Origin: Pycnococcus provasolii
Lineage: Eukaryota > Chlorophyta > Pseudoscourfieldiophyceae > Pseudoscourfieldiales > Pycnococcaceae
Length of the DNA stretch: 64,000 nucleotides
Direction of reading: 5' to 3'
Assembly: GCA_938743325.2 (NCBI GenBank)
Contig: OW568903.1
Coordinates: 124,001 to 188,000 of the forward strand
Every line of letters starts with the position of its first letter. Position 1 is the first letter of the stretch. The notes below the pieces were generated by a model. That model was not told where the DNA came from. It did no database searches and saw only the letters and a program-made list of their open reading frames with translations. Made by a program: the position numbers and the translations under genes. This document shows positions 1-64,000 of the stretch, piece by piece.

Positions 1-1
1 T

Positions 2-973
2 GATGGAGTGTTCGCATATGGGCTCGTCGGCGGGCGAGTGGAACTGCGAGACGAACGGGTGTCGCAGCGCCTCCTCCGCGGTCAACCGTTTGTCTGGCGA
101 GAACGTGAGCAGGCGAGAGATGAGGTCGATGGCGTCCGGCGGCGCGTTCGGGAACATCTCCGCGAAGCCCCGTCCTTCGGGGTACGGCAGGGGCGGCAGG
201 CCCTGCAGCATCGTCGCGGCGAAGCTGCTGTTGATGGCGGCGATGTCCTGTGCGGTTGGTTTTCCCGTCCACTCCATGAGTTTGTCGAGCTGGTTCATCG
301 TGCTGCTTCCCTTGAAGATGGGTTCACCTTTGAGAAGTTCGCCAAGGATGCACCCTGACGACCACATGTCCGCGGCGAACTGGTACTTGTGCGAGCCCAG
401 GAGGATTTCCGGCGCACGGTACCAGCGTGTGGCGACGTAGTCTGTGAGTACGAGGCTGGGGTTTCCTGCGTGTTCCTGCTCGAGCATGGAGACGCTGCGC
501 GCGAGTCCAAAGTCCGCCACCTTGACTTGGCACTCGCTGTTAAGCAGGAGGTTCGACGGTTTGATGTCGCGGTGAAGCAGTGATGCGCTGTGCATGTACT
601 TGAGGCACCTGAAGAGCTGGTACATGATATATCGCAGGTGAATTTCTTCCAAGATGTTCGCACGTATGACAGCGTGCAAGTCCGTCTCCTGGTACTCGAA
701 CACGAGGTAGATATCACGGTCGTTCTCCGCCTTCAGCACGTTCAGGAGACGGATGATATTATCGTGGTTATTCAGTTCTTGCAGGAACATAATCTCACGG
801 AACGTACGTTGCGCATCGGTCGCATTTTGAAACGCGTCGAAAATCTTCTTCAAAGCCACCGTCTCACGCGAACGCTTGTCTAACGCTTTCCACACGATAC
901 CGTACGCACCCTTCCCCAACTTCTGCTGAATCTCGTACTTCTTCAAAACGTGCTTGTCAATCTCCTCGGACAT
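2..973 (-). CDS. ERK7/ERK8 (MAPK15)-like MAP kinase, C-terminus beyond the left edge
   Basis: The frame opens at the ATG at 973 and runs off the window with 324 residues and no stop. Landmarks of an active Ser/Thr kinase are present: glycine loop GKGAYGIVW at residues 20-28, VALKK with the ATP lysine near 42, HRDIKPSN near 134-141, and DFG at 154-156. The segment ETDLHAVIRANILEE (96-110) is typical of the ERK7/8 branch of MAP kinases. The activation loop carries T-D-Y (177-179) rather than T-E-Y, followed by VATRWYRAPEILL. ERK7/8 kinases in other eukaryotes tend to autophosphorylate and act in cilium maintenance and secretion; this role is inferred. The usual long C-terminal tail cannot be seen. 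The kinase assignment is firm and the ERK7/8 subfamily is likely. Confidence 0.93.
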   Translation of the reverse strand, partial: MSEEIDKHVLKKYEIQQKLGKGAYGIVWKALDKRSRETVALKKIFDAFQNATDAQRTFREIMFLQELNNHDNIIRLLNVLKAENDRDIYLVFEYQETDLHAVIRANILEEIHLRYIMYQLFRCLKYMHSASLLHRDIKPSNLLLNSECQVKVADFGLARSVSMLEQEHAGNPSLVLTDYVATRWYRAPEILLGSHKYQFAADMWSSGCILGELLKGEPIFKGSSTMNQLDKLMEWTGKPTAQDIAAINSSFAATMLQGLPPLPYPEGRGFAEMFPNAPPDAIDLISRLLTFSPDKRLTAEEALRHPFVSQFHSPADEPICEHSI

Positions 974-2153
974 GATGAAACTGCAGTGAATGAATGAAGA
1001 CCTATAACTATGAGCACTAACTACGACGAAGACTACGACGAAGACTATCTATCCTGAGAAGACTGACTCACCTAGTTAACGGCACACAATATAGCTATTC
1101 CCTATTAAGAGTAGATACGCAGACACACAAGCGCACAAATGACGGAGGCAGAATGACGCAGGTACCTGGATGGAGTGCCAGGGGGCGCAGAGCGTCGTCG
1201 GGTCAAACACACCAGACGTTTTCGGTCAAACGAAAAAAAGGCAAATGGGGTGGGCCCATCCCGTGGTCGGGGATTTTGGTCGGGGATTTTAGTCGGGGGG
1301 GGGAAGAACAGGGTCGGGCAGTCTGGGACGCCTCGACCAACACTCTGTTTCTTTCCCATTCGCAGTCCGGGAATTCTACATATCTGTCAAATACTCTTTT
1401 CCCACGGCACTCCCTCCGACAGTCCGTCCGAGTTCGGTCTGGGACGCCTCGCTCTCCCCAGTGCGGGCCCAGGCACCAGGGAACTCTTCCTGCGCCCCGA
1501 CGGGTTCCCCTCCCTGGATTTCATCCCGAGACTTCGACTTTGTAAAATCTCAACCTGGTTACCCCAGGGGGGAATTTATTTCAGCGCCTGTGTGGTCTAT
1601 GGCCTGTTGTGTGTGAAGTCAACTTCTGCAAGTATTTCTCAAGTGGTTGGTTGGGTTGGGTCCTGGATCAGTGGTGGGCAAACTTATCACACGCAGACAG
1701 TTCTACGATAGGGTGGCTTGGTATGGTTGTGTTGGGTTGGGTTGTGTTTTTTCCCCTTTTTTCGCCCTTTTTGGGTGGGGTTGGAACTGCCCGTTGGTAG
1801 ACGTCGTCGCCTCGTGGGAACTTGGAACTCGAAGAGAACGTGCTTGGCGTGCTGAACAGGCGTGAAACTTGAAAGGGGTCCGAAGTCACATCCCCTCCCG
1901 GCTCCCGCAGGTCCCTCCCGCTGCCACTGCGAATCTTCTCCCGAAGCAATACTAATGACCCTATAGCCTGGTCTACCAGGCAATAATGATGTCACGTTGT
2001 TGCATGCATGCATGTATCACGTCGTCACTGACTGGTCACGTACTGTATGTACGTTGTTGTCCGGACTGCACTACACTGACGTCGTATTATATGATCTCTC
2101 TTTTTCAAAAATGTGTACATGTTGTTACCCACACACTCAACATTACTTTACTA
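974..2153. other. Intergenic stretch, MAP kinase promoter side
   Basis: No convincing gene. It holds a short tandem repeat (TCGGGGATTTT units near 1267-1300), a run of G, GT-rich low-complexity sequence at 1640-1770, and CAGTGGTGGGCAAACTT at 1669-1685, which resembles a hAT transposon end but has no visible partner. The first 150 bases presumably include the kinase promoter; no TATA-like element stands out. Confidence 0.5.
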
Positions 2154-4694
2154 CTACCTGCCGTAAGCGCCTCGCATCTGCCAGAATGCCATCACGCCCG
2201 TGTGCTTGTACGTGCTGTTGTAAGTCTGAACCGTCCTCAGCGTCGTGTTCAGAAACAAACGAGGCGGATCGACCAAGCCGGCGTCTAGTTTCGGGTCGCC
2301 CCAAACGCAAGGTGGAATGTGGCCGTACCCGCGCTCGTCCCACTTCCCGTCCGTCTTACCCTCGACGTAGCTGTTCTTGCACACGAGCATACCCGTGTCG
2401 ACGTTCCAAAGCTCTATGCTCAGGCAAGCAGGACCGTGGCAGTGACCTCCCGCGTACACGAGCTCGACACCCTTGTTCGGATCCACCCTGTCAGGATCAG
2501 CGCAATTGATGTCCGTTCGCAGAGAACATCCGGGTGAACTCATCAAGCCGTTGCCCATCATCTCGTACACCGTGAATCGACTCTCAATGCGGTGAATCGC
2601 CTGGTGAGGAGGCGTTCCCCGCGGCGCCTGAGGAACGTCGTACTCGCCATTCCACGTCTCCGCCATCCAAAAAAGACGCATGAGGTGTCTCTGCGGAGCT
2701 TCGGGCTTGTACTCTTCAAAGTACCAGCGCGACTTCATGTACACGGTATCCTCAGAGTTAGGCATCTCCTGATCGGCATCAAGCAAAGGCTCGAGGTGGC
2801 GGCAGCACTTCAAACCACCCGAGTAGCGAATGTCGCACGACGGGTTGTTCTGACGCTCGACGTCGCTTTCTGGCCAGCAGCCAGCCTGAAAAGGAACGCC
2901 GCCCATCGTGCCATTGTTGCCCCGGCACACGCACCGGCGCGATCCGTCGCGCAAGAACACCAGCCGGCTCGATGCGTGGCCGTGATGTGGTGGTGCGAAT
3001 TTCCTCGATGTGCCGAGCGCGTTGATGAACGGAATGTCGCTCTCGTCCAAGGTAAAGCTGCGATGCTCGTGCGTCTCACCCTTCATGCCGCGCCTCAGCT
3101 TGACTGTGCGAATGCCATCGTGCACTTCGTCCGACTCCTTCACGAGGGTTGATTTCAGCTGCTTGCCCGCGTCGTGATTTCCCAGCTTGCGCTCCATCAC
3201 GTCGCCATCGGCATCGACGACAATCGTGTACGGCAAGTCCATCATGAACTGCGCGTCGAATCCCACCGCGAACCACCGATCGCTAGGACCGGACAACTCG
3301 AAGTGCGCGGTTCGCTTCCAGCCATCTAATTTGACGGACACCTGCACGAGCGACTTTGTGCGAGCCACGGCAGTCATGCCATCGCCATTGCTGCCGCACG
3401 CGTCCAGGGCGTCGCTGTCGTCGTTCCAGACGGCATCCACGTGTGTGCCATCGCGTGACACCTCCAGCGTGCATCCACGAGGCTTGGTTTCTTGGTTGAC
3501 TGTGTGTTTGTCGACTGTGACGTCCGGCGGGATCTGCATGCGACTTACCGCGTCGTGGCACTGCTGCGCACTTTTCGTCGCGTCGTATGCGACTGGGCAC
3601 GTTTCATGCGTGAGCTTGTAGTCCGGCGGCAGCGTGGGAATGCGCGTCGTGCACGGGCATTCGACGAGCGGGCTGTACGGCGCGTCTTTGGGATATCCGT
3701 GCGACTTGCTGACGCGAGGCAGAGGTCCCTCGCTTCGTGGTCCGTCGACGCCTTTCGTGTTGATCATCATCGGGTTCGGTGCGATGTGCGTGGGCGAGTC
3801 GATGAGCTGTCCCCACCCTCGCGGGTAGCCGTGGTATGAGGTGCGTGCCTCGTTTCCGTTCCCTTCGGAGAACCACTGCGCGGCGGGTATGTCCTTTCGT
3901 GTGACGTCGTCCGAGGGTAAGCCGAGGGGAAGTTTCCATGCTGAGGTATCGAACGCTGGTTGGTGTCCTCCGTGCATGTGCACTTTCGCAGAGAGTTGGT
4001 CTTGCGGTTTGCTGTACTTGCTCCACCAGTACCAGATGTAGTGGTGGTTGTAGTGGTGGTAGCACGGAACGCTCTTATGTTCTTTTGTGACGGGGTCGAC
4101 ATAAACGACGTCGAATTCGTACCCGGTGACAACCATGACTTTGTCGTCGAATCTCTTTACCAAGTCAGGAGGAAGAGGCACGGCTTCCTGCACCGTCCAG
4201 AACACCTGGCTGTAGTTGTACTTGATGGGTGGAGACAAAACGTCGAAAAACTCTCCGCGGTACGATCCCCTCATGAGGCCAGCAGGCGACTTCCCGTTCG
4301 CGATGGCATAGTGAGCGTTCGCGTTCATCTGCGCAGACGGAGGAACGTCGCAATTCACGCCGTGTGAAGAACACTCAGAAAGATGTGTCGCCGAAGACAC
4401 ACTCTCATCACGTCCCCCCCCAGATTTCACAGAGTCCACCATGGACACCAACTGAGACTCCAAAGACTCCCAAGACACCGGAGAATTCCCAGCGCCAACC
4501 CCATTCCCATCATGAGGAACACGCGAAGCAGCAGCTCCTACTACACCACTTGCGTGAGAATGATTCACCACCACGAGGGAAACTAAGGTTACCATCATCA
4601 TGATACACCACTGACAGCTACCAAGATATACAAGATTCTTCTGAGGATATGACGCTGGTCCCAGCATATTCTTCTTGGACGCCATAGTCGCCAT
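2154..4694 (-). CDS. Nod19-like (SURNod19) secreted or membrane protein with internal DOMON domain
   Basis: 846 residues from the ATG at 4694; a second ATG lies three codons later. A hydrophobic stretch at about 25-45 (MMMVTLVSLVVV) looks like a signal peptide or anchor. Residues about 160-220 contain a histidine-rich segment (CYHHYNHHYIWYW). About 440-580 resembles a DOMON beta-sandwich (HFELSGPSDRWFAVGFDA). Near 740-780 the motif YAGGHCHGPACLSIELWN matches the plant stress-up-regulated Nod19 family, whose biochemical role is poorly known. The clustered histidines suggest metal binding and DOMON domains often bind haem or sugars; both are inferences. Many cysteines fit an extracellular or lumenal location. 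No frame breaks were seen. Confidence 0.8.
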   Translation of the reverse strand: MATMASKKNMLGPASYPQKNLVYLGSCQWCIMMMVTLVSLVVVNHSHASGVVGAAASRVPHDGNGVGAGNSPVSWESLESQLVSMVDSVKSGGGRDESVSSATHLSECSSHGVNCDVPPSAQMNANAHYAIANGKSPAGLMRGSYRGEFFDVLSPPIKYNYSQVFWTVQEAVPLPPDLVKRFDDKVMVVTGYEFDVVYVDPVTKEHKSVPCYHHYNHHYIWYWWSKYSKPQDQLSAKVHMHGGHQPAFDTSAWKLPLGLPSDDVTRKDIPAAQWFSEGNGNEARTSYHGYPRGWGQLIDSPTHIAPNPMMINTKGVDGPRSEGPLPRVSKSHGYPKDAPYSPLVECPCTTRIPTLPPDYKLTHETCPVAYDATKSAQQCHDAVSRMQIPPDVTVDKHTVNQETKPRGCTLEVSRDGTHVDAVWNDDSDALDACGSNGDGMTAVARTKSLVQVSVKLDGWKRTAHFELSGPSDRWFAVGFDAQFMMDLPYTIVVDADGDVMERKLGNHDAGKQLKSTLVKESDEVHDGIRTVKLRRGMKGETHEHRSFTLDESDIPFINALGTSRKFAPPHHGHASSRLVFLRDGSRRCVCRGNNGTMGGVPFQAGCWPESDVERQNNPSCDIRYSGGLKCCRHLEPLLDADQEMPNSEDTVYMKSRWYFEEYKPEAPQRHLMRLFWMAETWNGEYDVPQAPRGTPPHQAIHRIESRFTVYEMMGNGLMSSPGCSLRTDINCADPDRVDPNKGVELVYAGGHCHGPACLSIELWNVDTGMLVCKNSYVEGKTDGKWDERGYGHIPPCVWGDPKLDAGLVDPPRLFLNTTLRTVQTYNSTYKHTGVMAFWQMRGAYGR

Positions 4695-4981
4695 CGCGAG
4701 CAAACCAGCAGTTGGGAAAACGCGTTCACGACAAATTGTGAAAATAAATGACGCGCGCTGACGTGTACACTGTACACGAGTTCCTCCCTCCCGGGAGAAC
4801 GCATTCTTAATGGGACCCGCTGGATCCCAGGGCGTGGGGGATCCGTCGGAGAACCTATCTAGTAGGCTGGAACTTCTTCGCGGGCCCCTCCTCAGCTCCT
4901 CTCGACTGTCGACTGTCGTCTGTCGAGCCCCTCTGTTACTCCGTGACCCGTAAGTAAGGGCGTGTTTTGCGCTGCTGCTGA

Positions 4982-5737
4982 TGGTATGGTGCATCCGGCG
5001 ACAACGAGGCGAAGCGCCACAACTTTCTCGAGTCACGCGCTGAGCACCATCCCGTGTTCTACTTCTTCTCAACCGACCATGTAGTACTGCTCGCGGCCAG
5101 CTTAAGACAGCTTATCAATCTTGCAAACCTCTTTTTGTACAACTCACAGAAACACTTTGTAGCGTGCATCACAGCGTGGTGGAACAACGTGGAGGAGGAC
5201 GGGACTACTCAGGAGATCAGCGGCGTGAATGACGCGCTAGTGTCGTTCTACTCAAAACTTGATGTGGAGGATAGCATATCGGACGAACTATGGGCAGTGC
5301 GGGCGACGAATAATTGGTATAGTTCGGGAAAAGAGGTCCACGACTGCGTAAGTGTGAAGCCGGCTGGTGACGACGATGCCGCCGATCCATGGTACGCTCA
5401 GGTGATTGCTTTATTCCAAGCGAGCATTGGCTCACAAAAGTATGACTTGGCATATGTGAGGTGGATGGATGTGGCGGAGCGTTCCGGACTATTCCCTGAA
5501 GAAATGACTGAACTCATTTGGACGCCGAAAGCGAAGGCGCAGAAGAAGGGAAAGAAGAAACGGACGCAAAAAGCGAAGGCGCAGAAGGGCAAGGAGAAGC
5601 AAAATCCCGTCGCCGATAACCAGTTCGAAGTAATTCCTGCGGAGAGCGTGCTTGAACGCTCTCCTGTGGAACACACTGATAGCTTGCTATGGAAGGATGC
5701 GAAAAGTTTTGTTGTGAACCATTTTATCACGATGTAA
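4982..5737 (+). pseudogene. Open reading frame remnant, probably from a large DNA transposon
   Basis: The frame is open from just after a stop at 4979 to the stop ending at 5737 but has no ATG near its 5' end, so it looks like the 3' part of a longer gene. The protein has a compact first half (FYSKLDVEDSISDELWAV, then YAQVIALFQ and YDLAYVRWMDVAERSG) and a very lysine-rich tail (KAKAQKKGKKKRTQ at 5530-5600). The YAQVIALF...LAYVRW arrangement recalls the C-terminal region of transposon proteins in algae and fungi (for example KDZ-type), but I cannot name the family. It lies beside repeats and a retroelement remnant, which supports a mobile origin. Confidence 0.4.
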
Positions 5738-5778
5738 TCACGACGAAATAGCCGTGTGTGGGTATAAACACGACGACC

Positions 5779-6072
5779 GGGAGCTCCTAGGAGCTCCCGA
5801 GAACCCCCCTGGGAGCTCCTAGGAGACCCCCCCGGAGACCCCCTTCGGGCCCAGGAGCTCCCAGGAGACCCCCCCGGAGACCCCCCTGGGAGCTCCTGGG
5901 AGCTCCCCAGGGGGAGCTCCCAGGGGTCTCCCGGGAGACCAAAAATCGGGAGCTCCCAGGAGAGGGGGGTGGCTCCCAGGAGTCTCGGGAGCTCCCAGGA
6001 GCTCCCGAGACCCCCCGGGAGCTCCCGGGAGCTGCCGGAGACCCCCCCGGGAGCTCCCGGGAGCTCCCGTGC
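5779..6072. repeat. Palindromic GAGCTC/CCCGGG-rich repeat array
   Basis: About 290 bp made almost entirely of permuted GGGAGCTCC, CCAGGAG and GAGACCCCC blocks. It opens with the perfect 20-base palindrome GGGAGCTCCTAGGAGCTCCC (5779-5798). Many units are self-complementary, so either strand could fold extensively. It directly abuts the integrase fossil. Confidence 0.85.
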
Positions 6073-6382
6073 AAAAGTACGACGCACTGTCCTCGTCAGT
6101 CGCACTCGTACCATCCACGTCCAGTTCTTCCTCCATGCGTTCCTTTATGGAGGGAGGTACCGTGATTGGATGACCATGCAGCAGTTCGTATGGCTTGAAA
6201 CCAGTGGATGATTGTGCGCTTGCCATGTACCCCATGACCACCCACGGAATGCGTTCATCCCACTCTATGTCTGCATCATGTTCTAGGCACCGCTTCAGCG
6301 CTCCTTTCACGGTTTGAACCGCACGCTCTGCCAGTCCATCTGCTTGCGGATGCTCCCTGCTGGTGTGCCTATGGTCGATCAT
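6073..6382 (-). mobile_element. Ty3/gypsy-type LTR retrotransposon fossil: integrase remnant
   Basis: The minus strand encodes a short piece resembling the C-terminal part of a retroelement integrase core (HPQADGLAERAVQTVK, then MGYMASAQSSTGFKPYELLHG). Only this fragment is present; there is no adjoining reverse transcriptase, protease or identifiable LTR, so the element is broken and old. It ends in the palindromic repeat array on one side and low-complexity G/C sequence on the other. Confidence 0.8.
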
Positions 6383-6800
6383 GACACGGGGGGGGCGGGG
6401 CCCGCCGGCCCGGCCGGGAATCGTTCAACTGTCCAAAAAGACCAGAAGTGGTAGGAAAAGGGTCTCGGCGGGCCCCAAGGTTGTTTGTTTGTTTGGGGGG
6501 ATCCCTCCCAGGTCCCCAAATCTTCCCTACAGGTGCTTGCTTAATTTCAAACCCCGGGGTTTTTGGCGCGTTCCCGAATTCCACCCCATTCGCCGCCGAG
6601 CTCCATTTCACGCAGTTTCACGGGCGAGCAGCGGCTTAAGCGGCCGTGTTCTCGTCTTGTTGAGCCTCCTTACAACAACAACAGCAGCGGCGGCCACATC
6701 TTACTCTAAGCTTACTGGTCATTTATATTGGACGTCTTGCATTTTCATTTTGATTTTCAACAAGAAAACGACTTGTTATCTTCTTCAACTTGCTTGAAAT
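6383..6800. other. Intergenic stretch upstream of the B9 gene
   Basis: G-rich and C-rich runs (6388-6420 and around 6497) followed by a more AT-rich 120 bp leading to the ATG at 6801. The latter presumably contains the B9 gene promoter and 5' UTR. No gene or recognisable site. Confidence 0.4.
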
Positions 6801-8276
6801 ATGAGCCTCACGGGATGGTTTTCCTCTTCGAACACGCAGTCTCAGGACGTGTCGAAATCAAACAACGTTTCAGCACCAGCTTCGAACAACAAGCCCGTCT
6901 TCTCGTACACGAATTCGGCGGCATATGGCCTTTCATCCGAACTTTCCGCGGATGTCATACCTGAACCGCCAGCGTCGGGCGTTGGCGCGGCGCTTCAAAA
7001 CCCAACAACGCTACAACCCGCTGTTGCAACAGGAAGGCCGCCACTGCAGCCACTCACCACAAGCAACACGGGAAACGCCATGCAGCTCGTGCCAGCCGCA
7101 GCCGCGTCGCCGCACCTGCCGCCAACCACGGAACAGTACAGCGTACCGTCAACGCCAAACTTAGAACGTACCAGCATGATTCCACCCACACCAGCATCCA
7201 CGCACCAACACCACCAACACCACCAACAACAACGACAACACGCAAACAACTACAGCAGCGCGGTGTACAGCGCACTGCTCCCAGCGGTGCACTTCGCGGG
7301 AACCATCGCCACGTTCCAACCCACCGCGTCGTCGTCACCCAGGATGTCAGTGCGCGTCGAGTACGAAATCCAACTCGGAGACGGATGGACGCTCAAGCAG
7401 GGCAACCTCAAAGGGTCGACGCACGCGGGAACGCCGTGCGCGTACAACGGCCCGGCGCCGCTCTGCGAGCAGTTCGAGGCGGCGCTCAGCACCACGTTGT
7501 GGCAAAACTGGCCGCACATCGCCGTGCACGTCTACATGCACGAGCCGAACGTCGCACGCGAAGTGTTCCTCGGACACGGGCTCGCTTCGCTGCCACTCAC
7601 GCCGGGCATGCACCACATCGCCGTCGAGTGCTGGAGACCAAACAAACGCAAGGAAAAGCTGTCCGACGACCTCATGCGCATCTTCACCGGATTCACGCCG
7701 CAACTCGCGAAATTTGGACTCGCGCACAACAGAAGCGTGCTCAACGCCGAGTCGAACGTTCAGCTGCAGACGGTTGGCGTTGGGCGCGTTCACATCGACG
7801 TCATGTGCATGCAGCGCGACATGAGCCGCGCGAAAATCACCGCCGGACGACACCTGCTGAGTGGCGTCGCGGACGGACAGGCTGCGAAGGGCGACGACGA
7901 CAACCAGCTCGGATACGCGGACAGAGACAACTTCCTCGCCGCGAAGCAGAGCAGGCTTGTGCAGCGCGAACTGCAGCCGGAGTCGGATGGTCTGCGAAGC
8001 GTGCGCGAAGGACGCGGTGCGATGCGTGGAGTGGTGGGCACAGGAAGCTTGCGCTCCTCCGCGGCGCGCGTTTCAAGGGGCGGCAGCGGACCACCAAGCA
8101 CCGCAGGGTCGAGTCCGCGGCTTGGGCCAGGGGCTGACCGTCGCTCCGACCGCCTCGAGCTCGAGCTTGCGGCAATACGCGAGAGGAGGCGACAGCGAGA
8201 CACCGCGCGACGAGGTGGTGCGACGGCACTGTCGACGTCGTCGTCGTCGGCAATCTCGCGCACACCGTTGCGCTGA
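6801..8276 (+). CDS. B9-domain protein, B9D1-like (ciliary transition zone)
   Basis: 491 residues. The first 160 are low complexity (His/Gln runs near 130-150). Residues about 163-347 resemble the B9 domain: an opening FAGTIATF strand, a central WPHIAVHVYMHEP strand, a GHGLASLPLTPGMHHIAVECWRP segment (B9D1 has GYGAVHVPFSPGRH at this position), and a closing VGRVHIDVMCMQRDM strand (compare FVTLLFNVVTKDM in B9D1). In other eukaryotes B9D1, B9D2 and MKS1 form a module gating the ciliary base. The C-terminal 140 residues are basic and disordered. The 3' end faces the next gene 252 bp away. The B9 call is good; B9D1 over B9D2 is tentative. Confidence 0.78.
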   Translation: MSLTGWFSSSNTQSQDVSKSNNVSAPASNNKPVFSYTNSAAYGLSSELSADVIPEPPASGVGAALQNPTTLQPAVATGRPPLQPLTTSNTGNAMQLVPAAAASPHLPPTTEQYSVPSTPNLERTSMIPPTPASTHQHHQHHQQQRQHANNYSSAVYSALLPAVHFAGTIATFQPTASSSPRMSVRVEYEIQLGDGWTLKQGNLKGSTHAGTPCAYNGPAPLCEQFEAALSTTLWQNWPHIAVHVYMHEPNVAREVFLGHGLASLPLTPGMHHIAVECWRPNKRKEKLSDDLMRIFTGFTPQLAKFGLAHNRSVLNAESNVQLQTVGVGRVHIDVMCMQRDMSRAKITAGRHLLSGVADGQAAKGDDDNQLGYADRDNFLAAKQSRLVQRELQPESDGLRSVREGRGAMRGVVGTGSLRSSAARVSRGGSGPPSTAGSSPRLGPGADRRSDRLELELAAIRERRRQRDTARRGGATALSTSSSSAISRTPLR

Positions 8277-8320
8277 GATCCCTCCTTCAGTAAAGAAGTT
8301 TACTTTACTCTATCCAGCGG

Positions 8321-8365
8321 TTGTCCATTCACACCATTCACTTTCACCATTCAGCCCATTCACCA
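8321..8365. repeat. CCATTCAC-type repeats at the 3' end of the B9 gene
   Basis: Five CATTCA units, most preceded by C or CC and separated by 4-6 bases, lie 45-90 bp after the stop codon in the convergent interval. Similar units follow the carboxypeptidase gene (19135-19155) and lie between the SLC44 gene and its convergent neighbour (58665-58678). Confidence 0.6.
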
Positions 8366-8528
8366 GTGCCATTTACTTCGCGTTTTTGTACATTGCGCAG
8401 GTGATTTCGAAGGTTGTATCACCCTATCAGGGCGCTTTCGTTGGCTCAGTGAGGTCTCCGGTTGCGACTTGATTCCGTTGTACTAAAAATAGAAAGTGTG
8501 TTACTGTTGTACGCTTTTTGCTGTTCAC

Positions 8529-9815
8529 TCACGGCTTCGTGTTTCCTCCACGCAACAATTTTAAGATAAGCTTCCGCCGTCTGCCATTCTGCTGCCTTCG
8601 TCTCGCCGTCTGATCCCAACGCTTCGTGAACTTGCTGACGTGGTTGCTGAAGTGGTCCAGCAAGCTCGGGTTCTTCTTGAACTCGCCGTCGTTGAGGCTC
8701 TCTGGCCGTTCCGCGAATGCGTCGCGCTCGATATTCTCCGCGACGTTCTTGCCGCTGATTCCCTTCCACCAAGCGCCGCGCATGGGAACGACGTCCTCGA
8801 GGGAAACTTCCTCGTGGTTCTCGCCAGGACCTGGAGGTGGCGGCGACACGATGCGCGGATCGTTCGGGTCGAAGACCATGTTCTGGAACTTGACGCGCAA
8901 CTGCTGCTGCTTCGCTTCGTACGCCTGCCTTTTCGGCGACCCGGGGCATCCCATCACCTCGTCGCACTCCGCCGGCTGCCACGCGTGATCGCCGCTCGCG
9001 CGCTTGAAGAACTGGCCGTTCGCGCCCTTCGCGTAGCGGTACACCGGCTCAGCCACCTCCACTTTGCCAGTCTGCTTGTTGACGAACGCCTTGTGTCCGG
9101 TGGTGTCCGGGTTCATCGCCTCGAATATCGCGCGGTTTGCTGACCTGTTGAGCTCCGCCATGGCGTCCCACTCGCGTATTTCGACGAGGTCGTTCGTGTC
9201 GACGGTGATTTGCTTGCTTCCTATGTGCGCGCGAATGTCGCCGGACGTGACGCGCCACATGGGCATGGGTGGCGGCGGCGTTTTGCTCGGCGGCGGCGGG
9301 CTGGGCATGTTCATGAGCCACGTCTGCCACTGGCTTGTTTTGTGAGCGGGAAGCAGGCGCTGTCCGTCGTATGCGTTCGCCTCCTTGACAAGTTCGCGCG
9401 TTCGCATGCCAAGCTGGTACGAGTGGTCGGATGTGTTCAGCACGAACTTCGACTTTTCCCACGGGAACTGTTTTTGTTCGTGGAACGGGTTGTTCTGCGG
9501 CACGAGCGGGTTTTCTCCCCACACGTTGTACACGAACGTCGCGACAAATAGCGCCAACGCGGCGGTAAGTCCGACCGTGAGGCTGACGCACCACACGCAC
9601 GACCATCTCTTACGCGCCGTAAGTTCCTCGTTGACAAATTCCAGCTTGGCCATATTCTCGACGTCAACGTCTGAGAGTCCCCCTGCATGGCGCGGATACA
9701 GGCTGAAATTGCGTCGCGGATCCACTGACTGTGCAAAAGATCCAGAGCCAGCTGTGCCGCCACCACGCTGGGACGCTTTCATCTTCGACGACGACGTCAA
9801 GAAGCCTGACGACAT
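8529..9815 (-). CDS. Single-pass membrane protein of unknown function
   Basis: 428 residues from the ATG at 9815; a second ATG is 11 codons in. One strong hydrophobic segment at about 62-84 (VSLTVGLTAALALFVATFVY) follows a basic cytosolic stretch, giving a type II topology. The remainder has proline-rich spacers (PSPPPPSKTPPPPMPM) and a basic tail (RRRQQNGRRRKLILKLLRGG). I recognise no domain. The N-terminal arrangement, a short cytosolic part and then a membrane helix leading to a large ectodomain, resembles the two EF-hand membrane proteins in this window, but no EF-hand is present. Confidence 0.75.
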   Translation of the reverse strand: MSSGFLTSSSKMKASQRGGGTAGSGSFAQSVDPRRNFSLYPRHAGGLSDVDVENMAKLEFVNEELTARKRWSCVWCVSLTVGLTAALALFVATFVYNVWGENPLVPQNNPFHEQKQFPWEKSKFVLNTSDHSYQLGMRTRELVKEANAYDGQRLLPAHKTSQWQTWLMNMPSPPPPSKTPPPPMPMWRVTSGDIRAHIGSKQITVDTNDLVEIREWDAMAELNRSANRAIFEAMNPDTTGHKAFVNKQTGKVEVAEPVYRYAKGANGQFFKRASGDHAWQPAECDEVMGCPGSPKRQAYEAKQQQLRVKFQNMVFDPNDPRIVSPPPPGPGENHEEVSLEDVVPMRGAWWKGISGKNVAENIERDAFAERPESLNDGEFKKNPSLLDHFSNHVSKFTKRWDQTARRRQQNGRRRKLILKLLRGGNTKP

Positions 9816-10738
9816 TGTGTTTGCGTTTTATCAATGGTTTGCGGCCCCTCAAAAAGAAAAATGTATAAGCTTAAGGCCGGCCAAACTTAAATCAAACTTA
9901 AGGTTTGATTTTTGATTCGTTTTTTTTTTTTCAGATTTTTTTAATTAAAAACGACCAACAAGCCTTTAAGACGATTGATTTCGCACGACGAGTATATTTC
10001 GCGCAACCTTAATCTTACTTTAGGGTTTGGGGATCAAAGCTCTCCGTCGCTCAGGAGGGCCCCTCTCCCCTCCAGGTGGGGGGGGCGACGGACGGGCCGG
10101 GGGGGTGCCCGTCCGTTTTCTCCAGGAAAACTTTTCCGGGGGATACGGGCTTGGTCGTCGAACTAGCATGAAGGATTCAAGGTGGGTCCGGACCCTCCTG
10201 TCGGCTGTCGCGCACTTCTCTCGCGCACAAGAATGTCAAAGGCGCTGCCACGTCGCATGACGTTGGTACTGGCTGTGCAGTTTGCATGAGCCTCGAAGAC
10301 ATTTCGGTTGACACTATTGTCAAGAAGCAGTCTGACCTTGGCGCCGGAAACAAAGCGTGATTCAAGGGCACGGTGAGTCAGCATAACACTTTGTAACATT
10401 TTTCTCACTTACTGCTTACATGGTACCGCACATCCCAGAAAGGTGTTGGTCAGGGGTGCGCGCAACGCACCTCTGGAGGTACGGGCCAATCCATCGGCCG
10501 CGGAGCGCCCTCCTTCTCTTAACCCCCAAACACATCAAACACATCGGTGCTAAGGAACGACGAGTGACGCGCGGCGTGAAAGTAAGTTTCAGTTTCGGAA
10601 AAGTTAGAGTGGTGGTTACAACTAAGGCGGGGACTCCGGGGAAGTGTCGTTGAGGGGGTGCCTCGCGAGTCTCGCGAGGTCCAGAGAATCCCAAACAAAC
10701 AGGATTCGGTTGCAACCTCCTGGCGTTACATAAAAGGC
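9816..10738. other. Intergenic repeat-rich stretch
   Basis: Contains an imperfect palindrome around ATCAAACTTAAGGTTTGAT (9890-9912), a T-run, a weak telomere-like TTTAGGGTTTGGGG at 10019-10032 about 200 bp upstream of the gene starting at 9815, and G-rich runs at 10075-10110. A dispersed repeat at 10421-10490 is listed separately. No gene is supported. Confidence 0.5.
10421..10490 (+). repeat. Dispersed repeat shared with 33588-33656 (inverted)
   Basis: About 65 bp beginning with ACCGCACATCCCAGAAAGG recur at 33588-33656 on the opposite strand with only a few differences. Both copies read HIPERCWSGVRA-HLWRYGP in one frame with a single residue differing, which suggests a scrap of mobile-element coding sequence. 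Family unknown. Confidence 0.75.
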
Positions 10739-10755
10739 TGAGGTGGCCTTAAGGG

Positions 10756-11006
10756 TATAGGTGGGCATTTACGCCGTCACGCCGGAGGGGGGGGGCGTCA
10801 TGACGCGTCACGTGACGCGTCACGCGTCAAGTAACGTTTTACGCGTCACGTGTGACGGCAAACCCCTAAACCAATCCCCGACCAAATTCCCCGACCAGGG
10901 TTATTCGTGACGCGTCACGCCGGCGAGGGGGGGGCGTCATGACGCGTCACGGGACGCGTCACGCGTCAAGTAACGTTTTACGCGTAACGCTTTACGCCCA
11001 GGTATA
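10756..11006. mobile_element. Non-autonomous hAT-like transposon (251 bp) with 8-bp target duplication
   Basis: The element begins TATAGGTGGGCA and ends CGCCCAGGTATA, which are imperfect inverted ends. It is flanked on both sides by CTTAAGGG (10748-10755 and 11007-11014). An 8-bp duplication and a TAGGTGGGCA-like end are hallmarks of hAT elements. The related repeat at 60.9 kb has a single CTTAAGGG here, so it acts as an empty site. Inside, a block of about 72 bp (GTCATGACGCGTCACG core) is present twice (10775-10846 and 10914-10987). No transposase is encoded. Confidence 0.85.
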
Positions 11007-11084
11007 CTTAAGGGGCAAAGCACGACACGGGGAAGGTGCCACCAGCAGAATCTGGGAACCTACCTAATCCAAATGCCATCTGGG

Positions 11085-11397
11085 ACCTGAGGAGCCCCCT
11101 GGTCATAGTGAATGTGCAACTCTGTCATAGTGAAAACAACCTGGGTTTAGGTCGGGGGCCTAACTTAGACAAAGAAATAGGTTCCATGACGGATCCCCAC
11201 TGGTCGGTATCACAGGTCGAGTGGTGTTGGCTGGTTATAAACCTACCCAACTAGCTTTGGGACGGGTGCCCTAACCTTTGGGCAGTCACTCGACTTTGGG
11301 CAGTCAATCGACTTTGCCCCGACCTAAACCCAGCCACCCAGGTTGTTTTCACTATGACAGAGTTGCACATTCACTATGACCAGGGGGCTCCTCAGGT
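11085..11397. mobile_element. Non-autonomous Mutator-like transposon (313 bp) with 9-bp target duplication
   Basis: Its ends form long inverted repeats starting ACCTGAGGAGCCCCCTGGTC. The first 62 bases are identical on the two sides, and the match continues for about 12 more after an 8-bp indel. CCATCTGGG flanks it exactly on both sides (11076-11084 and 11398-11406). A 9-bp duplication with long terminal inverted repeats is characteristic of Mutator-like elements. The copy of the host repeat at 60.9 kb lacks the insertion. It encodes no protein and is a MITE-sized derivative. Confidence 0.9.
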
Positions 11398-11505
11398 CCA
11401 TCTGGGGCAATCAATCAGGGGTTCCAGGGATGAGATCCCCTTCTAATCCTTCCAAGTGCCAAACAAACCCCTAGGGTAGTGTCTTCCCAATTCTTGGTTG
11501 ACGTC

Positions 11506-12457
11506 TATTAATGGTTGTGAACAATGCGGCCTTGTCACGGGTCCACCCAATACAGTAACAACATAAGGAGTGGCCTTAATGACCAGGCTGCCAGGCCGGA
11601 TCGGGTGGGTCCCAGGGCCCAGGCCAGGATCGGATCGAACCCAAGACCCAAGTCGGCCCAAGTCAAAAAACCAAGGCCAAGGGAGGGTCCCCGAAACCCT
11701 GAAAAAGCCAACAAAGGGGATACGGTGCCTCCTTGTCACAGCTTGTCCTTTTTATTGTGATATTTTGTCACCCTATCGTAACATCGTGACACGCGATTTC
11801 CTGGTTCTACGTGCCCTTTGTGTTGTGGGAAATTCGCTGTGAATTGATTTCCTGGTTCTACGTTCCCGGCTTCGGGATCCCGGGGGGGGTGCCTCCTTGT
11901 CAGCACGGCACGGGGCCCCCCCCTCTTCGGGATCGATCAAAGCACCCAAAGCACGGCCGGCCAAAGCACCTACATAAAGCACCTCCTGTAGTAGTTCTAG
12001 GTCGCCTTATAGGGGCCGCCGCCTGTTCTCGCCTCTCGCCTGTTGAGCGTGTCGTGACAAGGAGGCACCCCGTCAGAATTGTTAAACCGTTTGATGAGCC
12101 TTTGAGCCTTTGAGCCTTTGCGTGTTCTTTGAGGCCATATGTGTTCTGACGTCATTCTTATCTGTCTGCGGCCATCCACGTTCATTCTCCAGTGCTCACA
12201 TCACACACTCTGCTCTGAGCACTACCTTAGGCAGTACCTTAAGGTTAGGCAGCCTGCAGTGCTGACGAGTTAGTTGCCAGTAAGTAGGAGTGAGTGCTGG
12301 CTGGTGTCCTCATTCATTCATTCCCCTAGCAGCTTTTTCTAGTTCACGCACGGCCTTCCTTGTTCACACATTTGTGTTGTTCATTCACGTGGTGAGTGAG
12401 TGTTCGTGTTTCGCTTTTGTGGTGAGTTTGTTTTTTGTTCGTCTCTGACTGATCATC
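11506..12457. other. Intergenic stretch upstream of the EF-hand gene
   Basis: No gene. Notable items are duplicated GATTTCCTGGTTCTACGT (11798 and 11846), two GGTGCCTCCTTGTCA blocks (11724 and 11889) with a reversed relative at 12051, GAGCCTTT tandem units (12096-12118), and AT-moderate sequence with CCTTAGG/CCTTAAGG motifs near 12222-12245 that may belong to the promoter of the gene starting at 12458. Confidence 0.45.
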
Positions 12458-15400
12458 ATGGCAACGACGCCGCGGCAAGTCGTCGTGAGTTCATCGAAGG
12501 GTGTTAACAAGGGTAACAAGGATGCCGCCGCGTTCTGGAACGAGAACCCGCGCGGTGTTCCGCTCGAGGCGCTGTTCGGCAACGCAGGAGGCGCGGGAGA
12601 AATCGGCGCGCGACTCAGGACGCACGACATCTCAGGCGACGGATACCTCGACAAGACGGAGTTCCGCAACGCCATCATGGGCGAGATATCCGCCGTGAAG
12701 AATGCGAAGCAACTCAAAATCGTTGCGGCGGTACTCATCGGACTCGTCGTCGTGCTGTGCGCCGCCATGACGGGACTCACGTTCGTCGTCGTTGATCTCT
12801 CAAAGGACACGACGCCAAGCACGACAGGAGTTATGGAAGTCAAAGGACACGACAGGACGCTGCCGAACGGAAACGTCGTTCCCCTGACGATGAAAACGGG
12901 CGAGATCGAACAGGTCCAGCAGCCGCTTTCGTCTTGCATGCCCGACTCGTACTTCAAGGAGATGAAGCAGTTCTCCATCGAGAGCGGGCTCACAAAAATG
13001 GCCATTGCCGTCGACGGGTACGTGCGTCTCCCGCGCCCCAACTCCGTGCACGGCACGGTGGTGGTTCTCATCACGCCCATCGGACGTATCACGCTCGACG
13101 CTCAGGGCATCGAGTTTGAGAGCAACGTTGGTGACATTCTCAAGGAGGCTGGTTTCACCGTCGACGCAGGTGGGCGCCGCCTGCACGGCCTGTACGAGCT
13201 CAGTGCATTCTTCAACGCCATTCCCGAGGAGAACTTCAGCTGCTTCAATACGGAGAAGGATGGCGCAAAGCCGAGCTTTCCGACGACGTACTCTGCGGAC
13301 GTGACGATCATGTACAACTGCGATCCTCGAGCGCAGGATGCGGAGACGCAGGGAAACGGAACATCATCACGCTGCGAAACGACGCTGCCCGCGGGACTTA
13401 AGAGCGTGCAACTGTACGGCGAAACTGTGCAGTTTGCGATCGGCTACTCGAAGACGTACGTCGACCTGAAGAACAAGCGCAGCCGCGAGGAGTGGCACTT
13501 TCCCGGCCGCATGGACAAATGGGGGCTGGTGAAGATCATGACCATCGCCGAAGGTTCGAAGTGGTTTGACGCGATGCAGCTTTCGCGCAACGCGGCGACG
13601 GGCGCTCTCGACGCCAAGCAGGGATTCTACTGCGACAGGCGCGAGTCGAAAGGCCAGGACGAAATTTCCATGCTCCCGGACGAGGCGCAGGTTGCGTACG
13701 AGGGTGAGCACACGACCGACGACGGACGCAAGGGCCGCTCGTTCACCTTCATCAAATCTCACAAATCGGAGGACGGTAACACGCAGGCGTTCCTGTACCG
13801 CTTCAAGGACGCGTGGACTCCGGCGAGCGGAACTGACGAAGATGCGGATGACTACCTTGACGCTCGCTACGTCATGTACGAGATTGAGCTGTGGGATTTG
13901 AACAAGAATATCATTTTGATGATGTACCAGCTGAAGAACATCGATGTGATGTGGCGGGCAAAATCAGACTCTGATCTATGGAAAAAGCCGTACGACTGCT
14001 ACACGCTTCCACAAGAGGACGGCCCAAGCCTTGAGAAGGGATCTTTTTTGGCGACGGCGCTTCCATACGGCGACGCGGACTGGTCAAAGATTGAGGCGAT
14101 GAAGTATTTTATGAAGACCCAAGAGGGTATGCTGGTGAACCAGAACACGGGTGAGTTCGAGACTGTGACTACTGCGAATGGCACGAAGACTTCACGTAGG
14201 CGACTTCTTGGCTATGAAGTTGACACAGATGGTACCCAGTATCGTACGACTCATGGCCGAAAACTTCTCGGAAACACGTGCTGCAAGTACTACTACGATG
14301 GCCAGAAAACTGGCGCGGCAAACGAGTTTTCGCTCGCCGCGGATGCCGGGATGATCAGCGTTGGGGTGGACTTTGGCTTCGTCTTTGCGTCCGGCGAACC
14401 CGGTGATAAGACGTTTTCTGCGCTGCCGATCGGGGCCAACACATGCGCAATCAGCATTTCGGTGAACATCAACTTGGCGGCGAGCGGTCTCCCTCTCTAT
14501 ATAGAAGGTAACGTATATGCCGACTGGAAACCACCGATGAAGTTCGACGAGTGTTGGGAAGTTGGTGGCTGCCTAACAATCGGACTAGGAATCAAAAAGG
14601 GAAGCTTTGACATCACGCTTGTTTCAGCTACGCTTTGCTTCCTGGGAGGCAAATACGAGGTGGCTGGATGCATGCGATCGTTCCTCGCCATCTCGATCGG
14701 CGCAGGCGTCAGTATTATGGCGGATACCAAGATTGGTAAATTCGGAATCGGTGTCTCCGGAACTGTGTACTTCAAGTGGTTTCTACCCAATGACAAATGC
14801 GAGAACATTAATGAGAATGGCGTTGATGAGGGATACAAGGCGAACCAGCTCGACTTCGATCCATACTTCCAGCTCGACTGGGAGCTTTGCTTCTTCATCT
14901 GCTATACTGACAGCTGGGCAAAGCACTTTTTCGGCCCTGAACCTGGACGCATGATTCGCAAGTATCACGATTACCCGGTGGACATCCCTGATTTGCCGGA
15001 TGGCGTTCTAGATGGTGTCACCACCGTTACTTGGAATGATGGCGCCGATCCCATCAATAAGAAAGCAGGTTTGATGGGAACGTCCTTTCCGCTTGCGGGA
15101 TTTGTTCGGGAAGCTTCCACGTCTGGTAAGACTCGCGATGGTGACTTGAGCAACTTGATTGCGGGTGTGCAGATGAACTTTGCGCAAAATCTTGGCTACT
15201 ATGAAGATGACGGAATAACACCAGAGTCTATGCAGACTTACGCTTGCAGAACCGTCAACGTTGACTTTGGCGGTGATTACGGTTTGATTGGGAAGAACAG
15301 TAAGGGATGGGCCAAGTGCGGCGACGACGAGTGGGCGTTCGGATTTGAGCGCGATGAGCCCAAGGCAAATTACAAGACGGTGGAAAGGGAGGACCCGAAT

Positions 15401-15790
15401 AACAACGAATGCAACTGTGCCATGACACGACGATGCGATAAGCAGAAGGGCCGTTGCAAGTGGTCGCCACGCAAATATGACGAACAAGTGCTCGACTATT
15501 ACTCGCATCCGATTAATCTGATCAAGCGATGGAAGTGCTGCAAAATTCGCATTCCGTCGGAAAAGGTGAATATCGTTCCACGAAACTGCAATGATGAAGG
15601 AATCAAAGCCGACATGAAGCGAAGTGAAGGATACGCGCAGTGCAAGAATAGCAAGGCAGGTGATCCTCCCAGGGCTGCCACAGGGATGTGGCGTGATCGC
15701 GACAAGAAGGCTGGCGTCGCGTGTGGTGAGGACGAGCTTGGATGCATCGAGACGCTCACGTGCTGCGAAGGAGAAGTACAGCCATACTGA
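12458..15790 (+). CDS. EF-hand single-pass membrane protein with large cysteine-rich ectodomain
   Basis: 1110 residues. A canonical EF-hand loop at 57-68 (DISGDGYLDKTE) lies on the presumed cytosolic side. A membrane helix follows at about 87-114 (IVAAVLIGLVVVLCAAMTGLTFVVV), then an ectodomain of nearly 1000 residues rich in cysteine and aromatic residues. Residues about 205-265 (ITPIGRITLDAQG, GRRLHGLYELSAFFNA) align with the same region of the gene at 49191-51386, so the two are paralogues. Glycine-rich beta-type segments at about 640-800 precede a C-terminal cysteine cluster. RRRLLG and GRKLLG motifs occur near 590-610. Function unknown; a calcium-responsive surface or wall protein is inference. 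A low N-terminal complexity and a short 5' leader support this start. Confidence 0.85.
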   Translation: MATTPRQVVVSSSKGVNKGNKDAAAFWNENPRGVPLEALFGNAGGAGEIGARLRTHDISGDGYLDKTEFRNAIMGEISAVKNAKQLKIVAAVLIGLVVVLCAAMTGLTFVVVDLSKDTTPSTTGVMEVKGHDRTLPNGNVVPLTMKTGEIEQVQQPLSSCMPDSYFKEMKQFSIESGLTKMAIAVDGYVRLPRPNSVHGTVVVLITPIGRITLDAQGIEFESNVGDILKEAGFTVDAGGRRLHGLYELSAFFNAIPEENFSCFNTEKDGAKPSFPTTYSADVTIMYNCDPRAQDAETQGNGTSSRCETTLPAGLKSVQLYGETVQFAIGYSKTYVDLKNKRSREEWHFPGRMDKWGLVKIMTIAEGSKWFDAMQLSRNAATGALDAKQGFYCDRRESKGQDEISMLPDEAQVAYEGEHTTDDGRKGRSFTFIKSHKSEDGNTQAFLYRFKDAWTPASGTDEDADDYLDARYVMYEIELWDLNKNIILMMYQLKNIDVMWRAKSDSDLWKKPYDCYTLPQEDGPSLEKGSFLATALPYGDADWSKIEAMKYFMKTQEGMLVNQNTGEFETVTTANGTKTSRRRLLGYEVDTDGTQYRTTHGRKLLGNTCCKYYYDGQKTGAANEFSLAADAGMISVGVDFGFVFASGEPGDKTFSALPIGANTCAISISVNINLAASGLPLYIEGNVYADWKPPMKFDECWEVGGCLTIGLGIKKGSFDITLVSATLCFLGGKYEVAGCMRSFLAISIGAGVSIMADTKIGKFGIGVSGTVYFKWFLPNDKCENINENGVDEGYKANQLDFDPYFQLDWELCFFICYTDSWAKHFFGPEPGRMIRKYHDYPVDIPDLPDGVLDGVTTVTWNDGADPINKKAGLMGTSFPLAGFVREASTSGKTRDGDLSNLIAGVQMNFAQNLGYYEDDGITPESMQTYACRTVNVDFGGDYGLIGKNSKGWAKCGDDEWAFGFERDEPKANYKTVEREDPNNNECNCAMTRRCDKQKGRCKWSPRKYDEQVLDYYSHPINLIKRWKCCKIRIPSEKVNIVPRNCNDEGIKADMKRSEGYAQCKNSKAGDPPRAATGMWRDRDKKAGVACGEDELGCIETLTCCEGEVQPY

Positions 15791-16164
15791 TGAGGTTGTG
15801 AGGAGGGATGGGAGGTGAGGATGTGTTGAGATAGCTCGCAGGAGGCAAGTATTCGACGAGAGAGCTATGCGTCAGATTGGGAGTTCGGGGTTTATCATTG
15901 AGAAGCCATATAGCGACGAGAGTTGTTGAGCCCCCCCAGCCTGGAATCGCGTTGACGCCCCCGGGTGGCAACGCGATACCGGAGCGCGAGGGAAGAGGTA
16001 TCCACGAGCCGACACGACAGAGAGAGGTGGGCGAGACACTCGGGAAGAAGGACTTCACTTCTCAAGAGAGGGTAGTGGCGCCGCGAATACACTCAAGTGT
16101 AACTACGTGAAACCACAAAAACAACAGGTTACGAGCCTCAAACGCGCGCAACGCAGCGCACGCA
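15791..16164. other. Intergenic stretch with a 9-bp-arm hairpin
   Basis: 3' flank of the EF-hand gene. ATCGCGTTG (15946-15954) and CAACGCGAT (15969-15977) form a perfect inverted repeat around a 14-base G/C loop. Otherwise nothing recognised. Confidence 0.45.
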
Positions 16165-16812
16165 CTATCCTCGAACGGCCCGAAAGAGAAGTCGTCCCAA
16201 CGGTCGTGTCATACCAGGTGGTTTTTGGCCGTACAAGTGCTCATTGGGCGAGGCCCTTGGGTGGACTATGCGACGCCGTCGCGAGGAACGGGGTACAACG
16301 AACACTCGCGTGTACACAACCAGCCAAAGGGGGACACCTCCGCCATCGTCGAGCAGCTCTTCGCTCTCGCGCTTTTCCTCCGCCTCCTCGAGCTTCTTTG
16401 CCACCGTCGGTCTGCCAGCTTTCCTTTTTTTTCTAGGCCGTTCTGCCCGATTCTCATTGGCATTGGCATCCTTGTTGGCAGCAGATTTGTTGTCACCCTC
16501 CTTGAACGAATCCAACTCTGCTTTCGTGAATTTCTTAAGGTGATAATACACCGCTTGCACGTTTGGGCGCGCGTTCACTGCTATGCCCTCGCACACGGCG
16601 TCCAAGGCGTCTTGTATTACCGCGCCATGCGCGAAGCCATGAGCGCCAGAAAGGTAGCGTCTACAAGCTAGCGTGGCAAGACTCGGCTGATCTCGATTTT
16701 CAGCTAATTTTGTGCTACCTGCCGCTTTCGCTTGCGTCCCACGACGTGTGCGGCCGAGCTCAAGTATCGTCGCACTCGCCTCGGCCACTTCGGCGTCCAC
16801 GACGTCCGGCAT
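16165..16812 (-). CDS. Hypothetical basic protein, possibly transposon-derived
   Basis: 215 residues from the first ATG in the frame (16812); the frame itself is open further upstream. It has a helical central part (AVIQDALDAVCEGIAVNARPN, YYHLKKFTKAELDSFKEGD) and a strongly charged segment (RPRKKRKAGRPTVAKKLEEAEEKRESEE) that includes an AT-hook-like KRKAGRPTV. This is plausible for a DNA-binding protein or the N-terminal domain of a transposase. It is not similar to anything I can name. The opposite strand also has an open frame (16732-17100), so coding status is uncertain. Confidence 0.35.
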   Translation of the reverse strand: MPDVVDAEVAEASATILELGRTRRGTQAKAAGSTKLAENRDQPSLATLACRRYLSGAHGFAHGAVIQDALDAVCEGIAVNARPNVQAVYYHLKKFTKAELDSFKEGDNKSAANKDANANENRAERPRKKRKAGRPTVAKKLEEAEEKRESEELLDDGGGVPLWLVVYTRVFVVPRSSRRRRIVHPRASPNEHLYGQKPPGMTRPLGRLLFRAVRG

Positions 16813-17439
16813 GGCGATGAGCTCGACCTGACTTACAAATGGAATTTGGTCAAAATTCGGGAGGCGTTCAAAATCGGGCGGCAATGGCGGACGGAGGCTG
16901 AGGGCTACACCGTTGCCTGCGTGATGTCTAGGCAAGTTGGCCAAAAGGTGAGCTCCCAGGCTACTTACTACCCACAAGTCCACAACGGTAAGAACAACCA
17001 CGATCAGGTTGAGTTCTCAGTCGGGGTGACTTACAAATCCGGTGGACCCGTTTTTAAAACATGGGCGGTGGACCCGTTTTATCATTTCAGACAGTACTAG
17101 TACTGGACTAGTAGTGGGCTTCTCGAGAGGCACTAGGGTCTAGGGTTAGGGTTAGGGTTAGGAAGAACTGAAGAAGGCCCGGGAGGGTGCGAAAGTTCAA
17201 CGAAGAAGAAGGGGCAAATGAACCTGAACCAAGGGGAAATAACCCTTCTCCTTTGTTATTTCCCCTTGAATGAACTATGAAGGGGTTGGATGGATGGATG
17301 GATTGATTGGGGGTTACGATAGCCCTGGCCCACCCCCAAGAACTTCTAAGAAGAGGGTAACGTCCCCCTCCCCTCCCTCCCCCCGGCGACGTCATTTCTG
17401 AAAACCATTCCGAAAAACCAAACTCAACAACACGTCAGC
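16813..17439. other. Intergenic stretch upstream of the carboxypeptidase
   Basis: Holds a duplicated GGTGGACCCGTTTT (17040 and 17067), telomere-like TAGGG repeats at 17135-17162, an inverted pair around AAGGGGAAATAACCCTTCTC/TTATTTCCCCTTG (17226-17266), GGAT tandem units at 17287-17302, and pyrimidine-rich sequence before the ATG at 17440. Confidence 0.5.
17135..17162 (+). repeat. Interstitial telomere-like TTAGGG array
   Basis: AGGGTC followed by three to four TTAGGG units, 278 bp upstream of the carboxypeptidase start. Confidence 0.8.
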
Positions 17440-19065
17440 ATGGCGCACCCGGTCTGTGTCATGAAGAAGATGAGCCTCTGGGGCCCTCTTCTTGCATCTT
17501 TTGTGTTGTCCTCTTTGTTTGCATTCTCAGAAGCTGTGGGATCTGCATCTGCATCTGGTGCTTCTGGTGCTTCTGGCAGTGTTTTTTCATCAGGTGCTTC
17601 TGGTGTTGGTGTTCTTCGTGAGCGTCCTGTATCATTTTCCGTTTCTTCGGAAGGTGTGTTGTCATCGTCATCCTCGTCGTCCTCCTCGTCGTCATCGGCG
17701 AAGAATCATGGTGGTGGTGGCTCCTCTGAGAATCCCACGTCCTTAGGCGATGCGGCGGGATACTACTCGTTGAAGAATACGCACGGGGGACACATGTTCT
17801 ACTTGTTCTTCACGTCGCGTGCGTCGAATCCGTCCAGCGCGCCTCTGGTCCTGTGGCTGACGGGTGGTCCCGGGTGCTCGTCTGAACTCGCGGTGTTTTA
17901 CGAAAACGGGCCGTACCACCTCGAGAAAGATGCGTCACTAAGCATAAACGAATACGGATGGGACCAGACGTCCAACCTGCTGTACGTCGACCAGCCGCTC
18001 GATACCGGGTTCTCGTTCTCGAAAAACCCACTCGACATCGTGCACAACGAAAAGGGCGTCGCGGCGGACATGTGGGAATTCTTTCAGGCGTTCTTGGAAG
18101 CGCACCCCGAACTCAAAAATAACGACGTGTACGTCACGGGAGAGTCGTACGCCGGACACTACGTGCCTGCAGTCACGTACAAGCTGTACGAAGCAGACAA
18201 AGCCAAACAGGGAACGCCCGTCAACATCAAGGGCATGGCGATTGGGAACGGACTCACCGACCCACTCATCCAGTACGGCGCATACGGCGACTTTGCTCTC
18301 CAAAATAAGATGATCAACAACAGCACGTACAACGCTGTGCAAGCGATCGTGCCGCAGTGCCAGAAAATGGTCGCAAAGTGCAAGAGCACGCCACCGGCCG
18401 ACGAGCAAACACTTCTTCAGAAGAACCAAAAAGGAATCTTCTCGCACCCGTGCATGGAAGCAGTCACCTTCTGCGAGTCCATCCCTGGCATGATCCTGCA
18501 GGCTGCTGGAAACGTCAACGTCTACGACATCCGAAAGCAGTGCACATATCCCCCGCTCTGCTACGACTTCTCGGCGGCCGACACGTTCTTGAACTCGCCG
18601 GATACGCAAAAGATGCTCGGCGTCTCGCGCAAGTGGCAGTCGTGCTCGGGCGTCGTTCACATGGCCATGACGGGGGACTGGATGCACGATCTTGAGCCGG
18701 TGATACCGACGCTGCTCGAGGCGAACATTCGCGTTCTCATCTACGCCGGAGAGGACGACTTCATCTGCAACTACCTCGGCAACCAGCGATGGGTGGAGCA
18801 GATGAAGTGGAGTGGCCAGGACGCATTCAACAAGCAGCCGGTGAGCACATTCTCCGTCGACGGAGACGCCGGACAGGGCAAGGAGTACGGCGGCCTCTCA
18901 TTCCTCCGCGTGCACAGCGCCGGTCACATGGTCCCTATGGATCAACCGAAAGCTTCGCTGGAAATGCTCCGCCGCTTCGTGACAGGTGAGCCTATGTTTC
19001 CGCCGCAGAAGGCGAACAGCGTGCTTGGCCGAAAGGGCGCGTCAACGTCGGCAGCGGAAGCTTGA
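17440..19065 (+). CDS. Serine carboxypeptidase (peptidase family S10)
   Basis: 541 residues. A signal peptide is likely (hydrophobic 13-29, MSLWGPLLASFVLSSLFAF), followed by a Ser/Gly-rich propeptide-like stretch to about 105. The S10 landmarks are present: LWLTGGPGCSSE (oxyanion region, 138-149), nucleophile serine in GESYAGHY at residue 236, GNGLTDP, the aspartate in GEDDFICNYLGN (about 441), and the histidine in SAGHMVPMDQP (about 495). S10 enzymes remove C-terminal residues in vacuoles, lysosomes or outside the cell at acidic pH; the leader supports such a location. Length and motif spacing are normal. It converges on the JmjC gene with 160 bp between stops. Confidence 0.95.
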   Translation: MAHPVCVMKKMSLWGPLLASFVLSSLFAFSEAVGSASASGASGASGSVFSSGASGVGVLRERPVSFSVSSEGVLSSSSSSSSSSSSAKNHGGGGSSENPTSLGDAAGYYSLKNTHGGHMFYLFFTSRASNPSSAPLVLWLTGGPGCSSELAVFYENGPYHLEKDASLSINEYGWDQTSNLLYVDQPLDTGFSFSKNPLDIVHNEKGVAADMWEFFQAFLEAHPELKNNDVYVTGESYAGHYVPAVTYKLYEADKAKQGTPVNIKGMAIGNGLTDPLIQYGAYGDFALQNKMINNSTYNAVQAIVPQCQKMVAKCKSTPPADEQTLLQKNQKGIFSHPCMEAVTFCESIPGMILQAAGNVNVYDIRKQCTYPPLCYDFSAADTFLNSPDTQKMLGVSRKWQSCSGVVHMAMTGDWMHDLEPVIPTLLEANIRVLIYAGEDDFICNYLGNQRWVEQMKWSGQDAFNKQPVSTFSVDGDAGQGKEYGGLSFLRVHSAGHMVPMDQPKASLEMLRRFVTGEPMFPPQKANSVLGRKGASTSAAEA

Positions 19066-19225
19066 TTTGGATTTGAGGGATGGGATAAAACACAGTAATG
19101 GAAGTGGGTTTACTTTTTCCAACAGTCGTCATGATCATTCACACCATTCACCTTTTTTGAAACGTTCGTTTTGTTTTTTACATTAAATTAGTACCAACCT
19201 ACATACAATAAAATAAATATACATT

Positions 19226-20761
19226 TTACATCCACCAGTAGTTCAAGGAAATTGACGTCGACATCGATCTTACGTAGTGGAACCACCCTCGAGGAATGTA
19301 CAGAGCATCACCTGGCCCAAGAACGGCGTGCTGACCACGCGCTTGTGCAAAATTAGCGTGCACATCCGCATCGTACTTCTCCACACGAACGGGACTGAAC
19401 ATTCCCACTCCCGCACCGTCGTCGCCCGCGCTTGCGGCTCGAGGGTGCACCCCGGCGTACAGATTCGGCGCTTCGTGCGGAGCGAATAGCACGACGTACT
19501 TGAAGCCACGAAGCTGCACGAGCAAGTTGTCGTCTGCATCGGAGTGAAGGGCTGTTACCGTGTGCCTCGTTCCAATCCACGCATTCACGGACTTGACAAG
19601 GTGAACTCCCACGTACGGCGGCGCCTCCAGTCCACGTGCTAGCAGTGGACATTGCGCGAATAGGGCGTGCTGTGCAAGATAAGCAACCCGATGGCTGTCC
19701 GGAGGCACGTCTGGTGGTCTCGTCGCGCCATTCTCCGGCGAATTGACCACGGCTGAGTCTGCATGAATGCTTGGTACAAGATAATTGTCAACGAGCTCTC
19801 TCAGCGTCATTGTCGTCGATCCACCTTGTTCTCCTTCCTTTTGTCCAAGTTCGACAGGAACGACGCGCGCTCCTATCGCACCTCCCCGAAGTCGTGTCAA
19901 ATTCACGAGCGGTGCAGTGGACGCTTCAGCCTTGGCAAATGTGGCACCGCGCAACACGAACGGCATGTCGGAAGTCTGTGTGCGATTGTGAAACGCCGCA
20001 ACAGACATCGCGTCGCTCTGTTCAGGAATTCGGTCGAGGCGTGGGTGTTCCTCGGCAGTCGGGTCAGCAACGGGCAGTCGCTCTGGGAACGTGTCGTTGT
20101 CATCGGCGCCGGTATCCGATTCGTCCGGTAGAGCTGACTCTGCCAGTGCGACGACGGCGCGGTGTGCTTGCAGCGACGTTCCCAGAATCTCGCACCGATC
20201 CGCGAGCTGGAGCGCACGCTCGGCGTCGTTTCCCTTGCCACGCACGACGAGCCTGTGAGCAGCGAAGAGAGCTGGGAATGCCACAGCGAGTTGCCAGTGC
20301 TGTCCTGCAGCTGAAGTTCCCTGCTCGTTCCCTCCTCGTGCAAGCGCAGACAGCGCATCTGAGCTTGCACATTCGTCTGCATTGATGTCGCCGTCGTCGT
20401 CGTCGTCGTCGTTGTTGTCACCATTCTCTCCAAAACGCACGACGCTTGCGTGCACGGCACGCGCGACGTCCCCCAGCCCGTCACTTTCCAGCCATGCGCA
20501 TGCTGCGGGAAGCACGTCCTCCGCCTCTTCCATGAGGAGAAGACGCACTGACGTCGCGTCTTGAGAAGAAGAAGAACGGCACCCCCGAGCGGAGGAGGAG
20601 ATGGATGGCCAGAGCCATAAAGGAACGCCAGACGGCCATGGCAAAGAAGTAGAGAAAACACCTTGAGAAGAAGGCTTCCATGAAACTGCATCATCCCCGT
20701 CCCCGTCGTTGTCAAAGAGCGCCCAGGCATCGTCCGTCATCGAGGGGGGAGGGGGAGACAT
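19226..20761 (-). CDS. JmjC-domain protein (Fe(II)/2-oxoglutarate oxygenase, JMJD5/7-like)
   Basis: 511 residues from the ATG at 20761; an alternative start lies seven codons in. The open frame upstream translates telomeric repeats and is not used. The N-terminal half is acidic and low complexity. The C-terminal part carries a cupin JmjC fold: the metal pair H-x-D in ALHSDADDN (about 406-408), a strand QLRGFKYVVLFAPHE, and the distal GDALYIPRGWFHYV with the third ligand near 494, then SISLNYWW. This arrangement is that of small hydroxylase-type JmjC proteins (JMJD5, JMJD7, tRNA wybutosine hydroxylase). The substrate cannot be told from sequence. Confidence 0.88.
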   Translation of the reverse strand: MSPPPPSMTDDAWALFDNDGDGDDAVSWKPSSQGVFSTSLPWPSGVPLWLWPSISSSARGCRSSSSQDATSVRLLLMEEAEDVLPAACAWLESDGLGDVARAVHASVVRFGENGDNNDDDDDDGDINADECASSDALSALARGGNEQGTSAAGQHWQLAVAFPALFAAHRLVVRGKGNDAERALQLADRCEILGTSLQAHRAVVALAESALPDESDTGADDNDTFPERLPVADPTAEEHPRLDRIPEQSDAMSVAAFHNRTQTSDMPFVLRGATFAKAEASTAPLVNLTRLRGGAIGARVVPVELGQKEGEQGGSTTMTLRELVDNYLVPSIHADSAVVNSPENGATRPPDVPPDSHRVAYLAQHALFAQCPLLARGLEAPPYVGVHLVKSVNAWIGTRHTVTALHSDADDNLLVQLRGFKYVVLFAPHEAPNLYAGVHPRAASAGDDGAGVGMFSPVRVEKYDADVHANFAQARGQHAVLGPGDALYIPRGWFHYVRSMSTSISLNYWWM

Positions 20762-22219
20762 AGAATGGGTCGGCGCCGCCGTTTGCCCACCTCTGCGTGT
20801 GGTTGTGAAGGAAAGCGCCTCTTTGGGGAAGGGAAAGACGAAAGAAACAGGGAGTGGGGTTAGGGTAGTAGGGTTACGGTTAGGGTTACGGTTAGGGTTA
20901 GGGTTAGGGTTACGGTTAGGGTTACGGTTAGGGTTACGAGAAATCCATCGTTCGGGGTGTCCTGTCCTCCCCAGAATTCTGTTTGATTGATCGTCTCTGT
21001 CGAAGTCTCGAAGTCTCGCTCGATCCATGAGGTGGTCAAGATCACTCCCCAGACCGTGCAAGTTGCCTTTCTTTATTGGTCTTTATTTGCTTTTATTCGC
21101 AACCACCCGTCCATTGATTCAATCATTGCTCTTTCTTGACCACCCTTGGTGACTGTCTTTTCAGTCCAGTCGGCCTCTTTAAGGCCTCTTTTACTGAGGC
21201 CTAACCTAGCTAAAGGGTAGTGTGTGGCCTATTGTATTCTGCTTGCAAAGTGGCAGGCAAGGTGTGTCCGTTCCTTCGTTCAACGGTGACACCCTGGGCA
21301 TGTTTTCGCCGTCTACCCGCACGGTAGTCTAAGGCACCCCCTCCCTCGCCCTCGGGGGAACCTTCCCCCTGGGGGCACCCGGAGGAGGATTCCGCCCCTC
21401 ACTTTCTCGCAATCTCGCCATAATCGGCGAGCTCTCGCCATCGTCGCCATCGCTCTCGGGCAAGGTCTACGTAACGCGTAACACGCTCTGCTGGCCTAGG
21501 GGCACTTGTGTGTCCTGCGCTCGTGCTTAGTTGCCTGCTTCCGGAGCTCAGCTGTGACGTCAGTGCTCTGTTTGTGACTTACTTGTGTGTGCTCGGCAGT
21601 GAGTGGCCGGCATTATTATTTCGTCTTAAGTTGGTTCACTGCTTCTGGGACACGCACGCAACGCTAGTGAGAGGAGATTTGAGCAGGCCGGTCCGTTCAG
21701 CACTTCATCAGCAATTCCATCTTGCAAACGCGGCATCAGCGTCAACCCTTGCCATCATCGTTGACGACATCCTCTCGAGAAATACGAACGGGCGACACGC
21801 CGTGCAGCACCTCGAGGACGTGCGTGCTGCGTTGGTTCTTCGTACCACGAGCTGTCTGGCAACCTTTGTGGTGCACCTTGCAGTGCTGCGCTTGGCCTCG
21901 CCGACATCAACGACTCGCGTCGACGGAATCTTCAGAGCTCACCGTGGCGCGTCTTTTTCGGAGGAGAGGCAGGACGGCGTTCGTTTGTCGGTGAGGAGCG
22001 AAAGTCGCGTCTACGGGGAAAAGGCTGGCTGCAGCGCCCAACACCTCGAGAGAGGCAGAGAGCTCAACACGCACGACAATCTCGCGAAACCGCTCACACA
22101 GCGCCCTCCGAGACTGAGCCGGCCGACTCGACACGGTGCACGTGCACATTTCGCACGTCTTGCTCTTCTGGAACCGCCGTCAGGCTCGCACTACCTCCCC
22201 ACCTACAACAACACCGACG
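20762..22219. other. Intergenic stretch between divergent JmjC and ankyrin-kinase genes
   Basis: Carries a telomere-like array (20856-20937, listed separately) and G/C-rich low-complexity blocks near 21325-21375. An open stretch on the plus strand at about 21700-22130, in a different frame from the downstream gene, matches nothing I recognise. Both promoters must lie here. Confidence 0.45.
20856..20937 (+). repeat. Interstitial telomere-like array, degenerate
   Basis: About 82 bp of TTAGGG units interspersed with TTACGG variants (GGTTAGGGTTACGGTTAGGG pattern), ending 95 bp upstream of the JmjC start codon. Confidence 0.9.
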
Positions 22220-25200
22220 ATGGTCCATACAGAACTGCACAGTTTGATTCGTCAAAAGAAATGGACGGAAGTATGCGCTCACCTCGAGACACCAGTGGGG
22301 AAGGAGGAGGCGGGAAAGCCGGGTCAAGAAGGGGATTTACCCCTGCACTTCGCGGCATCAGCACAAGCCCCCTCTGACGTCGTTTCAAAACTCTTGGAGG
22401 CGTATCCTGAAGGTGCGGGAAAACAGAACAAAAACGGGCATCTACCCCTGCACTGGGCGGCAGCAAATAAAGCCCCCTCTGACGTCATTTCAAAACTCTT
22501 AGATGCGTATCCTGAGGGTGTGAGACAGCCGAACAACCGCGGGAGTTTACCCCTGCACATTGCGGCAACATTCAAAGCCCCCTCTGACGTCGTTTCAAAA
22601 CTCTTGAATGCGTATCCTGAAGGTGCGGGAAAAGCGAACAATGTCGGGGATCTACCCCTGCACTACGCGGCATCAGAACAAGCCCCATTTGACGTGGTTG
22701 CACAACTCTTGAAAGCGTATCCTGACGGAGCAGGAAAGACGGACAACAGCGGGAATCTACCCCTGCACTATGCGGCAGAAAAACAAGCCCCCTCTGAAGT
22801 TGTTGAACTAATCTTGCATGCGTATCCTCAGAGCGTTCATGTGAAGGCCCTTGGAAAGCTTCCGATCGAATGGGCGAGACTAAAAGGTGCTTCCGCTGAT
22901 GTGATAAAGCTTTTGGAAGACTCTTCTGCCGCGAGTGTGAATCAAACGGCAACAGCACCGCAATCGAACGCGAGGGATTCGAGACAAGATGATGGGCAGA
23001 ACGGTAGCGCAGATGACTCAGAGGACAACGACGACGACGATGATGGGCAGGACGGCATCGCAAATGACTCAGAGGACAACGACGACGACGATGGGCAGAA
23101 CGGCATCGCAGATGACTCAAAGAACACCGCCGCCGCCGCCGCCGCCGACGACGAATATTTTAGAGCTGAGGATGATGGCGATGATGAACTTGACCCCGGC
23201 AGTGTTATCGACGACGGGAACAAACAAGCAAGAAGTTTGCTTATGCCCATGGACGAGCGGGAGATGGCAATGAAAGAGCTTGAGGAGGCAACGAAGGCGT
23301 ACGATGTCTCGCGTCTACGAGCAGCACTTGATTCGGCGAAAGGTGCCAAAATTCCAGAACAGGCTTACGCTTATCGTCGTGCGGTGCGTGCATTGGAGCA
23401 CGAACAATTGCGCGAAAGATTTGAACGTCCATCGACAGACTTGGACTGGAAAAGCGGTGATGTAGAGGACTTGGGGAGAGGCAGCTTTGGGCATGTCTAC
23501 AAGGTGCGGTGCGCTGGCACAATCGTGGCGGCGAAACGCATGCCATCCTTTACATCACAGGAACGCGAAGAATCGATGCGCATGATGCGTCGAGAACTAA
23601 ACACTTTGTCGCAGATACGGCATCCAAATATCATAGATATGTACGGCATCGTCACGGATGATCCTGACCGAGTGTGCTTGCTGATGGAATATGCGCATCG
23701 GGGTGACCTACGCAAAGTGTTGGATGCAAAAGAAGGCCTTACCGATGATATAATATACCGTATCATTGAAGGAATCGTGCAGGGAATGCGACGTTTGCAC
23801 TCGCATCACCAACCAGTCATGCACAAAGATCTGAAATCGCAGAATGTGCTGATATGTGATGACTGGGCGCCGAAGATTGCTGATTTTGGTCTCGCAAAAA
23901 TGTCCGGGGATCGCTCGACTCTCGGTACGCGAACCACTGGGCATGCGGGCACATTTGCCTATCGCGCACCAGAATTATTCGACAACGAACCATTCACTAC
24001 GGCTTGCGACGTGTATGCGTTTGGTATCGTGGCTTGGGAATTAGCAACTCGCGCAATTCCATGGGAGGGCCATAATGATGCAGCCGTTGTGATGTCTGTT
24101 TGCATGAAAAAACGAAGGCCTAAATTCAAAACGAGCGAGCAAGAAGCATCCCTGCCTGGCTTTCTGGCTCAACGTGCATGGGCGCATGAAGCTACTGATC
24201 GACCTACCTTTGAAACGATGGCACGTGAGCTGGAAAGTGGAAACGGATACGTCGCACACACGTTAAGCCAAATCGGTGAGGAGGAGCGCGAGGCGATCTG
24301 CCAACAGCTGGGCCCGGATGAGCTACTGCAGAGCTTTGGTACGACGTCGCTAGAGACTTTATTGTGCCAACATAAGTCCATTTCTCTCGCGCATGCTATC
24401 CGCCAGTGCGTGCGAGGAAATTTGTCGTCGTGGTTGACCAAACTCATGAGGAAGACTGATGAGGAGATGGTCAACGACATCATGGACAAGTACAATGGAG
24501 ACTGGTGCAGCCTATGGGAAAATCTCGTGCCTGAATTTGCACCACCACTTCAAGGAGCGCCAGATTACAAGTCTATAACAGTTCTTGTGATAGTGGCCGG
24601 CATGGGCCTTAGAGCAGATGGTAATGGCGGGCAATATGCTCAGTTGCAACGAGCTGGATTTGAACCCGTACAGTGTGGCTTTGACAATCCGGAGCAGACG
24701 GGTTTTGACATGAACAAAAGCATCCAGTCCGTCGAGGAGGTCATTCAGAGCAAGAATCCCAATGTGATCATCTGTGCATCAAAGGGTGGCGCATATATGC
24801 TCGAGCTGTGGAAACGTGGATGTACGATTCCGAGCGTGATGATCAACGTGCATCCGGAGTGCGATGTTCTGCCCAAGGATGTATCGATTGTGCTTGTGCA
24901 CGGATCGAACGACGAGACATTTCGGCGAAGTCGCGACAACCTCGAGAATTTGATGAGATCGGCTAGCCCAAACATGTGTTTGCTTTACTATTCGGGAGAT
25001 TCTGGAACCTTACGTGGTGGTAGCGGCAAGACCCGATATGGTGACGCGCACAACCGTTCTGATACCATGCAAAAATTCAAAACTACGTACAGTTTGCTCA
25101 CGTACGACTGCCTTCCTCGTCTCGTGCATGTCGTTTGCTCGAACAATCCTGAGTTCGAATTCGCCAAGTCTTGGGAACGATTTCTTTCACCCGAGCGACG

Positions 25201-25891
25201 TCAGGCTGAACGAAGTCTTGGCTTTACCCCTGTGCAGCACAAAAATAAGTTCTGGGAGACTGCTCGGTCGCCTTCCCGATTGAATGAGGTGGCCAAGGAT
25301 TCAGACGAGTACGCCTGGGTACTCGACATTTTTCTCGCAAAACCTACGGCACGCCCCTTCTACCCATCATTTGATTATGAATCTTGGGAAAGTCGAGAAA
25401 TTATTAAGGTGGAGCGTATACAGAACAATGCTCAATACGATAATGCTTCCACGCACCACAGTAACGTTCGCAGAGCGATTCAAGACCAGGACATGGCCTT
25501 TACAGGAGGTGTTCACGCTCGCTGGCTCTTTCACGGAACGCCATCGGAAGAGGCACTTGCATCAATCATCAACAACCCAGTCACTGGATTTCGCGTAACG
25601 GCTTCCGGATCAACCGCCGGCACGCTTTGGGGCCCGTACATATACTTTGCTCGAGATGCACAGTATTCATTACCTTATTCATGCAAGGCAAAAGATGGAA
25701 GCTACAAAATGATGCTGTGTCTCGTCGAGCTGGGCATGACATGCCTTGGGGATGCGGACAGCAAGCTCCTTCCGGCACGCCGTGATCACCACCGGTACGA
25801 CAGCGCCGTGGATAGCCTTAGCAACCCTGAGATATTCTGCGCGACGACCGATGCGCAAATCTATCCAGCCTATGTGATTACATTCAAGTGA
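22220..25891 (+). CDS. Ankyrin-repeat / TKL kinase / alpha-beta-hydrolase-like / PARP fusion protein
   Basis: 1223 residues from the ATG at 22220. Residues about 33-240 form five to six ankyrin-type repeats of exactly 35 residues (LPLHYAASEQAPFDVV core). An acidic Asp-rich linker covers about 255-330. A TKL-type kinase follows at 412-673: GRGSFGHVYK, ATP lysine in VAAKRMP (about 438), HKDLKSQN (about 534-541), DFG (about 554), TFAYRAPELF. Residues about 785-950 look like an alpha/beta hydrolase, with a nucleophile elbow CASKGG (Ser about 854), a possible Asp in HGSNDE (about 898) and His in GDAHNR (about 943). The C-terminus (about 1060-1223) is a PARP catalytic domain with FHGTP, YFARDAQYS and DAQIYPAYVITF; the position of the usual catalytic Glu appears to be Ala or Gln, which favours mono-ADP-ribosylation or inactivity. 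The combined role is unknown; a signalling or stress enzyme is inferred. Confidence 0.9.
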   Translation: MVHTELHSLIRQKKWTEVCAHLETPVGKEEAGKPGQEGDLPLHFAASAQAPSDVVSKLLEAYPEGAGKQNKNGHLPLHWAAANKAPSDVISKLLDAYPEGVRQPNNRGSLPLHIAATFKAPSDVVSKLLNAYPEGAGKANNVGDLPLHYAASEQAPFDVVAQLLKAYPDGAGKTDNSGNLPLHYAAEKQAPSEVVELILHAYPQSVHVKALGKLPIEWARLKGASADVIKLLEDSSAASVNQTATAPQSNARDSRQDDGQNGSADDSEDNDDDDDGQDGIANDSEDNDDDDGQNGIADDSKNTAAAAAADDEYFRAEDDGDDELDPGSVIDDGNKQARSLLMPMDEREMAMKELEEATKAYDVSRLRAALDSAKGAKIPEQAYAYRRAVRALEHEQLRERFERPSTDLDWKSGDVEDLGRGSFGHVYKVRCAGTIVAAKRMPSFTSQEREESMRMMRRELNTLSQIRHPNIIDMYGIVTDDPDRVCLLMEYAHRGDLRKVLDAKEGLTDDIIYRIIEGIVQGMRRLHSHHQPVMHKDLKSQNVLICDDWAPKIADFGLAKMSGDRSTLGTRTTGHAGTFAYRAPELFDNEPFTTACDVYAFGIVAWELATRAIPWEGHNDAAVVMSVCMKKRRPKFKTSEQEASLPGFLAQRAWAHEATDRPTFETMARELESGNGYVAHTLSQIGEEEREAICQQLGPDELLQSFGTTSLETLLCQHKSISLAHAIRQCVRGNLSSWLTKLMRKTDEEMVNDIMDKYNGDWCSLWENLVPEFAPPLQGAPDYKSITVLVIVAGMGLRADGNGGQYAQLQRAGFEPVQCGFDNPEQTGFDMNKSIQSVEEVIQSKNPNVIICASKGGAYMLELWKRGCTIPSVMINVHPECDVLPKDVSIVLVHGSNDETFRRSRDNLENLMRSASPNMCLLYYSGDSGTLRGGSGKTRYGDAHNRSDTMQKFKTTYSLLTYDCLPRLVHVVCSNNPEFEFAKSWERFLSPERRQAERSLGFTPVQHKNKFWETARSPSRLNEVAKDSDEYAWVLDIFLAKPTARPFYPSFDYESWESREIIKVERIQNNAQYDNASTHHSNVRRAIQDQDMAFTGGVHARWLFHGTPSEEALASIINNPVTGFRVTASGSTAGTLWGPYIYFARDAQYSLPYSCKAKDGSYKMMLCLVELGMTCLGDADSKLLPARRDHHRYDSAVDSLSNPEIFCATTDAQIYPAYVITFK

Positions 25892-26051
25892 GGATGGTTG
25901 ATGCAGAGGGATTATTATAATATTCATTCGATGTAAACTATTTATACATTCTTCCATTACTGAATCAATTCGAGCATTCCAAAAAGAACAAATCTCAAAA
26001 TCTCAAAAGCTCAAATTCGAAATTCGAGGATAGAACTCAAATCAACTCAAA

Positions 26052-27356
26052 TCATATGCCCTTGCACCTCACGCTCGGCGCGAGGCGGCGGCCGTGGTGG
26101 GTGCCGTGGTGGCTGCCATGCATCCTCATGTGAGCGTTGGCGTGCGGGGTGCGTCGTCGGCGCTGCTCGACGACGCGCATGCACGCGCCCACCAGCGCCG
26201 CGGCGAAGAACGTCCAGTACCCGAACCAAACCGCGTGCTGAGTCACCCTTAGCATCAGCCCGAACGCGGACGCCATCGCCGCGGACGTCGACACGTACAC
26301 GGGCAAAAAGTACAGGATCATCGCGGACGTCACGTCTCCGACCGTCGCGGTGATGGCCCACCCTTCGAGCAGCAGCGGCATGTACAGCAGCTTCGAGCTC
26401 TGCCAGCGGTGCGGGTGGATGCGGCGCAGCTGCGCGTCCAAGATGACCATGAACACGAACGCCGAGCCGCGCCCGCATATGGTATTCCAGACGAGAAGCC
26501 GTTTCGCCGCACACTGCCTTGCGGTGGTGTCTTCGAACGCGCCGCTCGGGCCGATGAGCGCGAGTGTCGCGGGCGCGGGGAGTCGGTTGTCGGCGTTGAT
26601 GAGGCTGCTGACGGACATGCGGTGGTACTTTTCGGCGGAGCCGTTGTCGACGCACCCCATGGGTCCCGCGTCGCCGGCGACCCACTGGCACACGGCTGCA
26701 AGAACTGCCGCCGCGAAGCAGACGACCCACCTCCTTCGCGCGACGACGGTATCGTCCGACACCCAGTTGCTCGTGACTTCGTGGCTTTCAGACGCCAAGC
26801 CTGCGTCGTCGACAGCGAGCGTCGTCGTCGTGGTATCTCGTGCGACGGTCATTGCGTCGATGCTCATGCTCGGAAGCGGGTTACGTTTGTACACCGCCTC
26901 TTCGTCGACGTCCGGCGCGGTTCCCAGCCTGAGCGACGCCGCGGCGACACGGAACGCCTCCTTCGGGTCCTGTGCGGACCTCTTCACGGGCGACGTGCTT
27001 CCACCGTGTATGACAGGAACGACCGCGTGGACTGTATTGCTAAGAGGCACGACCTGCTGACTGCTAATACCTGTAGTTGAAGGCACAACGCCGTGAGCCG
27101 CGTTCTGCTGCGCGATCTCAACCATCTCCGCAGACGCAGACAAAGACGACTTCAAGTGAGGCGCCGCCGCTGGTAAGGCCGCAGAAGCTGAAACCGCAGA
27201 AACCGCTGAAGCTGAAGCTGAAGCTGAAGTATGATTATGATTATTCAGGTTAGGAGGAGGATGCAAAGCCGTGAAGAGACCTCCTGAAGACACCACCTGC
27301 TGCTGCGCTGAAGCCGAAGAGGAACTAACCTTAGGAGGTGGCGACATTGACGTCAT
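26052..27356 (-). CDS. Multi-pass membrane protein of unknown function
   Basis: 434 residues from the ATG at 27356 (another at 27347). The first 200 residues are Ser/Ala/Thr-rich and probably disordered. From about 208 there are four to five hydrophobic segments: WVVCFAAAVLAAVCQWV, AFVFMVILDAQL, MPLLLEGWAITATVGDVTSAMILYFLPVYV, and VWFGYWTFFAAALVGACM. The tail is His/Arg-rich (HMRMHGSHHGTHHGRR). I recognise no transporter or enzyme signature. Telomere-like CCCTAA units lie 197 bp upstream of the start, and the 3' end faces the PARP fusion gene 160 bp away. Confidence 0.7.
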   Translation of the reverse strand: MTSMSPPPKVSSSSASAQQQVVSSGGLFTALHPPPNLNNHNHTSASASASAVSAVSASAALPAAAPHLKSSLSASAEMVEIAQQNAAHGVVPSTTGISSQQVVPLSNTVHAVVPVIHGGSTSPVKRSAQDPKEAFRVAAASLRLGTAPDVDEEAVYKRNPLPSMSIDAMTVARDTTTTTLAVDDAGLASESHEVTSNWVSDDTVVARRRWVVCFAAAVLAAVCQWVAGDAGPMGCVDNGSAEKYHRMSVSSLINADNRLPAPATLALIGPSGAFEDTTARQCAAKRLLVWNTICGRGSAFVFMVILDAQLRRIHPHRWQSSKLLYMPLLLEGWAITATVGDVTSAMILYFLPVYVSTSAAMASAFGLMLRVTQHAVWFGYWTFFAAALVGACMRVVEQRRRRTPHANAHMRMHGSHHGTHHGRRLAPSVRCKGI

Positions 27357-28194
27357 TGTATTATAGTTATATGACAGGAGGCCGCGGATTTCAGGACGCG
27401 CAGAAGCTTTGGGGTTCTTCCTCCGCCGACGCTCGTCCTCCGCCTTCCGACCTCTTCCTCCGACCTCCGCAGTGCTCCGCCAACCTCCTCCTCCGCCTTC
27501 CGCCGACCTTTGCTGAAGTACTCTATGACAGCGCGTAGAAGTGGTCGATGACACCCTAACAACCCTAATAACAACCCTAACAAGAGCAAGTGCAACTCAT
27601 TGAGCAAGTGCACTCCATCCATACAGTAAAGTACCACTCTCATCAAGAATGAATGCGCACTCGTAACTCGTTCTCCTTTCTTCTTTCTCCCTGCTCAAAC
27701 CCTAGCTGCCTAACCTTAGCACAGCCTTTGGCGTGGCTCACTGGTCCTTCGTGTGCGAACTTAGCGCAAAGTGTTTCTTGGCAGTTCGCCGTATGTCAGT
27801 GGCCTATGTCCTTCGCTTCGTCGTTTATACCATGTGTTGAAACGTGCACAGACAAACAACCCCTGGCTGGGGCGGCTTGCTGACTTTGCTGTCTTTCTCC
27901 GTTCCGGACCTTTATTCTACTGTATTTTATTATAGTTTATACCATGTGTTGAAACGTGCACAATACAGAACCAACCAACCAGGCGCTTGCAGAGTGACTT
28001 GCAAGCACACTCGTCTCCTCTCCTCCCAGCGCTGCTTGCGACGATGATAAAGATTAAAGGCGTGTTGGTTTGTTGGTTCGTCTTGACCACCTTCTTCTTG
28101 AAAGCTTGAATGGAGCCTGGAGGGTATGAACGCTCACGTACTGTACAGTGGTAAATAGATGCGGGCACTTGCCACTTCACTTTAGAAAGCTTGT
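27357..28194. other. Intergenic stretch with CCCTAA units and a 28-bp direct repeat
   Basis: CCCTAA-type units at 27553-27581. An exact 28-bp direct repeat starting GTTTATACCATGTGTTGAAA lies at 27823-27850 and 27935-27962, offset by 112 bp. No gene is supported. Confidence 0.6.
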
Positions 28195-28590
28195 GTGCCG
28201 CCTAAACGCTCCACTGGAAAGAACGAGGAGGATGCAAGGGGCATGCCGCCTAAACTCCCCACTGCGAAGGAGGAGGAGGCAAGGGGCATGCCGCCTAAAG
28301 TCTCCACTGTGAAGGAGGAGGATGCAAGGGGCATGCCGCCTAAACTCTCCACTGCGAAGGAGGAGGAGGCAAGGGGCATGCCGCCTAAAGTCTCCACTGT
28401 GAAGGAGGAGGATGCAAGGGGCATGCCGCCTAAACTCTCCACTGCGAAGGAGGAGGAGGCAAGGGGCATGCCGCCTAAATTCTCCACTGCGAAGGAGGAG
28501 GAGGCAAGGGGCATGCCGCCTAAATTCTCCACTGCGAAGGAGGAGGAGGCAAGGGGCATGCCGCCTAAACGCCCCACTGTAATCGGATGA
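28195..28590. repeat. 45-bp minisatellite, open in frames on both strands
   Basis: About nine units of 45 bp, each with the core GGCATGCCGCCTAAA and a purine-rich half (GCGAAGGAGGAGGAGGCAAG). Units alternate between two variants (CTCTCCACTGCGAAG and GTCTCCACTGTGAAG). It reads as a 15-residue repeat (MPPKLSTAKEEEARG) on the plus strand and a different one (GMPLASSSFAVENLG) on the minus strand because the unit is a multiple of three. I treat it as a minisatellite rather than a gene; there is no credible start context or flanking domain. Confidence 0.85.
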
Positions 28591-28685
28591 GGTTTTCGAT
28601 CTCTGTGGACCTATAGAGACGACCAAGAAAAAGCAGTTTTTTCTACTGTTCTCCTCCCCCCGATCTTGTTGGGCCCATCTCCCGT

Positions 28686-28724
<39 letters not shown>

Positions 28725-29127
28725 CGTGTGTGCGGCGTGTATCGTGCATCGTGTGTGTGTGCAGCGTCAGCGTCAGCAGGTGTATATCGTGTCGCGTGGA
28801 GCGTGCAGCGTGTGTGCAGCGTGTGTGCAGCGTCAGCTGGTGTGTATCGTGTATCGTGCATCGTGTATCGTGTATCGTGTATCGTGTGTGTGTGTGTCTT
28901 AGCTTGCTTAGCTTGTCAGCGTGCTTAGCTTGCGGCCGCTTGGTTTGGTTGCGTTTGGTGAGTGAGCCTCGTGAGCTTGATTCTCGTCTCCATCATCTTG
29001 CGGCGTCTTCTTGTCTTGCGGCCGGCATTCTTGGTGTCGAATCTCGCGGAATCGCGTTGTGGGAAGATTCACACCAACTACCAGGTGTCAGGCGTCAGGT
29101 GTCAGGTGTGAGAAAAGATCAGAAAGT
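28591..29127. other. Intergenic stretch with GT microsatellite, upstream of the sialyltransferase
   Basis: (GT)n runs at 28686-28721, then degenerate GTGTATCGTG and GTGTGCAGCGT units to about 28895, and TCAGGTGTCAGG units at 29086-29108 just before the ATG at 29128. No gene. Confidence 0.7.
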
Positions 29128-31515
29128 ATGGCCGACGTCGAATCCAATACTCAGCAGCAGCGCACAGCCGCCGCCGGGGAGAGCTCGAGCTCGCAAAGCA
29201 CACCACACAACCAAACCGAGAATCACAACACATCTTCAACATCACAGCAGCAGCAGCATCAGCAGAACAAATATGTCACCATCCTGCTTAACGTCGCGGC
29301 GGTCGCCGTCGCCGTCGTCGTGCAGCTCGCCTCACTCGCCATGGCGGCACCGCAGGCGATCCTAAGAGGCTTGCGCGTCGCTTTCAACAAGTTCCTCAAG
29401 GAAAGAGGGATGGACCTCAAACTCGTTCCACAAGGACAAGACGAAGACGGCGCACAAGGCGACGCCACGAGCCTACAGGCGAAGGTGCTCGCAAGAATCA
29501 GAACGGTCGCCGCGCAGGCGAAGACGAAGTGGGACGCGCTGAACGACGCAGACAGGAAGAAAGTCATGGCCGCCGCCGCTGTCGCGAGCCTGCTTCTACT
29601 CGGTGCCGCACACCGCACGGGAAACACGACGCACAAAATTCCAAAGGCACACCTAGGCTTTCAGTCCGCAGCTGCTGCAGCCTTGGCGACGAACGCGCAT
29701 GGCAACCTCCCTGCTCAGCGTGCACAAGCGTCTGGTTCCAGCGGATCACACGCAGCACACGCGTCGTCGTCGTCGCCGTCGTCGTCGTCGCGCTCCTCAC
29801 ACGGCGGCGGATCAAGCGCACACCGCCGTCAAGGTGCGGGTACGGGAACGGGACACAGAGACAGCGCAAGCTTGCATCGAGCTTCTCCGCCGCGGCGTAC
29901 ACCGCAAAACACGGCTCAGGCTCACGAACAGGAGGCGCGTGACATGGATACCATGACACTCGCGGCGCAGGAGGACGAGCGCATGGACGCCGAGGAGGAG
30001 GCGGATGCCACCGATGGCGACACATCGGCGGCAGATGCCGCAGACGAGGACGCAAACGCAAACGCAAACGCAGGGACAGGCGCCGATGCGGACGGCGAGA
30101 CCGACACAGACGCCGACGCAGAGCGGAGCCTCGAGCGCGATGAAGATGACGTTCCGTCGACTTCGCAGGCGGGCGCCTCGAAGAAGAAGAAGCAACGCAA
30201 CAGCGCGCCCGCTGCAGTGCCGATTGCAAGCAAACCTCGAGGTCGCGAGAAGAAAGCGTCTGCGCTCGAGTCGGGTGGCAGCGGCGGCGATCTGCCTGCG
30301 GCGATGGCTGGCGCGACCGTCACGGAGTCCGCGCAGAATCTTCCCGCGCACTTGCTCGCGAGCCTGGACCAGAACGACGTCGCCGCCGCCGGTGGACTGG
30401 ATCAAATTCCCGCCGCCGTGATCCAGCCGCTCGAGCGCTACGACGGCCCGCTCATCGTGCATCGCGGCACGTGGAGCGTTGGGTCCAAGATTCCGTTCCC
30501 GCGCAAGAAGTTTCGCAACCAGCTCACGCACTACAGTCTCGGCGCGGTGAGCAAGGCTCTGCGTGACGTGCTGCCGATGCGCGACGAGGTGCGCGGATCG
30601 ATCGGCGTGGGCGCCGCGACGACGTGCGCGGTTGTGGGCAATGGCGGCAGTCTCCTGCTGCACGAGCTTGGCAGCACGATCGACATGCACGACGTGGTGA
30701 TTCGCCTCAACGCCGGTCCGACGGCTGGGTACGAGGCGCACGTGGGCTCGAAGACGACGCTTCGGCTCGTCAATCGGCTTCACATGGGGTACCGTGGGAA
30801 CGACGACGAGACGGTTCTGCAGCACGTGTCGACGCCCATCGCGCTGCAGCAGTACACGTCGCTCATGAGCCGCGCTCGCTCGCAGACGGCATCGCTCGTC
30901 TCGAAGGATGCGAGCGGGAACGCGAGCAGCCTGTTCGACGGCGCGCGCGCGGAGTCGATGTGGACGCAGACGTTCCTTCTGGATCCGGCGTTTCACGACC
31001 GCGCGTTCGAGTACATCGACAAGGGCGTTCTGTCGAACGGCATGTACGCCGTCATCCTGGCGACGGAGCTCTGCTCGAAGGTGTCGATCTACGGCTTCTA
31101 CGAGAAGTGGCGCGGGCAGATTCGGTACCACTACTTCAACACCGAGTCGCCGGACGCCGGGCAGAGCACGCGCGACGGCCGCGAGGCTGCGCGCCTCCGC
31201 CTCTTCGTGAAGGCTCGGCCGCGCAGCCACAACTTCGGCGAGCCTTGCATGGGCGGATGCGCGGAGCCGTGCGTCAACTGTCCGACGGGCAGCCACTGCG
31301 AGTGCGGCGTGTTCCACCCCGTGCCCGACGAAGGGTACTGCTACCAGCAGAGACATCCGCGCAGCACCGGCGCGCCGGCCGCCGGGTGCATGCGCAAGTG
31401 CCGCGACAAGTTCACCGCCGGCGGCGGCGATGATGGCACGAACTTCTGTCCTGGAGGTTACGCGAGCTACTGCCCGAACATTCCTGACGTGTACAGCCGT
31501 CGCTGCGAACCGTGA
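29128..31515 (+). CDS. GT29 sialyltransferase-like type II membrane glycosyltransferase
   Basis: 795 residues from the ATG at 29128. A hydrophobic anchor at about 49-72 (YVTILLNVAAVAVAVVVQ) gives a Golgi-type topology. A long disordered stem (about 180-440) is rich in Ser, His, Asp and Glu. The catalytic part has sialylmotif L at about 500-550 (CAVVGNGGSLLLHELGS, MHDVVIRLNAGPTAGYE, GSKTTLRLVNR), sialylmotif S at about 634-657 (LSNGMYAVILATELCSKVSIYGF split over strand and helix), and an HYF motif (YHYFNTE, about 667-673). A cysteine-rich module occupies about 702-795. GT29 enzymes use CMP-sialic acid or, in plants, CMP-Kdo-like donors; the donor here is unknown. A second hydrophobic stretch near 147-162 is too short for certainty. 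Confidence 0.88.
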   Translation: MADVESNTQQQRTAAAGESSSSQSTPHNQTENHNTSSTSQQQQHQQNKYVTILLNVAAVAVAVVVQLASLAMAAPQAILRGLRVAFNKFLKERGMDLKLVPQGQDEDGAQGDATSLQAKVLARIRTVAAQAKTKWDALNDADRKKVMAAAAVASLLLLGAAHRTGNTTHKIPKAHLGFQSAAAAALATNAHGNLPAQRAQASGSSGSHAAHASSSSPSSSSRSSHGGGSSAHRRQGAGTGTGHRDSASLHRASPPRRTPQNTAQAHEQEARDMDTMTLAAQEDERMDAEEEADATDGDTSAADAADEDANANANAGTGADADGETDTDADAERSLERDEDDVPSTSQAGASKKKKQRNSAPAAVPIASKPRGREKKASALESGGSGGDLPAAMAGATVTESAQNLPAHLLASLDQNDVAAAGGLDQIPAAVIQPLERYDGPLIVHRGTWSVGSKIPFPRKKFRNQLTHYSLGAVSKALRDVLPMRDEVRGSIGVGAATTCAVVGNGGSLLLHELGSTIDMHDVVIRLNAGPTAGYEAHVGSKTTLRLVNRLHMGYRGNDDETVLQHVSTPIALQQYTSLMSRARSQTASLVSKDASGNASSLFDGARAESMWTQTFLLDPAFHDRAFEYIDKGVLSNGMYAVILATELCSKVSIYGFYEKWRGQIRYHYFNTESPDAGQSTRDGREAARLRLFVKARPRSHNFGEPCMGGCAEPCVNCPTGSHCECGVFHPVPDEGYCYQQRHPRSTGAPAAGCMRKCRDKFTAGGGDDGTNFCPGGYASYCPNIPDVYSRRCEP

Positions 31516-31590
31516 CGACGGTGACGACTCTGTGGTGTAACGCGTACCACTTGTTCCAGATTTCAACATTTGCTTACAATAGCTTACATC

Positions 31591-32211
31591 TTAAGTATTC
31601 TGCTTCCTCCTCGCGTGCTGCTCAAGGCCGGTGAGGAAGTAGTCGACGGTGAGTCCGTTGGGCGTGTACACGCACGTGACGCCGAGTTTGCTCACCTCGG
31701 TGCAGTTTCCTCGCTCGTTGTCGTAGAAGATCATGTCCTCGTAGGGCACGCCCGCGAGCGCCTGCTGTATGCGGTCGAAGTGCCTGCGCTTGTTGGACGG
31801 GAAGATCTGCCACAGTCGTTTGTCAGGAATGACGTTCGCGGCGGAGACTGCCGCTGCTGGGTCGACGTCAAGCAGCTCCAGGCACGTGTGTGCCCACGCC
31901 TCATACTCGGTCCTGCTTGCGATGGCAATTTTGACGTTCGCGAGTTTCGGGTGGCTATGCAAGGCGTCGAGGACGATACGCGCGCCTTCGTGCAGGTAGA
32001 TTTGCTCGCCACGTCGATCTCGCACGACACCCTGCGGGTCTTTCGAGAACGGCGGGCCGTCGAGCATGTAAAGCTCAGACCACCAGAGCGTATCGTCGAG
32101 GTCGAAGACGACCAGGGAAGGCAACGATGAGCATTGCGACGGCAAAGAGTCGAGGTACGTAAGCAGACGGGCACGAGCACGAGCGGGCGCGGGCGCGGGC
32201 GCGACGGGCAT
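31591..32211 (-). CDS. MDP1-like HAD phosphatase
   Basis: 206 residues from the ATG at 32211. HAD motif I is VVFDLDDTLWW (nucleophile Asp and acid/base Asp), motif II is IAIASRTEY, a lysine motif is probable in SNKRRHF, and motif III is IFYDNERGN followed by VSKLGVTCVYTPNG, which closely matches the magnesium-dependent phosphatase 1 family. MDP1 proteins dephosphorylate protein tyrosine or glycation products in vitro; the cellular substrate is uncertain. The first 25 residues are Ala/Pro/Arg-rich. It is 75 bp from the convergent sialyltransferase stop and 162 bp from the next minus-strand gene. Confidence 0.88.
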   Translation of the reverse strand: MPVAPAPAPARARARLLTYLDSLPSQCSSLPSLVVFDLDDTLWWSELYMLDGPPFSKDPQGVVRDRRGEQIYLHEGARIVLDALHSHPKLANVKIAIASRTEYEAWAHTCLELLDVDPAAAVSAANVIPDKRLWQIFPSNKRRHFDRIQQALAGVPYEDMIFYDNERGNCTEVSKLGVTCVYTPNGLTVDYFLTGLEQHARRKQNT

Positions 32212-32373
32212 CAAAAAGCAACACACACACACAAAAACAAAAGTGAAAAAAATAAACAGTTTTCCGAGGGGAGGGTGAAATGGCGAAATGGAAGTTTAAT
32301 TCGGATACACGCGTGTAACACAAATGACTTGACGGCAAGTTGTGCCGTTGTGTTCGTGACTTGTTGTTGTGTT

Positions 32374-33393
32374 TCAGCCGCTTACGCCCACAGCGCTCAA
32401 AAACTCCCGTTCGGTGAATCCCACCGCCGTCGCCGCCTCTAAGTGAACGCGCTGACGCTTAAGCACGTCCACCAGCTTAAGCTGCTTCTTGAACGCCGCG
32501 ATGAGCTCGCCGCGCTGACGCTCGAGCTTCTTCACCTCGGCGCGAAGCGTGTCCATTTCCGAACGGCTTCCGCGGTCGGCGTCTCGGCGGTTCGTCTCCA
32601 CGTCCGCGAGCTTGCGACGGTACTTCTCCGCGTCTTCGACAGCGCGTGCGAGTCGCGCGTCGGTCGTTCGTTTCGCGTCGTCCGTCACGCGCCGTTCGCG
32701 AATGACGCGCTCGAGCTCGCGGGACACCTCCTGCAGCGCCGCGTCCTTGGACGAGTTGGCTGACTTGACCGACCTCAGCTCATCCTCGAGGTTTGCGATG
32801 CGCCGCGCGCTCGCCTCGAGCTCCTTGCGCACAACGTCTTCCCTTTTTTCCGCGCCCTTCGTGTCCTTGCGCGCCTGGCGAAGCGCGACGTCCGCGTCCA
32901 CAGCCGAGGCGGCCTTTGCCTCCGCCTCCGCCACGCGCGCTTCGAGCGCACGCACCTTCGCGCGCGCCAGACGCAGCGCCACCGCGTCGCTCGGCGCAGC
33001 GCCAATCGTGTCGTTCATCGTCGTCTCCTGCGACTCCTCCTCCGCGTGTGCCTCGTAAGCAACAGGAACATCACCACCACCGCCACCGGACGACGAGACT
33101 GTCAAGGCTCCGACCACCCCTGAGTCCATCTCCTTCACCAGCTCGGACGACCCGGCCTCCACACCAGGTGCACTTGCTACCACCAAGGCAACTTCATTAT
33201 TGTCACCCAAGGGCGCAATCTCAGAACCACCCAGAGACTTCGCCACTTCCGCACGCGAAGCAGACCGAGAAGCAAGTACCACAGACGCTTGCTGCAAACT
33301 CTCAAAGACTTGCACTTCAAGCAAGGCGTTACGCTCACGCAGTAAACGCTCCGTTTCCAACGCGGAGGAATCACCCGACGGCGGCGCGGACAT
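32374..33393 (-). CDS. Coiled-coil protein of unknown function
   Basis: 339 residues from the ATG at 33393. After a short N-terminal helix (LETERLLRERNALLEVQVFESLQQ) and a glycine/serine spacer, residues about 130-320 form a continuous charged coiled coil (ARVAEAEAKAAS, LRSVKSANSSKDAALQEVSRELERV, RAEVKKLERQRGELIAAFKKQ). The last 35 residues (LVDVLKRQRVHLEAA, GFTEREFLSAVG) resemble the end of basal-body or testis coiled-coil proteins, but that is weak. Cytoskeletal or ciliary use is possible. Telomere-like units lie 109 bp upstream. Confidence 0.72.
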   Translation of the reverse strand: MSAPPSGDSSALETERLLRERNALLEVQVFESLQQASVVLASRSASRAEVAKSLGGSEIAPLGDNNEVALVVASAPGVEAGSSELVKEMDSGVVGALTVSSSGGGGGDVPVAYEAHAEEESQETTMNDTIGAAPSDAVALRLARAKVRALEARVAEAEAKAASAVDADVALRQARKDTKGAEKREDVVRKELEASARRIANLEDELRSVKSANSSKDAALQEVSRELERVIRERRVTDDAKRTTDARLARAVEDAEKYRRKLADVETNRRDADRGSRSEMDTLRAEVKKLERQRGELIAAFKKQLKLVDVLKRQRVHLEAATAVGFTEREFLSAVGVSG

Positions 33394-33501
33394 CTTCAAG
33401 AGCGAGTCTTTTGATTTTTCAAATTATTGAAATATCCGCGGCCTTCGACCCTCGGGACCCGGCAAGAAAGCCCAGCCCGGGGGAAAGACAGCTGGTTGCG
33501 C

Positions 33502-33525
33502 GGTTAGGGTTTGGGCTAGGGTTAG
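33502..33525 (+). repeat. Short interstitial telomere-like array
   Basis: GGTTAGGGTTTGGGCTAGGG units, 109 bp upstream of the coiled-coil gene start, followed by poly-C. Confidence 0.7.
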
Positions 33526-33587
33526 CAGAGGGCCCCGGGCCGGCGGGCCCCGCCCCCCCCCCCCCCCCCCCCCCCCCCGGGCCCATA

Positions 33588-33656
33588 CCTCCAGAGGTGC
33601 GCTGCGCGCACCCCTGACCAACACCTTTCTGGGATGTGCGGTCCCATGTAACCTGG
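33588..33656 (-). repeat. Dispersed repeat, second copy
   Basis: Inverted copy of 10421-10490. It reads HIPERCWSGVRAAHLWRYGP on the minus strand. Confidence 0.75.
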
Positions 33657-34592
33657 GCAGCGGAGTGCCCGGGACATCCGAGAGCACATCTGTTGCTTGC
33701 GACAGCGTTGCTTCGACATCGACGCCGCGCGCCAACGCTTTCTGCAGGGCGCTCACTCTGGGCGGCCGCGAAGTCTTCACGAGCGGCAGCAACCGCCTTT
33801 TCGGTTCGCGCGAAAGCGCGTTGCGCGCGCGGTGTAAGAGGGTGCGAAGTGGTCATCACTAGGTTGGTTGAGGACGATACGACGTGTCGCGCTCCACCGG
33901 CCTCTTTCTTCGAGAATGATGGACGGCGGTGGGGCGGGACCGGCTACGTGAGGCGTTACCCCTGCCGGCCCGAAGGCGGGAACAACTTTTGGAGTTCGAG
34001 CGGTGTCGGGGATGAAGCCAGAGATTCAACATCCAAGGAGGATTGAATCCCCGACCCGCCCACCAGCCGGCCGCTGCGCACTGGCGCACCGCGGCGTTGC
34101 GCATGATCTCGCGCGCCGCCTTGAACCACGCGTGCTCGTTTGGCACCGCCGCCGGGCAGGCGCCGAAGAAGTCGCAGAGGTCCTCCGCGCCTTCCAGCCC
34201 CACAGCTCATGCTGTGAGCCGCGCGCGCTGAGCGCGCCGAGCAGGGCTACCCAGTACTTATATATATGGAGAAGTACGGTAAAATACGGCTAAAATACGG
34301 TACGGTAAAATACGGTCAAGTACGGTCAAGTACGGTGGTATATCTGTATTAAGATGAAATTTTCGAAAATGGTTTATTTCTTTACTATTCCCTTCTCAAT
34401 TGGTTACTATCATTACTACTTAATTTCCCTCCTCTTCGTCATCTGATCCCTCATCGTCTGCATCCCCCACTCATTGTAGTTACAGCGTCAACAGACAGTA
34501 ACAGTTGGGGGTTTCACCCGAACCAAACCCCGAATCCAACTCCGAATCCCGACCAGAATGGTCGGCGCCGACTTAAATGGTCGGACCGTACT

Positions 34593-35108
34593 TTAACCGT
34601 ACTTTCTTATATATATTATCAGATTTGCCTTTTGCGTCGCCGCGTACGTACATCCTGGGAACGAGCATTTAAAAGGTTTTTCGCCCGTGTGCGTTTGTTC
34701 GTGCACTTTCAGATTTACCTTGTGCGTCGCCGCGTACGTGCATCCTGGGAACGAGCATTTGAACGGCTTTTCGCCCGTGTGTGTTCGCTCGTGCTCTTTC
34801 AGATTTGCCTTTTGCGTCGCCGCGTACGTACATCCTGGGAACTCGCACTTGAACGGTTTTTCGCTTGTGTGCGTTCGCTCGTGCACTTTCAGAGCTGATT
34901 TGTCCGCCGTGGTGTAACCGCAACCCGCAAAAGAGCACTTGTGGGGTTTTTTGCCCTCATGGACAGTGCGAACGTGTAGGTTGCGTGCGCTCGTGGATGA
35001 GAACACCTTGTGAGTGCAAATAACCGGGATCCCGAAGGGCCGACTCTGTGCAGGTCTTTGGCGAGACGACCAACGAGGTATCCCGGGTCCCGGGGAGGAT
35101 ATATCCCG
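34593..35108 (-). pseudogene. C2H2 zinc-finger gene fragment
   Basis: The frame is open from 35108 but has no ATG. It encodes one degenerate finger (CTHKVFSSTSARNLHVRTVH) and then fingers with TFIIIA-like linkers: KCSFAGCGYTTADKSALKVH, KCEFPGCTYAATQKANLKEH, KCSFPGCTYAATHKVNLKVH, and a final one that lacks its zinc-binding histidines and runs into AT-rich sequence and a stop. The last three are nearly identical at DNA level, spaced 84 bp apart, consistent with recent tandem duplication. Missing start and broken end finger suggest a remnant of a larger zinc-finger gene. Confidence 0.75.
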
Positions 35109-35193
35109 CTATAAATCCGCCGCTCTCCCCCCCCCCCCTCCGGATCGCGGCCATCTCTCTCTATCCACAAATATCCATCTGTCCCGCAGAAGG

Positions 35194-36816
35194 ATGCCCG
35201 CCGTGCCTCGTGCTCGTGCTCGTGCTCTTGGTGGTGGTGGTGGTGTTCATCGTGTTGGTGGTGGTGTTCACCGTGTTGTGTTCGTTCACTGCTCACTTGG
35301 TGGTGGTACTTCGGGTGGTACCACGGGTGGTGGTGGTACTACGGGTGGTGGTGGCAATTCTTCGTCGTCATCGAGTCGTCGGAGCGGGTCCACTTTTTCG
35401 TTACCCCCTGACCCGTCGTACGCGATTTTAGAGCGCCACGACGGATACGAACTGCGTGAATACGATGCGTATCTAGCGAAGTGGCTCATCGGAGCGGACT
35501 CGGATATGACGAATGGGGAAAAGTCGACGCAGTCATCAGGACTACTCGCACTCGCGCCCGCGTCGGAGTGCCCAAGAGCGTCTCTGCAGGATAACCCGTT
35601 CCGATGGTGGTGCCTGCCGCTGCCGTGGGCGGGAGTGCTCGGCGTCTACTTCCTCGCGTGGAGAGGGTCCGTGCCGCCAGACATGACGTCGACGCCGTCG
35701 TCGTCGACGACGACGACGAAAATGCCGCCGCTCGCCGTTGACACGTCCGTCGGAGGGGACATCACCGCGAGCTTCGCCATCACAAACCAGGATGCGGATG
35801 ATGGAAGGAGAGCGACGTTCGCCGTGCGCGCAGTACGACCTGGACCGGCGCTCGAGGGAACGCTGTTCGGACTCGGACCGCTGCACTCAAGACAAGGCGT
35901 CGCGTGGGCAAAGGAGGCGCTACTCGGCGCGCTGAAAAGAGAGGGGCAGGCACCCAAGGTGGTGAACGCCGCGTCGTCGCGCGTGCTCGTGTTCAACGAC
36001 CCGCTCGTGCACGCCGCAAAACAGCGCGCGGAGGTGTGGCTGCGCATGCGCACGCGGTACTCGGACGGCGCGAGAACGAGCCCAAGGCTTGGCGTGTTCG
36101 GCGACGTTGCGCCGAGGTATGGCGCAGTTACGGCAGCCGAGGCGCGCGATGCCGCATGGATCGACGCCTTCCGTCATCCGAATGCGAGCGAGGATGGCGA
36201 TTCCGATGACGCAAGTGCCTCAGCCGACGCTGTTGACGACTATGAGCTTCGCGTTTTCGCTCCCGCAGGCGAGACTGGCGATGACATGGCAATGTCGGCA
36301 TCTGAAAGTACCTCCTACTCGACGAGCGAGCAGAGAGAGGCGGAGCAGGCTGCAACGACGAGCTCTCGATCGATGCAGTGGGCCGCCGGCCCGCTCTATC
36401 CGCTTCCTTGGCTTACGGATTGGGCGGTGATGGTAATTTGGCCGCAGTACAGCCCCGTTGCCGGAGTCGTGCAGACGCTTGACCGCTCGTCCACAGGTGC
36501 GCTGACGGCAAATTTCATCGCGCCGCGGCGCCTCGGCGGCGCGACGAGCGCATCTACGATAGCGTCGACGACAGCTCGCGCGGAGGTGTGGGCATGCACG
36601 ACGATTTCCCTTGGCTGGAATGGCGAGAGCGCCGTCGCCGATGCCCGTGCGCGCCTTGTCACTCGCCTCCGCGCCGACGGATTCGCCGTCGCCCCCGGCG
36701 TCGTTCGCGTGTCGCGCGGTACGTCCGACGACTCGAGCATCTGGCGTCGTCGGTGCGAGCTGTGGGTGCGTTTGGTGCGTCGTCCTGGCGCCGCCGCATC
36801 TAAGAGGTCTATCTAG
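35194..36816 (+). CDS. SOUL/haem-binding-protein-like protein
   Basis: 540 residues from the ATG at 35194. A Gly/Thr-rich N-terminal region (about 10-65) could be a leader followed by linker. YAILERHDGYELREYDAYLAKW at about 71-92 (split here as YAILERHDGYELREY plus DAYLAKW) strongly resembles the first strands of SOUL/HBP domains. A hydrophobic stretch near 143-155 (PLPWAGVLGVYFLAW) may be a membrane segment. Later segments (LHSRQGVAWAKEALLGAL; PLPWLTDWAVMVIWPQYS; RCELWVRLVRR at the end) fit the repeated beta-alpha-beta layout, but the protein is more than twice the usual 200 residues and contains acidic inserts. Haem or tetrapyrrole binding is inferred and unproven. Confidence 0.6.
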   Translation: MPAVPRARARALGGGGGVHRVGGGVHRVVFVHCSLGGGTSGGTTGGGGTTGGGGNSSSSSSRRSGSTFSLPPDPSYAILERHDGYELREYDAYLAKWLIGADSDMTNGEKSTQSSGLLALAPASECPRASLQDNPFRWWCLPLPWAGVLGVYFLAWRGSVPPDMTSTPSSSTTTTKMPPLAVDTSVGGDITASFAITNQDADDGRRATFAVRAVRPGPALEGTLFGLGPLHSRQGVAWAKEALLGALKREGQAPKVVNAASSRVLVFNDPLVHAAKQRAEVWLRMRTRYSDGARTSPRLGVFGDVAPRYGAVTAAEARDAAWIDAFRHPNASEDGDSDDASASADAVDDYELRVFAPAGETGDDMAMSASESTSYSTSEQREAEQAATTSSRSMQWAAGPLYPLPWLTDWAVMVIWPQYSPVAGVVQTLDRSSTGALTANFIAPRRLGGATSASTIASTTARAEVWACTTISLGWNGESAVADARARLVTRLRADGFAVAPGVVRVSRGTSDDSSIWRRRCELWVRLVRRPGAAASKRSI

Positions 36817-36869
36817 GAGACAACACGTCTCGTCGAGATTTATAAAAAATGTGTTAACGTGTACAACAG

Positions 36870-36919
<50 letters not shown>

Positions 36920-37031
36920 CCAGCAGAACGTGATTCCGATTCCGATTCGGGTTAGGGTTAGGGTTAGGCTTCCCCCCCCCCCCCCCCCCCTCAAAAACCA
37001 AACACTTCTCCGCGGGGGGTACCCGTCGCTC
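36817..37031. repeat. GT microsatellite, telomere-like units and poly-C before the NAA60-like gene
   Basis: (GT)n at about 36872-36917, three TTAGGG units at 36949-36968, then a C run at 36971-36990. The telomere-like units end 64 bp before the ATG at 37032. Confidence 0.85.
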
Positions 37032-38198
37032 ATGCCGGTGAGCAGCAGCGTCGGCGTCGGCGTCGGCGTCGTCGGCGTTGGTGTTGGTGTTGGCGTTGGC
37101 GCACCGTCATCGTCGTCGTTACCTTCGCCGTCATCGTCGTCGTTACCTTCACCGTCTTCTCCGCCTTCGTCCTCGCCGTCTTCTCTCCGCCCGTGCCTGT
37201 CATTCCGGGCGCTCGTGCCGCCTGACGCCGCGCAGCTGCACGCGCTCCACACGCAGTTCTTTCCGCTCGCATACGAGTCGTCGTTCTTCCAACTGGCGTG
37301 CAATGCGTCGTCGTCGGCGTCGCTGCCGTCCACGTCATCCACATCCACATCCACTGACTCCCAGTTTGTAGGTGGAGGTCCCGTGTGGACAGCGGCGGAT
37401 GACGCGATATCGAACGCGAACGTGCTTCCGATGTCGCCGCACGGCATGATGGGCGTCGCGGCGATTGACGAGAGGAATCACAAGCTGGTTGGTTTCGCTG
37501 TCGCGCAGCTGGCGGCAGTGGACAGCCAAGTATCAAATATAAAGAGACTTGAGAAGCACGGAATCCGCGAAACAGTCTGTGGCATGCACGCACAACCACC
37601 CGCGCCGGCGCCGGTGTGCGCGACACGAGACGACGCGTGTCGCAGGGGAGAAGCTCTTCCTACAACTCCGGCTGAAGAGCCGCGGCATAGCAACGGCCCT
37701 TTGGGTTTGCTGACTGCCGCGTGGAGCTGGCTTGTGAAGCACTTGGGCGAGTCTCAGTCTGCGTTCCGCCAACTGCAGAACTGTGGCTTGGATGACAGCG
37801 ACCACGACGTCGAGGAGGCTTCGAGTGACGCCGACGAAGACATCGAGTACGAGTACAGCGCGAACGACAATCCGACGTGTGACTGGGGTGTCGCGAGCGC
37901 TCTCGCGGCCGATACACCCGGCGCTCCGCTTCCTGCGTTGTTGTATTTGATGACGATAGGAACGGATCCTGCGTATCGCAAGATGGGAATCGCACAGCGT
38001 TTGTTGGGCGTGCTGGAGAGGCGCGCTTCCGCGCATTCGCGCGTGCGTCACCTGGGCACGTACTTGCACGTGATTACGTACAACGACGCCGCGCGCAGTT
38101 TCTACGCTCGCCTGGGTTACTCAGAGGTTCGTCGCATGGTGGACTTTTACGGCGAGAAGCTCGGCGACGCGCTCGTCATGTACAAGGAGAAGTGCTGA
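37032..38198 (+). CDS. GNAT N-acetyltransferase, NAA60-like
   Basis: 388 residues from the ATG at 37032. Residues 1-60 are Val/Gly and Ser/Pro repeats. FRALVPPDAAQLHALHTQFF and PLAYESSFF near 62-91 correspond to the NAA60/HAT4 start (FPIEYPDSWY in the human protein). LVGFAVAQL is the following strand, and after an acidic insert of about 130 residues come YLMTIGTDPAYRKMGIAQRLL (the acetyl-CoA loop R-K-M-G-I-A at about 316-321) and YLHVITYNDAARSFYARLGY, typical of NAA60. NAA60 acetylates N-termini of membrane proteins on the Golgi or plastid face; that role is inferred. The insert is unusual for the family. Confidence 0.8.
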   Translation: MPVSSSVGVGVGVVGVGVGVGVGAPSSSSLPSPSSSSLPSPSSPPSSSPSSLRPCLSFRALVPPDAAQLHALHTQFFPLAYESSFFQLACNASSSASLPSTSSTSTSTDSQFVGGGPVWTAADDAISNANVLPMSPHGMMGVAAIDERNHKLVGFAVAQLAAVDSQVSNIKRLEKHGIRETVCGMHAQPPAPAPVCATRDDACRRGEALPTTPAEEPRHSNGPLGLLTAAWSWLVKHLGESQSAFRQLQNCGLDDSDHDVEEASSDADEDIEYEYSANDNPTCDWGVASALAADTPGAPLPALLYLMTIGTDPAYRKMGIAQRLLGVLERRASAHSRVRHLGTYLHVITYNDAARSFYARLGYSEVRRMVDFYGEKLGDALVMYKEKC

Positions 38199-39132
38199 GA
38201 TCGCTCATCATTCAGTAACAAATTTGTAGTGTAGTACCTAAACTTTATCGAGACAACGTTCGGTCGTGACCCATTCACAATCGCCACACGCGCGCTCGTC
38301 GGCGACTCGGCGTGCTCATTGCGCTGAATTGGTATCACATATTGTTACACGTACGTACTGTATACAAAACAAAAACTATGAACGCGTTCCAATCCTCAGT
38401 GCTGCAAGGTTTACGGCCTTCGCAAGCAAGCTCACCTGCGTCATCCATCGTCGCCAGCAACAGCTCTATCTGTGCCTTCGCACATGCATGCCGTTTTCTT
38501 CAGCTGCACAGGCCATCTCGCTCGCGAATGGTCCATATATATGCGACGCGCCCAGCAACCGGCCGGGATGTCGACCGGCTGATATTCCGGCTGATATTCC
38601 TGATATTCCTGGTAACGTGTTACATGTTGTTACCTTCGTCGCCCGATGCTGTTGGCCTTCATTGGGATTTGGGTTAGCTACGATCCAGCTCAGCGCGAAG
38701 CGCCGCGATCTCCTGCTCTGTCACGCCAAATGCGGCGCAGATGCCGGCTTGAGCACGCCGCACCTTCTCAAGAAACCAAAACACCTCACGCCTTTCACCC
38801 CTCATCTCTCTCACCTCTCTCGCCTTCTCCTCCTCACCGCTTCGCCACCTGCCACGGTACGCCGCGACAACGGGCCGTTATTAGGTACATAAAGAAAGCA
38901 CAGCGAGGAAAGGAAAAGTTAGTTCATAGTTGAGGGTTCACGAGTGCATTCGGGTTTCCCCCTCCCTGATTAGGGTTATTAGGGCTAAGGTTAGGGTTAG
39001 GGTTAGGATTAGGATTAGGGTTAGGGTTAGGGTTAGGGTTAGGGTTAGCCCGCCCCCCCCTCGCCTTTCTTTTTCCCCCCCACCTCCCCCCTGCGAGGAT
39101 TCTTCGCCTCCCCAAAAACTTGAAAAAACTTT
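38199..39132. other. Intergenic stretch with telomere-like array
   Basis: No gene. It includes TGATATTCC tandem units (38579-38610), CTCTC-rich sequence (38810-38835) and the array at 38971-39048 listed separately. Confidence 0.6.
38971..39048 (+). repeat. Interstitial telomere-like array
   Basis: About 78 bp of TTAGGG with TTAGGA and GCTAAGG variants, becoming perfect towards its right end, 85 bp before the DUF1919-like start codon and followed by a C run. Confidence 0.9.
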
Positions 39133-40029
39133 ATGGCGTCGGCGTCGGTGGCGTCGTCCGGGGGCAGTGGTGGTGTTGGTGGCAGTGGTGGTGTTGGCAG
39201 TGTTGGTGGTGTTGGTGGTGGCAGTGGTGTTGGTGCTTCTATGGAGTCTGCGCCCTTCTTCATAATTGCGAACAACGGCTGGGCGGGTTTGGTCTACAAA
39301 CATATGAAATGTGAGTACAACGTACCGTTCGTCAACGTCTTCGTACGTGCGTCTGACTTTGTCACGATGTGCACGCACTTGGACCTGCTGTTGGCTGCAG
39401 ATTTGTCGTTCCTCGCTCCGCCGCCGTACCCGTACCCGTGTCCCATCGCATCTCTCAGCGCCACTCTGCCCGACGGCTCGTCGATTTCCACGCACTTGAT
39501 TTTTGTGCACTACAAAACTCAAGAGGAAGTACTCGCGCACTGGAATCGACGTGTCGCGCGCATACGCCCCTTCCTGCCGCTTGACAAGTCGCGCGTGCTT
39601 CTAAAAATGGATGACAGAGATGGCGCGAACGCACACATACTGAGGAGATTCCACGAACTCAACGCCTTCCCGCACAAAGTGTCGTTCGGAAGCACGGAAA
39701 CGCCGTTCATACACCCAAACCACGTACGCATATCGCTCAACAGAAACCCAAAGTACGTCGACGACGGAGGACGCCTCTTCCGATCCAACGGAATGGTGCT
39801 CGACTGGAACGCGATGGTGGACCTGCAAAACAAAAACTCAGAAAGAAGAGTCGTCTTCAGATGTCCGCGCACGCCGAGAGAACTGCTCGAGCATGCGAGG
39901 TACGAAGCAAGCCCTTACCACCCGCTGTGCGGCGCGGAGACGCGAATTCTCGACAACCTCTACACGATGTTGAAGAGAAGATGTAGCATCAACGTCGTCG
40001 AACACCTCAACGCAGAGGCGGACGACTGA
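39133..40029 (+). CDS. DUF1919-like protein (capsular polysaccharide/glycan-related family)
   Basis: 298 residues. The first 38 are Gly/Val/Ser repeats from a GGTGGTGTT microsatellite. The rest resembles DUF1919: FFIIANNGWAGLVYKHM (family pattern SNNCWGG.IY), YNVPFVNVFVRASDFVTMC (PF.g.fi...dy), LIFVHYKTQEEVLAHWNRRV (fLHY.s.eea...W..R..R), and VLLKMDDRDGAN (ikfndrd). Bacterial members sit in exopolysaccharide clusters and are suspected glycosyl- or phosphotransferases. The activity is unproven and no signal peptide is seen. The gene is 93 bp from its convergent neighbour. Confidence 0.8.
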   Translation: MASASVASSGGSGGVGGSGGVGSVGGVGGGSGVGASMESAPFFIIANNGWAGLVYKHMKCEYNVPFVNVFVRASDFVTMCTHLDLLLAADLSFLAPPPYPYPCPIASLSATLPDGSSISTHLIFVHYKTQEEVLAHWNRRVARIRPFLPLDKSRVLLKMDDRDGANAHILRRFHELNAFPHKVSFGSTETPFIHPNHVRISLNRNPKYVDDGGRLFRSNGMVLDWNAMVDLQNKNSERRVVFRCPRTPRELLEHARYEASPYHPLCGAETRILDNLYTMLKRRCSINVVEHLNAEADD

Positions 40030-40121
40030 CGACGACCAAAAAAACAAAAAACGTTCATCATCTTTTTAAACAACTCGAATTCTTTTCGACAAATTTATTT
40101 TATACTCTTACATGACACGAA

Positions 40122-41376
40122 CTACGCGTCGTCCGTCGCGCCGTGTTCTAAAGGCGTGAGCTCGAATGCCTCGCCGTTGTCGTCGCTTAGTCTGTGAACG
40201 CGAGGGTCAAATGCAAGGTCACCCGTCAGGGCAAGGCAAGCCACCACCGTAGGATTCGCGAAGAGCTTTGTCCCGTCGGCGGCGGCGTAGCAGCTCGCGC
40301 TCAGCGCCGTGGTCAGACCCACGTCCGCGATCGTGTCATCGCCTAGCGCCTTCACCACGGCACGCGCCTTTTCGAGCTCGTCGAACTGACGACGACGCGT
40401 GGACACCTCCGCCTCGCCAGCCGAGCCTGCACAGCACATCACGCCGCCATGCTGGTTCACGAACGTGAGACCGCGCCGCGTCACCTGCGCGGCAATGTGC
40501 GCGGCACGTCGTATGTCCGTGTGTGTTCCAAGGTGGCTCGGTTCGCCGATCGTGAAGTCGCAAGACGGCGGTGGTCTGCCGCTGCCATCCGGGTTTGTTT
40601 CGGCGTCGGAGGTATCGCTGTTGTCTTCTGCCGCATCGTCGCCCGGGTCATCCTCGCGCGGCGCTGGCGAGACGCGAAGTGCTGTATCCGCGCCCCAAGG
40701 CGTCTCTGCGACGCCTTCGCGCAGTTCGGTGAGCGTCCAGCTTATTGACGGATCGTCCGCGAGGCAGACGGACGGCTCGAGAGCGGATAGGTCGAGCTCA
40801 CTGGACCCCGCTTCGTACGACGCCCCCTCGTCCGGCGCCCAGGCGCGGTGAGCCTGGTCGTCCGCCGCGTCGCGTCCTTTGGTGAGCGCCTCCAGAAGTC
40901 CGTCGTTTTCGACGTTCGCCCAGCCTCGCAAGACGCGCTCTGTTGGCGGAAAGAGAGCGGCAACTCGATCTTTTGTTTTTGCCGATGCGACGAAGCAGAG
41001 TGCCGTTGCGTCGCCAAGTCCCAGTGTTTCGCATCCTGGCCCGTGGAACTCGACGACGTCAACGTCGTCGACGCTTTGCAGGAGTCGCGCGGCCGCCATG
41101 CCGACGTCGTACCCGTCGACCCACCTTTCGAGTTCGCCGACGAGTCGCACGCCGTACACGCGTGGCGTTTTTGTTTTGAGGTTTGTCGGCAGCACGAGCG
41201 TCCCCATTCCTCCCGCCGCGCGCGCTGGGTTGTCGTCGTAGAGAATCGCCATCGGCCATGCAATGCGGAGTGCACGCTCCAGGTGGGATGATGGTGGAAG
41301 AGGAGAGGCTGAGTCAGGCTCTCGCGGTTGACGTGTGAGTGCTCCAATTAGAATTTTCGACGTAAGCGTGAGCGTA

Positions 41377-41411
<35 letters not shown>

Positions 41412-41780
41412 AGCCGCCGCCGCAACTCTCCCCGAAGCCGACGCGCACTCAGCAGGCGACGGGTACAGTGATGAAGACGACGATGACGACGAAGAAAACG
41501 AGCGTGATTGCGACGAGTGAATCGCGGAAGCAAGTGCGCTCATGAACACGGCTGAAGATGTGAGTGAAGATGAGCCAGAACCCACAAAACATGAATGAGA
41601 ACGAGCCAAAGAATACGAGAATAGGTGACGAGCTCCTGCACCACCACCACGAGCACCACCACGAGCACCACCAACCCAGAGAGAGATAAACCCAGAGAGG
41701 TGAGAACGATCAACACCAACACGTACAGACGACGACGCCGCCGATGACGCCGCCGATGCCGCCGCCGATGCCGCGGGCAT
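40122..41780 (-). CDS. Conserved-looking protein of unknown function
   Basis: 552 residues from the ATG at 41780. The first 145 are Ala/Ser/Gly-rich, possibly a targeting leader plus a serine tract encoded by a CGA/GAC microsatellite (41379-41410). Residues about 150-340 look folded (ILIGALTRQPRE, AWPMAILYDDNPARAAGG, VYGVRLVGELERWVDGYDVG, VVEFHGPGCETLGLGDATA). A cysteine-containing C-terminal part follows (GLTFVNQHGGVMCCAGSAGEAE). I cannot assign a family. It shares an 85-bp divergent promoter with the next gene. Confidence 0.65.
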
Positions 41781-41865
41781 GGAGGCTTCTGGCGGAATGG
41801 TTCCCGAAAAAAGGGGTTTGGATGCCCCACGTGGACCGTCCCCTCATTTTATTTCACGGCGATAA
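41781..41865. promoter_or_regulatory. 85-bp divergent promoter interval
   Basis: The two ATGs at 41780 (minus) and 41866 (plus) are only 85 bp apart, so both promoters and 5' UTRs must be contained here or inside the coding ends. The plus-strand ATG is preceded by an ATTTCACGGCGATAA leader. Confidence 0.6.
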
Positions 41866-43119
41866 ATGGCGTCATCCTCCCTCGTTATGGACGAAGCGTT
41901 GGTGCGTGCGTTCGAGCCTTCGACTTTCACCAAACTTCTCGCAGAAATCGTACAACACAAAAAGAAAGAGACGCCGTCCGCCCCGCCGCCGGCGAAGAAA
42001 CAACGCACAGATGGTGGAGCGGCGTCCACGAGCGACGCAGACCTCGTCGTCACGGGCGTCGTCGACGCCGACGAGGCGGCGGCGGCTAAGATAAAGGCGG
42101 CGGAAGCGCGCGGAGACGTCGTCAATCTAGTCATGACGGAGGACATGGAGAATCGAAGCCGAGAGGCGACGGAGAAGGCGTGCAACTATCTTCGGTACTG
42201 CGAACCGATGGTGCCTGGCGGTGGCGCCGACGAAACACACGGCCAACGTGCCGTTGATGTGAACCAGCTCGACGCAATTCTCGTGTACATCGCGCCGGCA
42301 TTCGTGAAGCCAGACGACGTCGCGCACATCAAGAAATTAGCCGACAGCCTTGCGCCGGATGCCGAGGTTCCAGTGCGCGCCGTTCACGCCTTGCTTCCCT
42401 CGCCTGCCGCCGCGACGCCCGTGGTCGTGAAAAAGGAGAACGGCGACAAGAAAGGGAAAGGCAAAGCTGCCAACGATGCGATTGCGGCTCGTCCGTACTC
42501 AGCAAGCCTATGTCCAGCGAGCTGCGACGACTCGGTGAGTGCTTGCGACATGAGTGTCTCATCGAGGGTCGCTTTACGCGCACTGGCGATCGTTGCTTAT
42601 CACCACAAGCAAGCGTTGACGCCTGTACACGGCGGAAACAACATGGGACCGTTTCCGAAGGAGGTGGAGCTCGCGTGGAGTGTCGACAACTTTGCCGCAA
42701 GGATCAACGCCACGGCAAAGGAAAAAGTCGACCTTGATCATCCTGAGACTGCGATTGCGCACGGTTTGCATTGGAAACTTGAATTCCAGTATCATCGAGG
42801 TGAGAAATTCTTTGCTGGCGCACATCTGAACGAAACGCGTATCGACGATAGTTGCTGCATGGCCGTCCGTACCAAGGAAATTCACCTTTCCGCGTTCGAC
42901 GGCGCAGGTAAGCAGATCGAGCACGCTAAGCATACATACCCCACCGATGCAAAGGTCCACTTGTTTCATCGATTTGACAATCGTCAATTCTACGGCGGGT
43001 TTTTAGGCTTGTCGTCGGCGTCGTTAAAGAAGATCGAGAAGGCTACTCGCGTGAAGGCAAAGCTGAAGCTGATGATCCTTGCGACGAGTCCGTCGATCCA
43101 GAACATCATACGTGCCTAG
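41866..43119 (+). CDS. Unknown protein, possibly nuclear
   Basis: 417 residues. A basic stretch (PPPAKKQRTDGG, about 42-53) could be a nuclear signal. An Ala-rich helical part follows, then a Lys-rich linker (KKENGDKKGKGKAAN near 192-206). The C-terminal third looks like a beta-sandwich (HGLHWKLEFQYHRGEKFF, MAVRTKEIHLSAFDG, KVHLFHRFDNRQFYGGFLG), loosely recalling MATH or other ligand-binding sandwiches. No confident family. GTGAGT occurs at 42534 within the frame, but the frame continues without interruption. Confidence 0.65.
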   Translation: MASSSLVMDEALVRAFEPSTFTKLLAEIVQHKKKETPSAPPPAKKQRTDGGAASTSDADLVVTGVVDADEAAAAKIKAAEARGDVVNLVMTEDMENRSREATEKACNYLRYCEPMVPGGGADETHGQRAVDVNQLDAILVYIAPAFVKPDDVAHIKKLADSLAPDAEVPVRAVHALLPSPAAATPVVVKKENGDKKGKGKAANDAIAARPYSASLCPASCDDSVSACDMSVSSRVALRALAIVAYHHKQALTPVHGGNNMGPFPKEVELAWSVDNFAARINATAKEKVDLDHPETAIAHGLHWKLEFQYHRGEKFFAGAHLNETRIDDSCCMAVRTKEIHLSAFDGAGKQIEHAKHTYPTDAKVHLFHRFDNRQFYGGFLGLSSASLKKIEKATRVKAKLKLMILATSPSIQNIIRA

Positions 43120-43701
43120 TGCACCATCATCTTTGTTGCTTACTGTAATAAACAAAAAAAATTTATTAATTACAACGGTCCGAAACAACCGCCAAGACGG
43201 AGCAACAAACCACGTTGATCATTCGAACTTATATCATCACTTGACAAGGCACTGCTTTGTGCCAACAATCAATTAAATGCGTTGCACTACCGCACTGGTC
43301 ACTCTAACTAAGTTCAAATTTACTGCACATGTGACATGTCACGCACTCACGCAGGCGGACGTTAAGACAAGGGAGAATTCTGGCCCCCAGGCTGCCAGGG
43401 GAGGGGGTCACTCGTCAGACGAAACCCTAGCCCACCTAGGGGGACTTCCCCCAATCCCCCCCAAAGAGTAAGGACTACGCCCCGCAGCCCGGACCAACGC
43501 AGGATCCCGACCACCAGAAGAGCGCATTCATTCCATCCCGGGCAGCCGGGGAAATGATTGGCTCTCCGGGTCGGATGTGATATTCTTTCCCCCCGGCTGC
43601 CCGGGCCAGGGAAATGCTGCCCGGGGGGGAGATATCTGCTGCGGGGCTCCCCGGGGGGCGAAGCAGGCCCTCGGAGAGAGTGTGGTTCATTCTCCCCTTC
43701 A
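43120..43701. other. Intergenic stretch upstream of the presequence protease
   Basis: AT-rich 3' flank (AATAAACAAAAAAAATTTATT near 43145-43170) followed by G/C-rich sequence with short inverted blocks (CTGCCAGGGG, CTGCCCGGGC, CCCCGGCTGC) between 43390 and 43660. No gene. Confidence 0.5.
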
Positions 43702-46700
43702 ATGTCCGCGCTGGCGTCCCTCGCGCGTCGTTTTAGCACGTTAAGCAGCCGCTCTGTCATCCGGTCTGCTCCTGGTTCGATGTCTGGTCGTCGTTCTCAT
43801 CATGTGACCAAGGTCCTCGCTCGTGGTTCGTCTGGAGGGTCGTCCCCCTTTGGCATGGCGGCATCTGCTCAGGCGGTTTCTGAGGTTTCTGAGCGTTTGC
43901 TGGCAAGTAAACCCGGTGTCGAAACGGCGTTGAACTTGGGATTTCGTGAGATTTCTTGTGAATATATCACAGAATACGGATGCTACGGTGTTTTGTATGA
44001 ACACGTCAAAACAGGGGCGCAGCTGATGAGCTTGATTTGTGACGACGAAAATAAGACGTTCGGTGTGGTGCTGAGAACGCCCCCGGCGAACTCGACGGGG
44101 ATCCCGCACATACTCGAACACTCCGTGCTGTGCGGATCGAAGAAGTATCCCATCAAGGAACCGTTCGTCGAACTACTCAAAGGATCCATGCAAACGTTCT
44201 TGAACGCATTCACGTACCCAGACCGAACGTGCTACCCCGTCGCATCCACGAACGTCGCGGACTTCTACAACCTCGTCGACGTGTACCTCGACGCCGTCTT
44301 CTTCCCCAACTGCGTCAACGACAAGTCCACCTTCGAGCAGGAAGGATGGCACGTCGAGCTCGACGACGCCGCCAAGCCAGAAGATGCGATCTACAAGGGT
44401 GTCGTGTACAACGAAATGAAGGGCGTCTACAGCAACCCAGACAGCGTTCTCGGAAGGGACCTGCAGCAGGCTGTGTACCCCGACAACACGTACGGCGTCG
44501 ACAGCGGCGGCGATCCGAAGGAAATTCTCAACCTCACGTTCGAGGAGTTCCAGGACTTCCACGCGAAGTTCTACCACCCCACGAACGCGCGATTCTGGTT
44601 CTACGGAGACGACGATCCCACGAAGAGACTCGAAATCCTCTCCGAGGCGCTCGCCACCTTCGACAAGCGCACGGACATCGAATCCAAGGTGGCTCAGCAG
44701 AAGCTGTGGACCGACGGGCCGAAGCAGCTGCGCAAGAAGTACGCCGCAGGTGCCGACGAAGGTCCGGACGGGTCGAAGAGCTACGTCGCCATGCAGTGGC
44801 TGCTGAACGACGACAAGCTCGATCTCGACACCGAGCTCGCGCTCGGCTTCCTCGACCACCTCATGCTTGGCACCGTGTCCGCACCTCTGCGCAAGAAGCT
44901 CCTGGACTCGAAGCTTGGCGAGGCGCTCACCGCGAGCGGCATCGAGGACGAGCTCATGCAGCCGGGCTTCTCCGTGGGACTCAAGGGTGTCAAGGCTGAG
45001 AACATGGACAAGGTGGAGCCGCTTGTCATGGAGGAGCTGCGCCGCCTCGCCAGCGAAGGATTTGACGAGAAGAGCGTCGAGGCGTCGATGAACACCATCG
45101 AGTTTGCGCTGCGCGAGAACAACACGGGACGCTTCCCGCGCGGGCTCAGCCTCATGCTCCGCTCGATGACCAGCTGGCTGTACGACCGCGACCCATTCAC
45201 GCCGCTCCGCTTCGAGGAGCCGCTGCAGAAGCTCAAGGCTCGCATTGACGCGGGCGAGGACGTGTGGCGCCCGCTCATCCAGAAGTACCTTCTCGACAAC
45301 TCGCACAAGGTGACGCTGTTCCTCGAGCCGGACATGGATCTGGCGAAGCAAACGGAGGAGGAGGAGAAGGAACGCGTCAAGTCGGAGATGACCAAGCTGT
45401 CGTCCGACGAACTCGCGAAGGTGAAGGAGAACACGGAGCTGCTCAAGAAGAAGCAGGAGACGCCCGACTCGCCCGAGGCTCTCAAGTGCGTGCCGTCGCT
45501 GAGCGTCGCAGACATCGAGAAGGAGGCGAAGAAGCTGCCGATCGACATTCGCACGGACGGTCTCCCCGAAGGTGCGAAGATCATCACGCACGACATCTTC
45601 ACGAACGACATTGTGTACGCCGAGATCCTTCTCCCGCTCCGCGGCGTTCCCAAGGATCTCATCCCGCTCGTCCCGCTCTTCTCACGATGCATTTTCAACG
45701 TCGGCACGTCGGATGAGAGCCTGCTCGAGCTGCAGCAGCGCATCGGATCCAAGACGGGCGGAATCTCCGCCTCCGTCTTCACGTCTGACGTCAAGGGAGA
45801 GGAGGAGGCGGCATCCTACCTGATGGTGCGCGGCAAGTGCACCAAGTCGCAGGCGCCCGACCTCTTCGCGATTGCGAAGGATGCGCTGTTCAAGTGCAAG
45901 GTTGACGACGCCGATCGCATCACGCAGATGGTGCTCGAATCCAAGGCGGGGTACGAGTCGTCGATCGTGGCTGCCGGCCACCGATTCGCGAGCAGCCGCC
46001 TGCATGCCATGGAGAACACCGAGGCTGGATGGCTCGGCGACTCCATGGGAGGCCTCGGCGGGCTCTTCTACAATCGCGAGCTTGCCAAGAGCCTGACGGA
46101 TGGCGGCGATGAGGCGTTCGCGGAGGTGAGCGCCAAGCTCGAGCAGATCCGCCAGGCGATTCTCGGCAGCCACGGCGCCATCGTCAACATGACTGGTGAC
46201 GCCGCGCTGCTCTCCGAGATGACGCCTCTCGCGGAGGACGTGTTGACGTCCCTTCCCGCGAACGGCGCGCCGAGCTGCGACTGGGCGGAGCGCACGCCAT
46301 TGGAGGCTGGCAACGAGCTGCTGACGGTGCCGACGCAGGTGAACTACGTGGCGAAGGCGATCAATCTGTACAAGGGTGGCTACGACCTGCACGGCGCCTC
46401 GTACGTCGTCAGCAAGCAGCTGAACGTGACGTGGCTCTGGGACCGCGTGAGAGTGTCCGGGGGTGCGTACGGAGGCTTCTGCGACTTCGACACGCACAGC
46501 GGCCTGCTCACGTACGCCTCTTACCGCGATCCCAACCTGCTCAAGACGATCGACATCTACGACGGAACTCCGGGACACCTCACTGGCGAGGAGGTGATGG
46601 AGATGGATGCCGAGAGCCTTGACAAGGCGGTTGTGGGCACCATTGGCGACATTGACTCGTACCAGCTTCCCGACTCGAAGGGATACAGCAGCCTCATGCG

Positions 46701-46914
46701 CTACCTGCTCAAGGTGAACGACGAGAAGAGGCAGCTTCGCCGCGACGAAATTCTCTCCACGAGCAAGGAGGACTTCCCGAAGTTTGGCGAGGCGATCAAG
46801 CAGGCTCACGAAAAGGTGGGCGGCTACGTTGTTGCCGTCTGCTCCGCCGACGCGGCGAAGAAGGCAAAGGAGGAGCGTCCGGAGCTTAACTTCAACATTA
46901 AGTCCATCATGTGA
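43702..46914 (+). CDS. Presequence protease (PreP, pitrilysin family M16C)
   Basis: 1070 residues. The ATG at 43702 gives a leader rich in Arg, Ser and Ala with few acids (MSALASLARRFSTLSSRSV), suited to import into mitochondria, possibly also plastids. The inverted zinc motif HILEH lies at about 136-140 within STGIPHILEHSVLCGSKKYP, and the third ligand region is VVYNEMKGVYS. The FVELLKGSMQTFLNAFTYPDRTCYPV block is diagnostic of PreP. The hinge, the second half and a late GGAYGGF segment are present at normal length. The enzyme degrades cleaved targeting peptides and other short peptides inside organelles. The 3' end faces the next gene 60 bp away. Confidence 0.96.
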   Translation: MSALASLARRFSTLSSRSVIRSAPGSMSGRRSHHVTKVLARGSSGGSSPFGMAASAQAVSEVSERLLASKPGVETALNLGFREISCEYITEYGCYGVLYEHVKTGAQLMSLICDDENKTFGVVLRTPPANSTGIPHILEHSVLCGSKKYPIKEPFVELLKGSMQTFLNAFTYPDRTCYPVASTNVADFYNLVDVYLDAVFFPNCVNDKSTFEQEGWHVELDDAAKPEDAIYKGVVYNEMKGVYSNPDSVLGRDLQQAVYPDNTYGVDSGGDPKEILNLTFEEFQDFHAKFYHPTNARFWFYGDDDPTKRLEILSEALATFDKRTDIESKVAQQKLWTDGPKQLRKKYAAGADEGPDGSKSYVAMQWLLNDDKLDLDTELALGFLDHLMLGTVSAPLRKKLLDSKLGEALTASGIEDELMQPGFSVGLKGVKAENMDKVEPLVMEELRRLASEGFDEKSVEASMNTIEFALRENNTGRFPRGLSLMLRSMTSWLYDRDPFTPLRFEEPLQKLKARIDAGEDVWRPLIQKYLLDNSHKVTLFLEPDMDLAKQTEEEEKERVKSEMTKLSSDELAKVKENTELLKKKQETPDSPEALKCVPSLSVADIEKEAKKLPIDIRTDGLPEGAKIITHDIFTNDIVYAEILLPLRGVPKDLIPLVPLFSRCIFNVGTSDESLLELQQRIGSKTGGISASVFTSDVKGEEEAASYLMVRGKCTKSQAPDLFAIAKDALFKCKVDDADRITQMVLESKAGYESSIVAAGHRFASSRLHAMENTEAGWLGDSMGGLGGLFYNRELAKSLTDGGDEAFAEVSAKLEQIRQAILGSHGAIVNMTGDAALLSEMTPLAEDVLTSLPANGAPSCDWAERTPLEAGNELLTVPTQVNYVAKAINLYKGGYDLHGASYVVSKQLNVTWLWDRVRVSGGAYGGFCDFDTHSGLLTYASYRDPNLLKTIDIYDGTPGHLTGEEVMEMDAESLDKAVVGTIGDIDSYQLPDSKGYSSLMRYLLKVNDEKRQLRRDEILSTSKEDFPKFGEAIKQAHEKVGGYVVAVCSADAAKKAKEERPELNFNIKSIM

Positions 46915-46974
46915 GTGCGACCCTTCTCAAGTAAATAAAAAAAAAATCAAAATTTTATGCATGAAATTAAACGT

Positions 46975-48033
46975 TCACCTGACAGCCGCCAGCCTTAATG
47001 GAGTGCGCAGGCGTTCGGCACGCGCCTTCGCCTGGCGCAGTCGCGCAAGTGCGCCCGTAGCCTCCGTTGCAATCGAGGTGGCGAGAGCTCGGTCAAATCC
47101 GCCGCGGAGCATGGTGGCAGCGGCGTGGTACGTTTCGGCTAGTGCGTCAACGAGCGCGGCGGATGGGATGGCATTGCCCGTTGGCACCATAGCCGCATGA
47201 GGGAGAGCATGATTTGTGCGCGTGGTAAACGAGGCACTGCTCGTGGCGACGACAGGCGCGTGTGCGATCCTTGCGTAGCTGATGTCGTAGAGTAGTCCGG
47301 TGGAGGCGTCATAGTCCACCTGCATTCCCACGTCGTTCTGCGTGCCTACTTGCACGCTCATGTTTCGTGCTCCAGTCGGTGCGAGAGTCGCAGACGTGTC
47401 CCTCGGCGAGCTTTGCTGCCTGAGGTTGGATGGAGGCGGCGTTGGGCGAAAGGGTGTGGACGTTGTTGTCGCACCGTCGTCGTCGTCGTCGTCGTCGTCG
47501 ACGACGCTTTCCTCGATGAACCCTCCAGACGTCTGTGGGCTTCGAGCTTTTGGTTGAGCAGCCTGCGTGCTTGCTTGCATTTCGTCGCTGTCGTCAGGCA
47601 CTTCTTCGACGCTCGAGTTGTCGCTTTCTTCGTGTTGTCTTGCAAACGCGCCAGGTCTCCTCACGGGTGCGTTTCGTGCGAGCATCCTGTGAAGTTCCTC
47701 CGTCGCATCCACGGCGTCTTCCACTTCGTCGTCGATGGATGTGGACGCTGCTGCTTGTCCGTCCAACTTTTTTCTTCCCGTTGCCACGACGACGTTGTCG
47801 TTTCCCGCTAAGAGGGCGTGCAGTTGGTTCGTCGCATGTAAGGCGTCTTCCACCTCATCTTCCACCTCCACCTCATCCAACATGGACGACACGGCTGACT
47901 CCGACGAACTGCTGTCCTCATCATTCCTCTTCTTAGAGAGGGTAGAAGAAGGGTGTTGATGATGAGCACGCGGATCGTTACCCGCCAACAGAAGGTGAAG
48001 CGCCTCAAGCTCGTCCTCAATATCCCCCGACAT
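46975..48033 (-). CDS. Acidic protein with triplicated EVEDA..LHxLLA motif
   Basis: 352 residues from the ATG at 48033. The N-terminal half contains three copies of a 20-25 residue acidic helix: DIEDELEALHLLLAGND, DEVEDALHATNQLHALLAGND and DDEVEDAVDATEELHRMLARN. A Ser/Asp-rich linker encoded by a GTC microsatellite follows (DDDDDDD near 187-193), then a C-terminal helical part (AYARIAHAP, LVDALAETYHAAATMLRGG, ATGALARLRQAKARAERLR). I recognise no family. The repeats may be short binding helices presented in series. Confidence 0.65.
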   Translation of the reverse strand: MSGDIEDELEALHLLLAGNDPRAHHQHPSSTLSKKRNDEDSSSSESAVSSMLDEVEVEDEVEDALHATNQLHALLAGNDNVVVATGRKKLDGQAAASTSIDDEVEDAVDATEELHRMLARNAPVRRPGAFARQHEESDNSSVEEVPDDSDEMQASTQAAQPKARSPQTSGGFIEESVVDDDDDDDDGATTTSTPFRPTPPPSNLRQQSSPRDTSATLAPTGARNMSVQVGTQNDVGMQVDYDASTGLLYDISYARIAHAPVVATSSASFTTRTNHALPHAAMVPTGNAIPSAALVDALAETYHAAATMLRGGFDRALATSIATEATGALARLRQAKARAERLRTPLRLAAVR

Positions 48034-49190
48034 CAATATCTCAATATCTCAATATCACGGGTAGTACAGCTGGAGTGGTACAACAACTGCCGCCGCCGCC
48101 GCCACGGAATATTCCCACGTCCGAGTATCCGACCCGCACGCAATACGAAAAGACTAAAAGAGTCAACGCCTTAAGCCTTCGAGTCAACGTCAACGGCCTT
48201 CTTTCCTAGACTAGTTCTTAATTGCCTTGACTCACTCTCTCGGTCAATCCGGTGCCAGGTGGTGGTGGTAATGGTGCCTGGTCAGAATCATCTTGGCCTT
48301 CTTCTTGGAAGTTGGAACCCTTTCCATACGTGTATACAACAACCTCCCTTACCCAATTAATTGGGGAAGGTCCGAACTCAACTTGCACTGGTACAGACAG
48401 TACCACTCCATTGACTGGTCAACCCTTGTTGTTTTCTGCGCATCTCCACCTCGCATCTCCCTTAACACTAACCCTACCTGGGCGTGTCCTGGCACGCCCA
48501 GGCCCTTTTTTTTTCCCTCTCTTTTTTCGACGTTTTGCTCCGCCCTGTCGACTGGTAGTTCGTCCCGAGTCCCCTCTCTGCACCGTTGGAACGCTCGCGA
48601 CGAGAGCTTTCCAGCGCGGGTACTGGAGCCCATTTTCGCCTCGGGAAAGCCATTTTATCGCCCATTGATGGCGACTGCCTCGGCGCGCGGCCGAAAGTAG
48701 TCTCCCCAGTGACCACTTGACCAGTGGTCCTTGGTGTCCATTTGGCCAATATTAGAGTTGTCCAGTACCCTAGAAGTACATTTTACACCTGTCATAATGC
48801 TCCATGTTCTCGCGGAAAAACCATCTTCCCGCGGCCGAGTCTCGAAAAAGTCACGTGATCAGATTCTATCACGTGACTTTGGAACGGGACGTTTGGGTGG
48901 ACCCACTTTTGGAAAGGGCCTTGAGAGTGTGCGAAAGAGGGATAAGGTTATCGTATTGAGTGCCCGAATCACGCGGCCGGCCCCTTCGTTCGTCATTCTT
49001 AGTGCAACTAACCTTAACATAAGTCTTAAGGTTAAGAAACACCACGACGACTTAAGGCCTTCTTCCACTTCTTCGGAGGAGAACGGTCGTGGTTTCCCTT
49101 CACGCTTCACGGTTAACCGGTTGGTTCATTCATTCGCGGTGTTTGCCCTCCTCTGGTAGTTAGTTACCTCTGAGGGCGTGTGACAAATAA
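48034..49190. other. Intergenic stretch, divergent promoters
   Basis: About 1.15 kb between divergent genes. It holds GCC units at 48090-48105, a CCAGTG/CAGTGG-rich patch at 48705-48740, the inverted G-box pair listed separately, and CTTAAGG/TTAAGG motifs at 49010-49066. No gene is supported. Confidence 0.5.
48849..48878. promoter_or_regulatory. Inverted CACGTG pair
   Basis: AGTCACGTGAT (48849-48859) and ATCACGTGACT (48868-48878) are perfect 11-base inverted arms around an 8-base spacer. Each contains the palindromic E-box/G-box core CACGTG. It lies 313 bp upstream of the EF-hand gene at 49191. Binding by bZIP or bHLH factors is inference. Confidence 0.6.
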
Positions 49191-51386
49191 ATGACGGGGT
49201 CAACATCTCCCCATGACGTGAACGTCTCCGGGTTAGCGTCAATGTCGAAAGATGATGGTGATGAAAGTTCGCCGTCTGGTGGTGGTGGTAAAGGTGGTAA
49301 AGGTGGTCTCGTTCGCATGAAGACCAAGGCGGGGGCGGATGTCGAGGTGTCCGAGCTTGAAATGGCGGAGGCGTGCGCGATGATCGAAGCGACGAGAAAG
49401 TGCCCGAAAAAAGGGGCGATACCTATCGCGTCCGTGCCGGAGAAACTGCAGGGTATCCTCGAGGCGTTCGACGACGACCAGGACGGACTCCTGTCCACGC
49501 AAGAACTCTCGAACGCCGCGCGCGCGTGGCAGGAAACCAAGAAGAAAAACAAGCGACTCACGCTCTACCTCATCAGCCTCTTCCTTCTCATTCTCGTCAT
49601 CTTATTGGTCAACTTCGGACTCAGCTTCGCCGTCGCGGAGCTGTCCAAGGAGACGAGAGTCGAAAAGGCAAAGTCGCCAGACAAAGTCGCCGGCGAAGCC
49701 TTCGCATCCACGAGCGAGATGAACGCGCTCGTCAAGGCGGGCACGGACAATACCGTAAGTACCGCCGAAGCGCTCACGCCAGGACGGCTGACTTCCGAAC
49801 TGTCCATGGAGGACCTGCGCGACCTGCGCCACTTCGAGGTGAAGTCGCCGAGCGGCGCGTTCCTGCGGCTGGCTGTGCAAGGCCTCACAAAGGTACCCAA
49901 CAGCGTTCTCGACGGACGCCCGGGTTCGCTGCTCATCCTGTACACCACCGCGGGACGCATCACCATCGACAGCGAAGGGACGATGACGTTCACCGACGAC
50001 GGCGTCACGAAGGGCGTGTTCCAGGACGCCGGATTCGCTGTCACCAGCGACGGCCGACGCCTGCTCGGCCTCTACGAGCTCGTCGGATTCTTCAACGCCC
50101 TCTCCGAGCTCTCCAAGAACCTCGCGCCCGATAAGAGGGACGCGCTGCGCATGCGCGTTGGACTTGCGGACGAGAAGGACAAACTCGAACTCGACGACCG
50201 CCTGCCCGCCGTGCCGCAACGATTCAACGCGAAGCTCGAGTACGAGTACGCGTGCGTGATGCCCGCGCCGATGATGGCTAAGTTCCCTCGCATGTACATT
50301 CCCGACGCCATCTGCCCGCACAACGCGACGGAGGACGTGCTGTGCAACATCTGCACCATCGACAGCGTGAACATCCTAAAGGGCGTGAAAGCCGACGCGA
50401 GCACGGAGGGCATCGCCGTCGTGTCCATTCCGTCCACCGTGACATCCGACGTCGTGAGCGGCTACTACAAGGAGGTGTTCGAGCCAGCCGGATTTCCTGG
50501 ATACAAGCTGCACACGCTCCGCAACGAAAGCACCCAGTGGGCGGTGACTCAGGACTCCGACGGCGGATTCTACAACTACTTCGAGATGAATGCGCCGCCC
50601 GTGGTTGACTACAGCTTGCTCCTCGCGCTCGTGTTCGACCCGACGCAACTCAAAAGGAATCTCACGTCGCAGGAGTTTGAACTCGCAAAGGCGTACAATT
50701 CGAGTGGATACAGCCCCATCACCAAGCTCACGGAGGAGCCGTTCACGTACAAGGGTGTTCAGGACATGCGCCGACAGTTCCGCATTGAAATTCCCACCAC
50801 CATGAATTCCGCATCCATGGCGGCGCAGAAAGCCCTGCGAGGTGGAATGCCGGGGCTCTCCGACGACTTCAGCTTGCTGACAATCGACTACTACGACAGC
50901 AAGCGCACGCTGGACCCGATCATGTTCTTGAGCCACAATCTCAAATTTCTTGCTCGCTTCACAAGCTTCGAAGCAACGGATACGCCGCTCTCTCCGTCAG
51001 ACTTTCCGAGCAAGTCGGAGACGCGCGTGATGTTCCCCGCCGATCCTGTCATCGCGAGCGGAGCCTACCAAGGATTCGACTTCACCGGCACGAGGTTCGA
51101 AGGATACCAGACACCTGAGGGCATCAAGCCGCCGCCGCCGCGGACTCTGACACCTGAGGAGGTGGAAGCAGAGCGTGCAGCAAATGTCACTGAGTTCAAA
51201 AATCGGATGATCGAGCTTTGCACCGAGTTCCCTGATTTGGGTGATTGTGAGAGGTTGGAAGAGGCTGTCGTTGCCGACACGCCGAGCCTTCAGCTCGCAA
51301 ACACCAACTCGTCATCCAGGCGCCACCTCCTCTCGTCATCATCCGGACGTAAGCTCCTCAGGGATGAACTTCTTTTGATAAGTTAA
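49191..51386 (+). CDS. EF-hand single-pass membrane protein, paralogue of the gene at 12458
   Basis: 731 residues. An EF-hand loop at 94-105 (DDDQDGLLSTQE) follows a Gly/Lys linker. A membrane helix lies at about 124-147 (LYLISLFLLILVILLVNFGL). The ectodomain starts with a segment clearly related to the 12.4 kb gene (LYTTAGRITIDSEG, GVFQDAGFAVTSDGRRLLG, LYELVGFFNALSE). It has fewer cysteines than its paralogue, including CPHNATEDVLCNICT, and ends with Arg/Leu/Ser motifs (SSRRHLLSSSSGRKLLRDE). Function unknown. The CaATAA-type leader (ACAAATAA) just before ATG resembles that of SUMO. Confidence 0.85.
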   Translation: MTGSTSPHDVNVSGLASMSKDDGDESSPSGGGGKGGKGGLVRMKTKAGADVEVSELEMAEACAMIEATRKCPKKGAIPIASVPEKLQGILEAFDDDQDGLLSTQELSNAARAWQETKKKNKRLTLYLISLFLLILVILLVNFGLSFAVAELSKETRVEKAKSPDKVAGEAFASTSEMNALVKAGTDNTVSTAEALTPGRLTSELSMEDLRDLRHFEVKSPSGAFLRLAVQGLTKVPNSVLDGRPGSLLILYTTAGRITIDSEGTMTFTDDGVTKGVFQDAGFAVTSDGRRLLGLYELVGFFNALSELSKNLAPDKRDALRMRVGLADEKDKLELDDRLPAVPQRFNAKLEYEYACVMPAPMMAKFPRMYIPDAICPHNATEDVLCNICTIDSVNILKGVKADASTEGIAVVSIPSTVTSDVVSGYYKEVFEPAGFPGYKLHTLRNESTQWAVTQDSDGGFYNYFEMNAPPVVDYSLLLALVFDPTQLKRNLTSQEFELAKAYNSSGYSPITKLTEEPFTYKGVQDMRRQFRIEIPTTMNSASMAAQKALRGGMPGLSDDFSLLTIDYYDSKRTLDPIMFLSHNLKFLARFTSFEATDTPLSPSDFPSKSETRVMFPADPVIASGAYQGFDFTGTRFEGYQTPEGIKPPPPRTLTPEEVEAERAANVTEFKNRMIELCTEFPDLGDCERLEEAVVADTPSLQLANTNSSSRRHLLSSSSGRKLLRDELLLIS

Positions 51387-51741
51387 ATGAAACAAAATTT
51401 AATCATGCGTGTTTTTTGTGGCCAAACAAACGCCTCCCTCACCACGTTGTCAGCAGGTGTAACAAGTGTGGGTGTAATAAGTGAACTACGACACACACAG
51501 CGCGATTTCGTATGTATGGGGCAACGAAGACAAGTTTGACAATAATGACAAAAAAGTTACTTGAAAACGAAATGAACTACGATTGTTGCGACTGCGAAAT
51601 TGATTTACCAACGCAAAAACTTCAGGGGCGATTTAATTTGGAATCACGTACGTGCCAAGCCAAAAACCGAAAAAAAGACAGATTGTTTTCCCTCTTCCCA
51701 ACACCTTCTTGATTTGTTTTTGTTTGATTTAAGTTTGCCAT
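51387..51741. other. Convergent 3' flanks
   Basis: AT-richer sequence (T and A runs near 51655-51735) between two stop codons; it presumably contains both 3' UTRs. No gene recognised. Confidence 0.5.
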
Positions 51742-54624
51742 CTAATATATGATGACCACCGCCAAAGCAAGGAATGCGATGACGTGAAATGCTTGAGCTA
51801 GCTTCGATGCCGAGGATTTTGCTGCTGGTGCTTTGGCTGATACTGTTGTATTGCATGGTTGATTGTTGCAACTGTCGGACGTTGACGGCTTCGTGCCGGA
51901 GCACATCGTGTCTGCCACCGCTTGTCCGTCCGAACGTAAGCACGTGACAGTGCGGGTACGCGTACCCCCTCCGCACGACTCGGAACACGAGCCAAACGAT
52001 CCTTCGGTAAACGCATACGTATACGAAGTCGTGGGCGCTTTATCAGCAGCATTTGTCGTCGTAATAATAGCGTAAGGAGGCGGCGGGCTCCTGCAGTCGT
52101 CATTGTCGTAATTGCATGCCGCATTATTGCAAGCACTGTCACATTCTCCATCCCCCGGATACGACGAGGGACACCCGGGTGCGCAATTGCAAGCTCCGGT
52201 ATTGCACGACTGAGATGTCGAGGGCTTTGAACCCGAGCAGTACGAGTCCGATACACTTTGACCGTCCGAGCGTTTGCATGTCACGGAGCGCGTTTGCGTG
52301 CCTCCTCCGCATGACGCCGAACAAGACGACCACGAGCCGGTAGTGTACGAGTACGTGTACGATGGCGTCGGCGTCGGCGACGGCGTCGAGCAAGCTTGTG
52401 TGTTGCACGACTGAGATGTCGGCGGCTTTGAACAACTCGAGCAGTGCATGTCGGAAACAACTCTGCCTTCCTTTGCCCCATTTGTCACTTTGCACAGAAC
52501 AGAGCGTGTCTGTGTGCCACCGCCGCATGCCGATGAACACGAGGACCACGAGCTTTCTTCAAACGAGTACGTTCGATCCACGCAAGATTCGCTGAAACGA
52601 GAAGATGCCGTCGTTTCGACAAGAGTCCACCTTGCCAAATTGTAATAATTTGCATCAAGCGCCACGACAATGGGAACAGGGGCATCTTTGCCGAAGCCCT
52701 CCTGGTCACATTCTTTTTGTAGTTTCGTTAGGGCAATGTCAACGTCACCAAGTCCTAAAAGATCCTTTCCAATTGGCGTCCAAGTGTCCACATTGTACCG
52801 ATCTCCGAGCAAAGCGAGGTACTTGCTCTTGCCTCCCGACTCTTTGCTCCTGATGTAATACTCATCGCCCGTTTTCTCAAATTTCCATTCGGCTCCACCG
52901 TAGTAGTCAGAATCGGTCGCAACTGGCATTTCAGCGCTGTCCCACTTCCCGAAAGGATTTGAGGTACCTAGATGGATCATTCGACCTGTCGCTGTATTGA
53001 CAAGATTGTACGTATCGGGACCACCCTTCTGCTCCAACCGCCATTCAGCAAGGCCGTAGTAATCACAATCAGCGCCGATAAGAACTGGCTTACCAGTATA
53101 TCCACTTTCCGTCCCACGCGAATCGTACACCTCACAGTCTACAAGCTCTGCATGCAACTCGAGATCGGGACATGCCTCTGGGTAATAAGGAGATGGAGCC
53201 GAACCGATGTGGAGATAGCGTCCTGACAGTTGATGCTTGATGTTGTAGACTTTTCCAGCCACAGGAGTGCTCCCACCACCGGTTCCACCGGTGGTAGTGC
53301 AAGCTTGCGTGTTGCACGACTGAGATGTTGACGGCTTCGAGCCCGAGCAGTACGAGTCCGACACGCTCTGGCCGTCCGAGCGTTTGCAAGTCACCGAGCG
53401 TGTCTTCGTGCCTCCTCCGCAAGACGCCGAACACGATGACCACGAGCCGGTAGTGTACGAGTACGTAGTGCTAAGGTCTGGGAGGTTGTAGCAGGTGACA
53501 ACCAATCCATCTTCCCATTCTGCACTAGTCCATGGGGCAGTCGGGTACTCCGCGGTACCATCCGGCAGCGAAACCCACCCGGATGTACTGGAACAATCAA
53601 GTTCTTCGTGGTTCCCTATTGCCCACGATGAACCTGTAAAGTAGATGACGCGTTTGTTTCCTGGCTGGTCAAGTAGGTCAGCGACGAACATCGGTTTCCC
53701 ACGGCAATCTTTCTCGTATCGATAGTAAGTAAAACGAAGATGTGCCCTCGATCCTCCTGTCACCGTGCACCGCTGAGTCGTTTCCGCCACCGGAACGCAG
53801 TGGCTGGACACGTGAGATTTAACATCCTTCTCGTAGCCGGATAAGCACGTGCTGCACTCTCCATCCCCGCTGTAACAGACCAGGCAGTTGTCGGCGTAAT
53901 TGTACGGCGTCGCCTTGCAGCAGGAGCCACTCGTTGCTCCATGAAAAAGTCCAAGGCAGGAGCCACTCGAGCAGTCCGAGTTGGACGTACACGAGCCAAC
54001 TGTCTTCTTCGATTGTTGTTCTTCGCACAACTGCTTGTTGTAACCGACCTTTGATGCCGGCTTAGTACCAGGGCACTTGCTGTCGTCAACAACGCGGTAT
54101 CCGATTCCCTCTTTATGCGGAATCGCCGAATTGAGCATGTTCGCGACATTACTCTGAATCGACTCTTCCCGACACTCGACGGGATTGCACGGGTCTTTCG
54201 CTCCCACTGTTTCGAACCAAGCGATCCTGGATTTGCAGCCACTTACAATGTCGCAGAACTTTTCAGCAGGTGCGCAGTATTCATACGTGAGTCCGTATTG
54301 TTTGCACGTCGGTATGCCTCGGCTGTTCCAGCTGAAGGAACCAGGACATTCTATGTCGCTTCCGTCAGCGTTCGACCGGCCAATGCAAATATCCGCCTCG
54401 CAGCACTCATAGCACGCATAGAACCACCCTATACCACAACCACTCGACGACATGATTGATTTTTGCGTTGCTACTTTGACACCCCACTTGTCCTTATAAA
54501 CACAGTTGATGGCGTTTTCATTCTTTTTCGCTCCATCGCAAGATTTGGCCTGAGCCAAACTGAAAAAAAGCCAAACTTGGAGGAACGTGAACACAAGCAG
54601 AACACTTAGCCGCCTGAACATCAT
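51742..54624 (-). CDS. Secreted or anchored thrombospondin type 1 repeat protein with beta-trefoil and LNR modules
   Basis: 960 residues. A signal peptide covers about 1-26 (LSVLLVFTFLQVWLFFSLA). A cysteine-rich N-terminal region runs to about 290. Four TSP1 modules of the WSSCSASCGGGT type lie at about 390-440, 680-735, 755-805 and 860-915. Between the first and second, residues about 450-675 contain three related blocks (YNIKHQLSGRYLHIG, YNLVNTATGRMIHLG, YYIRSKESGG, each ending near a DxDYYxxAEW/W pattern), suggesting a beta-trefoil lectin. A Lin12/Notch-type repeat (GDGECDSACNNAACNYDNDD) precedes the last TSP1 module. The last 25 residues are hydrophobic after Ser/Ala, suitable for a GPI signal or membrane anchor. 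Adhesion or surface recognition is inferred. Confidence 0.88.
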   Translation of the reverse strand: MMFRRLSVLLVFTFLQVWLFFSLAQAKSCDGAKKNENAINCVYKDKWGVKVATQKSIMSSSGCGIGWFYACYECCEADICIGRSNADGSDIECPGSFSWNSRGIPTCKQYGLTYEYCAPAEKFCDIVSGCKSRIAWFETVGAKDPCNPVECREESIQSNVANMLNSAIPHKEGIGYRVVDDSKCPGTKPASKVGYNKQLCEEQQSKKTVGSCTSNSDCSSGSCLGLFHGATSGSCCKATPYNYADNCLVCYSGDGECSTCLSGYEKDVKSHVSSHCVPVAETTQRCTVTGGSRAHLRFTYYRYEKDCRGKPMFVADLLDQPGNKRVIYFTGSSWAIGNHEELDCSSTSGWVSLPDGTAEYPTAPWTSAEWEDGLVVTCYNLPDLSTTYSYTTGSWSSCSASCGGGTKTRSVTCKRSDGQSVSDSYCSGSKPSTSQSCNTQACTTTGGTGGGSTPVAGKVYNIKHQLSGRYLHIGSAPSPYYPEACPDLELHAELVDCEVYDSRGTESGYTGKPVLIGADCDYYGLAEWRLEQKGGPDTYNLVNTATGRMIHLGTSNPFGKWDSAEMPVATDSDYYGGAEWKFEKTGDEYYIRSKESGGKSKYLALLGDRYNVDTWTPIGKDLLGLGDVDIALTKLQKECDQEGFGKDAPVPIVVALDANYYNLARWTLVETTASSRFSESCVDRTYSFEESSWSSCSSACGGGTQTRSVLCKVTNGAKEGRVVSDMHCSSCSKPPTSQSCNTQACSTPSPTPTPSYTYSYTTGSWSSCSASCGGGTQTRSVTCKRSDGQSVSDSYCSGSKPSTSQSCNTGACNCAPGCPSSYPGDGECDSACNNAACNYDNDDCRSPPPPYAIITTTNAADKAPTTSYTYAFTEGSFGSCSESCGGGTRTRTVTCLRSDGQAVADTMCSGTKPSTSDSCNNQPCNTTVSAKAPAAKSSASKLAQAFHVIAFLALAVVIIY

Positions 54625-55852
54625 GTGATGAAGTGAAATGCTCGGAGGTGGAATTTTTGTTTTCTTCGATTAATATCTAGCACGCACACTCTCTCTCTTC
54701 TTAGAAGAAGATGTCTAAGAAACGAACGTACGTTGTTGCAGACGGTGCACGAGAACGGCTGGCCAGCAGTACTAAGAAAGAAAGAAAGAAAGAGAGGCGG
54801 TACCACCACGACACGACGTATCGGTCAGGTAAGATGAACGGACTCACTCACCAGTAAGTCACTCACTCACTCACTCGCTCGCTCAGCTAGGAATGACGAG
54901 GTCGGCTTGAGGAATGAAGGAGGGGTGGGAGCGAATAATGAAAGAAGAATGAATGGGACCAGTAACTAAGAGGAGGACGACGAGGGCACGTACGTGAGGT
55001 GCCCTCGTCAAGAGGTGCCCTCGAGAGGTGGTCGAGAGGTGCCCTCGTCACGTGACTGAGGGTCACGTGAGGGTCACTTGGGGGCACTGAAAGGGCACGG
55101 GGGGACACTTCTTGACACCTCGTGAGGGTATCTCGTTCACACACAGAAGTCAAACTCGAGAATGGCTCGAGCGGAGAATCCAGAAAGCTTATTGGAGGAA
55201 CACAGTTGTGACACATAAGCCATCCGTAGGGTCGGCGGAACACACATCGCATAAGCAGGACGACCCGGTACACCACCTACTGTATGTTTCATGTTTTGTT
55301 GGGCTTCTGTCGGGCAAGCAGGCCCCGGACTAAGGTGAGGCCGGCTTAACCAAGTGTATTTCTCCTTGGCTTAACCCGAGACGAACTTACGTAGTACGAC
55401 CCGTGGCACATAGTCTATGCAGTGGATGCCTGACCACCTTGCACAACGGACTTGCACAACGGACTTGCACAAAAGGACTTGCACAAAAGGACTTGCACAA
55501 ATGACTTGCACAACGACCTTGCCTGACCACCTTGCAATACTACCTTGCACAACGGACTTGCAATACCTCCTTGCACAACGGACTTGCAAGACTGACCACC
55601 TTGCACAACGGACTTGCAAAACCGGCCACCTTGCAAGACTGCAAGTTGCTACTAAAGGTCGAAAAAAGGCCGCCCGCCGCCTTGCAGTCCTGTACATAAC
55701 ATAATATACTGCACCGGCCTTGCACTGGCCACCTTAACCCCTTTGGCGGACTGACTGGTCAACCAGCGTTGACTGACTGGTCAACTTTGGACTCGGACAG
55801 TCAACTGGCGGAGAGGCGGAGAGGCGGAGACTCCTGTCCCTTCAGAAGAAGA
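54625..55852. other. Intergenic stretch with tandem repeats
   Basis: AAAGAAAG units (54775-54793), ACTC units (54840-54880), GAGGTGCCCTCG blocks with two TCACGTGA sites (54990-55072) and the TTGCACAA array listed separately. No gene is supported. Confidence 0.6.
55435..55632 (+). repeat. CTTGCACAACGGA tandem array
   Basis: About 14 units of 11-20 bp with the core CTTGCACAACGGA or CTTGCACAAAAGGA, some truncated or spaced by CTGACCACCTTGCA. It lies 220-420 bp upstream of the SLC44 start codon. Confidence 0.85.
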
Positions 55853-58594
55853 ATGGCGGAATCGGCTGGTGGTAATGGGAGTGTTGGCTCGGTGGTGAGT
55901 AGTCATAATCGCAAGTGCCGCGACCTTCTCTTCCTGGTGTGCTTTCTGTTCTTCTGGGCAGGCATGCTCTTTGTCGCATCCGCGGCGTTCGAACGAGGAC
56001 GGATGGACCGACTCGTGTACGGGGTGGACAGCTACGGAAACACGTGCGGATCCACAAACAACTGGAACGCACACAAAGGACCGGACTTCACGAAACGCAA
56101 GAAACTGTACTTCGTCGACCCCACGGACGTCGTATCCACGGACGTCTCAAGCCTGCTCAGGGCGAAACGAGTCTGCCTCGAAACGTGCCCAGGCAAAGAC
56201 GAGTACTGCACGCCGACGAAGCTGAAACACGCGGACTGCATGTCAAGCAAACTGCACGTCTGCCCGTACTATCGAATCTCGAACATGTACAACCACCTGC
56301 CAGAAGTGCGCAAAGACATGTGGGGAACCAACTCAGAGGCGCTGTGGAGAACGGACTACTTCGACAGCCTGAGGACGGCGGACAAGTGCCCAACCGACAT
56401 CCCGAAGTCCATCGAGAAGTACGTGCAGGCAGCAACCGCCAAGGTGGGATACAGCTGCGGAGTCGCGTGGCAGTACCTCAGCCACGTGCCTGGACAGGGA
56501 CCGTGCTACCCAGTGCTCTCGCCGACCGTCGACGTCCTGAACAAGTGCGTACCTGACGTGCGCAGGATTGCCAGCTCGCCAGCCGCCGCCGCGTCGACAT
56601 GCGACGACTTGAAGTATTGGACCGCAGATTTCGATACCACGAAGTGCGATGCGGATTGCGCGACAAAGCCGTGCAAGGAACTCGACCGCAATGCGCAGTG
56701 CGGAGGCTGCAAGTCCGGAGTGTGCTTCCCGTGCAGCAAGGCGACGACGACAACGGCGGCAGCAGCAGCGACGACAAACACCACAGCAAGAAGGCGGCTG
56801 CTTCAAACAGGTAGCGTCATTGACGTCGCGGCTGGCACAACGTCCGCCATCACCACTACCACCACCACCACCGCCGCCGCCGCCGCCGCGAATGAGTCGA
56901 TCGCCACCGCCACCACCACAACCGCCACCTCCGCCGTGAATTCCATCTCCGACATCGACGTGAATGCTTACCTCGACAGGCTGCGCGCAGCAATCAAGAA
57001 ACTAGATCGACTGCAGGAATATGCCGCGGATGCCTCGCGCGGTGTGAACATCATCATCGTCACCGGAATTATCGGCGGAGTGGTCTTCAGCGTTGTTTGG
57101 ATGACGCTGATGCGTTTCTGCGCCGGCGTGATTATCTGGGGCACGCTCATTTTGATCAACGTCACGCTCGGCGGCGTTGCCACGCTCTGCGCGGCAAAGG
57201 CTGGCATGCTTCCTGACAAGGCGATGCAGGTGGGCAACTCGTTCGCAAATACCGAGGAAGGATTTGACCCGCAGGAGGAAGATCGGCAGACATTTGAGTA
57301 TCTCACGTACGCTACCGGAGGAATCGCCGCCGTCGTCTTGCTATTCACGCTCGTGCTCGCGTCGAGAATACGCGTCGCCATCGCCACGTTGAAGGTGGCA
57401 GCGCAGGCCATTGCGGCGATGCCGAACGTCCTTCTGTACCCGCTCATTCCCTTCGTCCTGTACGTTGGCCTCGTCGTATACTGGGTCGTCGTGTCGGGCT
57501 ACCTGTTCTCCGCCGGCAAGCTCGTGGAAACACGCGACGACGTGCCGCCACCCGGAAGGAATGGAACATCTGTGGTGGGCAACACCACCTACGTGTACGA
57601 CATGGCCGCTGAACCTGTGAGGCTGACGCACTACTACTACGAATTCGACAACAGGACGACCTTCAATGCCACAACGTGCGCGGAGGATCCGTCATGTTAC
57701 TACGGTTACACGTGGGACAAGGATCTGCAGTACATGGCTATGTACAATCTGTTCGGCTTGCTCTGGACGACGCAGTTCCTTGCGGGTGTCACGTACGTCA
57801 CCCTCGCCGGTGCGCTGAGCTCGTTCTACTGGAGTTCGGGTGAAGCTGCTAATATGCCGCGTCGTCCGCTAATTGAGTCCATGTACCGATGCGTGCGTTA
57901 TCACCTTGGCTCCATCGCGCTCGGCTCTTTCATCGTTGCCTGTGTACAGTTCTTTCGAATAGTGCTCGAGTACATCGACCGCAAAACGAAGGACATGCAG
58001 GAGGGCAACTTCATCCTTCGCTATTGCATGTCATGCGTGAAGTGCTTGATGGCGTACCTCGAATGCATTCTGAAATTCATCAATAGAAACGCGTACATCA
58101 TCGTGGCAGTGGAAGGCGTGGGATACTGTTCGGCGGCGGGCACCGCGGTGAAACTCATCATCACGAATGCGGTGACTCTCGCGGCTGTAAACTTTGCGGG
58201 AGACGGGCTTATTGCCATTGGTAGGCTGATCGTCGTCGCGGCGTGCGCATGTTGTGCGCTCTCGATGGCAGATCAGGATGTGTACACGGAGCCTGTGAAG
58301 TACCCGGAAACGTATTTGAAGAGCCCGCTTGTTCCTGTGCTGCTTTCGTGTCTTGCGGCATACGTTATTGCAAGCCAATTTCTTGCGGTGTATGAGATGG
58401 CAGTGGATACCGTATTATTGTCCTTCTGCCAGGACTGTGATCGTAACAACGGATCGCCGAGTTGTGCCCCGCCTCTGCTGCTCCTTGCGATTGGCAAGGC
58501 TCGAAAAGGCAAGACTGGTGGAACCAGCAAGGTGAGCGACTCTGATGGTGGCGACGGAAGTCCGCCACGAAGGCGTACAGCCCGCACAAAGTGA
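55853..58594 (+). CDS. SLC44 choline transporter-like (CTL) membrane protein
   Basis: 913 residues from the ATG at 55853; the open frame continues upstream without a credible start. TM1 lies at about 24-46 (LLFLVCFLFFWAGMLFVASA). A cysteine-bearing ectodomain of about 340 residues follows, ending in a Thr/Ala low-complexity stretch. Then come some nine further hydrophobic segments, among them NIIIVTGIIGGVVFSVVW, PNVLLYPLIPFVLYVGLVVY and NAYIIVAVEGVGYCSAAG. The near-C-terminal FCQDCDRNNGS matches the CTL signature (FCEDCERNDG in animals). The family moves choline or ethanolamine for membrane lipid synthesis; the substrate here is inferred. Length is somewhat above the animal range because of the ectodomain insert. 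Confidence 0.92.
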   Translation: MAESAGGNGSVGSVVSSHNRKCRDLLFLVCFLFFWAGMLFVASAAFERGRMDRLVYGVDSYGNTCGSTNNWNAHKGPDFTKRKKLYFVDPTDVVSTDVSSLLRAKRVCLETCPGKDEYCTPTKLKHADCMSSKLHVCPYYRISNMYNHLPEVRKDMWGTNSEALWRTDYFDSLRTADKCPTDIPKSIEKYVQAATAKVGYSCGVAWQYLSHVPGQGPCYPVLSPTVDVLNKCVPDVRRIASSPAAAASTCDDLKYWTADFDTTKCDADCATKPCKELDRNAQCGGCKSGVCFPCSKATTTTAAAAATTNTTARRRLLQTGSVIDVAAGTTSAITTTTTTTAAAAAANESIATATTTTATSAVNSISDIDVNAYLDRLRAAIKKLDRLQEYAADASRGVNIIIVTGIIGGVVFSVVWMTLMRFCAGVIIWGTLILINVTLGGVATLCAAKAGMLPDKAMQVGNSFANTEEGFDPQEEDRQTFEYLTYATGGIAAVVLLFTLVLASRIRVAIATLKVAAQAIAAMPNVLLYPLIPFVLYVGLVVYWVVVSGYLFSAGKLVETRDDVPPPGRNGTSVVGNTTYVYDMAAEPVRLTHYYYEFDNRTTFNATTCAEDPSCYYGYTWDKDLQYMAMYNLFGLLWTTQFLAGVTYVTLAGALSSFYWSSGEAANMPRRPLIESMYRCVRYHLGSIALGSFIVACVQFFRIVLEYIDRKTKDMQEGNFILRYCMSCVKCLMAYLECILKFINRNAYIIVAVEGVGYCSAAGTAVKLIITNAVTLAAVNFAGDGLIAIGRLIVVAACACCALSMADQDVYTEPVKYPETYLKSPLVPVLLSCLAAYVIASQFLAVYEMAVDTVLLSFCQDCDRNNGSPSCAPPLLLLAIGKARKGKTGGTSKVSDSDGGDGSPPRRRTARTK

Positions 58595-58673
58595 TCAGTG
58601 TAATGATGTAGCAAAAAAAATATGGTAAAGCTGAAAATCTTTAAACGCGACAATGTTCTTCCACATTCACCAT

Positions 58674-60134
58674 TCATGCAATTCTCGCTTTCTTCTTCTT
58701 GGCGTTTTTCTTCGCCGCGAGCATCCGCATAAATTTCGCCGTCGCTGATTCAGGAGCGATTTTCCTCGGCCGTTTCAGCGCTTCGCGTACCCTCTCCCCC
58801 TTACTCTCTTCATCTTCAATTTCACTCTTCTGAAGAGCCTCACTCTGTCTGAAGAGCGCACTTAGCGTTGGCGATGGTGGTGGCGACGGCGCCTCGGCGG
58901 CACCAGCATATGGCGACGGCGACGGCGGCTCAGCGGCAGCAGCCGCTTCAGCTTGCGGCTGTCGCTCGACGTCACCGCGCAAGCGCGATCGCGTGTTCGA
59001 CACTTGAGGACCGCCTCCTGCTCCATCGGCTCCATCGGCAGGGAATTGTTCGGGAATCACGCCGCGCCGCCTAGTGCGTGTTGGGAATGGTGGGTCCTTC
59101 ACAGGAGTAGTCCTAACCCGCAGTGGCGCCTTCTGCTGCGCCTCTGCTTCGAAGGCGGCCGCAGACGGTGCCTTTGGGCGATCAGGCGACATCGCTTTCG
59201 CCACCTGCTGCTGCGCTTCTGCGTCGAAGGCGGCCGCAGCCGGTGCCTTTGGGCGATCAGGCGACATCGCTTTCGCCACCTGCTGCTGCGCTTCTGCTTC
59301 AAAGGCGGCAGCCGGCGCCCACACTGTGGCGGCGAGTGTGACTGGTGTCTCGGGGACGTCGTCGAACAAGCCGCCGGCTTCACTTGCATACGGCACCTGA
59401 GGAGGTGGCGAGAGGAACGACGCCTTGGCAGCCTTCCAGGCTGCGTTCGCCTTCGGATTGATTTTCGGTCCGGGAACACTGAGCTGGAGTGCACCTTGGA
59501 ATGGGAAATCCGCCTCCAGCAAGCATCCGATCGCGGCGCTCGCCTCAGCCACCACGCCAGCTTTGTCTGCAGCAGCGACGAACAGTTCATCCCCTCCACA
59601 GCGTCTCATGACGTTTCTCATGTGCGTGGCAAGATTTCGCAGGGCACGCACGGCGTCGCCGTGCGGTTGCCCGGTTTCGTCGCCCCTTTCGTCGGTGAGA
59701 ATCGCCATGAAGTGGTCTTGGCATGCGTTGTCTAGCAAGAAGCTCCTCCTCTTTTCCCAGTCACTCGCAATTTGCTTCGGTATTCCCGCCGGCGGTTCTG
59801 GCAAGTACGTTTCAATGAATGCGCGAACGCTTGCGTACCCCTCCGGCGGCATGTTGGCTAGGTTTTCTCCAAGGTTGCGCACGTGCGCGCGTGCGACCCA
59901 GTCACGCACTTCGAGGTGTGCGTTTGCTGCGAGTCGTTGAAAGTCCGCGCCATCGCACGGCACGTTCCCCTGTTTGACGGGTATGGGAACGGCGTCGTCG
60001 AGCAGTTGCACGAGTTCCGCGGTGATTGCGCTTTCCGGAAGCATTGCGGCTGTGGATGTCGCGGCTAAGATGGCTGTGACGAATAGCGACGCGGCGTCGT
60101 ACGCGTACAATGACGTCAAGGGGTCAGAAGCTGC

Positions 60135-60165
<31 letters not shown>

Positions 60166-60467
60166 CCTCCCTCCGAGCCTGAGGATTCATGGTCATCCCA
60201 AGGCGGCACAAGTTCGTGGTTCTCCGACGACGCATTCCAAGCCGCACAAGCGGGCGCAAACGTCAGACGAAGTCGACGAAGCAGCGTGAGGACATCCTGC
60301 GTGCCCATGCCCATGGAAGTGAAGAGGTGCTGCGCACTGAGAGACGCCGACGGCGACGGGCCGGGTCGCGATAGTGAGGCATCCGATAGCAGCGACGCCA
60401 CCAGAGAAGGCGTCAGGAGAGCGGACGCAGGGCTGGATGGGAAGCGCGCCTGGGACTGAGCCGACAT
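58674..60467 (-). CDS. Unknown protein with 25-residue repeats carrying SPDRPK sites
   Basis: 597 residues from the ATG at 60467. The N-terminal part is Ser/Pro-rich, with an Asn run near 115-124 from a GTT microsatellite. A helical, probably folded region spans about 135-350 (ASLFVTAILAATSTAAMLPES, HLEVRDWVARAHVRNLGENL, RNLATHMRNVMRRCGGDELF). Two full and one partial 75-bp repeats (59165-59312) encode AAAFEAEAQQQVAKAMSPDR plus PKAP; the SPDRPK core fits proline-directed kinase sites. The C-terminus is very basic (AAKKNAKKKKARIA). A nuclear or cell-cycle role is speculative. The 3' end lies 79 bp from the SLC44 stop. Confidence 0.7.
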
Positions 60468-60831
60468 CTCTCGAGAGTGACTGACCAAGGCGCGGTGTGA
60501 CGTTGACGGTGACGGTGACGGCGGAGGAGGGACGGGGAATGGAGGAAGGGGGGACGAGGTTAGTAGGAGATCCTGAAGTGGGGGGAACTTCTAGAAAATC
60601 AGGAGCAGGTTAAGGGCGGGAAAATGCAATGGGCGGAAACAATGGTCGCTCGGGGGGAACGTCCGGTCCGGAGGAGACAGACCTGGGCTCCCTCCCTCCC
60701 GTGGCAGCCTGGCTGGGGGGGGGGTTCGCCTTTAGGGGGATCTGCTCGAGAGCCATTCCCATTGTCCATGGAATGGTTTTGGAATTCGGGGATCCCGCTC
60801 GGCACTATCTATCTTAACCCTTCTTGAGTTG
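60468..60831. other. Intergenic stretch
   Basis: GACGGT units (60500-60525) just upstream of the preceding minus-strand gene, then G-rich runs. No gene. Confidence 0.45.
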
Positions 60832-61268
60832 GTGTCGGTAACTGTGAAGACACTAGGGGTTTGACACTTGTAAGGGTCCCCCGGGGATCTCATCCCTGGA
60901 ACCCCTGATTGCCCCAGATTGCATTTGGATTAGGTTCCCCGATTCTGTTGGCATCTCCCCCGTGTCGTGCTTTGCCCCTTAAGGCCACCTATAGCACGCG
61001 AAGGCAACGGCGACAGCATCATGGTTGGCACTGCCAATCGTGACCACCCTATCAAGGGATCCATCACAAAAAACGCTCACATCTACTGCTCAACCAGAGG
61101 TTTCGGCCGATTAGTACGTCATAGAGGTTGCAGAGATCAGTTAATAGCAGAGAATGTTTGACGGTGATGTATTTGTTCTTAGCATTGATCTTTAGCAGGG
61201 GTCGAATTTGACCTTCAGTGAGTTGAGGGCGTTCTTCGCTCTCAGCTGAATAGCCAGCCAGTAACTTC

Positions 61269-61316
61269 TGTGACAACTTTACCGGTTGTATCCTAAACCT
61301 CCCTAGGTTGTCTCCA
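61269..61316. repeat. 48-bp direct repeat, copy 1
   Basis: Starts TGTGACAACTTTACCGGTTG and is identical to 62367-62414. It overlaps the last codons of the gag-like frame. Confidence 0.95.
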
Positions 61317-62366
61317 TGTAGTTCTGCTGATGCTGATGCTTGCCCTTGCCGTTTCCGTTCTTGCCGTCTTTGCCTACTGGGCAGTTGGCAGTGCCATACT
61401 TGCATGTCCAGGTCTTGCAGTTGTTGCAGAACTTTCGCCTCTTGCGACTGATGTCTCCTTGCTCCTTGCCTCCCCGATTTCCTTTGTTTTCATAGCCGGG
61501 ATTGGTGTTGAAAGCCTTGGCATCGGGTACCTCGTCCTGACGTTTGCGTTTCTCTCGTCCTTTGTTGTCTGCGGGTTGTCCGTTCCCTTTTAGAGAGAGC
61601 TTACGACGAAAGAAGCTGAGAACCTTCTCCTTGAGCTCGTCATACGTCGGGATTCGCTGGTCGGCAGCCGTACGGATTTCTTGGTAGACGTCGAGTACGG
61701 GTCGGTACTTGGCCTCGTTCAGCACCATGAAAACGAGCGCGATTTTGATGTTGTCGCCGCTTTCAGGAAAGAAGTCCCTCATGATTCGTTCGACATTCTT
61801 GAAGGCCGGTGCTGGATTGTCGTTGTACTCGACTTTCGTGTTGAGGAGCTCGCGCAGTGCAGTGATAGTGTTCGGCAAACTGGGTGAGCCCCACTGCTCG
61901 TAAAAGTAGGCAATTAAGAGGATTCCGTTTTGGCTGTCGTCGTCGGCGGCCAAAGCGGCCTCTGCGGTGATTGTTCCGAGCACGACGTTGTGGATTAAGC
62001 GCCTGTCGCTTTGGCAGAAAGCGTTCCTCCACAGAGCACGGTTCGTCTTTCCGATTTGTTTCACGTTCTTGTGCTTGAAGAAGCGTTCGAGGTGGTTAAG
62101 GCCTATGGAATTGAACGTGTTGACGATTGCTTTTTCCCAGCGGCGGTACCCGTCGCTGAGGCCGTCGTACCTCTTCTTGTCGCCTTCGCCCATGAGATTG
62201 AGAGCGTTGGTGGTAAGGTCTCGCTGCAGTCGGATTATGTCCTTGCTCTCCATGTTGTCAGAGATTCGTGACGGCAGGTCCGGGTAGCGAGGGAAAGCTT
62301 GAGGATTATTCTCCATGGTGCAAGTTACGATTTTAAGTGAACGTCGTGGAGAAGTCCACGTATACG

Positions 62367-62414
62367 TGTGACAACTTTACCGGTTGTATCCTAAACCTCC
62401 CTAGGTTGTCTCCA
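62367..62414. repeat. 48-bp direct repeat, copy 2
   Basis: Identical to 61269-61316. It lies just upstream of the gag-like start on the minus strand, so the two copies bracket that frame. Confidence 0.95.
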
Positions 62415-62882
62415 AGGAGGAACGACGCCACTAAAATTGTTAAGAGTGGTTAAGTTACTAGTAGGGGGAGGTCACCAAAAGGTCCCGGGACCAAAGCTTG
62501 GGTCACCGGGGATCCCAGGGGATGACAAACCTAATCCTCTAGAATCTAAATCAAATGCCCATCCGGGGTCCCCAATCAGTAGATGTGGGGGTTAGGAAAC
62601 ACCCTCCATCAAGGCGGAGTGCCCCAAACCCCGGAGGTCTCACAACTTCAGCGTAGGTTCAATGTACTTAGAGAAGTGTGTATTTGCCACCGAAGTTTGG
62701 ATGAGAGAATCTGTAGCACCTCCATCCCATAGTGCTCTGAGCTGTAGATTAGTATTGCCCAAGATCACAGTGATGGTAGAAATAAACAATGGGGTCACCT
62801 TAAGAGACGTCGTGATGGCAACATCTTCTATGGGGCTCTCCAGCTGTCCTTCCAACACAAAATCCAATTTAGTCTGATCTGG

Positions 62883-63440
62883 TTGGTAATCTATAAAATA
62901 GAAAGCGGTGCAATTCCAGTTCGGCCGAGTTTGCGGGTGTTTTCCATACGCAGGTCACCAGCGGAATGGATCTGCGGCGATTGCGTGGCCAAGGGAGTGC
63001 AATGGAGCGATGGCACAAGCCCGGGAGAGGATCAAGGGTATCGACCCCCGAACACCGCAGCAGTTAAGCTGAGGGAAGAAGAGTTGCGAAAGCTGGATGG
63101 GAGCCAGCTAGCCAAGCAGTTCCGCAACCCAAAGACGGGAAGGTTCAAGTGGTACCGAGGTGTGGCACACTTCGAACCGCACAGGTTCCCGCCCAGTAGA
63201 CCATCGGCAGGAGGAGGGCGATCTTCTCATGGATCTGATGGGAACGAGAACGATCTACTGAATGAATTGCTCACCCCAGACGAATCGTTAGACGGTGTCA
63301 TCAAATGTGCAAATCTTGGGTGTGTGATACCCACTGGCCATAAGTGTAGAGTCTGCGCGACGCCGGTGTGCTCATTCTGTTGTCAGAAATTGGGACTGGA
63401 GGGGATTTATGTGTGCTATGAGTGTCACTCGGCAGGCTAA
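62883..63440 (+). pseudogene. Cysteine-rich open frame without start codon
   Basis: The frame is open for about 185 residues with no ATG. It has a central KLREEELRKLDGSQLAKQF helix, a Ser/Gly linker and a C-terminal zinc-binding-like cluster (CANLGC, CRVCATPVCSFCC, CYEC). The cysteine spacing loosely recalls the end domain of piggyBac-type transposases, and the location beside retroelement remnants fits a mobile origin. Family not identified. Confidence 0.4.
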
Positions 63441-63729
63441 TTGGAGGGGATTTATGTGTGTAATGAGTGCTTTTTGTTTCTGCCCCACCTGTGAAGAAAA
63501 GTGGCACCGAGAGCAGAGGGAGCGGGAAATTCTCTGACAGGTATCTCTAACCCCTAACCCTTCCCTCCTTTCTCAGACCCCCTTCCCTCCTTTCTCCCTT
63601 CCTTTTTTTCTCCGGAAAATGGGGGGGCGTCTCCGGAAATCGCTGCTTTTCCTTCCCTTCCCTCCTCCCACTCCTGCTCTTTGCGCGCGCGCCCCTGGAG
63701 AAGTGCAGTACCTCGGGATAAATAAATAA
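63441..63729. other. SUMO gene upstream region
   Basis: Includes TAACCCCTAACCC (63548-63560) 170 bp before the start, pyrimidine tracts (63560-63670), a G-run, and AATAAATAA immediately before the ATG. GGAGGGGATTTATGTGTG occurs at both 63397 and 63443. Confidence 0.6.
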
Positions 63730-64000
63730 ATGTCCGACGCCGAAGGAGCGCCGCCGTCAGGAGGAACCACCGGCGTTGGATCGGGTGGTGTGAAGACCGA
63801 AGGTGCAGGAGCACCTGGGAACGACGCGGAGAATCCCGACTTCATCAACCTGAAGGTGAAAAGTGCGCAAAACGCCGAAATCTGGTTCCGTGTGAAGAAA
63901 ACCACCCCTCTAAATAAGCTCATGAAGGCGTACTGCGAACGCAACCACCAGGATCCCAACTCGGTGGTGTTTCTGTTTGACGGCGAGCGCATACGCGCCG
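63730..64000 (+). CDS. SUMO (small ubiquitin-like modifier), truncated by the window edge
   Basis: 90 residues are visible. The ATG at 63730 is preceded by AATAAATA. A flexible Gly/Ala N-terminus (about 35 residues) precedes a ubiquitin-like fold: INLKVKSAQNAEIWFRVKKT, then PLNKLMKAYCERN and VVFLFDGERI, all matching SUMO strands 1-3 and helix 1. VKTE near residues 21-24 is a perfect SUMO acceptor consensus and equals the motif used for chain building in human SUMO2/3. The remaining C-terminus with the expected diglycine lies outside. SUMO is conjugated to lysines, mainly of nuclear proteins. Confidence 0.95.
   Translation, partial: MSDAEGAPPSGGTTGVGSGGVKTEGAGAPGNDAENPDFINLKVKSAQNAEIWFRVKKTTPLNKLMKAYCERNHQDPNSVVFLFDGERIRA

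Follow-up and report, generated by a model that had tools for sequence, protein, structure and literature searches.

A conserved pair of hydrolase-like and ADP-ribosyltransferase domains in a four-part predicted protein of the green alga Pycnococcus provasolii

A single open frame of P. provasolii encodes ankyrin repeats, a TKL-like kinase, a hydrolase-like domain (HLD) and an ADP-ribosyltransferase (ART) domain in one chain, and sequence comparison indicates that the last two form a conserved pair found in ~100 relatives with changing front ends. The four-part fusion proposed in the initial annotation is real, being backed by HMM matches, fold and conservation, and by a second Pycnococcus record with the same four parts. 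The initial annotation also knew of no such combination: among the proteins searched, ankyrin repeats, kinase, HLD and ART in one chain were seen only in Pycnococcus, whereas the HLD-ART part of that combination is widely shared. It is this pair that constitutes the new point. It carries no name in the literature searched, whose listed titles and abstract openings mention neither an HLD-ART nor an ankyrin-kinase-PARP fusion (a mention within a review is possible).

One open frame, four domains

In the window (64,000 nucleotides of contig OW568903.1), a forward-strand open frame spans 22136-25891 and, from its first ATG at 22220, encodes 1223 amino acids with zero internal stops, as initially described; a matching N-terminus in P0002, the second Pycnococcus record, favors this start. 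Pfam matches to Ank_2, Pkinase (residues 415-665) and PARP (residues 1059-1202) each exceed the curated cut-off (Table 1), so that both a strong kinase match and the C-terminal ART domain expected from the letters alone are in place. Between the kinase end and the PARP start, no Pfam family matched at E-values up to 1. For the protein as a whole, the NCBIfam hits were limited to kinase models and a single chance match, none of which reached its own cut-off. Residues 690-1060, first singled out for structure prediction, are resolved here into a helical segment (690-780, seen as helices in the predicted model), the HLD (781-965), a connector and the first part of the ART domain (from ~1016).

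Table 1. Features of the four-part gene and its product, in window positions.
Feature	Residues	Positions	Strand	Basis
Whole gene	1-1223	22220..25891	+	One open frame, 1223 aa + stop, intron unnecessary
Ankyrin repeats	38-235	22331..22924	+	Pfam Ank_2 3.7e-27; unit spacing; five regular 35-aa units and one degenerate
Acidic low-complexity linker	236-345	22925..23254	+	Poorly conserved: 34/110 positions alignable to P0002, 15 identical
TKL-like Ser/Thr kinase	413-672	23456..24235	+	Pkinase 6.3e-49; solved-structure matches; 220/260 identical to P0002
Helical segment, kinase to HLD	690-780	24287..24559	+	Model helices; 85/91 identical to P0002
Hydrolase-like domain (HLD)	781-965	24560..25114	+	Predicted lidless alpha/beta-hydrolase fold
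HLD triad codons	Ser854, Asp898, His944	24779-24781, 24911-24913, 25049-25051	+	
Connector, HLD to ART	966-1015	25115..25264	+	Predicted model; 43/50 identical to P0002
ART (PARP catalytic) domain	about 1016-1223	25265..25888	+	PARP 4.2e-12; fold; PARP12 sequence match
ART triad codons	His1105, Tyr1142, Ile1205	25532-25534, 25643-25645, 25832-25834	+	

The ankyrin repeats had been called uniform, which holds for the regular units (LPLH at residues 40, 75, 110, 145 and 180, by unit-spacing count) but not for the further, degenerate one. All the catalytic landmarks reported for the kinase could be located: the Gly loop (419-424), K439, E459, the catalytic Asp within HKD (535-537, not HRD), DFG (555-557) and APE (583-585), which together give the Lys, Glu, Asp and DFG of a protein kinase. 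Its best matches among solved structures are CTR1, MAP3K12, MAP3K9, TNNI3K and RIPK4, and on these nearest neighbors we designate it TKL-like. Eleven other kinases of the genome were scanned for this motif: the seven that could be read all carry HRD, and the remaining four gave no match to the motif pattern. Plant immune receptors often have non-RD kinases, and the ankyrin-kinase arrangement itself exists in TNNI3K, RIPK4 and plant and protist ankyrin-kinases. Like the ankyrin-TKL kinases TNNI3K and RIPK4, the Pycnococcus protein has ankyrin repeats and a TKL-like kinase on one chain, but it differs from them in having HKD for HRD and a two-enzyme C-terminus after the kinase.

P0002 (P. provasolii, 1236 aa, named poly [ADP-ribose] polymerase at NCBI) has the same domain order. 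Besides the segments compared in Table 1, identity to this record is 146/235 for the ankyrin part, 58/67 for the pre-kinase stretch, 165/185 for the HLD and 198/208 for the ART domain, and from these counts the C-terminal half appears as the most constrained part of the protein.

A probable serine hydrolase predicted to pack on a clade-3-like ART

The predicted model of the HLD is confident and folds as a lidless alpha/beta-hydrolase, which places the domain in that superfamily by modeled fold. In the alignment and the model, S854, D/E898 and H944 follow matching strands in the nucleophile-acid-His order of alpha/beta-hydrolases. The possible Ser-Asp-His triad noted earlier gains support from conservation: across a 53-row alignment (the corresponding piece of the window protein plus 52 relatives), S854 and H944 are each present in 53/53 rows and residue 898 is D in 45 and E in 8, while the S-[D/E]-H triad is kept in 106 of the 108 proteins covering the key positions. 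The nucleophile motif is mostly [CAS]-[AG]-S-K-G-G. Together, these features suggest that the HLD is probably a serine hydrolase.

The domain resembles Vibrio harveyi myristoyl-ACP thioesterase (1tht), B. subtilis lipase A, YdeN and ABHD10 in modeled fold and in S-D-H triad order, and differs from them in being only ~10-15% identical in alignments, in having its own nucleophile motif, in lacking a Pfam family and in being fused to an ART. A Foldseek search against viral models gave three matches at E-values up to 0.001 (14-16% identity), two of them named hydrolase or esterase. No named alpha/beta-hydrolase Pfam family was matched by the window protein at E-values up to 1, nor by the relatives among the 25 of 78 families listed, and the HLD is without match to the macrodomain, ARH and PARG families. 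Assignment to a known Pfam family was thus rejected on the lack of any HLD match in the window protein. Some relatives gave weak glycosyltransferase matches (Glyco_trans_4_4 in 6/53 rows, best 0.0014; Glyco_transf_4 in 3/53, best 0.013), which were discounted since the fold search indicates alpha/beta-hydrolases.

The ART domain belongs to the PARP/ARTD superfamily by HMM, fold and the presence of the catalytic His and Tyr. It is clade-3-like and closest to PARP12 and PARP15, with best structure-search Z-scores of 22.6 for PARP15, 21.6 for PARP12 and 21.3 for PARP14 and PARP10, and a PARP12 sequence match of 2.6e-12. Within the 53 rows, H1105 is invariant (53/53), Y1142 is found in 51 (two N), and the third triad column (Ile1205) reads I42 V8 M1 L1 Q1. 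The motif SNPEIF aligns with PARP12 SDPSIF, with an aliphatic residue for the Glu of H-Y-E and the proline one residue apart; Glu1204 adjoins Ile1205, which leaves some doubt on the H-Y-I reading. Because the domain is clade-3-like with an H-Y-I triad, it probably is mono- rather than poly-ADP-ribosylating, as judged from sequence. At E-values up to 1, the protein has no match to PARP_reg (the mark of clade 1, PARP1-type poly-ADP-ribosylating enzymes) or to SAM (the mark of tankyrases); a genome-wide scan for the PARP regulatory domain gave zero matches, as did its control. By family, the genome has just one other PARP match, in a protein on C12 that combines PARP with a ubiquitin-conjugating part.

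PARP12, PARP15, PARP14 and PARP10, all clade 3 mono-ARTs, are thus the nearest known relatives of this ART, which differs from them in the absence of WWE, macro and CCCH zinc-finger matches from its protein, in the hydrolase domain packed on it, and in its occurrence in a green alga and dinoflagellates. Clade 3 PARPs are described as limited in distribution in a 2010 survey (PMC2964712). Tankyrases and ankyrin-type clade 1 PARPs likewise have ankyrin repeats N-terminal and a PARP domain C-terminal; in contrast to them, the Pycnococcus protein has no SAM, WGR or PARP regulatory match, carries a clade-3-type ART and places a kinase and a hydrolase between the two ends.

Relatives, front ends and kinase fusions

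A search with residues 690-1223 recovered 102 proteins, whose matches span both HLD and ART except for P0102 (lizard) and P0103 (fish), which match the ART only. Among the HLD-ART matches, that of P0101 is weak over the HLD, and those of P0070 and P0094 stop short at one end. Because matches extend into the helical segment in several relatives (e.g., P0065, P0076, P0087), this segment probably belongs to the module. Besides Pycnococcus and the two vertebrates, the named sources are six dinoflagellates (Polarella, Prorocentrum, Amphidinium massartii and Gymnodinium catenatum, both by taxid, and two names read as Symbiodinium and Scrippsiella), most remaining relatives being metagenome or transcriptome proteins. 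Several (P0010, P0015, P0016 and P0046 among others) come from transcript collections, and HLD and ART are therefore joined within assembled transcripts elsewhere. The dinoflagellate proteins share the module with the window protein at ~37-42% identity and often carry EF-hands, where the latter has ankyrin repeats and a kinase.

Front ends across the relatives include EF-hands, thioredoxin, WD40, ankyrin, armadillo, a dynamin-like GTPase (P0098) and a caspase domain with EF-hands (P0046). Over the 53 rows, Pfam at E-values up to 0.1 matched PARP in 49, EF-hand_6 in 25, ankyrin in 4, and thioredoxin, WD40 and Arm in 2 each. Both this exchange of front ends and the pairing behind them can be read from the sequences, and the parts and their conserved triads from sequence or model. 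An HLD-only profile search found 24 proteins (longest listed contig 3,023 bases, none listed for four). In 10 of them the match continues past residue 965, and in 7 of those it also passes 1015, in two cases by no more than 2-4 residues; in 14 it stops within the HLD. No clear standalone HLD is among these 24, which does not prove absence. Within this genome, no second HLD-ART unit was found, one of the searches having scored 38 of 208 candidates.

Two further proteins join a kinase to HLD and ART, both without an ankyrin match: P0130 (1163 aa, metagenome) and P0101 (963 aa), whose frame starts inside a partial kinase. With a PARP HMM score of 23.6 bits, P0130 falls just short of the Pfam cut-off of 26.7 bits, but it aligns with window-protein residues 940-1222 at 36%; P0101 has no PARP HMM match at E-values up to 0.01 and aligns with residues 962-1206. 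HRD is replaced in both lines, by HKD in the window protein and by HHD in P0130 and P0101. The kinase of P0130 scores higher against the C3 kinase of this genome (52 bits) than against the window-protein kinase (41.2 bits). This favors two kinase fusions, that of the distant metagenome group being probably separate, and makes a single shared origin of kinase, HLD and ART less likely.

A FastTree phylogeny was built from 106 of 134 proteins, leaving out 28 in which no more than 80% of residues 780-1223 were covered. Both Pycnococcus sequences sit together on a long branch near thioredoxin- and dynamin-bearing proteins and outside the group holding all nameable dinoflagellates of the tree, a placement that does not favor a dinoflagellate origin. 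Supports for the groups of Pycnococcus with its nearest neighbors are 0.8 (six members), 0.711 (five) and 0.027 (four, the immediate sister relation). Scans for a viral or prokaryotic origin, with one peptide pattern each and hence weak, gave 19 stretches in viral contigs and 132 in genome contigs, none confirmed.

A candidate two-enzyme effector

The protein can be described as a clade-3-like, putatively mono-ADP-ribosylating ART plus a second, conserved enzyme domain. We propose that it is a signaling enzyme whose two-enzyme effector stays constant while its inputs can be exchanged, a reading to which we give about an even chance. The effector (residues about 690-1223) would be a clade-3-like mono-ART packed on a lidless serine hydrolase, acting as one unit. 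In this alga, the ankyrin repeats would bind a partner or target, and the TKL-like kinase would set activity by phosphorylating either the effector or the target that is bound. Once the input is engaged, the ART would put single ADP-ribose units on the bound target or on itself, and the hydrolase would act on the same target via Ser854, most likely by ester or thioester cleavage, an acyl group or an ester-linked ART product being candidate substrates. We infer here that both enzymes are active, as well as the substrate and the sequence of steps. As to the role in stress or pathogen response first suggested, the exchange of front ends is no more than consistent with it.

Of the other readings, the best is that the HLD is an alpha/beta-hydrolase with a receptor-like or regulatory task, by analogy with plant KAI2 and D14: it would bind a small molecule, or cleave it slowly, and act as a gate on the ART, with turnover secondary; we hold this to be rather unlikely. 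The HLD might instead be an eraser that hydrolyses ester-linked ADP-ribose (Glu/Asp) made by the neighboring ART, one protein thus writing and removing the mark. Serine hydrolases cleave esters, and the HLD is constantly paired with an ART of a type able to form ester linkages: one report (PMC12377720) describes the modification of Rab14 glutamates by PARP12. However, Pfam matches to canonical erasers exist in the genome (four Macro, two ADP_ribosyl_GH, two PARG), because of which we rejected the HLD as this alga's missing eraser and see an eraser function as conceivable yet distinctly unlikely. We also know of no ADP-ribose eraser with the alpha/beta-hydrolase fold of the HLD.

A patchy distribution, the many front ends and the apparently separate kinase fusions would all suit an ordinary shuffled multidomain protein, i.e., a lineage-specific fusion whose four domains work largely independently, but HLD and ART stay joined across a deep 106-sequence tree and are predicted as a single packed unit, and we find this reading improbable. 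That two adjacent genes are read as one frame, or that the assembly is at fault, is hardly credible given 1223 codons without an in-frame stop and a P0002 of the same order and similar length, in which even the kinase-HLD junction is highly conserved (Table 1).

Returning to the two-enzyme effector with exchangeable inputs, it is tempting to speculate further, and only tentatively, that HLD-ART represents an unrecognized effector class of microbial eukaryotes, in which a mono-ART and a serine hydrolase act in sequence on one target, coupled to signals of stress or danger that differ by lineage (calcium, redox, GTPase, caspase, kinase, binding repeats), by analogy with immune receptors that swap sensors on a fixed effector; the ankyrin-kinase pair would be the Pycnococcus input. 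If this held, phosphorylation, ADP-ribosylation and (thio)ester hydrolysis would converge in one Pycnococcus chain.

Already, a fold and a candidate catalytic triad can be placed on a domain without Pfam match, in a protein whose sole named Pycnococcus record says only "poly [ADP-ribose] polymerase". If our reading is right, a PARP12/15-type mono-ART with a built-in second enzyme would exist in a green alga and dinoflagellates, clade-3-like ARTs would reach well beyond the groups given in the available part of the 2010 survey (PMC2964712), and a single gene would suffice as a system for testing kinase, ADP-ribosyltransferase and hydrolase against each other.

Insertions within the hydrolase-like domain

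Immediately after the candidate catalytic histidine (His944) of the hydrolase-like domain, the fusion protein carries about ten extra residues in common with P0002, the second P. provasolii record with the same four domains. The ten remaining rows of the protein alignment lack this insert, except that one of the ten retains a single residue. Judging from its position in the sequence directly behind the histidine, the insert would lie near the presumed active site. A larger insertion of ~90–100 residues, located within the same domain and downstream of the acid motif, characterizes one subgroup of the relatives (P0078, P0081, P0083-P0085, P0087-P0089, P0091, P0095, P0097 and P0099), as indicated by split matches and, for P0078, by inspection of the sequence.

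Related domains elsewhere in the genome

The sole PARP match in this genome besides the fusion protein is L001, a frame which also includes a ubiquitin-conjugating (UQ_con) domain, and which thereby resembles the PARP6/8-type proteins with UBCc reported for Chlamydomonas (PMC4245714). Two PARG-type matches are present in the genome, in contrast to the PARP1-type regulatory domain, for which a search of the same genome returned no match, its control likewise matching nowhere. The TGA interrupting the ADP_ribosyl_GH match (L039) may reflect a pseudogene, an intron or an error. Ankyrin-repeat matches are numerous in this genome, and the one at L004 belongs to a 649-aa frame ~117 kb downstream of the fusion gene, on the same contig.

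Coordinates of features in the window and on contigs of its genome (C2, C12, C14, C43)
Feature	Location	Strand	Details
Extra residues after candidate catalytic His	window 25055-25084 (residues 946-955)	+	alignment
Ankyrin-repeat match (L004)	C43:267385-267999	+	repeats 65% identical to fusion residues 3-204
PARP + UQ_con frame	L001:514-2208 (C12 near 192468)	-	564 aa, domain matches
PARG-type match	C12:729514-730149		
PARG-type match	C2:379176-379682		
ADP_ribosyl_GH match (L039)	C14:467360-468319	+	one internal TGA
Repeated ADAMTS-type thrombospondin + Notch LNR frame	window 51742-54624	-	960 aa, 9.1e-47 (thrombospondin)
Glycosyltransferase family 29 (sialyltransferase) frame	window 29011-31515	+	8.3e-33
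B9-C2 ciliary basal-body protein	window 6801-8276	+	8.1e-26

Other genes in the window

Beside the sialyltransferase-type frame, the window of this green alga includes a frame carrying extracellular modules of animal-like type (ADAMTS-type thrombospondin and Notch LNR). The B9-C2 ciliary basal-body protein would be noteworthy if the strain is known solely as coccoid cells.
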